Assembly (NCBI RefSeq): GCF_018320785.1
Contig: NC_054867.1
Location: forward strand, 23,687,855-23,751,854
Reading direction: 5' to 3'
Length of the DNA stretch: 64,000 nucleotides
Source of the DNA: Cheilinus undulatus
Lineage: Eukaryota > Chordata > Actinopteri > Labriformes > Labridae
Position 1 is the stretch's first letter, and the number at the start of each line of letters is the position of its first letter. Of the stretch, positions 1 through 64,000 are shown piece after piece. Made by a program: the position numbers and the translations under genes. The notes beneath the pieces are model-generated. The model had not been told where the DNA came from and searched no databases. It worked only from the letters and a program-made list of their open reading frames with translations.

Positions 1-1150
1 AATGATGACACCCCCGTCATTCATTGTCAAGACTCTGTAATTTTAGTGGCTTTACTTTTTTAAAGGCTCTATAAGCTTTAATAAAGTCATAAACATCAGC
101 ATAGCCCAGTGAAAAGAGTAAATGTGGTGTTAAGTTGTACAATACAATACGAAAAAATGTACTGTGGACTCAAATGCTGCTTGCACTGAGTTGCATCTAC
201 AGTCAAACCAACAAATAGATCAACCAGAACAAAAATTTATTTATATTTAAAAAGAGAAGAAAATACCAAATGAAAATTGCAAGCATCCTTTATGGTAAGG
301 TTGTGAAAAATCCCCGCTTTTGGGAATAATGCAGTGATAAATTTGAGTTTATGCCATAAAATGGCAACTCAGAAGTGTTTACTAGAAATGGCATAAAACA
401 CCTGCAGGGCTCCAGTGTGTTAGCGGTGATAAATCTATTTGTTACAACATGCAGGGCCTTTACACCGCAGTCCTTAATGCTCGATTCTGATCTTTTGCTC
501 TTGTCTGATCATTTGTTTGGCTTGTCACACTACAGTTGATTTCCAAAAGATTAGATTTGTCTTTGATTAAGTACCACATATGAAAGAAGCCTGAATCTGA
601 TATGTAAAGACTAGATCAGAAGAAATCAGATATGAGTCTCATATGGACCAAAAAAAGTCTGATTTGAGTTACTTTTTTATGGCAGTGTGAATGTAGCCTA
701 TGTTTTTTGGAAAAGCAGAATTATTTTCATTTTCTAATTTCTATCTGAAAATTCAATGTTGTCATGAGTGCATTTTGTGTGAGTGAGAAAGGTTGCCTGA
801 ACATTGCATCATATCATGTCCACATGTGAACTCGGCAAAACATGTGATCACCATGTGCTCTCCTAGTCACTAAAAGTAGATTTGATTTGCATTTATCTTA
901 AAAGAGTAGAAGGGTTTTTTTTAACTATACTGCTGACTTTAATCAGACAGTCTGATAGACGCTGATGTGATCGAGCTCTATGTATAGTCAATCACATCAA
1001 AGTTGTTTTCACTGCTGAGTCAGCTTCTCGCTGTTAGTGTCACTTCTGTAGTAAACACTAATATGACTGTGAGTGACTCAGCAGATCAGAGCTGACACAC
1101 TGGCTGGAAAATCTGTTTTTCTGCTTGAAATTTGGAGTTGAACCTGCATC
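1..1150. other. Intergenic, no gene seen
   Basis: No open frame here resembles a known protein. The segment around 480-700 has the look of a decayed fish repeat, with alternating stretches about a transition to 'cagtgtgaatgtagcc', a phrase common in teleost non-autonomous DNA elements. I cannot define its ends. The rest is AT-rich unique-looking sequence. Confidence 0.4.
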
Positions 1151-1373
1151 AAAAGAGGTGACTTTTAGTTTTTTTTTTTAAGGTTTATTTTGGGCATTTT
1201 TGTGCCTTTATTTGATAGAGGAGGATAGTGGATAGAGTTGGAAACAGGGATGAGAGCGGGGGAGGGACATGTGGTGGGGGGCCTCAGGCCGGATTCGAGC
1301 CCGGGCCGTCCGCGTACGTGGGGCGCGCACCTGAACCACTCGCCCACCTGCGCCCCTAAAAGAGGTGACTTTT
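1151..1373 (-). mobile_element. tRNA-derived SINE with perfect 16-bp target-site duplication
   Basis: Read on the minus strand, the body (about 1167-1357) begins with a tRNA-like head. It has an A-box-like TGGGCGAGTGG and a B-box-like GGCTCGAATCC, followed by a tRNA-unrelated part ending in CTATCAAATAAAGGC and an A-rich tail (the T run at 1169-1180 on the plus strand). The 16-bp string aaaagaggtgactttt occurs exactly at 1151-1166 and again at 1358-1373. These are the target-site duplications and show insertion by target-primed reverse transcription. A second, more decayed copy lies at 55.1 kb in the opposite orientation. The head is part of the SINE, not a functional tRNA gene. Confidence 0.9.
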
Positions 1374-1829
1374 GACAAAAGTGGTGGAAAAGAGAGCTCA
1401 AGTGAGACCTTAAAATCAGCACAAAAGCACTCAAGGGCCAGGTATGAATCAGAACATGAACCCACTGTTGGGTTAATATAGATCTTAGCTACAAAAAGAC
1501 TTGTTTCTGCTACTTCAATGCCTCCGATTGAATATGATGGTGTTTTATATATGCATGCATCTTCTTAATGCCCTAAATCTCTGGATAATATCATGAGGCA
1601 CTGAGGTTTATAACAAATCTTAAGTCTTGAACTTATCATTGTATTCTGTATGATTGAGTTGGTTGGACTTCTATGACCACACTACAGTCACACGGGTCTT
1701 TAAATCTTTTCAAAAACTGATTTAATGCGTTGGAGAAAGACGCATCAGGTTATAGATGTTTTTGGCCAATGACTTTGTGCTCTGTGACTTAAGACTTGAT
1801 TGATCTGTGTTTGTACCTGCTCTCTTCTC

Positions 1830-2980
1830 TCCAGCATCACCCAAAAATCCCTCTCTCGCCTACAGTTAGTTCAGAATGAGGCAGCTAGGTTTCTAACTGG
1901 TTTTAAAAGATGGCATCACATCAACCCCATTTTAGCATGCTTGCACTGGTTACATGTACATTTTAGAACTGATTTTATGATTTTACTCCTCAATTTTAAA
2001 GCTTTGAAGGGCCTGGCTCCAAGTTATCTAACAGAACTTTTAACCCCCTATGAGCCCATCTACAGCCTTAGATCCTCGGGCAGGGGCCTCCTGGTCGTTT
2101 CAAAGTCAAGGCTTAAGACTAAAGGTGACAGGGTCTTCTCTCTCAGGGTGCCTCGCCTTTGGAACGACCTGCCTGAGGAAATAAGGCATGCTGAATCAGT
2201 GAAATCTTTTAAATCACTTCTTAAAACTCATTTTTATAGACTTGCTTTTGTCTGATGTTGTCTTCTGTCTTCCACTGTCTCCCGTCTTTTCATCATTTAT
2301 CTCTCTTCTCTGTCAAATTCTTTGTCTGCTCTTCTTGGCTTTGTATTTTATGCTTTTTGATTCTTACTGCGATATCTCCACTTCTCCTATTTGTTTTTTA
2401 AGAGCCCCCCCCCCCCCTTCTTTTATTGGGTCCTCCGCTGCTATATCACCTGGCTATTATAATTATTAGGACTATATTATTATGATTAATATCCTTCACT
2501 GTCTAGAATTGTAATTTTTGTATTTTGACTTATTAATCTCTACAAATTTAAATTGTGTTTATTCTCCCTCTTACTGATTAAATTTTTATTTCTTTCTGTC
2601 TCTTCCTGATATTTTAGATGCTCTTACATTTCTGGTCCTTAGGTCTCTTTTTTTAATGTAGTTGGGTTCCAGTGTTGCCTGGATTGTTCGAGGTTATTCT
2701 GGGTTTTTATTCTTGGTTTCCACTTTTATTCTGGAATGTTATGATGTCTTTCTACATTGACCTGATTTCGTGTTTATAATGTTCTGCTGGGTTTTTATGA
2801 TGTTGGACTTACATTGCTGGCTGAATTTTCATGGATTCTTCTGTTGTTTGGGTTTTGTCTTTCTCTTTGTGTTCTGCTGTTTGTGTTTGATGCTTTGTCG
2901 TAATTGTCATTCTGCTTATTGTCTAAGCACTTTGTAAACCTCTGTTTTTAAAGGTGCTATATCAATAAAGTTTATTATTA
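1830..2980 (+). mobile_element. L2-clade LINE, 5'-truncated 3' end
   Basis: An open frame ending at 2255 encodes the C-terminal tail of an L2-type ORF2 protein. Recognisable pieces are LQLVQNEAARFLTG, LHWLHVHFRTDF, KGLAPSYLTELLTPY, then RLWNDLPEEIR and SFKSLLKTHF. The reverse-transcriptase and endonuclease parts are missing, as in most 5'-truncated LINE copies. About 700 bp of T-rich 3' UTR follows and ends with the usual tail: aagcactttgtaaa, ggtgctatatcaataaag and a TTA-rich repeat. The open frame of about 135 codons suggests a fairly recent insertion. A second retroposon sits in its tail. Confidence 0.88.
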
Positions 2981-3232
2981 CCTCTGCCAAGGAGGTTATG
3001 TGATCGGGAGGGTTTGTTAGTTAGTTTGATTGTTAGCAACATAACTCAAAAAGTTGTGGATGGATTTTGATGAAATTTTCAGGAAATTTCAGAAATGGCA
3101 TAAAGAAGAACTGATTAGATTTTGGGAGTGATCTGGATCACTTTCTGGATCCAGGAGTTTTTTTAAAGGATTCTTCACTATTGGGAGATAGGGCTAATGG
3201 CGGAGGTCTGCGCTCTCCGAGTGCTTTTCTAG
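2981..3232 (+). repeat. Short retroposon-like repeat inserted in the L2 tail
   Basis: The segment opens with 'cctctgccaaggaggttatg' and contains 'actcaaaaagttgtggatgg' and 'ttttgatgaaattttcagg'. It ends with 'atggcggaggtctgcgctct' and 'gtgcttttctag'. I recognise this as a widespread teleost repeat, possibly the 3' tail of an RTE-type LINE. It is flanked by ttattatta at 2972-2980 and 3233-3241, consistent with insertion into the TTA-rich tail of the preceding L2 copy, though the flanks are low complexity. It has no coding capacity. Confidence 0.65.
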
Positions 3233-3241
3233 TTATTATTA

Positions 3242-4044
3242 TGTGTCAAGTGTTATGTCTGTAGCTGGGTTGACTGTGATGCTGCTTAGTCTTTAAAATT
3301 AGATTCTTAATCTCCATGAGGTTTTCCTCATACTTTCAGCATTGCTGCTCATTCTGTGGAATAATTTTCAGACAGCAAAGCTGCCCTCTCTGACATCATT
3401 TAGCATTTTTAAAGTCTACTGAACTCCTAAAGCAAAGACAATGCAGCAGTGGAAAAATATGAAAAGTTGAAATGGCATGGGTTTGAGTATTTCCTTATAA
3501 TGCACATGTAACAATTTGTTTGACTCTGTTTACTAGGCTAGGCAAGTTGATACAGTACAGTGCAAAACTTACAGTCATGTTTGGGCCCAAAACTGAGGCT
3601 AAAGTCAATGTGTAGTGGCGAATAAGCCAACCTGAGGATGCCATTATGTGGGAATGAGGACTGACACTACCCAGGTCCTGCTCTGGATGTCCTTGCATTT
3701 ACCAGGGACATGGGAAAATAATCTGTCGAAAAAATAACAAAGTCTACACATCCAGGGCGTGGTAAGGGACGGATGCGTCAAACACGCACAGCCTAGAGTA
3801 CTGTTTGGGTGGGTAGTAGGGGTGCAATGAGCCCCTGTGGATGTCCCAAAGGCTCCAAAACCGCCAGCGGCCTCCAGGCGTATCATCAGGGGTGAAAAGG
3901 CACAGACAAAAGAGATGAAGTTGAGCTGGACTTTGGCTGCTGAGGGGCACACGTGTGTTGTCGACATGTGTTGACAGGTTGTTGCACATCAGGCCCAGTG
4001 ATGAATCCTTAGCACCCTACATGCCTAGAACTTGTGCAAATGAC
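3242..4044. other. Intergenic, no gene seen
   Basis: Overlapping minus-strand open frames of 67-107 codons lie at 3495-3989. They have no recognisable domain, no family likeness and no splice-supported extension. I see no repeat I can name. Confidence 0.5.
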
Positions 4045-5115
4045 TGTAAATGAAACACCATTTATACTCCAAAGTGCTTTACAGAGTTAATACAGAATAT
4101 TTACCTCATTTAAAGTAAAAAGGCATCAGAAAGACATTAGAATTAAATATAATGGAATATGGGATTGAAAATGCAAAGTTGATTAAAATATTAGAATTAA
4201 AAATGCATCTCAAATGAACTGGAAGATCTTTTTTTTTTCCAAATTAAGCTTAAAGGACATTGAGTTAAATGGAATGCAGGAGTAAACCAAATGTTTCAAG
4301 GCCTGCTCTAAAAGAGTTAACAGATGTAGAAAGCCTCAGGTTCTCTGGTAGTTTGTTCCACAGGTAAAGATTGTAGAAATTGTAAGTTGCCTCGCCTTGC
4401 TTGTTTCTGGTTCTGGGAGAAGTTAGTAAACCCATTCCAGAGGACCTGAGGAGCCATAAGGGACAAAACAATCTAATCAGAACTTTGGGTCAGGATCATT
4501 TATTGTCTTATAAACCAGGAGTAGAATTTTAAAGTCAATCCTTTGCGTCATAGAGCGCCAGTGTAGAGATCTGAGGACTGTTGTAATTCGTGCTACTTTC
4601 TCAGTGTTGGTGAGGACTCTGGCATCAGCATTCTGGATAAGCTGCAGCTGTTTGATGGATTTTTTATTCAGACCAGTGGAAACACGGTTTCAATAAACTG
4701 GCCTGCTAAAAATAAATGCATGAACAAGTTTCTCTGTGTCTTATTCAGACTGGGATCCTTTGATTCTTGCTTTTTTCAAGATGGTAATAGGTGGATTTTG
4801 TAACTGTCTTTATGTGGATGTTAAAATTCAGGTCTGAGTCCATGATTACACCAAGATTTCTGGCTTGATTCGAAGATTTTGGAGTCATAGAGTCACGCAC
4901 TGACTTTTAACCTCTCTTGGGCCAAAGACTAGTATTTCTGGGGTTTTTCTTTATTGGAAATTCTGGCACATCCATGTATTGGTTCCTTCAATACACCTGT
5001 TCAGTGAGTATAAGAATGGAAAGAAATATTCTTCAATCTGAGCAAGAGGCAGCAGGTAGATATGAAAGAGAATAGGACCAAGAATTGATCCTTGGGGAAC
5101 GCCACACGTCATCTA
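4045..5115 (-). mobile_element. Decayed L2-clade LINE fragment
   Basis: Read on the minus strand, 5060-5115 encodes [14 protein letters not shown], the reverse-transcriptase palm motif of L2-clade elements. Between 4400 and 4680 there are pieces of the ORF2 C-terminus (QLQLIQNADARVLT, LHWRSM, RIDFKILLLVYK), and 4265-4471 gives SSGMGLLTSPRTR and LWNKLPENLR. Reading moves between frames and has several stops, so the copy is dead. The 3' end near 4050-4090 has the usual 'gtaaagcactttggagta' tail on the minus strand. It is clearly older than the copy at 1.8 kb. Confidence 0.82.
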
Positions 5116-8100
5116 TTTGCTAGCCAGTGAGTAATTTTTGTTTTAATTGTTCTTTAGCAGAAGAGGCCTCTGTCTCAGCGGGTCTTCCCTGTTGAAGGAA
5201 AGGATAGATAGAAATTTAATGTGACTTTATAGAGCTATGAGGACATTGGAGCCCTTTTTCATTCAGCAAACACAGCTCTGGTTAGAAGAAAAAAAACACT
5301 TCACACTACAAATGTAGTTGAACATAACATTATCAGATTTGGTGCCTGTACATGACAGGCTCCCAGACTCTGCCTTCTACAGATTCACAAATAAATTAGT
5401 GCTTATAGGAAGTGCTGTCAAACTGGGATCTCTAGGACTGGGTCCTGTCATGCATCTTCTCCTGTCAAAGTCAACGCAATACTCTGTAAGGTAGAGAGGA
5501 ATGCAACAACAGAGCTATTGCATTAGAAACATCAACAGAGCCAGCTTCAAAGGGGCATGCCTTCACATTGAATCAATCCCCACTTCCATTAGATTAGAAG
5601 AATTTAGCAAAAGTTACATTGCGCTAACGTTTCTTTATGGTTCCTCAAATCCCTTGCTCTGGTTCTGGTTCCCCCCGTGAAGCCACTTCAAACGTTCTCT
5701 GCCATGGCAGATCCCTTTGTGCTCTATAACAGCAAATATGTGTCTCTCTAAAATGTTTCAGATGCAAGCTCACAGTAGTCCCAGAGGCACAGACAGCATT
5801 GCACACAGAAACACAGACAAAAGAGGATATAAAAAAGGAAAACAATGGCTGAGTGTAAAGGTAGTGCTGCAGGGAGAGTTTGACTGACTGTTGCATGATG
5901 GGAGGAGATAATGAAGACAGATAAATGCAGAGGAAAAAGGAGAAGAACTGAGATAAAAACAAAGCGGAGAGTGTGGGAGAAATCCTGCAGCAGTAAATCA
6001 GTGTGGTAATAAGGAGAGACAAGAGGGGGGAGGGGGGCTGCAAACATATGTTTCAGTTTGTAAATAAAACAGTAAATTGCTATGGATATTGCTTAAATAT
6101 CTGTGGGCTTTGTACCACGCTTAGCGGAAGTTCCTCGGAAATCATTCTGGGACGGCCTTCTAAAAAATGCCAAAGCGGCTTCTTAATGTCAAAGAGGCCA
6201 TCTGGTTCTTGACCAATTCAAGATGTTTGCTTTTCATTTAGCTTTTTCTTCCCTCCTGATGCTTCTTTTTTTAGATCAAATGCTGCACTTTTTGTTTTAT
6301 TATTACCATTGTTCGTTTCTCAGTGGATCTGTTGGTGAGTATGCACAGACACAAAGCCAAGCATGAATCCACGTTCACCTCCAGAGCCACTCTGTACTTT
6401 CTACTTAAGCTTTGTGGAACTTTTTACTTCATCGTCTTTATTACAGAAATGCCAGATACTTCTTACTGTAAGGTTGATTGTCTTTCTAACATCACATATG
6501 ATTAAGTAAAGTAATAGTAAAATAAACCAGCATAAATCACATTTTCCATAACCTTTCTTCATCACACTCTCGTCAATCAACATTGAAACGCTGCTCATTT
6601 ATTTAAGAGCTGTCCTTCTGGCACTGCCTTTAGCCCTTTTCCCAGTGCATATCCATAACAGTGTCTTCACAAAGCCACGCCATCGTTATAGCTTAAGACA
6701 TTTATATTTATTGTACGATAGCAAAACGTGTCCCTGTCTGTGAGAGAGCACAACACAACCAAAGCTCCCCTTACACAGTCAGTACGTTTACATGTGTAGT
6801 AAAGTCAAGCTACAGCTATAGTTCAATTAGACAACTTGTCCTTGTCCCAGTATACTGTATATGCACTGCAGGAGAATCCATTTTTCAATAGGAGGATGTC
6901 CAAAATATACGCCAAAGCTTTCTAAATAAAGTTGGATGAAACTTTTGTTTAGAGTTAAGGTAAAGGTTGGGATACCAAAAGATAAAAGTGAAAAACGTGG
7001 CCTGAACATGACCTTAGTTTTAGCTACATTTGATAAGTCTCACATTACTAAAACTAACCTAGCTATATTGACTTATATAGTAATGTTTATTAGGTAGCTA
7101 GCATAGCTATTTTAGTTTTAGGTACATTTGCTAGGTCTCATGTTGCTTAAACTAATCTAGCTATATTGGCTAGATATTGGCTAGAAACCTCTTATCTTTT
7201 TCTCTGTTTTGTTTTTTTAATTGTGCTGTAATGTTTGCAATGTGGTTAGCTGATGAATGTAACTTTCAGACTTTATGAAAAACTAAAAAATAAACCATTA
7301 AAAGCTTAAATTGGAAATACTTTGTACCGTCAAATTAAAGCACTTCCTTTTTGGGATCTACGGCATCTCAGAGGGATAGTCTGTGTGCTTTACTCAAGCT
7401 ACAAACCAATTGACCACCACCTCCAGCTTGTGACATTCAACGGCACACAAAAATGTGACTTCATACAGTCTCAGTCCATCTAAATTTTATCATGCATTTT
7501 AAAAGTCCATTATAAGCTGTATTAAACCAATAACTTGACTTTTTCTGACTGTATGCAAGAGTCAGACATGCACATGCAGACATGGTGGCTTCACCAACCC
7601 CATCTCGTCCTTGCACTTCCGTACTCTAAAGCTGGCATAGAGAGGGGGTCACTTCATTCCCTTATTATACCTTCATGGCATTCATACTGAAGGCAAAATG
7701 TCACAGGAGCATAAATGTCACGCTTTAAAACAGCATTATTTATAGCTAAAGCTTCTGAGAAGATCTATCAGGGGTTTTTTTCCATTTTAACACCCCTGTG
7801 GAGAATGAAGGTTTATCTCATTGGTGTCCCTGGACATGATAGCAGTTGTTTGAAATAAACAATCTCATCCTGCTGTTTTTAAATGCCCAATATATCGCTT
7901 ATATAAAATCATGTTGTAGAATACAGTAAGTTTGAATTAAAAGGGCTGTTTCTGCAGTGAAGTGTTGTTCACCTCGTCTGACAACTAACATACCTTGCAG
8001 CGGTAATTATGAAGAAACAGTAAACCTTTATGTTTTTGTGGGTCATGAAGAAGCACAATTATTATTTTCAGTTTGTTTCAAAACTAGTTAAAACTTCTCA

Positions 8101-8334
8101 CAGGAGCTGCAAGTTTGATTAAAATAGGTGCAGATATGCAGTAAAGAAGATGCTGATAGTAGTTGTGAAAAGTAATCAAATTAAGAAGTTAAGCTTGCAA
8201 TACTTTTCCTTTGATCAGTATAAAAATACTACTTTTACAAGTGAAAAAAGCCCACAAGGTTTAACAAAATATGCTACATGATTTTGCAAGAATGCACTAA
8301 AACTAAGGTAAAAAAAAATAGAATTTGAGAAATG
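5116..8334. other. Intergenic, no gene seen
   Basis: This 3.2-kb stretch has only short open frames (60-132 codons) without recognisable domains or convincing exon boundaries. Two AT-rich segments around 7010-7180 repeat a phrase (tagctacatttg...taagtctcacatta and taggtacatttgctaggtctcatgtt), an imperfect local duplication. No RNA gene or regulatory site can be supported. Confidence 0.45.
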
Positions 8335-8336
8335 TT

Positions 8337-8705
8337 TGCAGTTTTATTGGAAATAAAAAACTGACATAGTCAGACCCTTTACTCTGCATTTTGTTGAAGC
8401 ACCTTTGGCAGCAGTTACAGCCTTGAGTCTTGTTGCTTTGCACACCTGGACTGGGGGATTTGACTGACAAGCTCAGTCAGATTGAATGAAGACCGTCAAT
8501 GGACAGCCATTTTCAGGTCTCTCCAGAGATGTTTGATAGGGTTCAAGTCAGGGCTCCTCCTGGGCCACTCTAGAACATTCACAGAGTTCTAGTGTTGTCT
8601 TGGCTGTGTGCTTAGGGTCATTGCCATTTTGGAAGAGGAACATTTGGCCCAGTCTGAGGTCCTGAGTGCTGCACAACAGGTTTTCATTCAAAAATATGTT
8701 ACTTT
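8337..8705 (-). mobile_element. Tc1-like transposon remnant (3' part of transposase)
   Basis: On the minus strand this matches the distal part of a Tc1-like transposase and its downstream sequence: NENLLCSTQDLRLGQMFLFQNGNDPKHTAK, then a segment equivalent to '[11 protein letters not shown]', ending in 'ctgccaaaggtgcttcaaca'. The reading is broken and the 5' half and that terminal repeat are gone, so it is a dead fragment. It belongs to the same family as the copy in the dnajc11 intron at 37.9-38.87 kb. Confidence 0.82.
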
Positions 8706-10817
8706 GGCAAGAATTTTTATTAGTCAGGTAGAACATAAGATTTGGTTTTCACAGCTTAACTTCACAATGAGCCTTGAACTCCCAAAACTTTTGCTGGCTG
8801 GTAGGTGTCAGTTAAAGTGATAAACTGAATCTGAACCATTTTTGATGTCAAAGACCCTTGATGAACACTGCGCTTGATGGCTAAAAGATAGCAGTGCTAG
8901 ATTGATTTTTTTTTTTTTTTTTTTTTTTTTTACCTGGAAAATAAAAATTCTAACAACTCATGTCCAGGACAAAATCAGCAGAGTTTAAAATGTAGCACCT
9001 TGTCCACAGGGGGGCACCAAGCTGAGACGAACCAAAAATTCCTTATAGGAACTTCAACACTAACCTTATTGGATCATGAGTACATATGCATCAGTATGTG
9101 GGCAGTACCTTAACGTTGCATCTTGATGAGTGAGCATTAATAGTAACTACCTTTTCACTGACAAGTAGTTTGGTTTTAAACAGTGCATAATAATATATTA
9201 AAAATTCTGTGCTTTTATGAAAAATATGAACCTGAAATATTGTTTAAATCTTGAAATAAAGGTAAAATGACTATTTCTCTCTGAGGTGTAGTGGGTTAGA
9301 AGAGTAGTTGAAAAAAATGGTATATTAAAGACTTATACAAGTGAAGCACACTTTATTACAGTAACAAGTCAATGATGTATTAAATGACTGGACAGCTGAT
9401 GGATGCACTTTAAGTATGAGTATGTTCTTGTTCTGCTCTGATACCTAAATGTTGCTGTCATTTGTTAAAACTATGTATGATGCAAGCTAAGAAATAATAT
9501 CCTCTGTAGATTGTTATAGCTTTGATTCAGCGGCTGTTGCTCTTTACGTTCTAATTGTTCAGGATGTTTAAGATACTCTGGTTATTTGAATGTATAAACT
9601 ATTGTTTCCAGTCTCACCGCACTCTGCCAGACTGCCAGTCAACACTCGAGACAACTTCCTTCCTTGATTTGGGGTAGAAAGAAGTCCCATAATTGAATCA
9701 AACCAGACCCCTCCCTCTTTACATACCACACAAACACACACGTTTTACAGGCTGGTGTATAAACTTAATAGGACGCATTTGGTTCCAAAGCCCCCAGCTT
9801 GCTCAGTGGAAAGTGAGCCGGATTGTTTTTCAGTTTCTTAATGTCGGAGTTTATAACGGCCAGATAAAAAATGTTGCCATGGTGATTTAACCACAACATC
9901 GCAATTACCTTGATGCAGTGAGACTCTGGAGGCTTACAAACAAACCAGCGTAATGCAATTAAGATGTAAGTACCACCAAAAATGTCCTTTAAACCAGGAG
10001 GACGGATGCAGGAAGGCAACAAAGAAAGTGAAGTAATGATAGTGGCTTCTTCATGATCAAAGTTCAGATTCTTCTCGTAAATTATGGAACACTTTGAGTC
10101 CGATTCACTTTCATTTAGACTCTAAATAAAAGGAGTTTTTCCTAAACAGCTGCAGGATTGATCCAAGCAACACATTTTTCTCATCAGACACTGTCCTGCA
10201 AATGAATATTTTAATTAATTACAATGCACCAAACAATGATAGTTTATTGCATATTTTTTACGTCAACTTCAGAGTCTGTTACCCCTATTCAACAAGACAT
10301 ACTCCACACCAAACCCCCAACTCTTTCCTCTTAGGAACAAAATATAAACATGGATGGATGGAATAATTGCCTGACTTTAAATTGCAGGTTATTGACTTGC
10401 ATTAACTGTTGCGATTGCATTGCTTAGGGGTGTTATTTCTTTCATAAATGTGGCTCACGGTGGGTGGGTGGGAAATGTGGTTTGTCTTATCTTCTGGTAC
10501 AAACTCCCACGTTCATGCCTGACACTGACCCTTCTGACCCGGGCTTAGTGTAAAAAAAAAACAAAACAAAACAAAAGTTTAGTGCCCACATCTCACTTGC
10601 CTTATCATAGATGCAACTTAAGAAGTAATCAATAAGTTGCTTTTTTTTTTGCTGGTGTCATTGTTTTGGAAAGTAAAGACAAATTAAATGCTGCCAGGGA
10701 ACAGAAACAGGAACAAAAAAATCTTACTAAAAAGAGGAACATTTTCCGCTGACATATTCATGTTTAGATTTCTCTGCAAATTAACACAGCATTACACAGC
10801 AGAATTCAAAAAACATC
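8706..10817. other. Intergenic, no gene seen
   Basis: Contains a T run at 8908-8932, an A/AAAAC-rich stretch near 10552-10576 and another T run near 10641. Pieces around 8160-8260 and 9290-9330 vaguely resemble the 'agtaac...agtac' type of fish hAT-like repeat but are too decayed to delimit. No gene is supported. Confidence 0.4.
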
Positions 10818-10823
10818 TTTATT
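10818..10823 (-). promoter_or_regulatory. Candidate polyadenylation signal of slc48a1
   Basis: TTTATT on the plus strand is AATAAA on the minus strand. It lies about 1.03 kb downstream of the slc48a1 stop codon, and no other gene lies between. Other possible signals nearer the stop exist (for example near 11416), so the true 3' end is uncertain. Confidence 0.4.
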
Positions 10824-11853
10824 TATGTGATTCTCAGACACACTGGTATACAAACACACACTCCTACATTCAATCAAATGATACACATGGATACACAATG
10901 CTTCATCTTAATTTCTGACAAAGTCAAAGAAAATATGGCAAATAATCTCATTAAGCAACAACATAGATGAAAGTCAAATTCATATGAGGACATAAAACAT
11001 AAAGCAACATGCATAAACGTACGTGGCATCACTAGTATTGTGAACCAAAGCCATAAGTGAGGCTCTACCTCACACTTCACTTGGGTTTTTATGTCACACA
11101 CATAAAAACAATATAAAAATCATTCCTTAGGTTAAAAATGCCCGCTTTGAGTTCTAAAATACACCAAACCATAACATGTGGTTCTTATTTGGACTTGCAC
11201 ATGAAAAGGATTCACGTTGATGCTGCAGGATTTGTGTTCGACCTGCTCTTCTGCAAGACCCCGACACACTACAGCAACAATAAAATGCTGATGGACCCAT
11301 CACTTCAGCACACACGTGACTAAAGGGTGTAGAAAAAGTGCCTTTGTCTTTCTGATGAGAAAACTTAATGCATTGAGTAGATGTAAATATGAAGCATAGG
11401 TAATTTACATGGTGTTTATTGTAAGGACAATGACACCCTCTAGTGGCTGCAACATGAAACTGCAGTTCATAAAAAAAACACTGAGGAGTGTTGTAACCCA
11501 GGAGTTCCCTTCAATGAGTCATGAGCAAAAAGCGAAGCTTGTCATGAGAAAATAGTGCGGATAAATCACTGAAAAGGCTGTAGGATAGTGAAAAGTCTAA
11601 TTTATCATGGATCATATAAAACAGGACTGTCTGTAAAGCGGCACAGTCAACAACAAACTGCACTCATAAAAAACACAAGAGGAGGTTTAGGGACTGTGCT
11701 GGCCAAAGATCAAGGTGTTCATCCACACTTAAAGTATTTCACCATCTTCTCTGTTTCCTCTTAAAATGTCCATTATCACTTCTTCCAGGGAGACCAGCAC
11801 TAGGTGTACTCCAAAGTCTGAGTACTTACATGATGCAGGGGGTTTAAGTGTTC

Positions 11854-14800
11854 TCAAAAGTCACTGAGGATGCTGATATCTGCAAACTCTTTGCGGTAGC
11901 GGTGGGCACTCAAAGCAAGCAGGAACGACCACTTTAAACTCATGAAGCTCCACACACAGGAAAGGTAGAGGCTGCTGGGGTTAGTCAGAGCTGTGGGAGA
12001 GAAACACGGCTTTAGAATTCATTTTATTTTCATATTTAGGTACCTGTCCAAACAAGGAGTGAAGAGTTTCAAAAGGTCTACAACAAGTAACATGTCTGAG
12101 CACTTAAAAAGGTAAGTAGCCTGCAGGCTCACAAAGATCATTAGGCTTTGAGCCAAAAACATTGTAAATGGGCACGGGTGAGAGCATTATAAGGTCATCA
12201 TAAAACAAATGAATAAGTGAGAAAAAGAATGGGTCAAGTCCTTTATTGATTCAATCGTTATTCCAAGTCTAGAGGACAAATAGCACAATTATCTAGTTTG
12301 TCCTTGTTGCAAATGAGACTATGGCTCAATGAGCCGAAAAAAAGATACTAGATGATTAGTCCATCATAGGTAAAATCTGACCAATCAGATTTGACTGTGA
12401 TCCTTAGTCAGGAACACCCCTAGGAGGGCAGGCATGGATGTTCTGAAAGATCAAGGACATTTTTTTTCTATTCAGTAGAGCAACAATGAAAAAAGCTTTT
12501 AAAAGCTCATCGAACTATCTACTATCAAAGACACTTTCAATGAACTTTCCTCTGAACTATGTCCTTTAAGGGTTATGAGAGCCAATTCAGATTTGAAAGC
12601 ACTTTGCCAGTGTGACATGACTGATTGCATGGAAGCTTTAAAAGCACAGTGAGTCTGTTCTTTTTGCAGAGGCAAGAACCCTGCACCTGCTCACCTTGTC
12701 AGGGTTGTTCTGAAATACCGTCACAATTAGTCTGCATTATCCTGCTGATTACACATGCACTTACTAAGGAGATCAATAATCTGGAACAACATGATGATTT
12801 GGAAATAATTTCTATTTATTCTAAATTGGATCATTTATTTTATTAAATATATATTCATTGCTATTTACAGTTAGAAGTGTATCTCTATTTAAAATCAAGT
12901 CTTTGGAAGTTGCTGGTAGGGGAGTGTTGTTTTAATAAAAAGACTTCTTGAAATGAGCTAACCTGGCAGTCATTATTCACATTAAACTCAACATTTCAAC
13001 CAAGATAAAAGTGAAACTAGTTAAACAGAACCAGTAGAATCAGCGCAACCCCTAATTTAGTTTTTCTTCCTTGTCACATTTGGGTCTAGAGAAATTTTCT
13101 TTTTTATTCGGCAGTCTTTGAACAACACTGTATCCCATGGCATGTTCTGGTAAGTGCTTATTTTACGCACCAACTTAGGGTTTTTTTCTGTTATATTGTA
13201 GTTTGTTGTGCTATTAATCTACTTTTCACCACTGTTATTCTCTCCTTTCTCCTCCTACCCCAGTAAAAATAAAGACATAAAGTCTCCTTGATGTCTTTCC
13301 CAGATTAATTTGATTGCATTTAGTCCTCTAGAGTCCTCTACAGTCCCAGAAAACTGTCTGCTTTCCTTGTCGACACGAAACCTAACAGTTACTCTTAACA
13401 TCACTTATCTGTGCTATGCCTAAGTGGCCAATTAGAATCAACTTATCACAGCAACGTAATTAGAATAACATAATAATTTGCCCAATAACTGCAAAATAAG
13501 CCAGTCTTAAAGTTTGCCAAGTGATAAGTTAATTTGTGTATATAAAATTAAGAGAATTTTAAATCTATACAAAAATAATTTTAACATTTTGATAAGTAAA
13601 ATCAATCTTCACTTGAGATCAAGGTTTGAATTTTAACCAAGCCAGACCAAAAAAAAAAAAAAGAGAGAGAAAGAGAGGCTAGATTTTGTCCAACTGTTCT
13701 GTTTGTTTTGAGGAGTAAAAACCCTGATCGATGCTGTCATATATGTGAGAGGAATGACACCCAACTAAACCAGAGGAACCAGCTCTGCCTTTTTTTTTCT
13801 GTGTAGTCACAGAGCATTCTGGGAGATATAGGTCATTTGCACATAAGGTGCACACAAAAACAGTTCAGCTGGGACACAGAGAGGACACTAAACTTCAGTT
13901 TGACTCTCAAATGAGGTCACCGAAGTTATTTATACTATTTTACATCAACATATCCTACATCTTTCATAGTTAATTTGTTTGCTGTAAGAATCTACAATGT
14001 AGAACAGTTAGATTCAAAGCTGTACAAGTTAAAATAAGGCAATCAGATCTAAACATAAAGTTGGCCACGGTAGGTCTCCATCAAAAGCAAAGTCCCTTTA
14101 CCATTAAATTTTCCACACAGGGTCTGTTAAGTCTGCTCAGTGTAATAACAAACAGAGATGGTCAAAGTGTATCATACCACCGTGCATTAGCATATTTGGT
14201 TAAGTAATGGCTAGGAGGACGGCCACATGTAAGGACTTACACTCATTGTTGTGGATGGCAACAGAAAGGAAAGTGATGAAGGCAATGACTGCCAAGACAG
14301 AGAAGAAAACCCCCATGAAGAGGAAGAACTTGAGGCCCTTTAGCCAGGTCCTCCAGTAGTCCTGCAGGTACATGACATGGGTGATCAGGGTCCACAGCGC
14401 CAGCACACCTGAGGGACAAACAAAGACAACAGGTTAGCTTTGGGATATGTTCTTAGAGAGGACACTGGAGGTCGATATGGAATTTTCTAAACACAAAGCA
14501 CTGAAGATGCTTTCATATGACTTCTATGACTTTTTCAAAACTGTTTGAAAACCTTCACACGTTTTTATCTTGTTCATCTTTGTTAAAGCCATGTTACTGT
14601 GGCATTGTGTGATGCAGCTATAATAAGAGCCGGAAATTTCCTGTGCCTCAAAAAAACCTCCAGGCTCCAGAACTGAAAGAATGGGTAAATGCGATGGTGA
14701 AGACTGCAACTTGTTGATGAATGCTTTGCGAAGAAACATCTGTTCTCTCTCTGGGGTTATTCCTGGCATTAAATGAAATATTTCTATGACAGCTATTAGT

Positions 14801-17072
14801 CGCATCTTTGACTCTACATCTGATTCTGTGACTCAGAGATGTTTATATTATCATTTATCAACTTTACATAGATTATTGTGTTTTTACCCTCCTTGACTTA
14901 TTCATTAATCACTTAAATGTTGACATACTTATGTTGATTCCATCTTCAAAAATTAATCACATAAAACTTGAACTGTGGATGCTGGATGTTGTAGTTTCCC
15001 TAAATTCATACATGCTCTCTGCTATACAGTAACAAGAGGGTTTATCACTGCAAGCATAAATCATGCTGGAATAAATAGGATGTAGTGACAAAAGAAAACA
15101 CAGGAAAGTGTTTTGATTTAGCAGTCCCCATTTTACCAAGATTATGTTTGCTCAGTGACAACAAAGAAGTGTTTAATATATCGAAATATGACTATATAGT
15201 GATGAAGGCTGAGGTATATTCTTCAGTTATGGAAAAGGACATCCAACCAGATGTTCACAAAAAAGATAAAACTTATGAAAAAAGTAGTGTTAGCAAGAAT
15301 CAATACTGAAAGGTCACGTGAGTGCTTTCTTGTGATAAGCCTTGTTGAACACAGTAAGGATCTGGTGAATTTGCTTTAACTGCTAAATGTCGATATATTC
15401 TGGCAGAACTTTATGTGCAAAAATAAAACAGGCATTTGGATGTTGTTGTTTTTCATTTAAAGGGTTTAAAGTGTCTGTATGATTTTTGTTGAATAAACAA
15501 CAATAATAATAGCATAATGTTTAGCTTTGTCAAAAATTGAGTATTGTGTTAAGTGTACAATCAGCTAAATGTGCAAAAACATGTTTAAAGACAACACACT
15601 CATATGTAACACCTGCTGACCGCAGTCTGGGTGGCCATTAACTTACATGGTAGACACACCATGACCAAGCACATCCACTGATTGCTGAGTCAGTAAATGA
15701 CACTTCTTATTTCCATGTTCCCTCTTACTTTTAGCTGCTGCGTTATGAGTTTCTGCCACATGTGATGTTGGACTTTTTTTTACCAACCAGCAAAAATCAT
15801 GTCTGAGTTTTTAACCGAACTTGTTTACATTTGGCATTTTCCTGTGCAGGCTGGGACACACTGTTCAGTCCACACTGGAGAAGAACCACTGTGCTGATGG
15901 AGCTGCACTAAAGTGAAAGAAAAATATTAATATATTTAATTGATTGAGTAGCAGTCTCTTTCCATTGCGCAAACATAAAAAGTCCTTGGCAATATCTCCA
16001 GTGCCAGAAATATTTCAAGTTGGAGCACGTTTTTTTAGGGAATGAGGTTAAATTATGTGTGCATGTCTTCTTTCATTGTGTAGAAGAATGATGACAGTGC
16101 ATGGCCACATTTCGTTTCTTTCCTCCATAAGGTCAGCTAAGGTTTAACAATGTAGAACTTTAAAAAGCAATAAAATTGATTAAAGCACATTGTGAAGTCA
16201 TTAACGCAGAGTGTATAGATATGAACCAGTAAACTTTAACCAAATCTCAAAGGTCAGCAGCACGGAAACAACACGCAATTTACTCTTACATAATTCAGCT
16301 GCAAGCTGCGCTTTTGGCAGACCTAAATGTTATTCACTGTCTACATTCTGACATTATGTTTGATCATCAAAAAGTTTAATAAAACATTAACAACACACAA
16401 ATAAATTACTAATTTAAAAAAGGGATGAAACATCATAAACACTCAGGACTGTTGAAATAATCTACTCGTTTTTAAATGCCACTATTTTTAGCAAAGGCCT
16501 GCCATTAAACACCACTTTATAAGTAATTTTTGACCTAAGTTTGGAGCTGTATGCATTTAAAACCACTGTATTTACTAATTTACCTACTGTGTTAAAAATA
16601 GTTCTTCCAAGTATTCCCAAGGTGGTCATTTTAGGTCACTCAAAGACTGTTGACCCAAACTGATACCTAGCAATTTAAGAAAGGACTAATAAACGACCAG
16701 CTTGAATAATCTTTAAAAATGTGTCTGCTTTTGATGAAACTGTAGCTCTTTCTTCATGTCTGCCCTTCAGAAACTACGTTTTAGTGATCACTGGCTGCCT
16801 CGTTGATACCTTTATCCTCTAATAGCTCGTTGTAATGCAAAATGTAGATGTAAACAGCTACATGTTAATTAAAAGACACCTATGGTGAGCACATTCAAAG
16901 AAAAATGCCATAGTTATGTAGGTACGGTTTTGTTTACATTACCTGACAGTCCTCCCATGGCTGCAGTCCACGGCTGCTTGAACACGATGTTCCACATCAG
17001 GAAAGCAGAGAAGCCCATGAGCATCCCGAAGGAGGCATAGCCGATACTAATGTAAGTTTTATTAACAGCCAT
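11854..17072 (-). CDS. slc48a1: Haem transporter HRG1 (slc48a1), 3 exons, 144 aa
   Basis: Coding exons are 16943-17072, 14241-14408 and 11854-11990. All have GT-AG borders, phases agree (1, 1), and the sum is 435 nt. The protein is the proton-coupled haem exporter of lysosomes and endosomes, which moves haem from degraded haemoproteins (for example in macrophages) into the cytosol. It is 144 residues against 146 that I recall for human. Four hydrophobic segments are visible at about 10-32, 40-58, 70-95 and 108-127. The block [19 protein letters not shown] (51-69) is nearly identical to human, and His54 corresponds to the haem-related His56. The C-terminus DISILSDF is identical to the human tail, which carries the endolysosomal sorting information. 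The start is the only ATG fitting the family N-terminus. Teleosts often have two slc48a1 paralogues; I cannot tell a from b. Confidence 0.95.
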
Positions 17073-17240
17073 TATCACAAAAAAGACAAAAACAAAAAGG
17101 TCTACGGTGGGCAGAGACAGGAGCTCGACAAGACAAGCGCGAGCGTGTTTGTTTGAGCGATCGAGCTCGAGATTTCAAAACAGCATCCGGTTACTCTTCA
17201 AACAGGCGCGAGAGGACAAAATGTCACAAACTAAATGTGC
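17073..17240 (-). promoter_or_regulatory. Probable slc48a1 5' UTR and promoter region
   Basis: The sequence directly upstream of the slc48a1 ATG is richer in CG dinucleotides than its surroundings ('gacaagcgcgagcgtg', 'gagcgatcgagctcgag', 'caggcgcgagagg'), as expected of a CpG-type housekeeping promoter. I see no TATA box at a convincing place. The transcription start cannot be fixed from sequence. Confidence 0.45.
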
Positions 17241-17610
17241 TTAATGATTGCTGTCCCGCAAATATAAGGTGAGTGGGAAACATGACAAAGCGTTTCCAAT
17301 GCCAAGCGCTTTCCCTTTTTTTTTTATTCAGCAGTAGAAAAACACATCGCCTCATCCAACGTCATGAGGTATTAACCAACAAGACTCCGCTCAGGGCTGC
17401 CCCATTATCACACAGCGCCCTCTAGAGGAGATACATGATAACTCTTTTCACCGGGTCAATGCATGTTAAATGTTAGGAATAAAAAGGCCAGCTTCTTTCC
17501 TTTATTTGTTCACGTAACAGTATGAAAAGGGAAACGCCATTAAACAGCATATTGGAATGTAAATACATAGAACAACGATTATTTGACCCGACAAACCAAC
17601 CTTTTTTTGA

Positions 17611-17946
17611 ACCCTTTGATACCTGTTATGGTGAGCACGCTTTGCATTACCGTAATTACAACATTGCGACGGTTTGTGCTATCGAAAAATCAAACGGTTG
17701 CCGAAAGTTTTGCTACACAGCCAACAAGTGGTTATTACGGTAATTTCCCCTTTTCAAACTCTAACATAAATTCATTTTTTTCTTCATTGTTAACTGTTAA
17801 AACACTCTTTTAACATGCAGTAAATAACTGCCAGATATAAAGTTCTGAGTATTCTGGGGAGATGAGCAAAAGCATTAAGTCACAGGAGATTTTCTGGACC
17901 TTTTATGGTTTAAATAAGAGGTCTAGAGGCTCAGGTGTTAAAGGGT
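17611..17946. mobile_element. piggyBac-like MITE, 336 bp
   Basis: The ends are inverted copies: accctttgatacctg at 17611-17625 and, read backwards, accctttaacacctg at 17932-17946 (13 of 15 matching). Ends beginning CCCTTT are typical of piggyBac-family elements. The flanking TTAA sites are degenerate (ttga on the left, aaaa on the right), so the copy is old. The interior carries short inverted phrases (attaccgtaat/attacggtaat at about 17647 and 17735). It has no transposase and lies about 540 bp upstream of the slc48a1 start. Confidence 0.5.
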
Positions 17947-18827
17947 AAAAAAACATAACTGGTTTAGTGTCAAACTGTCCCAAAATAACTAAGTGGTATT
18001 TTTTTCTTAATGTAGCAATTCTGTTAACACTAGTAGTGTCAGAGTTAATGCAGAACTCATGATGTAGTTAAGGTCCATAACTAGTGCATTCATTATTTTA
18101 ATGGCATCCTCCACTGTCACTTTCATCACACTTGTTAAGCCACTGCAGTATCTCCCTGCAGCAACAGTGATGTAAGACTACCACTGCTCCTTAACCTTTT
18201 TATTTCACTATTGTCTCTTCTCAAATATAGGCGGCTCAGTGGAAGTCAACTTCACCTTGACATATCGAGCATTTCACTGTATGTTGTTTCATCATTTCCT
18301 TTCCAATCCTTTTTCCTATGGTTGTCATTATCTTTGATATACTCTAGGCTCCTCATTTTCTTTCAAAATAAAAACGTGTATATCCATACTCAATTAACCT
18401 CAGTTATGTTACATTTCATGTCAGAGGCAAAAAGGGGACTATATTCTAGTTTGCTACAAATGGCATGAAAACTTGGCACCCATGGAATAACATAGAAAGC
18501 AGTGAACTTTAATCTTCACTTTGCAAGTTGAAAATCCCATTGTTCAAAACTTCAGTTCAACTGTAAACGTTTTTTTAAAAATGTTTTAAGATATTTTGTA
18601 AATGTCTATCACTGTTATTGAGGCGTTAAGGATTGCCTAGGCTCACTAGATACAACTTATGACTGCAGACACTGTCCTAAAGTGAAATAAAAATTATCTA
18701 TCAAAACCTCCTACTGAAAGATATACTCTGTTTAACAACCAGATAAATAAACCCCCCTGGTCAGTAGAATTTTGAAATGTTATGCCTAGGCAACCACTTA
18801 TAGATCACACAAATATCAGTAATACAT
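17947..18827. other. Intergenic between slc48a1 and the YqaJ-type gene
   Basis: AT-rich sequence with no convincing gene. One 85-codon plus-strand frame (18211-18468) has no family likeness or supporting splice sites. Confidence 0.45.
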
Positions 18828-18833
18828 TTTATT
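18828..18833 (-). promoter_or_regulatory. Candidate polyadenylation signal of the YqaJ-type gene
   Basis: AATAAA on the minus strand, about 560 nt beyond the stop codon at 19393. The intervening 3' UTR includes a run of 17 C on the plus strand at 19190-19206, which would be a G run in the transcript. Confidence 0.45.
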
Positions 18834-19392
18834 TGTGAACATTCATCTTAAAATATAATAAAGCAGGTATATATGTTTCTAGAAACCTCCATCTATACAT
18901 GCTGTACAACATCTGCAGTAAGCTTATCACCATCTATAGAAAACTGAGGTAGATATGAACAGATCAAATCAAAGAACATGTCATCAGTAGATTAAACAAT
19001 ACGTAAACACAAAGTTTACATCCCAGATAGACCTCGACCAGGTTACATGTAGAACATGGTATGATGGGTCAACATGACCAGCAGAACTTTAATTCAACTT
19101 TGTGTTAAATATGACTTAACTGTCATAAGAATAAGGAAACAAAACAGAACAGTGATGTCAAGGACAAAGAAAACACAGAAAATGTGATACCCCCCCCCCC
19201 CCCCCCACAAAAAGATTTTAAGCAGATATGTAAGGACATAACAACCACAAACAAAATTAAAAAGTAATGTTTGATCGCAGCATATGAGCAGCAGTCTAAA
19301 GGATTGTCTTAGAGTAATTTACAACCTGTAAACCTAACACCAACAGCCTGAAGGGAACCACATGGAGTGTATAGCAGCAATGTCACATAAGT

Positions 19393-22095
19393 TTATAATA
19401 GACTTGGCAGGTAGTAGTAGAAGAAGAAGTCTTCCAATTTCTTCTTCATGATGTCGATGATGACCTTGTCTCTGTAGATGCGTTGAACCAGTATGTCTTC
19501 GTTGGAGATTACAAGCAGATCACACCATGACATGCCCGCTATCATCATCTCTCCTTGGACGTGCCAATACAGAGTATGGTCCTTCTTCAGCTGCAGCATT
19601 CCACCCTGGCAGCTTAGGAACTTTCCGTCAACAAAGCTACGGGACTGGATACATTTAACATGAACCAGCCCAAAACTGGGCGTCTCCTTTGGGTCGTACA
19701 CCAATCCATCAGGCAGCGCTCCCAGCCACGGGGCATTTGGGTGAATGACCAGGCCACAGGGTGACCAGTTGACACACACATTGCGACAGTATTCCCGTAG
19801 TGCTTCAGCCTTCATTTCCTCGTCTATCTGGGCTGTCTTGCACTTTCTGACTCCGCTTTGAATCTTGTAGATCAGATTCTTTGCATTACTCTGTCCAGGG
19901 TTAAATTTGCAGATTTCTCTGAAACGGCTGGTCAGGCGCTGCTTCCGCATTTCCTCGGCTACCTCTTTCTGTCCGTTTGGAGGACGTGTGGAACTCTCCA
20001 GACTTTGTGCTGTGTCCCAGTTGATTTGCATGGCCTTTAAACGCTCTAGCTCTTGGGCGCTAAGGGTCGGAAATTCAGATAACGGCTCCAATATGTGTTG
20101 AGGTAGGGGAATCTCTGGGCGAGGGGGAGCATCATTATGAATCTGATAATCCTTAATTGATGGAACAGGGTGCTGGTAGGACAAGGGAGAACCTTTGGGG
20201 ACTTTACCGAATGCACATTCCACAAAGTCCACTTCTTTACAGATGCCCATTTTAGTTATCAGAGGTTTTTGGTCTTCCGGAAAGTCTTTGAACGCTTCAG
20301 TCAGCCTCTCCAAAATGGACGGACAATCAGATAGGTCAGGAATGACAGATTTGAAGGGCATCATCCTGAAAAAGAAGTAGGATTTATTATCATTTATATA
20401 AGCAAACAGGAGGCCACGCAAAAAAATTCTAACGCAGCATAATTTAATTCTTACCTTGGTAATTCTAGTATGGTTTTCTGCTGGGAGCACTGCTTCTGTT
20501 TTGGAGCACAATTTTCACCAAAGAGAAAAAAATTAGTTACCCAATGCTTTAGGTATAAAAACAACCCAATAAACTAGTAATAGCTGCATGACATTTAATG
20601 CATTAATGTATATTATATGATCACTTTCAGGATACAACATCTTTAGACTTCAAACACTAGTTTGATTAGGGGTTTAGAAGAAAATTTTCAACATGTGCTG
20701 ACAAGACTTACAAGGCTTTATTAGGCCATACCGGGTTTAATAATATTTTGTTTTGTCCATCCACAGTCTCAGAATATATCTGAGAAAAATATAAACCAAG
20801 TGGACACTCAAATGTTTTTCAAATTTATCCAATGGTTACCCAAGCAAACATGTCCTGTGAACTTACAGGTCAGGAAATTTATACAAAATCATGTTTGTAG
20901 TGAAATAAATACTACCACATATGTTTTGTGTCAAATTCAAAACAACTATAATGTTTTGCTACACAACACCCACACTTTTTTTTTTTAACCATATCTTTGA
21001 TTTTCTGGCAGTGAGTGTTTACCGTTTTCTGTGGCTTTTCATTGCGATTTTGAGAATCCACGCTTTCATTCGAATTGTCTTCACTTATGGATAGGTGTGG
21101 GAAATCTGCTAGAGCACCTGAGTCCAGGGAGGAAACATCATCTTCATCATTAATCACTTCATCAGCTGAGACGGTGCCTGAAGTGTCCTGATGAACCTCT
21201 ACCACTTCAATAAGACAGGATTCAGTGATGGGAGCCAACTCTGAGTCTGGCTCATCTTTTACACAAGATGTCGTTATAATGTTAGAAGCTTCCCCCAGAG
21301 GTGGTGGTTGTTGTTGTTGGGCTGATCCCCAACCTATGTCATATTCGATTTCCTCTTCTTTAGGGCATGCTGGCACTGGCTCTGATAGTACCATGCTTTC
21401 CTCCCTGGTGTAATCTGGGAAGTGGCGTCTCATCCCTGGGGTTGCTCCAGTGTGCTGAATATCATCATCTATTTAAATTTAAAATAGAAAAATATATATA
21501 AATTGCTCTGAGGGCATTTTATACACCCATGCATGAATCTGATGCATACTGAGGCTTACTTAAGTGGATCAACTAATGATCAAATTTAATGCTGGTATCG
21601 TCTCACTGTACACCCAGAAATGTCCTAGGAAGACTGCTTTGGATGCAAAAGTTACAAAATTGTTTCCCTCAATTACATTACAGAATACAAGTAAACTTCG
21701 AGGATTAAACACACCAAGTATATAAGCGGAGGCTGGTTTAGCCAGCCGGCATTAGCTGGGCATTATTAATGTTCAAGTATGCACTTCATCAGCTAGCTGG
21801 ATCGTTTTCGCCGCCATTCGTGGTCATATAAATGTCCAAGTGCTGTTTAACAAACATACACGCTATTTTATGGTGACTGGGGTCAGTGACAAGGTAAGTT
21901 TAAGAATAGATACAAACCTATCCTCGGTAACTTTATCTCGGGGTTGACCACCATGTGCAGGACATTACGCAGACGTTTGTTTTCCTCGTAGTACGCCTCG
22001 ATAATAGCTTCAACCTCTCCGAAAATTTCCACTGCCACGGACGTAAAACGTTCGGTCAAAAAGCTGCGGAAATTCTGATGTCTAATGCTAGTCAT
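19393..22095 (-). CDS. YqaJ-type nuclease-domain protein, 4 exons, 545 aa
   Basis: Exons 21918-22095, 21023-21468, 20455-20495 and 19393-20365 have GT-AG borders and compatible phases (1, 0, 2) and total 1638 nt. Residues 1-59 (MTSIRHQNFRSFLTERF..., VNPEIKLPRI) resemble the coiled first exon of many fish C2H2 zinc-finger genes. Residues 60-221 are acidic and low complexity (QQQQPPP near 104-110). Residues about 363-540 form a lambda-exonuclease/YqaJ fold: LTSRFREIC (366-374), CGLVIHPNAPWLGALPDGLV with Asp441, FGLVHVKC (453-460), LYWHVQGEMM and a tail EDFFFYYYLP. Such enzymes cut DNA with a D...E-x-K triad. Here the glutamate position is His457 while Lys459 remains, so catalysis may be lost. 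The frame is open throughout and introns are clean, so this looks like an expressed host gene, possibly domesticated. I know no assigned function. Confidence 0.85.
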
Positions 22096-22260
22096 TTTGA
22101 CGGCTATATTTTTTTATTAAAAGTTGAAATTATTTCCTTTTTGCTCGACTCCTACGAACGACGCGCGCGAGTCAACCGGAAACTAGGGAAAAAATGTCTT
22201 CCGGTGTAAGTTCTACTCAGCTTTTAGGTGGATTACCGCCACCAAATGTCCTGAGGTGTT
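22096..22260 (-). promoter_or_regulatory. Probable promoter/5' UTR of the YqaJ-type gene
   Basis: The 100-150 bp upstream of the ATG contain a small cluster of CG dinucleotides ('tacgaacgacgcgcgcgagt', 'ccggaaac', 'cttccggtgtaag'), including an ETS-like CCGGAA and its inverse TTCCGG. That is common in TATA-less promoters. No other gene starts on the opposite strand. Confidence 0.4.
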
Positions 22261-22478
22261 ACTCTTAGTATTTATTCCGTTTCAAAAGCACATATATATA
22301 TTTTTTTTTTCTACCTTAAAGTGTTGATATAATGTCACCAGCGCCTATTATTGAAATGTTTTATTTAGCCTAGTCTTAAATGACCAACTCTTAGTCTCTT
22401 TGTGCTCCTTCCATTCATCTTCACACTTTAAAAACTACAGTCTTGACTATAAATTGCACAGGTCCTGCAAAGGATTAG

Positions 22479-22526
<48 letters not shown>
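22479..22526 (+). repeat. (TATC)n microsatellite
   Basis: About twelve perfect tetranucleotide units. The repeat produces an artificial YLSIYLSIYLS string in one frame, which is not a protein feature. Confidence 0.95.
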
Positions 22527-22527
<1 letters not shown>

Positions 22528-22634
22528 GTCTTCTGTTTCAACCATAGAAACAAACAAACCATTCCACATTCAGTTTAAGTGGTGGGTGGGCCTTTGGTGG
22601 CCCTTTGCTTCTGATTGGCTAGTGTGGGTCATTA

Positions 22635-24344
22635 CAGTTTTTCTCAGTAGCTTTGGTGCATTTCTCACATCACTATTAACATTTTCACAACAGTTAGTTC
22701 AACCTCCACAACATTTAGTCATTTGTGCACATCATAGTAGCACTTGCTCATTCCTTCCAACAAATTGCAAATGCTTTTGGACATGCATCAATTGCTTTTA
22801 TACAACTCTCTGCTGTTTTATAACATTATCATTTGCTTATGTCATATCTGTCAAAATGAACTATACTTGTGAATGCTGAATAGTCATTCCCTGTAAAACT
22901 AATAGTCCTCATTTCATTGCTTGAGTCATTACATACAAAACTGTTGAACCAGTTGTCAAAATCTGTCAAGCAAATTTTATACATTTTTTAAATCTTTTTT
23001 TTTCCTGAAAATGTCTCCTAAATTGAACATTTGCTCTCAGGTGAACCTCAGCTTTCACTGATGAGACGGGGTGTGTTAAGCATTAGCCACTTCTCCACAG
23101 TCACTCAGAGCTGAATCCCATGAACCCCCACTTTACAAGCATATATGAACCAAGTAGGACATAGTGTGTACCATTTCTACAATACTGTGACACAGAAATA
23201 GAAGGTCAGCCTCGTGGAAGAGGGGTGAGGATGTGGGGAGGAAGGGGAAGGGGACAAAACAGGGGAAGAGGACGAAGAGGCCAAGTACATAGGCGGATTC
23301 CTGATGAAATCAGGGCTGCAATTGTGGATCATGCTGTCAGTCACGGCCTCACAATGGCTGAGGCTGGTCAAAGGGTGCAGCCAAATGTTGGGAGAACCAC
23401 TGTAAATTCAATTATTCAAACATTTCATCAGGAGAACAGGTGTGTATGATGGACAGTAATTCAGCACTAAACAATCTGCACCGCATTACTGTCATTGTGT
23501 CATACATGAAGCTTGCAGTGGGACAAGAACTTGTTAGTACATTTTACATTTAGACTTACAGCTTTACTGCAGCACAGATTTAGTGTATTGTAGTGTACAG
23601 TAGTGTTACAGTAAAGATGTGCCATATTTACTGTAATTTTACTCTGCACCACATAGGATTGCAAGACAACCTTGCAGAGGTGGAAGAGGGCCCAGGAACA
23701 TCTGGATGTGCATGAATGATTTACAGTACTGTGTATGTTGTATGTTCAGTTCCAATATATACTGCAATATTGTTTACAGTTGTGCACAGCTCTACCCAAC
23801 GGGAATTTATGTTTTTTGTAAATAAGGGTGTGTTTTTTCTTTTGCACAATGCTGTGAACAAATCAGAATTGCAAAGAGCATATGCAATAAAGATGTGAAA
23901 CATAATATTCAGTGTCTTGTACTCAGTTATCTCACTAAATACAGTAATGTCTTACTTTACTGTAGTTTTCAAATGGCTGTGTAAATAGTATATAGAACTG
24001 TCTTGAGCATTTCTGGTTAGTGTCACCAAGATCTGCCTTTTTGCATTAGAAAACACTTACAGAGTAAACTGTCATAATGAAAACATGACAAAGCCATTTG
24101 ACCCATTTGACTATCTTGTTCATAAACAATGGTGTCAGGACTTTTCATCTTGATGACACTGACACTTTCATTGATATGAATACTTACTTTTGAGGAATGA
24201 ACTATCCATTTTGGGCAAGTGACACGCTTTTGCAGGCTATCAACTAGGTTTTGCAGTTTGTACTAATTGTTTGAAATGCATTAACTGTTGTGCAAATGTA
24301 AATAGTAATGTGAGAAATGCACCAAAGCGACTGAGAAAAACTGT
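22635..24344 (+). mobile_element. Tc1/mariner-superfamily deletion derivative with long TIRs
   Basis: The left end (cagtttttctcagtagcttt from 22635) and the right end, read backwards from 24344 (cagtttttctcagtcgcttt), are long inverted repeats. They continue through 'ggtgcatttctcacat' and 'cacaacagtta'. Both ends abut TA (22633-22634 and 24345-24346), the target of this superfamily. Inside, 23225-23449 encodes RRIPDEIRAAIVDHAVSHG, LTMAEAGQRVQPNVGRTT and VNSIIQTFHQENR, a helix-turn-helix region of an IS630/Tc1-type transposase. A GT...AG pair (donor after 'gagaacag' near 23440; acceptor 'acatag' near 23655) would join it to IARQPCRGGRGP. The DDE catalytic region is missing, so the copy cannot act alone. 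Confidence 0.82.
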
Positions 24345-25510
24345 AATAGAGGGTCAGCTGTACCCTTCAAAATAAAGGTAGGGATGGCCAGTTATAACAC
24401 TGGGAGAGTTGTACCACCACCATTTCCACAAATCAGGGTTTAGTTAGAATATGCATGATCATTTCAGTGTTTCCCCACTTTCTCTCTGATCACACATGGT
24501 GATTTTCATAGCTGAAAACAATCGCTTGCAGGTTATAATAAGGAAAAACTAGTTTTGATGCAAGACAGAAGTTTTTTTTCCTAATACTTTATATTTGTTT
24601 AGCTCTGATAGAGTTACAGATAAACTCATTAAACTTCTTAAGAATGAAACTGTAGTTTCTCAGGCAAAAGTGTGATGCATTTATCCCTTACTAATTTTAA
24701 GCCATTATACTGTTACAGCTAGATGAACATTGGCTGACAGGGGTGGATGGGTTATATGGGTCGCATTTGTAGGCCAATATTGTGTCACTTTCCAGGTTAT
24801 TTAAGGGATTTCGGTAGCTTTTCGGGTTATCCAACAGTTGGTTTATGCTGATGGCTCGCTCCACGAATACCTGCAGGTACTGTAGGTCTAACAACATAGT
24901 ATGCTGCATTGACAGTTGAAAGAATGTAGCTTGTAAAAGAAGAAAACATCAATATACGGTTTAATAACAAAAAACACCTTTAAAAAAATCAGTCAAAAGT
25001 TGAAAAAAAAACTTGTGGAAAAAAAGGGATACCGCTTACATCACAAATGGAAAAAATTGACTTAAAGGGTGATTCAGGATCTTGTCATAAAGTTTAGTCA
25101 GTGTTAAAAAAAACACGGACATGGAAGTCAAATGTCACATTAATCAGTGTCTGGTCCTGTATGGCGTTTTAAGACTGTAAACACTGTCGCTGGGTCTCTG
25201 GGTGCAACAGAAACCTTGTGGAAAGGAAAACCTTTTCTCAGAGCAATTTTTGTTTTGACAGCACTTGACACATGTCCAGTTGAAGTATGATATTTTACAT
25301 TTTCTTAACTTTAATCACGGATGAAAAGTCAAAAATTACATTTTCTCAAACTACTGTAATTAATTTTTTTTAAAAATGTACTTACAGGTGAGTTTTAACC
25401 AGAGTAACTGTTCTTTTCTTGAGTATTATACTCTTGTATTTTTTCTCTTCTGTTGACTGCTTCAGCACATAAAGGAGAATGATTTCACATCACATCCCAA
25501 ACCAGCTGTT
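24345..25510. other. Intergenic, no gene seen
   Basis: AT-rich sequence with one 70-codon minus-strand frame (24697-24909) lacking any recognisable domain. Around 25360-25440 a decayed 'agtattatactcttgtatttt' phrase resembles fish hAT-like repeats. Confidence 0.4.
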
Positions 25511-26039
25511 TACACAGCAAAAATAGGAGTGTATATATCTCAGGGTTAAAAATTTCAGAGTTTATTTTAACTCCCAAAATGCAATTTTAACTCCATTCTG
25601 AATGATATGACCTTCAGTATTGGAGTTATTTGACAGTGTTGATCCACCAGTGTTAGTTCAGTTCTGTAAAAAGTCAACTAATCTGAGCTCCGCCCAGTGC
25701 AAGTTCAAATCTTGTTCTACATGAGTTTAGTTGCGTTTAAATGTTGCCTATTATACAGTGAACCTTGCTGAGGTTATTGTCATCAAGTGTCTGATGGTAT
25801 ATTGTTTTTGATGTGAGACACAATTGCACCCTGGGTGAAGTTATCTTCTGTGATCCACAGGATGCAGAGGGCATCAGTGTACATCATCATGTGTTACTGC
25901 AGTTTTGTTATGTACTAAAATAAATAACACTTTTAAATGTGTAGTGTAAATACATGTAGTGTAGACCAATAAAGACACTTTAAAAGTGTTACATTGAACT
26001 CTATATGAGTTTAATTATCACTGTCAATTTTGCTGTGTA
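25511..26039. mobile_element. Unclassified MITE, about 530 bp
   Basis: The left end tacacagcaaaaat and the right end, read backwards, tacacagcaaaattgac are inverted. The interior phrases (gttgatccaccagtgttag, aactctatatgagttt) are familiar from teleost non-autonomous elements. No coding region. The duplication of the target is unclear, so I do not assign a superfamily. Confidence 0.55.
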
Positions 26040-26339
26040 TTGAACTTTATTATAGAGGTGTAACTACCTGAACAACCTGGTTCGAGATCTATTTTCTCGT
26101 TGTTCGTACCAAAAAAGAAAGATTATATTTACTGTATAGTTCATCAGTAGCTATTCAGTACGTAAAGTAAACTGTAAACTACTTTTCACTTTTACTAGAG
26201 AAGATTTATTGATCAGTGCTTTTAGTTATGAACATTTTAACCAGTGTAACTGTACTTTTTTCCATCAATGCCTTTAATCAACGAAAATTGTGTAATTGAG
26301 ATCATGTGTTTTGCAAGGCCTTGAATATATTTGATTTAG

Positions 26340-26787
26340 CACACACGCCATAGGAGGGCGGTAATGCGCCGCTTCCATCAGTAGCCATAGCTGTGAGGAA
26401 GATGAAGAAGAGCAGTGGGCAGGCAGCTGCTGACAGCCGAAGTGAACCGCTCCCCCATCAGTCAGTAAACTGGATCAAACGGAGACATTACTGGACAGCT
26501 CAGTGGAAATACAAAAGTTGCGTACATGGTCGTGTAATGTTGATGGGAGACACGTTTAACAACTTTAAACCGACTCCAGCTCTTGTCAGAGTAACGTTAT
26601 TGTTAATGGTACACTGAGTGAACACTGTTGCTTCGAGTTTCAGCAGGAGTTACGTTGACGTTAGCAATAACCATAGGTATCTAGCAGGCAAAGCTAGGTA
26701 ACGTCAGTGTTTACGGTTGCATTGGGCAGCCCGTCGCTCTAGTCTGTCACGGTAACAAAACGCCAGGTTGTCGGGGACGTTGTAAAG
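26340..26787 (+). promoter_or_regulatory. Probable phf13 promoter and 5' UTR region
   Basis: This 450-bp stretch before the phf13 start is richer in CG dinucleotides than the flanks ('gagggcggtaatgcgccgctt', 'gttacgttgacgttagc', 'cagcccgtcgctctag'). An open frame at 26393-26617 is upstream of the real start and out of register with the gene. The phrase 'gagggcggtaatgcgcc' followed by GAAGA repeats also occurs in a dispersed fish repeat, so part of this may be an old insertion. Confidence 0.4.
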
Positions 26788-31288
<4,501 letters not shown>

Positions 31289-34202
31289 CCCCAGATCAAC
31301 CCCTGAACTCTGACTCCTTCCACTACCCCCCCAACCCACCACCCCCCCGCACCTGCTGGACTGACCCCTTCCTCAAATTCAGGTCTTGCACCCTTCAGTC
31401 TTTGTCCTTCATGGTCAGCCACATTTTCTATGAACACTTTGGTGGACCTAACCGGAGCCTTTATCCCATTTGTAAACAGTTTGATGCTATTTTAGATTTC
31501 CTAAGGTTTGTTTCTGCTTCCCTACAGACTCTGTGCGTAAGGCAATCACTGAGCAGATGTCTGTCTGTAGATGACATTAGCATAGCAGCAAACCGCTACC
31601 TACTACAGACTCTGTGTCGTGTGAACACTGGAAACATTTGAACTGCCATATGTAGAGAGAATAACCCCTCACAACTGCCACCCCCATGGTGCATGCTGGG
31701 ATTTATGGGAAAGACAGTTTGCACTTTTTTCCATCACTTTTTAAAAGAAACATCCATCTCACTGTTCTGTCACAGGGGACAGGTACGTCCTTGTGATTAA
31801 ACTGGATCTTATTTCTCATAGAAGCCTCCTGTTATTGTTACACAATTAACCGTTAAAATGAGAAAAACAAGTTAAGCCTTGTGTACTTGCTTCAGATGGT
31901 GCTATAGTATAAAGCTGAGGTATAATCAAATAGAACAAAGGTGTAGGAAAGCGTAAAGTCTGCATCTGCTTCATCTGTTTTCCTTAGTTGTTTTTGTTAT
32001 TTAAGACATTGTGGAAGATTATCATTGTGGCTTTAAGCCCGTAAAGCTGAACAAGCACTTGTTCTCTCTTCCTTCTTCTTCACAAAAACTGTCTTCCAGC
32101 CTCAGCTACTCCTCTGAATCAAGGTGTTCACCTGGCCACATGTGGAGCTTCTATACACTTTGCTTTCCAGTGTTCTTATTTTATGAGACGTATGTTTCTG
32201 AGGATCTTTTTTCATTATAAATAACTCAGTTATTTCACATATTTGAAAAGCCAGACAACATGAAAGGTTTAACCAACTTGGCTTTATACTTGTTCCGATA
32301 CCAGTACAGTGTCTGAAACCACATAAATGCATTATCATACCTGCAAAAATAACAGTCAGTGCAGTGAATTGATAATACTAGCTAGCCCAACAAAAATGTG
32401 CCTGTTTCTACTCTTGACTAAAAGCCAACAAGTGTTGTCCTGAAGTTTATAACTTCTTCTTCCTCTTTTCTACCAACATATCTGAAGTGTAAAATTCTGA
32501 TATTGGGACAACCCTAATTTTGATACCACAGCAACAAAAAAGAATCCTAGCCACCCAAAACTTTGGAGTTTTTTTAAATTTTGAATTACCAAAAACATAG
32601 GCAAACTCCTGCACTCTAAATTATACAAATATATCTGCAACTTTTACATACCAAATGGTTGCCAACTTTTTTGTACAATTGAGACCATGCTCTCTTTCAG
32701 TAGCAACAGCATTGGGGTAAAAATAAAACTTCAGATTTTCACTTTCATTTTTTTTTAAGCTTGGGTAGTTTATGATGCTAATGATCATTGAAAATAGAGT
32801 TGTTAAGATTGTACTCTTTTTGATCAAAATATATCAGATAGTATCAAAATATTAAACCTTTTACGACCCTGTTGGCTACCCAGTTTTAAATTGTAATTTG
32901 GTGCTGCTAGTAACGTCTGTGTAAGAGTTGCAAAGAAGAACTGATTTCATGTAAATTATCTTGTGATGGTAGCCAAAAATAAATGAGGAGCAAGCAGAAG
33001 GTGTAATGATAACTGAAGCAAGCAAAGTGTTAGCCATTCACCACTGATTTAAAAATACACTTTCACTTGTAAAGAAGGAGTGCTCACTGTTGGCTAATAT
33101 TAAAAATCTAGGTGTCATGATCTGAATGGTATCAGAACAACTCCTATTTATTGTTTTCCGTTGTCTGTGCTCAGTGTTGCATTTCATGACAGGAATGATG
33201 AACAGCCTTAATGTTCATGAAGACTTTGTTTCTTTTAAACAGTTTGATGCTCATGTTAAAAGTTTTCAGACGAGTATATTTACAGAAGGGAACTCATGGC
33301 CGTCCTGTTTAGGTATCAGCAGAATAAAAGCTATCATAACTGGAACAGTGTTGTTGGAAAAGACGCTCCAGTTGGAATTATGCATGTGAGTGTGTGTTTG
33401 AATGGTTTACACTGTGTGAGGGTGAAGGCAAATGCATGTGCTGCTATGAGTTGTCTCAGCTGAGCTCCCTGGTTTTTGGTCTATCATAAGACAGATTTCT
33501 GCTATGTACCATGGGAAGGGTTTGGGAATTTTTACGTTTTTTTCTGACGGGTCATATCAGAAGAACAGATATCAATCTCCTATCACCTCTCACATTTTTA
33601 AAGCAGTATTTAGTTGCTTATGTAAGCAGCAGGTGTATTGGGAAAATGTTTTTAGGGCACAATACAAAAAGATTTTAAGCTGTTATTCATGTGCCATCTG
33701 CTGTTGTCTCTGATTATATAAAAGCCATACTGTAGAGTGACATATTTTAGACTCAGAGCCTTGGATATTAGTCCAGGAAGGGATTTAACAATGCAGAATC
33801 AATGACTTGGCCAGGGAACGACTAAAACACACACACACGCAATGAATGTTTGGTTTGTAAAGAACACAAGACTTCTCCGAGAGTTTAAGCTCATCTCTGC
33901 ACTCGTCTTCTGCTATTTACAAATGTTGGTACCTAGCAAACATCCAGGTTTGATGTTTTCAAGATCCCAAAATGATTTCTCAGGACGTTCATGTCTTGAA
34001 GAGAACCTGAAGATATCTTCAGGCATAAAAGTCTAAGTTTAGTGTGTGTCTTTAAGACATCGGTGTAATTATTGTTAACAATGCTCATTGTGATACAGTT
34101 TATTCTGATCCTGGGTTGTCCTATCCCCCTTATTGAGAAAGCGTTGTCTGTACTGTGGTGCAAACTGTTTCTGTGAAACTATTGTAAACTATTGTAAATA
34201 AA
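31289..34202 (+). other. phf13 3' UTR, about 2.9 kb
   Basis: No further gene begins between the phf13 stop and a clear AATAAA at 34197-34202 preceded by repeated attgtaaact. I therefore read the stretch as a long 3' UTR. Short plus-strand frames inside (for example 32011-32220 and 33126-33389) have no family likeness. A decayed fish repeat phrase (gatattgggacaaccctaa) lies near 32500. Confidence 0.6.
34197..34202 (+). promoter_or_regulatory. Candidate phf13 polyadenylation signal
   Basis: Canonical AATAAA followed by T-rich sequence (ttttgtctgttacatctttttt) about 25-45 bp downstream, as expected of a cleavage site. Confidence 0.65.
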
Positions 34203-37200
34203 GAGTTACCATTTTAACAGATTTTGTCTGTTACATCTTTTTTTAAGTCTCTGAGTTAACCACAAAATCAAACAGGACTCCTATAGGGTATTTATTGTAG
34301 TCTTTACAGGACAGAGAAAACAGGCTCCTCAACCTTGCAATACATTTACATACTAAAATGGTTCAGTGGGGATGATGGGCTGGAGTTCACAGCAGAATGG
34401 CAGTCTTTCTGCTGGCCTCATGGTGGCACCAGAGCCGACATGACCAGCTGATACTTTTAATATACTTAACACAAAAATCAGAACAAACAGAATCAGTGCA
34501 AAATGGCTCATATGGCTCTCAATGAAGAGTGACAGAGGTGGACATACTTCAGACTTACACTTAAAACACTCATTTTAATGCTGACCTGTCGCCAGCTGCT
34601 CTGCATTTCAGTTACAGTTAACCCTAAACTGATGAAAGGCGGGCAGGCAGGTATATAAAGACGACTACAGCTCTGTAAAAAATTAAGAAACCCCTGTGAA
34701 AATATGGTTATTCTGGTGCTACTATTTTCAATAAGTTTGTGTCTTTATTGTTTACACTTTCCCAACCTAATAACTTGCAAATAAAATACTCTGCTTTTTT
34801 TTGGTTTGTTTTTTGTTTTGTTTTTTTAAGAGAAAAGTTACTTTTCATTTTCAAACGACAGAATACAATACTTCAACTTATTAAAATACTGATTTGATGA
34901 TTATTAGGCAAGCCATCGTAAAAAGCCGCAATGAATTTCAAGAGTGGCAAAATGTCACCCAACAGCACTGGGAAAGAAAAGTGAAGAGGATGTCAACACC
35001 CATAAAAGTAGTTAGAAAACAGGGTTGTATTCTGTTCTTTTGAAGTGAATAGGAACTTCCTTCAGTTCATTTAATGTTATGCAGTCTGACAAATACTACC
35101 TCTTATTGTTAAATTAACTAGCTTACGTTTTCTGACAAAGAAACACCTTTATGAGAATAATTTACTTTAGGTTGATAAGCTGGGAGAACAGTTTCCTGCA
35201 TCTGTATATAAGCAGCTGGAGGCAAGGTCCAGTTATTAGTTTCAGCACCTATTTTCTGACAGATATCTGACATTTGATATAATGTGCATGTTGTGCAAAA
35301 ATTACCTTTGTGTTTCATAAACCACGATCTGTATCCTACAGTAGATAGTTTGACTATTTTCATTTATTCCCTTTAGCCTGAATTGCCCCAACAGAATCCT
35401 TCTTTCACATTTCTTCTTTACAACTGAAATGAAGTGAGAAATAAACATTTATAATTCTAATGTGTTTTTGATGCAAAAAAAGAGATTAATGCTATATCAC
35501 CTATATTATAGATATAGATCCAACAGAAAGTACAATATCATTAATTAGCTGTCACCTCTCTAGATAGGATAAGTTACAAGAGAGGTGATATTAGTGTTAA
35601 AATTATTCAATAAAAGCCGCTCATTAAAGTTGGTGCTCAAGTACTTCTTTAGTATCTTGTACACTGTATCACACTGAACTACCATGTAAACAGGAGTGGG
35701 AAGTAACAAGTTTTGAAATCAGTTATTTTACTTTTGCTGATGTATGTTAGCATACACAGCATCTGTTGTTGATAAAAAAAAATACAAAAGGGGGGGTCGA
35801 GCTTTTATGTGAACCACATGGAATTGGTTGGTTATTTGGCTCATGACAGTCAGTGGCACACAGCCATAACACGTCTCACATTTAACTTTTACTTGATTGG
35901 ATTTATAGACTAGAAAGTTTTATTTACTTAGGTAAATTGTAATGTTTTTTAAATTGTACTTTTACTGGGGTACAACATTCTTGTACTCTTTTCTACCCCT
36001 GCACATATTACATTTACATATTTGAAGAAAAATTCAATCAAATATTTTTACATTTTAAAAGCAGGAAACATAATATCACATTAACTGTATGGCACAAGAT
36101 TGGTTTAAAAAATAAAATAAAATGAAAAACAACAACAACAACAACAAAAATAAATTTATCCATATAAATGTGCCAAAATCAGCTAGGTAAGAACAATTTC
36201 CTGGCAATGGCTCAGGTCAGTTTGTGGAAGGAGTTAAAGTCGGCAGCAATCCTAACCTTCATGAGGGAAAGTGTTGATCTATGCCCTCTAGTGGCCAAAC
36301 CCCAAACACACTGTGCAATAATCCTCATTCTTCTCTCCATTGTTGCTTCATACATATTCAATCTGACCAATACACATCAGTGCAAATCCAATCCTGCTGG
36401 AACTTTTGCCTTCAATTTCCAGGCTGGCCTGAGATATGTGTATCTGTGTGAAGATTTTTAAGCCTGTCACTCATTCAGTGTGGCAAAACCAAAGCTTTCA
36501 CCTCATGTTCAATCTCTCCCTAAACCATCACATCCAATCTGTTACAGACAGAAATTCTGAGCACCAGTTTACAGCTCCTGACTGGCACTCCTATGAGCAG
36601 CAGATGTGTCACAAAAAGGCAAAAAAACAAAAAAACAAAAAAACAAAAAAAAAAAATCAGTGCTCAGTCATGGTCAAACTCAGGGTGTCTGAGACACGAT
36701 CCTGCATAGTGTTAAACATTAGCATGATTTAGTATAATGACAGGAATGTTTTAAGATTATTTGCTTTTGAACCTAGCGGGCTGACACAAACACAGAACAA
36801 AGACTACAACGTATGGAATAAAACTAAAGCACGGCTCATTTGTATAAACTTGACATCTGAAATGTCAAGAACCATCTTAGAATCTCTCTGTGTACTTGTA
36901 GCTGATCATTAACAGCAATGATCCCCACGTCCGTGGAGATTTTAGTTCTTCTATGTAGTGCATATATTAATCTACGTTTTTGGGAGATTGATCTCCTGCA
37001 GCAGGCAGATTTTGAGACACAAAGAGTGACACCTTGTAGAAACTCTGATGCCACTCCTGCGTGGTGCTGAACCTCAGAGATGGTCCACAGGAAAAGGAAG
37101 GCATGGAGGATAAACAGATTCACTAATACCATGACAGAAGAGGAGCAGAGGGGAGGAAAAAAGACTTATTGTTGGTGTGTCTCCTCCACTCACGGTTTTT

Positions 37201-37253
37201 CTGATTAGAGAAAGTCTATTTTTATCTCTGTTGTCCCAACATCTGCTGGGCGC
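34203..37253. other. Convergent 3' ends; probable dnajc11 3' UTR and spacer
   Basis: Between the phf13 signal and the dnajc11 stop there is no convincing gene. A minus-strand AATAAA lies at 34291-34296, only about 90 bp from the phf13 signal, so the dnajc11 transcript might run through the whole interval. A shorter 3' UTR cannot be excluded. The stretch holds an hAT-like element (35691-36001), A-rich runs at 36117-36150 and an (AAAAAC)n run near 36620-36657. A 98-codon minus-strand frame (36836-37132) shows no domain. Confidence 0.45.
35691..36001. mobile_element. Non-autonomous hAT-like element, 311 bp
   Basis: Ends are inverted: caggagtgggaagtaac at the left and, read backwards, caggggtagaaaagagtac at the right. 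The phrases 'gtacttttactggggtac' and 'cttgtactc' are typical of an abundant teleost non-autonomous family. The 8-bp flanks (catgtaaa, cacatatt) match at only 4 of 8 positions, so the copy is old. No coding capacity. Confidence 0.6.
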
Positions 37254-40200
37254 TTAAGACTCAGACTCAATTCTGTGGGCTGAAAGACAAAAATAAATAG
37301 AATTTCATCACAAATGCATTCATATTCTGTGGGCTGTTGTAACTAGGTGCAGCTACATGATAATACTTTATACTAACATTGCTTGGGTATCCTTAGTGGC
37401 TCAGTGTCTGCAGAGATGACTTGGTGCATGACACCTCTGAACTGGTACAGTAATTTGAGACTTTTCTCCTCTCCCACACAGGGGTCGTAGAATCCTGGCA
37501 GTCCAGCCTTAATACAGAGGAGGAAATAAATAATATTTATGTATTCATGCAGAACTGTAGGTAGTCAAATGGGACATGTAAACCCACGAACCTTAGAAGA
37601 CTCTGTGAGGATGAGTTTGGAGTCTTTGACCAGGCACTGCAGAGGCACGGTGACATCAATCACCTTTGCTTTTTCCTGCTTCTGGCTGGTGTCAGACACA
37701 AACTTTCCGTACCAGGCATTCAGGATGATCAGGCCTAAACAAAAGATAATACAGTTTATAACATATAAAGCATTTAACACTCCTGCTTATTGGCTGGATA
37801 TCATTACAATGCTTTCTAATCATTGGACAGTGTGCCTACAGCAGGATGAACACTTTCAATAAAAAACTAGCAAAATAATCACAGCTCCTCACATATATTG
37901 GAATAAAACTTTAAAAACTATTGGCACCAATTATTGTCTCCAGAGATCCTCAGTGGGGATTGGACAAAGTTCCAGAGGGACAACTTTCACTGCAGCCCTC
38001 CATTGATCTGCTTTATGCCAGCTTTATGGCAGAGGGGCTAGGTGGAAGCCTCTCCTCAGTGTAAAACACACAAAAGCCAGCTTGGGGTTTCAAAAAATGT
38101 ACTTAAAGGACTCTCACACTGTGAGAAACAAGACACTCTGGTCTGATGAAACCAAGGTGGAACCGTTTGGCTCACCACCTACCCTGTACCATCCAGACAG
38201 TAAGGCACGGTGGTGGCATCATCATGCCATGGGGGTGCTTTTTAGCAGCAGGGACTGGGAGACTGGTCAGCATTGAGGAAAAAGCTGAGTGGAGCAAAGT
38301 ACAGAGAGATATCCTCAATGAAAACCTGCTCTGCAGTGCACAGGACCTCAGATTGGGGTAAATGTTCACCTGCCAACATGACAATGACCCTAAGAACACA
38401 GCCAAGAGAACAACTCTTTCAATGTCCAAGAGAGGCCTAGCCAGAGCCCTGACATGAACCCTATCCAACATCTCTGGAGGGACCTTAAATGGCTGCCCAC
38501 CAACAGTTCCCATCCGGCCTGACTGGGCTTAACAGGGTTTGCAAATGAGAAAGGCAGAAAATCCTTAGATTCAGGTGTTTTTAAAACTTGTGCACCATAT
38601 TAAAAAAGGCTTGAGGCTGTAATTGTTGCTAAAGGTGCTTCAACCTAGTACTGAGTAAAGATCTGAGTATTTATATTAACGTGATAGTTCAGCGTTTTCT
38701 TTTTAATTAATATGCAAAAAAATCTGTTTCCACTTTGTCATGATGGGGTTCTGAGTGTAGATTAAAAAGAGAAAAAATGAATGCAAACAATTTTAGTATC
38801 AGGCTACAACATAACAAAACTGAAAAAAGTGAAGCAGGCCTGAATGTACTGTATACCTTAGGAATTGTACAAAAATAGAAGAAAAAATGATTGCACTCAA
38901 CACAGCTGGTAAAAAAAAAAGACTAATTCAGGAAACTGCAAACATAGGAAAGCTCGACCGTAAAGGGCACTTACAAAAATGACTTTGGACATTTACAAAA
39001 TAGAGAGGAAACTGTTTGTTTTCAGTCAAAACAAGACCCATGAAACTAATGGATGTTATTGAGTTAATTATGTTTGAAAAGTGTTGAAAAAATGTACCTA
39101 GAAAAAATTTAACATCAGAGTGGGCCAGGGCACTCTTAAATTTAGGAATGACTGATATATGCTTTAAGTTTTCTATGGTATGTTATATTTTATCAAAGGG
39201 CTTCAAGGAGATGCATACCTAGACTATCACTTGCTACAGAGCAATAGATGATTGAGGTCAGACTTAGAAAACACGATTTTTCAAGCTGCAGTAGATCACG
39301 TAGTTAAAGGCAACCATGAGATATGTGCTTGAACTACAGCCTTTGGATTTTTTCCAAGTATACCCGTCTGTAAGCTATAAAAAAGTTTCCTTTTCCCACC
39401 CTAGTGTAGTTTGTGTGTCACTGTGTGTGTGTGTGTGTGTGTGTGTGTTTGTGTGTGTGTTCTCTCACCCATCTTGGATTCTTCCGCCTCTATGATTCTC
39501 CTCACAGACTCCTGCATCAGCAGAACCTGCAGAGGAGCCGAGGGAAGAAGAGGAGCATGAGGAGGAGCGAGAGAGAGAGGAGGAAGACAAAACAGAGCAG
39601 AAAGAGCAAGGGTTTTTTTAGACGAGACGAGGGGAGCTGAACTTGGAAACAATGATCAATGCCCTCTACAGACAGTTTGAGTGCGTCTGCATGTGCCTGT
39701 GAGTACTCACAGCAGTCTCTGCCTCCTGCTTCTTCTTGGCGATGTCTGTGGCTGAGCTCTTTCTCTGCAGCTCCAGCTCTCTGAGAGGCACAGAGACACA
39801 TGAAGCAGACATCAGCAATGAGCCAACAGGAGTCACTGGAGAGGCTCAATGTGATAAGTGAAGGTGTACGCGTGAAAGACAGTCACTATAATGTTTAAGG
39901 CTCCAGTGAGGAGCCTTTTTCAGTGGTTATAGAATAGAATGAAATGATACATTCACCTATAAAACCAAACAACACCATCAGCAACTACACTGATTATTTC
40001 TATTTTGTTAGAGAAAGCAAGGAACAACATGCTGCTTTCCCCTATGGACACCAAACTTAACACAAAATTAAAGCTCAAGACAGAAGCTTTAAGCAAGCCT
40101 TCCCTATTCACCAAGCATACAATTAATTGAAATGGAAATTTTATAATTCTCTGTCATTGTCAAAGAGATTTGCTTCCTGGGTGTTACATAAAATTGTTGA

Positions 40201-43200
40201 GGGAGGTCAAAATGCAAAAAAGGAGCTTCAAAGGGAAACTGAGCAAATGATGAAAATGAAGTTTATTTAATGCTCTTTCCACATGAATAGATTTAACATA
40301 TATGTGAAGAAAAGACTTGTGTACTGACTCCTCCTTCTGTGCCCGTGTATATGGGATGATGACCAGTCTGTGGACAGCCATGTAGAACAGTAGCGGTCCA
40401 ACAGTGGCATAAAACACAGCACTTGGCAGAAGCTGATCTGTCAGGTGGACTGGAAACAGGTATGTTTGACTGGCACGCACCAGCCTGCATGGAAACAAGG
40501 GTACAGATTTATACACACACGTCAGATAATTACGCAGAAAGGCAAAGACCCACAGAGGAATGAGCTCATATTTTGGGTTGGGCCAGTACTTGATCTTGAG
40601 CGTGACTCCCTGAGGGACCCCGATGCTGACAGTCGCTGACAGGACACTGTGTCGGCTGATCTTCCTCTCTGCTCCATATTCCACCACAGTGCCGAACCAG
40701 CCCGTCCTGGAGAGAAGACAAAAATAAACAGAGACCATGAGTGTTGGGCAGAGTCAGTTACACAGCCTGAGCTACCAGAGGTTAAAATGATCAGGGATCA
40801 AATATGTGACAAATTCACTTTCTTCAACTTTCACATTTTTGTTTATTGTTAAGTTCATTTTATTTCTATTTATATGTTATGCTTTACTTAATTTTATTCT
40901 CCCACAGTATGTTGTGTTTGTACTGTTTCTATCTATTTTTGACTTGCCTCTTGTTAACTGCTTAACTTTATTAGGGGTTGTTTAGACAATGCATTTTCAT
41001 GGATTAACAATTATGGCACTCAGATACAAAGTGACTGCACTTTGTACGTCTATCAATAATATGCATTAAAAATACATCTTAAGTGATGAGATTAAATTTG
41101 AACTCACTTGTCCATACTTAATTTCCGTGGAGAAGAGGCCAGCCGTGCCTCTTTAACAGCTTTTCTCCCTTATTTCATCCTAAAAATGCTTTTCAAGGAT
41201 GCAGTGATATACCAAGCCTCATTTTTGAGGGTTCCAACATTAAATCTGACTGCCAGCCAAAGTAAGTCATTTAGTACAGAAAAGGTTATTTGAGATGCAA
41301 AAAGCAGACACACGTACTTCACAGAGCCTTTAACTTTGGTCTGGTCTTCATCCTGGAATTTATACTGGTAGCTCATCATCAGGTAGGAGTGAGGAACGCC
41401 AAGCTATGAGAGAATGTATACAGAATGTAACAAATCTTAAAGTTACATAGGTCCAATTTCAGTTAATTCAAAAACCAGGTTGAATATAATGGCAACAGGA
41501 GGTATTTATGAAGCTTAGCATTAGTTCATGTAGGACAAAGAGGTCATACACCCAGCTGTGACCAGCTGATGGCCAGCTGATCCCAGTTATCACCTTCCAG
41601 CTCTCATAGTCATCATAGCTCTTTTTCTCAACACAGCAGCATATTTAAATATGACGTCCCTCTCACTAATCCCTGCTTCATCAATGCTGATGCATCACAC
41701 TGCTGCTGCTGGTAAAGCTTCACCTGCTCCACCCTAGCCTCCTCTTTAACAGCATAAAGCTTGCTGCACCCTCATTTTCAGATTCATGCTACTGTGGATT
41801 AATTGCTTCTGAACTTATTTTATTATATTCAACATGCATTGACACAAATGTATCTATCCATATGGAGGTTTCTAGCTATGTGCTCCCTGGAAGGTCAAAG
41901 CATGCTGCTTGACTAACCCAGGAGGCATCTTTTGAGCAGTCATCACCACCCAGGAAAACTGTATATCCATTTTGCAATAAATGGTTGAATGTATGACAAG
42001 AGTGTTCTTGACTGAACTGTGCTTGTGCCTGTTTATACCTGCAGAGCGAGAGTAAAGTGGCTGCTTTTTGTGTCTCGGACCAGGCTAGTTGTCATGGCGC
42101 TGTTGGGTCCCCAACGCCACTGTAGATAGCCCATTGTGTTCTGGTCCAGGTGGCGTGCTGTCATCAGAGAACAGCTTGGCCGTAAACCTCGAGGAGAGAA
42201 CTGCAGACCACACTGAGCTGTCAAGAAACTGGAAAGAGAAAAAGCAGGGGGCAAAGGAAGAGAATAACAGGAAATCTTGTTCACATGCCAATAAAGTTCA
42301 TGTAACATTCACCTGTGTCAAACTGTGTAGCCTTACCAACGTGTAGTGACGTTACGAAACACCTTTAATCCAATGAGAGGTCCAAGTATGTCTCCTGCAC
42401 CAAACTCCACCTACAGATAAGAATGCACAGAAACAGGTGATTGCAGTCGGACATGTCTAATCTACAAAAACAACAGCAATATATTTACTATCCTACCGTA
42501 ACATCTAATATGCATGTTCAATATTCTTTTTAAAATACCTTTGAAGGTTGTAAAATATTTCATTTTTATAAACTGCATGTACTTTGTGGTGCATACCTCT
42601 CCCCATCCCTTGGCTGATGTAACCCTTCGAACAGTCATGTTAATGTTGCCCCCTCCATTCCCATTGTGTGTAGAGAGTGAGCCTGACAACACTGCTGTGT
42701 CGGAGTTTGTCAAAGGAGCCTGCAAAAAAAAAGAGAAACGACAACTTAGTAAAACAGATAACACTACAGCGATCCTGGCTCAAGCTGTGCATAACGTAGA
42801 TACTATGAGTGTATGTGTGCTTCGTTGTACCTCTATGGACTGTGAAATGTGCATCTTGTTGATTTCAATATGAGGAAACCCTCCTCCTGGCATCTCTTCA
42901 AAGTCTTCATCATAACGGTCAAACAAGTCTGTAGCGTCCACACCCACGCTGATGGTGCCCTGAATAATGACGGAGTAAAGCAGAGAGATTGGCAGAATTA
43001 ATTAACAGAGATAGGAAGGATTAGGGACATCATGAAATGAATGTGGCAACCATCTACAGCAAATTCTGTGACAAAACGCTTTCATCAATATCTGCATGAA
43101 TAGGTGGCCTGCACAAGAAATACACTGAAAGCAGTGACTTTTATATGTAATTTGAAGTAGTTGTGACCGAGAAAACCTTAGGGTTAGTTCTTTGCTGCAG

Positions 43201-44457
43201 TCTCCTCTCTTCTCTTTCTCTCTGAAGTCTTTCATACTCCTCACGAATTTCTGCTGGTGTTCTTTTTCTCTCCACCACCTACATGCCATAACAAAAATGT
43301 AAATAATGAAGATAGGTTTAGATTGTAAGTGTAAGATAGCAACAAAAAGCTTATGATGCACAGAATACATACCTCCCAGCCTTCAACCTCCAGTCCTTTT
43401 TTCCCAAAGATGTCATAGATGGCTCTAGAGTGATCATCACTCAGAACTAAGGGGAAACAATGGTTTAAGCAGATCTTTAATATAAAAATTTTGATTTTTC
43501 TGCTTTTGTGTGAATTTTCTGATTCAATGCTATGGTGCTGAGAGGAAACACTTTCATTTTAAAATCAATTTTGAAGTGGGATCCCAGTAAAAATGAACAT
43601 TTCTTGTTGGTGTGTAGTCCTTGTTTACCTTCATATGCTTGGTGCACCTGGTTAAACAGCTGTTCAGCCTGACTTTTCAGTTCAGGATCTCGATGTTTGT
43701 CAGGATGATAGAGCATACATAGCCTCCGATATGATGCCTTTAGTTCCTCTAATGTAGCCTGTAACAAGAGAGAGCAGGGGAAAAGCCTGGAAAGGTAAGG
43801 TCTTAATATATCATCTTATGATGTTTTTTTTTAGGAGGTTCTTGTTTTAACAACACTTAAACTCAATTACTTCTGTTTGGTGAAAACAAGATAGGACATC
43901 TTGCTATTATAACCTGAAACCACCAACTTAGTGTCAGTTTTACTAAACAAAATGACTTGGAGAAATAAAATGTTAATCTAATTTGTCGAGGGTGACAGCA
44001 TGAACACATGTTTACCTTACCTAACATTATCTACATGATCGTCCGAGTTTAAGTACTTTAGACAGGCCTGAGTCTCCATGGTTTAATGAAACCTGAGATC
44101 TAAGAAAGTGCTCACCGACACACAAACAATTACTTTACGCTTGCTATAATTACTATACTGCATGCTGTTATTAAAGAGATGCTGTAATATCCTGCACATT
44201 CATGCTCTTGCTGCATCAGCCGGCATCATCTTACAAGGATGGTGCGGATGAAGAAGACCGTTACTCATCTGAAGGATGATGCACCGATGCCCACCGTTTA
44301 CCTGCTGAAAATCCATTCACTGAGACTCACAGAAAAATGTCAGTAACTATTTGGCTTCATTGTTTAACAGAATTAAGCGTACCTCTTTCCTAACGTTGAG
44401 AAGAGAGTAGTAATCCTGATTATTAGACTCAAAATCATCATCTAAGGACGCCGCCAT
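37254..44457 (-). CDS. dnajc11: DnaJ homologue C11 (dnajc11), 16 exons, 560 aa
   Basis: Exons from the start: 44383-44457, 43629-43758, 43373-43446, 43177-43278, 42831-42959, 42597-42719, 42337-42410, 42039-42228, 41318-41403, 40590-40706, 40329-40484, 39711-39780, 39469-39526, 37592-37734, 37378-37507, 37254-37279. All have GT-AG borders; phases agree and the sum is 1683 nt. The length is 560 aa against 559 that I recall for human. The J domain (about 14-82) has the Hsp70-activating HPD at 43-45 in [12 protein letters not shown]. The middle is predicted beta-rich and contacts the mitochondrial outer membrane; LRPSCSL..., GYLQWRWG and [10 protein letters not shown] are conserved. The C-terminal DUF3395 holds [18 protein letters not shown]. 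The protein joins the mitochondrial bridging (MICOS-SAM) complex that shapes cristae. The last exon codes for only HRIESES after a split Ser. The ATG overlaps a CpG-containing promoter (gacgccgccATG). Confidence 0.97.
37900..38870 (+). mobile_element. Tc1-like transposon remnant in a dnajc11 intron
   Basis: Lies antisense in the intron between the dnajc11 exons at 39469 and 37734. The plus strand encodes broken pieces of a Tc1-type transposase: [13 protein letters not shown], then [34 protein letters not shown], and a degenerate NDPKNTA and QHLWRDLKW. It ends in 'gaggctgtaattgttgctaa', 'acataacaaaactgaaaaaa' and 'gtgaagcaggcctgaatgta', the family's right terminal repeat. Stops and frame changes show that it is inactive. 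The left terminal repeat is not recognisable. Confidence 0.88.
39422..39460 (+). repeat. (TG)n microsatellite
   Basis: Nearly perfect TG repeat that ends 8 bp from the splice donor of dnajc11 exon 13 (on the minus strand the donor GTGAGAGA is followed by ACAC...). Expansion here could affect splicing. Confidence 0.93.
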
Positions 44458-44960
44458 GTTTGCGTTTGTTCCAGTCCCGCCTACCCCTCTAGTGCCCTGG
44501 AAGCTCATTGGTCAGCCAAACCAGAACCGGAAGTTGTTCTATCGCCATCTTCTGGTTGAGTCTCAGCTCAGCACGGAGGGAACCTCACACCTTCAAACTA
44601 GACGAAAGCGGAGGAAAGTTTATATCATGCTGGAAGGTATCTTAAATGTCTGTTATAAAGGGGTTTAAAATAAGCCTTTTCTCATTTCATGCCCCCCTGT
44701 TCCTGACAACAAACATTTTTCAGTTTAACACTTTTGTTAACTTCTACACCGGTTATTAAATCTGACTGGCTGAAAATAACTCGCGGTTAACAATCCTGGA
44801 ACGTCATTACCAAACTAAGATAGCATGATATTGAGTATATTTCCATTATTTTATTGAGTTCTAAACTTATTTAACTCATTTTCTGGGGGAAATAAAACTG
44901 GTCCTCTTATCTCAGATTGTTAAATTCTCAAACTTTCAAGAAAACAACAGACGTTTATGC
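44458..44960. promoter_or_regulatory. dnajc11 upstream region
   Basis: The first 120 bp upstream of the dnajc11 ATG contain several CG dinucleotides and ETS-like sites (accggaagttg at about 44526), as in TATA-less promoters. Beyond 44650 the sequence becomes AT-rich with no gene. Confidence 0.4.
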
Positions 44961-46226
44961 TAGGGGTGGGCAATATATCGAGTTTATTCAATGTATCGTG
45001 GCTTTTGCCATGCACAATATATAAAATGACTATTTCGCAAACATCCAAGTATAAATTGTGTGAAAGTTTTGAGCCGCCAGCGTGCATTTCTCACTGGAGT
45101 TTCTCTTCTCCCATTGTCCCTGATCTTTCACAGCAGAGAGCTCACTTCCCCACCCATCAAGAAAACTCTCCTCCGCACATGCACGTTTTTGTATCAGTGG
45201 AGGAGAGAGGAGGTAAACACCATGGGTAAACAGAGCAGCGTGGCAAGTTAGCGGCTAGTTAGCAGCGTTCAGAGACGGATTATGAGAGACAGTGCTGGGT
45301 CTGTCATCTGCCAGGGGTTCAGCTTTAAAAGGAAGAGGTTGAACTCACAGTAACGTTAAAATACGCCGCAAGATGACTCCGAGATAACGGCGGCAGTAGC
45401 ACAACACATTGCCAAAGACATGAGCCCAGTGTTGTTGAAAAGCCAGGATTTAAAAATTGCATAAAGACAATTAACCCAGAATATGTGATTTGCCTGCACA
45501 TGAGCATTGTGCAAAAAACTCCCTGCCAGAGTCGTACATGTCGGAGAGAAAATGGCCCAGCAGCGGACAATTGTGATCCACTTCTCCACAACTATAGAGA
45601 CTTATCTCAGCCTAACAGTTCAAAACACAGACGAGACGGAGTTAAAAAGTTTCTACCTCCAAATGATCTTTCCCCCCATGATCACATAGGAGAGTTTTTT
45701 AAATAAGCTCTAAAGATGCTCTCGTGTCATGAACTTGTCAGAAACTGCTCCAGGGTTTATCAGCACAGATAACAGACTAATATAATCACAGCCGTGAGCT
45801 TGAATGATGGACTAGACTGCAGGGTTTTAGCCATCGGCTGCATGCAGGATTGGTGAGTTTTGAGAAGGTTTGCTTCACCCTTAATGAGGAAAAAATCATT
45901 TTATAATCAGCAATAGTAAACATAACAGAAAACATTTCAGAACCATCCATACACTATAAAAGACAGATTATTTCACAGTTTATGTATGTTTGATTTACTT
46001 GTAAAAGTTTGAAGTCCTTTTCGAAATAAAACAGTGCTAAATTTGACTTTATATTGATTTTATTGAAAATCCAATAGAACAGTCTATTTTATTAGCCAAA
46101 CTAGTGTCATTTAGGGCTAAATTAAACATTATACAGCCACTTCAAAGTATCCCGATATATATCGTGTATCGGGATATAGCAAAACTATATCGGGATATAA
46201 ATTTTAGGCCATATCACCCAGCTCTA
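44961..46226 (+). mobile_element. Decayed hAT (ZBED-type) element, about 1.27 kb
   Basis: The left end taggggtgggcaatat and the right end, read backwards, tagagctgggtgatatgg are inverted. Flanking 8-mers gtttatgc (44953-44960) and tgttatgc (46227-46234) match at 6 of 8, the duplication length of hAT elements. Inside, about 45380-45680 reads in pieces like a ZBED-type hAT transposase: VAQHIAKDMSPV, PARVVHVGEKMAQQ, IVIHFSTTIETYLSLT. Frames change and stops interrupt, so the copy is dead. Sequences just inside the ends (gatatatatcgtgtatcggg) are self-complementary. Confidence 0.75.
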
Positions 46227-48300
46227 TGTTATGCCCTATTTGAAATAAAATACAGTGCATGCATGCATGCTATGGGTTTCTTCAATGGTATGCTTCTTCT
46301 GCCACTTATTCAGTCATGTTTTGTTACATATATGGTACAAACTTCAATATTATCGAAATTCTTAAACAAATTTAAGTTGTTAAAAATCTTCAGGAAGTTG
46401 GGTTGTGATAGCTCATTCAAGAATTGGCGGTGGGTCCTGAGACGAGACCAGTTGAGAACCACTGATTAATAGAATATTTATGAGTTAACATGGCCTGGAC
46501 TAGTGATTCTCCCTTCATTGCTTAGTGTCAGTCCAAGTGTGTTGCCCCTTACCAAGACTTGATTGCTCTACCTGAGCCACCTCAGGTTAGCTTTAGAAAG
46601 GTTAGCTTTGGATCCTTGTTTCTCTGAAAACTGCATTTCTTTAAGAACACATCCAGAAACTTGTGATAATACAGAACCACATTTACCCCCTTATTATATG
46701 ACCATAAGTCGTGTTTGATTGTTGCTTAAACATTACCAATGTTGAAAGCAGTGATAGAAGTGTACTTAGTTTGAGTAAAGGAACTAATAACCTAGTGTGA
46801 AAATACTACATATCCCGTAAGTCAAAGCCACAACACATACAATTTTAATGTAAAAATGAACCAAAAAACATTGTTGACTCAATATTTTAGTGCGTCCAAG
46901 ATGTTTTTAGTGGTTTCTTATTCACCCAGAAAGCCTCTGCGTTTGGCACAAGCAGCTGTTCAGATACACTGAGGTAGAAGAACATGGAAGTGGTAGCTGA
47001 AGCTCGCATTGTGCCAAACACGGAGACTTTCTTGGTGAAAAATCACACACTTCAAAAGTTCTTGATATTGTGTACAATTGAGCCAGCATTGGTGTCTGGA
47101 CAAATTTTACCGTGACCTTGTTAAAATTCGTAGTGAAACTATACCTGCTACACTGTATAGCCTAGCTTCCTAGTGTGGCCTGTTTGAAGGGGCAACACTG
47201 AAATATCCCTCTATATTATTTTGGACTTTGTATAGCCATGCCATAACCTGATAAAGCTGGTATAGCAGAAAAGAACAGAGAAAAAAAGGTGGGAGGCAAT
47301 GATCCCAACAATAATTTGTTAGAAACTTTTAATTCTTCTATTCCAGAGCTGGACTGAGCCTGGCCCATGCCAGGAGGCTAGTACTATTGCTAGCACTAAT
47401 GTTGCTGAGGAAAGCCCTTTAATTGGGCTTATTAGGGTTCAGCTATTTCTGCAATCGGTCCTGCTGACTGGAGCAATCCAGCAGATGTGTTACCACAACC
47501 TGTTTCCCACTTGCAACCTTAAAATTTTCGGAAATATTCAATGTAACACAGAAAATGTCCAGACTCATTGGTACACAAGTGTCCCTCATAGCAGGAAGAT
47601 TTCCTGCAGTTTGTCTGTCCATCAACTGAGGAGTAGTGGAGGGGAAATACTAGGGGGCTAACAGGGAAATTTTAGGGTAAAGTAAAGGTGATAAACTGCA
47701 GTGTGTGTTCTCATAGATTTCAGGAAATTGCAATAGTACTTATGTACTTTCACTTTACAAGCATCTTAAATGCAAGATTCAATCTCCCAACATTTAAAAA
47801 CAGTTTTTCAAAAAGAGTGCCAAAGAAGTTTTTACACACCACAAACCCTAAGTAAGAGGTTTATGGTTTTGGATCTTTGCCTGAAGAAATTTCCTGTACA
47901 AAGACAATTTAGCTTGTTTTGTTTTTATTTCAGATGGTGCTATTCCCTGCTATGACAGTTTTCTGTAAGTGATTAAGTTTTGATCCACATTATAACCGAT
48001 TCATGTCCTGGTTTTGTATATTACTTTGTATCTAACTTTGCTTCTGCATTCCCATCTTGCAGAGATTGTTAGTGGAATACAAAGTAAAATAGCAATATAT
48101 TGCAATGACCAATAGTACAGCTGTGAATACATTTTTTGTAACGGCTTTCAAAATTGTCTTCACTAAGTATTTTAAATACTCAAGCCTAAGTTTAGAGACC
48201 TGAAAATGTAGCTTATTTTATTCATATTTGATATAGTTATTTACAAGACAAATATACTCCTGCCTATATTTATGTTGAAAATATACAGTAAAGCTTTTTT
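46227..48300. other. Intergenic, no gene seen
   Basis: AT-rich sequence between dnajc11 and camta1. It contains a strong inverted repeat (46918-47043, listed separately) and a decayed fish repeat phrase near 46750-46810. The open frames are short and featureless. Confidence 0.45.
46918..47043. repeat. Inverted repeat / fold-back, 34-bp arms
   Basis: The left arm 46918-46951 (ttattcacccagaaagcctc...) is the near-complement of the right arm 47009-47043 (...gagactttcttggtgaaaaat). Both share 'gtttggcacaa' read in opposite directions. About 57 bp lie between. Weaker complementarity continues outward for roughly 15-20 bp. It may be a small MITE or a hairpin-forming transcript. Confidence 0.8.
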
Positions 48301-49140
48301 TTAATGACATAATCATTGTTTTGTTTTGCACATCTTATAGAGCAGCAACATTTTTCCGTTAAACAAAGACACTCGGTTCTGCAGGTTTAAATCTACTTCT
48401 TGGCAACGTACAGTATGTGCACATCTCTTATTGCCAATCATCCTGCCTGAACCCCGTAGATGCCAAAAAACCCTGAGTGCCTCTGCGCTTACACGCCAAG
48501 CATATGTAGCTGAAGACGAACCATTCAAAACCTCAGTTAACCGTGAAGCGTGTCTACGGAGACGATTGTGTGTGTCAAACACAAGGATTTCTGTTGCAAA
48601 GGCGATATTCTACCCCGAGGCATAGAGTGACAGTGTAGGCTTGAAAAGAGCACATAATAGTCCCGGTTAAGCCCCGCTGTTTGGAAGGGATAGCATGGTA
48701 GGAAGCTGGAGTATCACTGAGAATACTGTGGGTATAATTTTCACTTTCTGCGACGATTTTCTCCTTGAGCCAAAATGTGTAACAACCACGGGAGACGGGA
48801 GGCTTTTTTTGTCCTATAAGTTTTCACTCAACCTGTCGTCACGTCTATTCAATAACACAGCTCAAAGACAGCAGGTTGTGAGCCTGTGTAGGCGCGTGAG
48901 GAGCTGTCCTTTCAGCACCACGAGCTTCAGCACCACAGCCAATGACAGCGCCGCGCGAGCCCGTCTAAAAATCTATATCGTGCCTCTAAAAGTCTATCTC
49001 AAGCACTTCTTTGCATTTACATTCACAAGGGGTTCATTATTTGTGTCGGGACGCGACCTTACATGGCATTTTCGCAACAGTCCAGTGCAGGTGAAGAAAT
49101 GAGCGTGCGCGTCTGAGTGTGTAATGTATATTTTGTGTGA
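48301..49140. other. Upstream camta1 interval with higher GC, no gene assigned
   Basis: From about 48360 the sequence gains CG dinucleotides and lacks the AT-rich character of its flanks. Open frames at 48313-48582 (minus) and 48695-49102 (plus, 135 codons) have no family likeness and no supporting splice pattern. A CCAAT-box-like 'cagccaatgacagcgccgcg' lies at about 48937. I read it as distal promoter or conserved non-coding sequence. Confidence 0.4.
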
Positions 49141-49569
49141 AGGCCTCGCTTGTGTGAGTGTGTGAGAGAGAGAAGACGATGATGAGCATGATGATGATGC
49201 TGTGGGAGGCTGTCAAGGTGTCCTCGAATACAGACGTCGTTCAGTGACGTGAGAGGAGAGAGAGAGAAAAAGAGAGGAAGATTGCGCGTGTACGTCAGGG
49301 GGCGGGGTCTACAGGAAAAACGGAGGGATGGAGAATTCCGCGAGTCACCATCACGGATCCCCGCTGTCAATCCGCACCGTTTGGTCCAATAGTGTCCCTA
49401 AACGCGGCAGGCTCGCTCCCCCCACCCCTTCTTCTCTGCCCCGCCCCCCTCCTTGAGCTGTCCTCTCTGTGCACGCGCGTTGTTCACCCCCCCCTCCACC
49501 ACCACCACCTCCACCACCACTAGGTCGAGTCGAGGAGGAGGAGGAGGAGGAAGAGGAGGAGGAGGAGGG
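49141..49569 (+). promoter_or_regulatory. camta1 CpG-rich promoter and 5' UTR
   Basis: A GC-rich block with many CG dinucleotides ('gcgcgtgtacgtcagggggc', 'gcacgcgcgttg'). It has a CRE-like TACGTCAG and GC boxes (ggggcgggg at about 49300; ccccgcccccc on the opposite strand at 49440). A purine-rich (GGA)n stretch (49536-49569) lies just before the ATG and would be in the 5' UTR. No TATA box is clear. Confidence 0.65.
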
Positions 49570-52500
49570 ATGAGGCGCGCGGCGGAGGGGAAATGGCTGC
49601 CGAAAACAAGCCGGAAGGTAAGAGAGAAATAACGGTTTTTATTTGAGGTGGCAGAGTCCTGCTATTTGGGGTTCAGACGAGGCGATATAGGGACGGAGCC
49701 ATGGCGGTGGAGGGAGATAACGGCAGGGCTTTCCCTTTCTGCTAGCCCGTCCCGAAAACACGGACGCTGGTGCTGAACCAGCGACTGTGTGGAACACGGT
49801 TAACCGACTGCAAATAAATAACGGAAGGAGAGTTGTCCTGTCGGTAGGCTCTGAGCCGGGATAGGGTAGTTTTTCACCATCCAATGCATGCCAGCGTTTC
49901 CCCCGAGCAGCTGGTTTCTGAGTGCTTTTGAAGCGTTTAGTATAAAAGGATGGGGATGAGAGAGGATGAGAGTGGTTCACGCTGAAGGAATTCAGATGCT
50001 TTCAGTGTGTATGTGCGCGTGTGTTTATGTGCGTATGTGTTTATCTGTCTCTGTATCTCTCTTAAAGCACAAAATAGACCATTGAATTGTAGATTTCCTT
50101 GCCTGACAGGCACGCAACCTCCTAAACCAGCTGTCCTTTTATTTAGTCACAATCCAGTGGTGATGTGTGTGTGTGGTGTGTGTGTTTAGGTTGGTGTGGA
50201 TGTGTTCCTATGGTTGCTAAGGCAGTGAAGGTGAGAATAAGGCTGCATTTGAGGAGGGGGGGTGGAGTGTGTATGTCAGTTTTAGGTCATATTATGTTGG
50301 CATTAAATTCTTTCAACTAAACTCTTGTTATTCATTCATGAATTATTTAAGAGATGACCAAAATCACCATGGTAATATTATCACCATCTTAACGTAAGGG
50401 TCAATGAAATCATCGGTCCTGACTCAGTGTGTTTGACATTTGTTTGTAAACATCCCGTGGTGGTTTGCTGCTCTAATTATTCCCTTATTTTCTAGCCAGT
50501 TGACAGTGCTGACTTAATATATTAATAAAAAGCTATTGTTGTTTATGACAGGCGGCTCCTAAGCTATTTAAGGGCTAAAATGACACAAAGCAATAAAATA
50601 GTGCTTAGAAATCAGTTTCTATTGTTATTTGATTCTTCTGATCTCTTTTCAGCAAAGTGATGCTAATGACTTTACCCCTCTGCCCACTAGGGAGCAATGC
50701 TGAGCAAGATTTTTCTACAGGGCAGTTTTTGGAATAACTTAGACTACACAAGTACTATCATGCACTTTCTAAGCAAATATTCAGCACTTAAAAGTCAAAT
50801 GCACACATACATATATACACAAGTGTGCAGGCGAGCATGCAGAGTGTAGCCAGAGGCAAGGGGAAGGCCGTGGGTTGAGAGTCCCGTTGCGTGAAAAGAG
50901 TTGAACTGTGGATGAGACAGATGGCCCATGGGCTGATCAGCATGCACTGAACCACATAAATTTAAAACCATCCCCCTGCCTATAATGTGCTTTACCTACA
51001 CACGCAAACAGAATCACGCATTCACAGCATGTGGAGTTTTAGTCCAGGGGATTCTTCTGTGTTTATGTGCAGGGGAGGATGTAATAATTTACGAGCCTCC
51101 GATGTGCTGAATGAAAGCCAAATGAATCAAAGGCAGGAGACAGCCATCCACTTTTTCTCACAGATGTGCGTGTCGTTGATCAGCAGAGTACACTAGTGGG
51201 CATAAGAACAACATCCACCATATAGCATGGAAGACCATCTCCCTCTGTGCTGGTTTGGTCTACTTTGTATCATAGCAACAGTGGTCAGGGAAACAGAGAA
51301 ATGATGAGAGAGAAGAGAAACTAAAGCTGGGTACAAGTTAGTCACACACATGGAGGCAGTGTTTCTACTGTGGCCAATCGATCGGAGACACAATGGACGC
51401 AAGTTAGTGGATCAGAAAATGGATCAGCCCACATGCATATCAGTTGGAGTTTTGTTTCTGAGCTTTAGAGGAGGAGGAACGAGGTGAGGCGTGCGACTGC
51501 CAAGAAACAAAAAGTCTGGAGTGACTCCTAAATATGTCTCTGTCTTTGCCTCTTTTTCTCTCCCTGTAGGACTGAAGAAGATAAGAAATCCAGAGCGGAT
51601 GGTCAGGATTGCTGTTGGCTACACAGGACACACCCCTCCCAAGAGTGACGACACTGACGCCAACAGTAAGAGACACACAAACACTCTTCACACTGTTTGT
51701 GCGCGCGCATACACATTTGTCTGTAGCGCAGGGTGACTCTGGGAGCAAGTCTAAAAGCCTTCTGGCAGAATGATGTGATGCGGGAACTGAGGTCTCCTTC
51801 TCATCTGCTCTGTTACAGATCACACTTACACATACATTCACACACACACTAAACAAACACACACTCTATCTCTGTGTCTCTTCTGAGACGTCATTCCAAT
51901 TCAGCTCTGTTACACATCATGTTTATTCATGCATGCCAGTACAGTATTAGTGGGTGCACACATAGAGTGCTGCACACAGCCATAGAGAAGGCAGAGCTTA
52001 CTTTGGCTATCAGTAGTTTATTGTCATACCTAATCTGTACACATGGCATTATGTATCTATAATCCTCAATGGGCCTGGTTAAACTAGGAGTGAGATGGAG
52101 TGTGTAATCTGGGGTCGCCGCATGGTCGTGTGCTATTGTGTCATCGGCATGTGTGTGACTGCTGCGGTGTGGTAAAGGGACTATAAAGGCAATGATTGCT
52201 TTGATTGGTTATTGATTCCAGAGGACATGACACAGATGCATGTTTCTGCCTCTGTGTGTGAGAGCATGAGTGTAAGGGGGACAAATTGGAGGAAAATAAA
52301 CAGATGTGAGGAGGAGCAGACAGACCCACTGCTTAGTGAGGTGGTGGGGGGTTATGGCTATAGAGGGGGAAAGTACGTGGAAAAAGCGTTTTCATTTCAA
52401 AAGGAGCAGATGGCTTCATACCTGCTCCAGACCCTCTTATTTTGTTAAGAGGGATGAGCCAGACTGTCACATAACAGCAAATAAAGAATTAAGAGAGAGT

Positions 52501-55500
52501 GTGAAAAACAATAGAAGAGAATAGAACAGAGAGTTCTGTTTGGGATGGCTGTTTAATATGAGCTGAGACTTCCCGAGCCTATCCCTGTCTCCTATCTGTT
52601 CTCACGTCCCAGCTGGAGGATTACTGGAGGAAAAGTTTATCAGCAGAATGATAAAATTAGCATGCACGCCCATCTCTCAACCCCCCTCTTCCCCCTGCTT
52701 CCCCTCCTCTTCTCTCTCGTCTCTCCCTCCCTCCCTCTTCCTGCACTCTCACTCATCCCATGCTATGCTCCCCCCTTTCTTTTTCTCCCTGCCCTGGCTC
52801 CCTCCTGCCCTCCCATCTCTCCCTCCCATCCCTCTATCTGGCTGCTGTGCAATGAGCCTTTCTTTCTGTCACATTAATTTCATCCCGAAAAGGGGGGAAA
52901 ATGTGAAAATTTCCCCTGACGCCTCCTAATATCAGAAGGGGGGAGAGTTAAGAGTTGCATTTGGAGCATTTTTCTCTCTCTTTACTGAGGAGAGTTTTAT
53001 AATTAACTGACAACCATCTCACAAGGGCATTGGCTTGTTTCTGTGTTAAATATGGAGATGACAGTTTTATGAGGTAAAATATTCATCAGTCGAAGGCCGC
53101 ACTTCTGTGTGATTCCAGTCAAAATTATGGTATTTGATAGGCTACTAAAGCAATGTTTCACTTTGGTCTAACATTTTCACTTTTTAGCACGTATGCTGCT
53201 ATATGACTTAATGAGCCAGCAGTTCCACATCAGCATTCAGGCTTTGGCTCTCATTTGGACTCTTTTTACAAGATTAGCAATTGAGTGAGTGATCTTTGAA
53301 TTTGCAGCTTACTGCTGTGGGACTCGCATGAAGCAACGCAGGTATTGAAACTGTTTTATTATTTGGAATATAAACGTGAACAGCACTCAATTTCCATATT
53401 AAGATGTGTTTTCCCCCATGTTCCAGGATGGTTCATTTTCCAGGGTATTCAGAGAGGAAAGAGAAGTTTTTGCCCCATGTCACACCACAGTACAGCCCCA
53501 CTGAGAGCCGTTTGGAACAGATGGAAAAGAGGATTGCGACAGTACCCAGGCTGAATATTTTTTAAAACGGGGACACATTCTCTGGTCCAGGATTGTTAGA
53601 AATACAAGATACAAACCTTTGGGGTGTAAAAGCTCATCAGCATTCAACAAATCAGCAAAGTTGGTCTTCCTCTTCAGCGGTGAGAGCGAGTGTGAGGAGA
53701 GGTTAAGACGACGCTCATGTCCATGAAGGTGTGCTTTGAAAGGGATTTCGGCACCAAGGTCACTGGTGAAAAACGCCACTCTTGGACAAATACTGTGATG
53801 TGTGTTCTTTGATCGGCAGGCCCTGAGTGGATGTATGTGTCTGTTTGCATGTACGAGCGTGCATGTGTGTTCGGGTGTTTGCGTGTGTGCCTACGCATGT
53901 GCAACGGGCTTGTTTGATGTGGTGGTTCTGGTATATTTCAAAGGCGAGGCTCTGATGAGAATTCTTCAGAACAGCAGGGGGAGGGGAGGGGGATATAGCC
54001 AGGAGGGGAGGGGTTTAAACACTGATTGGCATTCATAGCAGAGCGGCTGGAGTGCTGCTAAAAAAGAAATTAGGCTTTAACTAAGCTGCACCATTCAGCT
54101 GTTTAACTAAGCTGCTGCACCGTTCAGCTGTTTGAAATTTTGTCTTCTCAGGCCTTCTATTAATAAATGCATAATTGATTAGGGGGAGCATACGTGCCTG
54201 AACACACTTCCTACTGACACAATCACACACATGCTCAGACACCTACACACCAGCACACAGACCCCCACTCCTGTCCTGCTACACTACTTTTCTCTCTTTG
54301 TGTCTTTGTGTTACCTTGTTCCATCTCATGTCCTTGTAAATTTTTTACTTTATAAATCTTCTCTCTCTCTTTCTCCATAACTTTTTTGTTCTTCATTAAG
54401 CGTCTCTCTTCGGCTCATTGTGTCCCTGCGTCCCTCTGTCTCCCTTTCTGACCCTCCCCGCCCCACCTATCTCTCTTTTTCTCTTGCTCTGTCATCTGCC
54501 CTCAGGTAGAGTATAATTCCTATCTTCCCAGGGGAGTCATGAATGGACGCCCTCTACTCAAATGCTTATCAATAACCTTTGAGTGCTTGCTCCCTTTGAC
54601 TTCTGAGCCGCACACCCGTTGGGCTTACACTCACAAACAGGCAGACACGCACATATATACACCAGGGGCTCTATCTTTGTGTGGATGCTATCCACTGGTG
54701 AAGTGGTATTTTCCTGAGGTGCAGGGGGATTTTTTCCTCCTTTGCACCTATTTGGTATTTTGGTGATTCTCTATGCACCCCTGTCATAGAGATGAACGGT
54801 TTCATGGTTTATCCTGCAGCACCCAATAGTTACGGTGATGTTTAAACCTTATAGTTCTATTTACAACTGAACACACATCTACCAGTTATGTTTTCTTAGG
54901 TTGATCCATTTAACAATCTTCCACCAGCAGCAATTAAATCGCCTAAGAGCAAAGCGGTTTATATATTTGTCACTGTCAATACACTTCATAATAAGACCAA
55001 AATAAACAGTGAGTCACTCCATTTCACATTACTTTAATGTTTCCTCGTCCTATCTGTGGCATAAGATTTAGATCTTTAAATTTGATGACAGCCATGTTGT
55101 TACATGTAAAAAATGCTAAACAATTGGGATGCAGGTGACCTAGCGGTTAGGTCGTGCCCCATGGCGTGTATGGGGACAGCTCAGTTTTAAGTCCGCCTGT
55201 GGCCTCTTTCCCGCATCCTCTCCCCAGTTCTCTTGTCCCTGTTTCTGAGTCTATCCACTGTCCTCTATCAAATAAAGGCATTAAAGCCCCAAAAATATAT
55301 CTTAAATAAAAGTCACAATTTTTAAAAGAGCTGAGTGCAGGTTTTAGCAACTGTTTTTCAAGTGCATACAAAAAGTAAAGTTGATGATGTTAACCACTGG
55401 CAAATCTTTCCAAACAAAAACCAATAAATATGGAACTTACTTAATGTAAATTATAATAACCTTCCTCTTGGGGATGCATGATATTATCTGCGAGATATTG

Positions 55501-57406
55501 GTATCAGCAGATATTAGACCCAAAAATAATATAGATACAAACATTTCTGCATACATGTAGTCAGAATAAATCATATATTGGCCTCAAATAGCAGCAAAAA
55601 ACATAACCATACCACCAGATATAGGTGGTTGCGTAATGCACCACACACTCAAGGGAGCCCACCACGAGCCCTGAACATTTTTAATTAATCCCCAAATCTA
55701 CTCCAATCTAATCCAAATTTATTTAGAAAGCACACTGAAAAAGATGATGACCAAAGTGCTGTACAGTAAAACTGAAAAAAAAAAAAATCCTATTTTGAGT
55801 AATGAATACAGCTGTACATCATCAGCACAGAGATAAAATATTATTATTATTTTTAATATGGACGCCAGGGGAAAATATAGAAAGAAAAAAAGAACTGAGC
55901 CAAGTATGGAGCCCTGGGGTGCTCCGCACGAAAGCAGGACTGAGGAGGGGGTGACATCACCAAGGCTGACAGAAAAGCTCCTGTCAGCCAGGTAAGACTT
56001 GAACCCCTCCAGTGCAGTACCTTTTATCCCCACCCAGCGCTCAAGACGAGAAATTAAAATCTTGAGATCCACAGTGCCAAAAGCAGCTGTAAGATCGAAA
56101 TGCATAAGAACAGCTGAATCCCCAGAATCAGTAATTACTAAAATGCTGTTTAAAACCTTTAAAAGTGTTGTTTCAGGGTTGTGTAGTGCTTTAAAAACAG
56201 ACTAGAAAAGCTCAAGGATGACGTTTGAGTCTAAAACTTTTGTAGTTGACTATAATCAACTACCACAACTTCCCAGATACTCTCTCAGCTCTGTTTGGCT
56301 CAGCCTCTCTTTTCACCGGAGACATTGGGTGTTTTTTTACAATTCAAAAAAGGTGTGTGTGTGTATATTGGTTTCAGTATTGGCTGCAGTAAGTTTGGAA
56401 ATATCAACATACTGCGTATCAGCAAAAATGTGATGTTAATAAAGAATCACATTTTTATTAATAGGGAAAATGTAGGACTTTCAGTATGTCCATAACGTGA
56501 TTACATTTTTAACAATACAGCACTTACGAGTATCAACATTTGACGTCTTTATTTGTGGACTCAAGTTCATGTACGAGTTAACTCTCAGAAGAAGCCTTAT
56601 CTTGCGTTTTTGTTCCATTATCAAATTGTCTGTGAAACACTGTGGGGAGAGCACTGCTTTTAAAGGGGATAAAGAGATGCCCAGGTGATTGGCCTTCTCC
56701 ATTGTTTCCAAACCCAAATGCACTGTTAATGTATGATAATGGATTCTTCTTAATCCAAACCTGTCTCCAGGTGGGCCGCAGGTGCACTGTGCACCTCCAC
56801 CTGCTGTCCTAAAATAAGCAACACTCCCTCTGGCCTACTTACTTATTTAACCGTTGTTTATACCGTGTACTTTTAACCACAAACTCATCAACCATCCTTG
56901 TCTACATCGCTGTGAATCATCAAAGAGTGAGTAAGGTATAATTAGACAACTTACATAAAGATGAAGCGAATTAAAACTGTTCATGGGTAGATTTTCTGTT
57001 TCTTCTCTTAGTTGTTAGGGAATAACAAAAAGCAACCATGTCTAATTGAGTTTGTTTACTTGCAAAGAAAGGGTTATAAGAGCAAATTTACTTGCTTGTG
57101 GTCACATCGGGCCTTTAAAAGTATCTCACTATAAACATTTGTTATGATTTATTCTTCTAGATCACATAGATGCTGCGTTTTCGTATTCTCCACTCACCAT
57201 GTCTCAGTGTCTGATGAAAAATTTCTCTCCTCTTCCCACTCATCCCTCATTTATCTTCCTTTATCTTCCCCCTGTCCTCCCCCACCTCTGATTCTGCCCT
57301 AGATGAGCCTGGCCAGTTGAAGATCTACCTTCCTAAGAAGCTGCTAGAGTGTCTGCCCAAATGTTCCTCTCTGCCCAAGGAGCGCCATCGCTGGAACACC
57401 AACGAG
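49570..57406 (+). CDS. camta1: Calmodulin-binding transcription activator 1, 5' part (3 exons)
   Basis: Exons 49593-49617 (coding part), 51570-51665 and 57303-57406 read through in one frame: MAAENKPE-G, then LKKIRNPERMVRIAVGYTG... and N-EPGQLKIYLPKKLLECLPK ending RHRWNTNE. The last stretch is the beginning of the CG-1 DNA-binding domain and matches human CAMTA1 (KIFLPKKLLECLPKCSSLP). CAMTA1 is a nuclear transcription factor with CG-1, IPT/TIG, ankyrin and IQ regions, important in neurons and cerebellum. The rest lies beyond the window; exon 3 ends in phase 0. Exon 1 also carries an upstream ATG at 49570 in another frame (MRRAAEGKWLPKTSRK), which matches the human long-isoform N-terminus as I recall it. 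With either visible downstream exon that frame stops soon, so it needs a different second exon, which I could not find. Exon 2 is 96 nt with equal phases, so it can be skipped in frame. I cannot tell camta1a from camta1b. Confidence 0.92.
49618..51569 (+). other. camta1 intron 1
   Basis: Nearly 2 kb between the first two coding exons. It begins with a GC-rich continuation of the promoter and then TG-rich tracts (50005-50045, 50160-50195). No other gene or second exon for the long isoform was recognised. Confidence 0.55.
52676..52850 (+). repeat. Polypyrimidine tract
   Basis: About 175 bp almost entirely C and T on the plus strand (cccccctcttccccctgctt... through ctccctcccatccctctatc), interrupted by few purines. 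Such tracts can adopt triplex (H-DNA) structure. Similar but shorter tracts lie at about 54360-54490 and 58860-58990. Confidence 0.8.
54076..54130 (+). repeat. Short tandem duplication, 26/29-bp units
   Basis: Unit 1 (54076-54101) tttaactaagctgcacca... and unit 2 (54102-54130) tttaactaagctgctgca... are the same apart from a 3-bp insertion and one substitution. Each unit ends with ttcagctg, an E-box CAGCTG. Confidence 0.85.
55124..55318 (+). mobile_element. tRNA-derived SINE, second copy
   Basis: Same family as the copy at 1.15 kb but on the plus strand. Similar parts are an A-box-like tgacctagcggttagg, 'ctgtttctgagtctatccac', 'tcctctatcaaataaaggca' and an A-rich end. The B box (agttttaagtcc) is degraded, and the flanking duplication is reduced to an imperfect 'acaatt'. 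It is older than the first copy. Confidence 0.8.
55715..56215 (-). mobile_element. L2-clade LINE fragment (reverse-transcriptase region)
   Basis: The minus strand encodes ETTLLKVLNSILVITDSG, then MHFDLTAAFGTVDLKILISR, WVGIKGTALEGFKSYL, GAPQGSILGSVLF and CADDVQLY. These are the RT core blocks of L2-clade ORF2, including the catalytic ADD. Substitution of F-D to F-G in block A and frame breaks show that it is not active. Ends are unclear. Confidence 0.85.
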
Positions 57407-60400
57407 GTGAGAATGAGATACACTCAAGAGGGAAATATCTGTGACAGTGAGATGAACTCAGTGTTTTCTGCTGGTGACTCATCTCTGGCTAATGTCACAT
57501 TGAGAGATGAAGAGGAGGTAAACAAACACAATGGCAGCTTTTCATTATGGGACCCTAAAACTGTGACACTGAGAAATAAAGAAGAGAAAGTGAGCTCGGA
57601 GCCAAAAAAAAAATCCCACTGACTGTACATTCCAGCTTTCTCCTTCACTTTGTTATCTACACAGCCCTGTGTTCAGGTGAAGGAATCAGGGGTCTAAAAC
57701 TGTACAGGGCTTAAAGGCTGAGGAACAAGAAATGAGGCACCAGATTGAATGTTTCCACTGCTGATTGTTACTGGGTTCAAACACCCTGTGGTCAGTCAGA
57801 TAAAGATTGTTATCTGAACCTAACATTGTTGCTATGCAACCATAGAAAGCTGTGAATTGTTTGGCACATTTCTGCTCTTGTTGCTTTTTTCTGCTTTGTT
57901 TGAAAATGAGGCTAGAGTTGAATTGTGTAATGTTGTCCTCCAAAATAAGAATAAGAGAAAAAAAACGAAAAGCTGTCTGTGAGGTCTACTCTACAAAAGC
58001 AGTGAGCATTAACGCAGAGGATTTGATCTTCAGAGAGCAATGTTAAAGTAACTTGATGGCTTCCATTTAAGTCAGTGTTGACCACATTTTAAAACTTTTA
58101 GTGTGCTTTGACTTTGAGGGTTCAACATACGCTCATGGCAACCGCTCATTAATGTAGGGCTGAGTTTGCTCCGCTCTGGGCTAAAATTAGCATTATATTT
58201 ACAACATGAACAAAAGATGACTGAAACGGTGCTGCTGGCTAAGTGGTAAGATGTAAAATGAGGCCAAATTAGGTTGGGACAACCCTTTACACAGGGCCAA
58301 ATATAACCCTGGGCTAAACATTTTGGGTGTGAAAAGCTCTCCGTTCCGTTCTTGTTCCAGACTTAAGCTGTTAGCTTAGGGAAGTGTTTGATGGCTGGAA
58401 ATGGATGCAGGCATTTATCGTCAATAGCTCCTTGTTTATGCATTGCACAGCTCTCCACTGGTGGTTTGCTCCATCCATTGTGATGTGGTTGGCCTCTGCT
58501 GAGACATTTTCTCCATGTGCAGGCTGTGCACTCCATTATGGATGTGTGTTTGTGTGTTTGTGTTATTGATTACCAAGTCCAGCATTATTATGCAATGCAA
58601 AGCTGATTTGGCCTGTGGTTTTTCTCTCAGGAAAGTCATTACATTTTTCATGCAATCCATCTCAATGAAGGTCATACTGGGAGTTAAGCACGGCGCCTAC
58701 TGAACAGTGTGCTCCCATGAATAGGCAGAGTGTGTAAGAAAGAGTGTGTGTGTGTTGAGCTCAGAACAACGTGACCGCTGCTGGTTAGGGACTTCCACAC
58801 ATCAGTCTAACCAAGAGCAATTGTGCACAAGCACAGCGACAAGACCGAGGCACCTTGTTGCTGCCCCCTCTCCTGCTCCGTCGTTCTGTCCATCAGTCTC
58901 CCTTCTAACCTACAGTCTTGTCCTCTCTATCTTTATCTGTTCCTCCTCCCCCCCAACCTCTCTCTTTCTCCATGGCTCTCTCTTCCTGATGAGGAGGTGC
59001 AGGCTCAGTTCAGGGGGAGGTTGGGTGTCCCTCAGCGGATTCCTTCAAAGCTCCTCTTCCACCCAGGCATAAAGTTTCCTGCATACTTAAACACTCCATT
59101 GTGTCTGCTGCTCCTCTCTGCTCACTGCTTTCATAGGGGGAGCTCTGTGTACGCTGGCTGTGCCTCTAGTGCATGTATGTATTTCAGTCTGTGTGTTTCT
59201 GCTCATGTGCAAGAGTGTCAGGATTATCCATGACTCCAGATTATTTTGTAGTTTTTGTTGACTTTTTATGTTTGTTGATTTTTATCTGCTCCTTTTGTAG
59301 ACATAGACAGAGGTATAGTATTCTCCTTAATAGAAAACATTGGTCAACAAATCTTATACCAAAATAAGGTTTGTATGAGAAGTTCTTGCATCGGATTTCA
59401 AGCTCAGTCAGCTTTGAAGCTATGAAGCTGTGAGTTTATCTTATGTCTGTGTTAGTATGATATTGTGATCTAGATGTGGCTTATGAAGAATGGTGATGTG
59501 TTGACAAACACCCTACATTTATTTGGTGTGTGGACACTTGAGCACCTGTTTGGTCCTTGTTTTCTTTTGCTGCCTCTATAGCATTCTTCATTTTAATATG
59601 CTTACAAACAGAGTCAAAGTAGTGTTTTTGCTTTACCTCATCTTCTGTGTTAGATATCTATACACTAGAGGTAGGATTATCTGCCGTGTGCTTGTCTGTA
59701 AGTAAGGTGTATCAGTTCACAAAGGTCACGGTTTGGCCCGTATCATGTTTTTGGGGTCACAATGTGGTATGGGTTTTGTTCATCTGGAAGAAAGTTACGC
59801 AAATACCTGCATTTACAATTCTAGGTTTTCCTCAGTTATTAGACTACTTTTAAATGACAGGAGTGTAGCCTACAGTTTATTCCATTTATTGTTATTTTGA
59901 ACTACCTGTGATAGTTTGTACAGCCTGTGATGTAGTTAACATGCAACATAAAAGAGTTATTCACATGATGTATGTGATTCTGATCCACTGATCTCTGTTT
60001 TGTCACACATGGTTCTCCCGACACCTTGGCCTCGCACCAGCACAGAGCTGAGCCCCGTCCACTCCTCCTCTCTGTTCTTTCCTTTCTTCATTCCCTCTCT
60101 CTCTCTGTCTCTCTCTCTCTCTCTCTTTTGTGTATCTACTGATGTGTGAAATTATTCTGGGATGGAGGGATGGATTCCTCCCTGAAGGGCTGAGCAGAGG
60201 CGTGAGCCTTTTGTTCAATAATAGATTGGGGGTGTATGTGTATCTGTCCATGGTAATAGACTATAGACTAGTTTTAGATAACAAACCACACTCAGGTGGA
60301 CGGACTGATGCTGGAGCGTGTTTTATCCACCCATCGGGAATGACTTGTTGTTTGGTTTCAGCACATTCTTCGGAGTGCTGTAATAATCAAACTTTTTGAA

Positions 60401-60591
60401 ATGTAGACAAAGACAAACTTTAGAGCCTGTGACTCCAGCTCATGAAGAGATATGATTGCTCTTCTGGGGACCCCTGACATCCTGACTCATATTTTAAGAG
60501 GCCAGGCAGAGTTGAATTCTGGGTAAAATTGTCTTTCAGAAGCTTAAATTAAAACTAGAAAACTTGCACATACTCTCTCTCCTTCTCTCTA

Positions 60592-60631
<40 letters not shown>

Positions 60632-63042
60632 CACACACACACACACACAGGATGTGAATGTGCAATTCATTGCATGATTCTCATGTGCATTTTAAAGGCT
60701 TGTACTTCAGAGCAGCCCCCCCACTATGATTCAAATGACGCAACTGTCAAACGGATTGGTACAGACTTCAGAACATCACTCAGACGACAGCCGTCTGTGC
60801 CACAATGCTTCTGCATGCAAGTCAGACCCACATGTCGCTCAAATGCAAGAATGGAGCGGAATAGAAGATGACATTATTTTGGTATTAAAGTTATTGAAAT
60901 AATATTATATTTAACATGCTGTGTTTTATTGTTAAACTCCCTTCATACCGTGCAGTGATAAATTGGTAGCTGCATGGTGTGGAGGCAGCTAGTTAACAGT
61001 TCACACACGCTTGTGTCTGGCTGTGCCGCTGCAATGACACTAACATGATTGCCTGAATGAGAAGCAGATCAAAAAAGCATATACATTTTAGACCACTGCC
61101 CCATCTGCCTCTTCTGTTTATGTGAGAGCATCAAGGGCTAGTGTTGCCTGGGCAACAGATTGGCTATGTGTGTGTGTGTGTGTGGGTCTGTAGGTGTGCA
61201 TGTTTCTCCTAATGGTGTGATCAGTGTTACATGTGAGAGGCAGAAATGGTTCATGATTGTGTAGTGTATCACAAGGTAGTAAGACACAGTTAGTGCAACT
61301 GTCTGTGGTTCCAAACTTGTAAGACAAAATAAACCCCCCAAAAAATCATCATGTCAGGTGTCCAGTAAGGCTTAACAATTTGGGAAAATAATCCAATTGC
61401 ATTTTTTCCCAATATTGTAATTGCAATTTAACATTTGTTTGTTTTCTAAGTTCCTAGCCTTATGTCCTTTTGAGCAAACACAAGCAATAGATTATCCTGT
61501 GTCATAACTTGTGCTGAATGATTTGGTATTAATGTGCGATTGCAGTTATACTGGACAATATTGCAATTTGCCATTGCCATTACAATATAATACATAAATG
61601 GTATCATTAGTCTACTTATTTGCTTATCAAGGAAGCTGCAGAGAATAACGCTAGTTTGAAGAGTGTAATTATCAACTTAAAACATACACATATTAAATAA
61701 ATATCGAAAGTACAAAAACAAGTGGGCCCTGATCCAATCCAATCCTGTGTTTTACTTTTATATCTGATATTGGACTGACGGCACCAATCCAAATTCCTAT
61801 GTTTTTCCTGGTATGTGAATGCACCATGGGCCATGCACATTGCTTAGCAGGGTGCTATGTAACAAATAGCTCAGTCTGAGTCCACTCATCATCTTATTTA
61901 ATTTGAACACAAAAGAGCAGTCAGATAACAACTTAAATATCAACTGTTTGTGTCCATGTGGTTCATGTGAAGCTCAGTCATGAGGTTAAAGGTGCATTCT
62001 CTCCTCTTTAAGATATCTTATCAACAGCAACACGAAGTGATCATACTCTGTCGTCCTGTCTGTGGCTTTAGTATGAGCTGCTACAACTCGTATTACAACA
62101 GCCTAAAGAACAGTTCAAATGTGTGTTTTGACTCATGACTCAGTTGTTTTAAGTCCACAATGATTCAAAGAAGCAAGCTGTGGCAGTTTGCAAGGTCAGA
62201 GAAGCCGCTACACAGAGTGACAGCGAGGCTGACTCTAAAGATGGTGGCTGCTGCTAGAACTAAGTTAAATCAACTACTAACATGGCACCTCCAACAAACC
62301 TTTCTCAATTTATTGTGAATGCTTACATCAGGAAATGTGGTGTGTTAAATAGCAGCTTTCCCTTTATATCAATCTCTAGTTGGAAAACGTCATACTTGTT
62401 GCTTCCTGCTGCAGTAGTCCCTAAATATATCCTGTTATGCTGAATGATTGCTTAATATTTGAAGACTTGTTTTTATTTTGTTGATAGTATTATCTGCATT
62501 TGTATTTTTATACAATAGCACACGTTTATTCTGAACATTAAGTTTGCTATAGTAGCCATGTGGTGCTGTTGGTTGTTTACAGTTGTTGCTGCTGTTTTAA
62601 CAGTGCACTGTAGATTTACTTTTGAATTTAAAAACATTACGTTTGTTGCTGCTCACTGTTGCTGTGTGAAGTCAGCACAAAGTTTCAATAAATTTGTTGG
62701 TAATAATACTAGTTTTCTTTTTTGCATTTTAAAATATTGTTTGTGTTTGAGTAAGAAATCCTGTTTCATGTTACAAGATCTTTGTGTAACCTTATACAAA
62801 ATACACCAGAAACAATCAGAATTTTAATTTACATTTGAAAAAATATCAAATTTTATATCGGTGTCGGTACATATCTACCTATATTTGATGGGAGCCGAAA
62901 CGCATGTTGATTAGTCCATCTTTAGTTTTTATTGTACTGCTTTCAAAACAATTAATGTTTTAATGTTTAAATTATGTTTTTAATATGTAATTAATATTTA
63001 CAATGTGTTTCCTTTTCTTGAAAAGAAAGGAACTGCTACAAA
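57407..63042 (+). other. camta1 intron 3, first part; no exon seen
   Basis: No further CG-1 exon (expected to begin E-I-A-x-Y-L-I-T-F) is visible before the right edge, consistent with the very long intron known here. It holds pyrimidine-rich tracts (58860-58990, 60085-60126) and microsatellites (60597-60649, 61168-61184). A decayed fish repeat lies at about 61368-61580 ('caatttgggaaaataatcc', 'caatattgtaattgcaattt'). Another phrase of a dispersed 'atatcggtgtcggtac' repeat is near 62855. Open frames inside show no family likeness. Confidence 0.5.
60597..60649 (+). repeat. (AC)n microsatellite
   Basis: About 25 CA units broken by a single CCC interruption at about 60629. Confidence 0.95.
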
Positions 63043-63110
63043 CAGGGGCGTAGCTAGGGATTTTGGGCCCCCAGAAAGAATATTATACAGGGCCCCCCTT
63101 CACCAGCTAT
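63043..63110. repeat. End of a dispersed fish DNA element (tentative)
   Basis: Begins 'caggggcgtagctaggga' and continues 'ttttgggcccccag', a start phrase I have seen in dispersed animal DNA elements. No matching inverted end is found before the window edge, so class and length are open. Confidence 0.35.
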
Positions 63111-63399
63111 CCAAGCAACAAATGTAGCATAAGTTTTACAAATATCTATGCATTTTAATGTTTTTTTTTTAACCATGATTTCCCCATTTATGAGCGACAT
63201 TTTTACTATGGTTAAATTGAATTTACTTCCATTATTTCACAGCACTGGCCTGCACCACTTGGACATTTTTAAGGGAGGAGCAGAGGCCCCCCAGTATTTT
63301 ATTTTACTCTATTTGAAACAAATTTCAGTCTGTGGACTGATTCATTCAGTCACTTTTGATTCAATATTGACACTAGTTACTAAGAAAAAATAAATACAT

Positions 63400-64000
63400 T
63401 TAACCCTTTACCTACAGAGCCAGCACCTGCGCTGTGTTTTATATGTCTGGAGTTTTATTACCATAACTCTGTCAAAGTTTGTCCGATTTGAAAAATTCCA
63501 AAGGTGTTGGAAAGCTGAGAATTGTGGGCATGCGCACGTATATGGTTCATTACGGTAATCGCAACAATATCACGTGGGAATGCATAACAATACACCAGAA
63601 GTTTGGAGAGACAGCTACATGGATTCTCAACACCGTAACTCCACGAAAGTTTACTCAATTTAAAAAATTCCAATGCTGACAGAGAGCTGAGAATCTGTGC
63701 TTTCCGGCAATATATGATTTGTGGTATATATATTACTGTAATGTTGAACAGCACCACGAAAACGGCAGCTTTGGCAGAAGACAAGTGAGAAAGAAGAGTG
63801 AAGGAAGAGAGTAAAAGGAGAGCGAGGGAGAGTGGTGTTTTGTTTACAAACAAAAGCATTAGATAGTGGCATTTGTGCAAGTCTGTGTTTTATTATGCAC
63901 ATTTCTAATGTCGGGAAGACCATCAAGAACGTTAAAAACAGCCGCTACGGTTCATAGAGGAGGACAGGGATTTGGAGGATGCATCTTCTGAACTGAGGTA
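63400..64000 (+). mobile_element. Left end of a piggyBac-like element (runs off the window)
   Basis: TTAA at 63400-63403 is followed directly by ccctttacctacagagcc, the arrangement of a piggyBac target site and terminal repeat. Two diverged subterminal copies of about 100 bp (63460-63560 and 63632-63735) share 'accataactctgtcaaagtt'/'accgtaactccacgaaagtt' and 'aaaaaattcca'. At 63909 an ATG opens a short frame, and an overlapping frame reads EEDRDLEDASSELR, acidic as in piggyBac transposase N-termini. The rest lies beyond the window. Whether it is intact cannot be judged. Confidence 0.5.

Follow-up and report, generated by a model that had tools for sequence, protein, structure and literature searches.

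The stretch of DNA analysed here, 64 kb long and referred to below as the window, carries on its minus strand a predicted gene whose four exons, joined by sequence with GT-AG at every exon border, give a frame of 545 residues (window 19393-22095) free of internal stops (Table 1). The splicing of these exons bears out the uninterrupted four-exon, 545-codon frame described in the initial annotation. Exons 2 and 3 together encode residues 60-221, with a pI of 4.1, and this peptide, searched against the source genome, finds no match beyond itself. Joining exon 2 directly to exon 4 leads, by eye, to a stop after nine codons, and a pair of ATG codons at the start of exon 4 may provide an alternative, shorter protein. 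A (CTAT)n simple repeat (window 22480-22530) adjoins the CpG-rich start of the gene, and an open frame just upstream (23165-23449, plus strand), with no Pfam match, resembles the beginning of a transposase-type protein. A scan for bacterial-type promoters was uninformative for the window gene. Elsewhere in the window, neighbouring host genes are represented by an HRG haem-transporter-like exon (16917-17174, minus strand; 24.6 bits, under the cut-off of 27), a PHD-finger gene (29274-31285, plus strand), DNAJC11-like exons (40187-43815, minus strand; DnaJ over its cut-off, the DNAJC11 beta-barrel at 25.2 bits, under its cut-off of 27); there is also a reverse-transcriptase remnant (55722-56201, minus strand; RVT_1 at 27.2 bits, under the cut-off of 29.6).

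Table 1. Features of the predicted gene, in window coordinates.
Feature	Position	Strand	Remarks
CpG-rich stretch	21951..22250		At exon 1 and the putative start; CpG o/e 1.57
Exon 1	21918..22095	-	59 codons plus one base; similar to N-terminal exons in C2H2 zinc-finger genes
Exon 2	21023..21468	-	Acidic linker
Exon 3	20455..20495	-	41 nt; keeps the frame; splice signals only; the least certain exon
Exon 4	19393..20365	-	Coding 20365-19396, stop 19395-19393; YqaJ/lambda-exonuclease-like domain
Lys407 (AAG)	20144..20146	-	Place of lambda-exo Glu85, by LHK-Exo alignment and copy counts; coordinates from the exon 4 frame
Asp441 (GAT)	20042..20044	-	Kept; place of lambda-exo Asp119; bases derived by hand, residue number preferred
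His457 (CAT)	listed as 19660..19662	-	Place of lambda-exo Glu129; bases derived by hand, residue number preferred
AATAAA hexamer	18828..18833	-	559 nt past the stop; possible poly(A) signal, by pattern only

The Pfam profile YqaJ (PF09588) matches residues 361-500 with 24.0 bits (E 5.2e-5), barely over its cut-off of 22. Exon 4 was modelled with AlphaFold2 (mean pLDDT 66.3, low outside the domain; pTM 0.60), and the best Foldseek matches of the model are LHK-Exo (E 1.7e-10) and lambda exonuclease (E 1.1e-7); the model is weak in the N-terminal part of the domain, because alignment A2, in which 27 of the 28 distinct relatives were used (L074 left out), apparently misplaces that part. Profile and predicted fold thus place the domain in the YqaJ/lambda-exonuclease family, as had been proposed.

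The residues D441, H457 and K459, with CAT at 457, read from the frame exactly as had been claimed. In the alignment with LHK-Exo, K407, D441, H457 and K459 fall on LHK positions 68, 102, 112 and 114, which correspond, with a constant counted offset of 17, to lambda-exo residues 85, 119, 129 and 131. Compared with these enzymes, whose predicted fold it shares, the window protein has 220 extra N-terminal residues and, while keeping the Asp119 and Lys131 positions as D441 and K459, is changed at the other two of the four catalytic positions: Glu85 is replaced by Lys407 and Glu129 by His457. Among 31 copies from the same genome, position 457 is Glu in 26, Val in two, Asp in one and a gap in two, and His in none of them; this count omits eight loci, two being the window itself (L009 and L039) and six repeating places already kept (L004, L005, L007, L032, L034 and L038). 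Position 407 is Glu in 24 of the 28 readable copies, position 441 Asp in 27 of 29 and position 459 Lys in 29 of 29, and Gln490, found in 25 of 28, is likewise His in the window gene. Viral and bacterial loci have Glu at the 457 position in 38/38 cases with a printed motif (39 loci, 11 of them duplicates; no motif was printed for L074). As the codon of His457 lies two nucleotide changes away from GAG or GAA, an error in one base cannot account for it.

With each copy's help, and without the window gene, 33 strongly conserved columns were defined, seven of which differ in the window gene (397, 407, 457, 487, 490, 494 and 505); copies of the nearer subfamilies differ at 0 to 4 of these columns and the five distant copies at 3 to 12. 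At five active-site columns the changes are enriched to a borderline degree (one-sided Fisher 0.052). Poisson figures calculated for six altered codons were set aside, since those codons had been picked after the changes were seen; for the four lambda-exo positions only, arithmetic puts the chance of three or more nucleotide changes among their 12 sites at about 0.02, given 0.05 substitutions per site.

These changes bear on whether the protein still works as a nuclease, with His457 or some other residue as its metal ligand; the initial annotation had left open the use of a different ligand. Asp441 and Lys459 are kept, as is a lambda-exonuclease fold in the structural prediction. In that enzyme the metal is bound by Asp119 and Glu129, as stated in the excerpted text of PMC3118119, and mutants of Glu85, Asp119, Lys131, Trp24 and Arg28 are described in parts of PMC7496540 as having wholly or nearly lost activity, single changes of Glu85 or Trp24 being sufficient; DNA binding is hit hardest in channel mutants. 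Against a working enzyme stand the Lys at the Glu85 position, which disfavours an alternative metal ligand, the His at the conserved Gln490 and an apparent Ala358 at the place of Trp24; this last assignment, like that of Arg362 to the place of Arg28, both in the 5'-phosphate pocket, was made by eye with a one-codon gap allowed. We consider a working nuclease very unlikely.

A YqaJ profile search of the 1.17 Gb source genome, which its gene content suggests to be that of a fish, returned 33 places, the window gene not being among them. With exon 4 as query, 45 matches were obtained, of which one is the window itself and the remainder lie at 29-47% identity, and the 2.9 kb gene, searched as DNA, has no second match in the genome (a search in which simple repeats and very frequent words are passed over). 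THAP and/or DDE_Tnp_4 coding lies beside YqaJ in all six copies that were examined with some 10 kb of flank (L050-L053, L058 and L059; by Pfam for L050-L053 and L058, by tblastn for all six); in a seventh, L102, opened with 5 kb of flank only, transposase was not found. Since THAP/DDE_Tnp_4 coding beside a YqaJ ORF2 is the make-up printed for the Harbinger-like ISL2EU elements in the excerpts of PMC4482050 and PMC9179366, we relate these copies to ISL2EU, and in its sequence the YqaJ domain of the window gene resembles ORF2 of these transposons. Three YqaJ copies on another contig (G000:C20:15925778, 15952187 and 15988000), which score equally and have 360-363-residue open frames, are possibly recent ISL2EU copies; transposase coding adjoins the one that was opened, L058.

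The window gene differs from its relatives in its surroundings and in its other parts. Transposase queries that detect all six transposon stretches give no match better than E 0.052 in the 64-kb window. A SWIM pattern precedes YqaJ in five of the six transposon copies (L058 being the exception) and is absent from the window protein; searches with SWIM peptides gave no match below E 0.24 in the window. Nine further places in the genome match exon 1 at E <= 1e-3 (best 4.8e-7), and at all six of those that were followed a C2H2 array, with 5 to 15 fingers per frame, lies downstream on the same strand; no such array is present in the window or in the seven transposon stretches. Three of these exon 1 alignments were tested and scored 99-111, against 42 for the top shuffle, and the four first exons shown all have, like exon 1 of the window, a GT after a phase-1 G (predicted donors). 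The CpG ratio over exon 1 stands against a median of 0.28 and a 99th percentile of 1.07 for 300-bp stretches across the window. The gene thus looks like the start and first exon of a zinc-finger-type gene joined to a transposon exon, and in the predicted splicing the putative host exon is in frame with the transposon domain.

The same joint could belong to a still mobile ISL2EU subfamily that carries a zinc-finger-type exon and has its sole copy here, so that no fusion with a host gene took place. Exon 4 and its acceptor do look transposon-derived (in the two transposon copies shown, an acceptor-like AG is seen by eye close to where exon 4 has its acceptor). Such a subfamily is nevertheless extremely improbable, given the single DNA-level match, the 64 kb in which transposase was not found, and a comparison of positions in which none of the nine other exon 1 matches coincides with a listed YqaJ place.

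The gene might also be a transposon remnant in decay or a pseudogene of recent origin, its frame open by luck, its exon 1 coincidental and its changes neutral, a reading to be weighed against that of a gene kept by the host. Many of the same-genome relatives are broken: the 6469 aligned codons of 26 nearer copies contain 49 stops and are interrupted by 13 frame breaks, with 145 of 1404 conserved positions changed (five distant copies, L001, L002, L003, L006 and L008, are left out of this count). The window gene, changed at 17 of 57 conserved positions, has no stop where 11.9 are predicted, a prediction inflated by subfamily divergence; although subfamily divergence is confounded with decay in this comparison of stops with conserved-column changes, its outcome speaks for a frame that has been maintained. 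Four copies (L010, L011, L014 and L028) are likewise without stop or frame break, so an open frame alone is no proof.

A branch codon model of 296 exon 4 codons in 14 of 16 copies (the short L028 and L030 omitted) gave an omega of 0.025, a saturated value, for the window branch, 0.60 for the tips of broken copies, 0.21 for stop-free tips and 0.117 for inside branches; a first, shorter fit had given an omega of 0.051. An omega of 1 on the window branch was rejected in this set (2dlnL 15.6) and again in a set of nine sequences (2dlnL 15.6), whereas with the eight nearest sequences it was not (2dlnL 1.9). Among the controls, omega was 0.058 for the broken copy L017, 1.57 for the broken copy L027 and 0.137 for L019, which has no stop and one frame break. 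As L017 is broken with an equally low omega, and as neutrality is not rejected with one subset, we rejected the branch models as proof of selection in a host phase; the low omega of the window may come from the transposon phase. Relative to the tied model, a neutral tail costs only 1.3 log units at 0.10 substitutions per site and 2.2 at 0.15. The room for such a tail is narrowed by the open frame: the chance of no stop in 545 codons is 0.034 at 0.05 neutral substitutions per site and 0.0012 at 0.1. With the broken relatives, the failure of the codon models to demonstrate host-phase selection and the low cost of a neutral tail on its side, and the stop-free frame, the zinc-finger-type exon and the CpG-rich start against it, a remnant or pseudogene seems to us unlikely.

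Taken together, these data are best explained by a domesticated host-transposon fusion gene whose nuclease domain is catalytically dead and whose product is probably an adaptor that binds DNA, a reading that we hold to be probable. To judge from homology, a lambda-exonuclease-type accessory (second) protein of an ISL2EU-like element would have come under the start and exon 1 of a C2H2 zinc-finger-type gene. On the lineage of this gene, as alignment and model show, Lys407 has replaced a residue like Glu85 and His457 one like Glu129; the predicted fold has been retained, together with Asp441 and Lys459. Judging by the published lambda-exo mutants, the resulting protein should not cut DNA, and it most likely still binds DNA or itself through its YqaJ domain. 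In what is the weakest step, the helical N-terminus and acidic linker would meet partners and the protein would act as a DNA-binding regulator. The domesticated, non-cleaving protein of the initial annotation is thus supported in part, by the single DNA-level match, the lack of transposase and SWIM matches in the window, the zinc-finger-like exon 1, the CpG-rich start and the two changed catalytic positions; the codon controls do not separate selection as a host gene from that of the transposon phase. A self-taming gene, in which the dead YqaJ protein, with its N-terminal part from a zinc-finger protein, would enter rings of the intact ISL2EU nuclease or compete with it and so repress its source transposons, is suggested by analogy with mixed lambda-exo trimers containing inactive subunits, which are much less active (excerpted text of PMC7496540); we regard this role as decidedly doubtful.

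The window gene shares features with several known systems and differs from each of them: (i) like ISL2EU ORF2 as printed in parts of PMC4482050 and PMC9179366, it has a YqaJ domain, with the identities to same-genome copies given above, but it lacks the adjoining transposase and the SWIM motif, starts with a zinc-finger-type exon and has Lys and His at two catalytic positions. (ii) KRABINER-type host-transposase fusions, as described in the excerpts of PMC12062965, similarly combine an exon of a host regulatory gene with a domain of a transposon protein; the captured part is the transposase in KRABINER and an accessory nuclease-type protein here. (iii) In plants, ALP2 is likewise a host gene acquired from a Harbinger-like element's second protein and not from its transposase, although its source is a Myb-type protein, not YqaJ; the function of ALP2 has been tested. 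(iv) The FiNZ genes of cyprinid fish are zinc-finger genes in which a separate exon encodes an N-terminal domain; this domain, of 28 residues and unique to cyprinids in the portions of PMC10547256 that describe it, is likened to exon 1 by description only. Among the matches listed from the open-licence literature there was no published domesticated YqaJ/ISL2EU gene, and the additional proteins of ISL2EU-type transposons have no known function according to the excerpted text of PMC4482050. If our reading is true, an accessory nuclease would join the list of transposon parts captured as host genes, and the non-cutting functions of a transposon YqaJ protein would appear to be useful by themselves.
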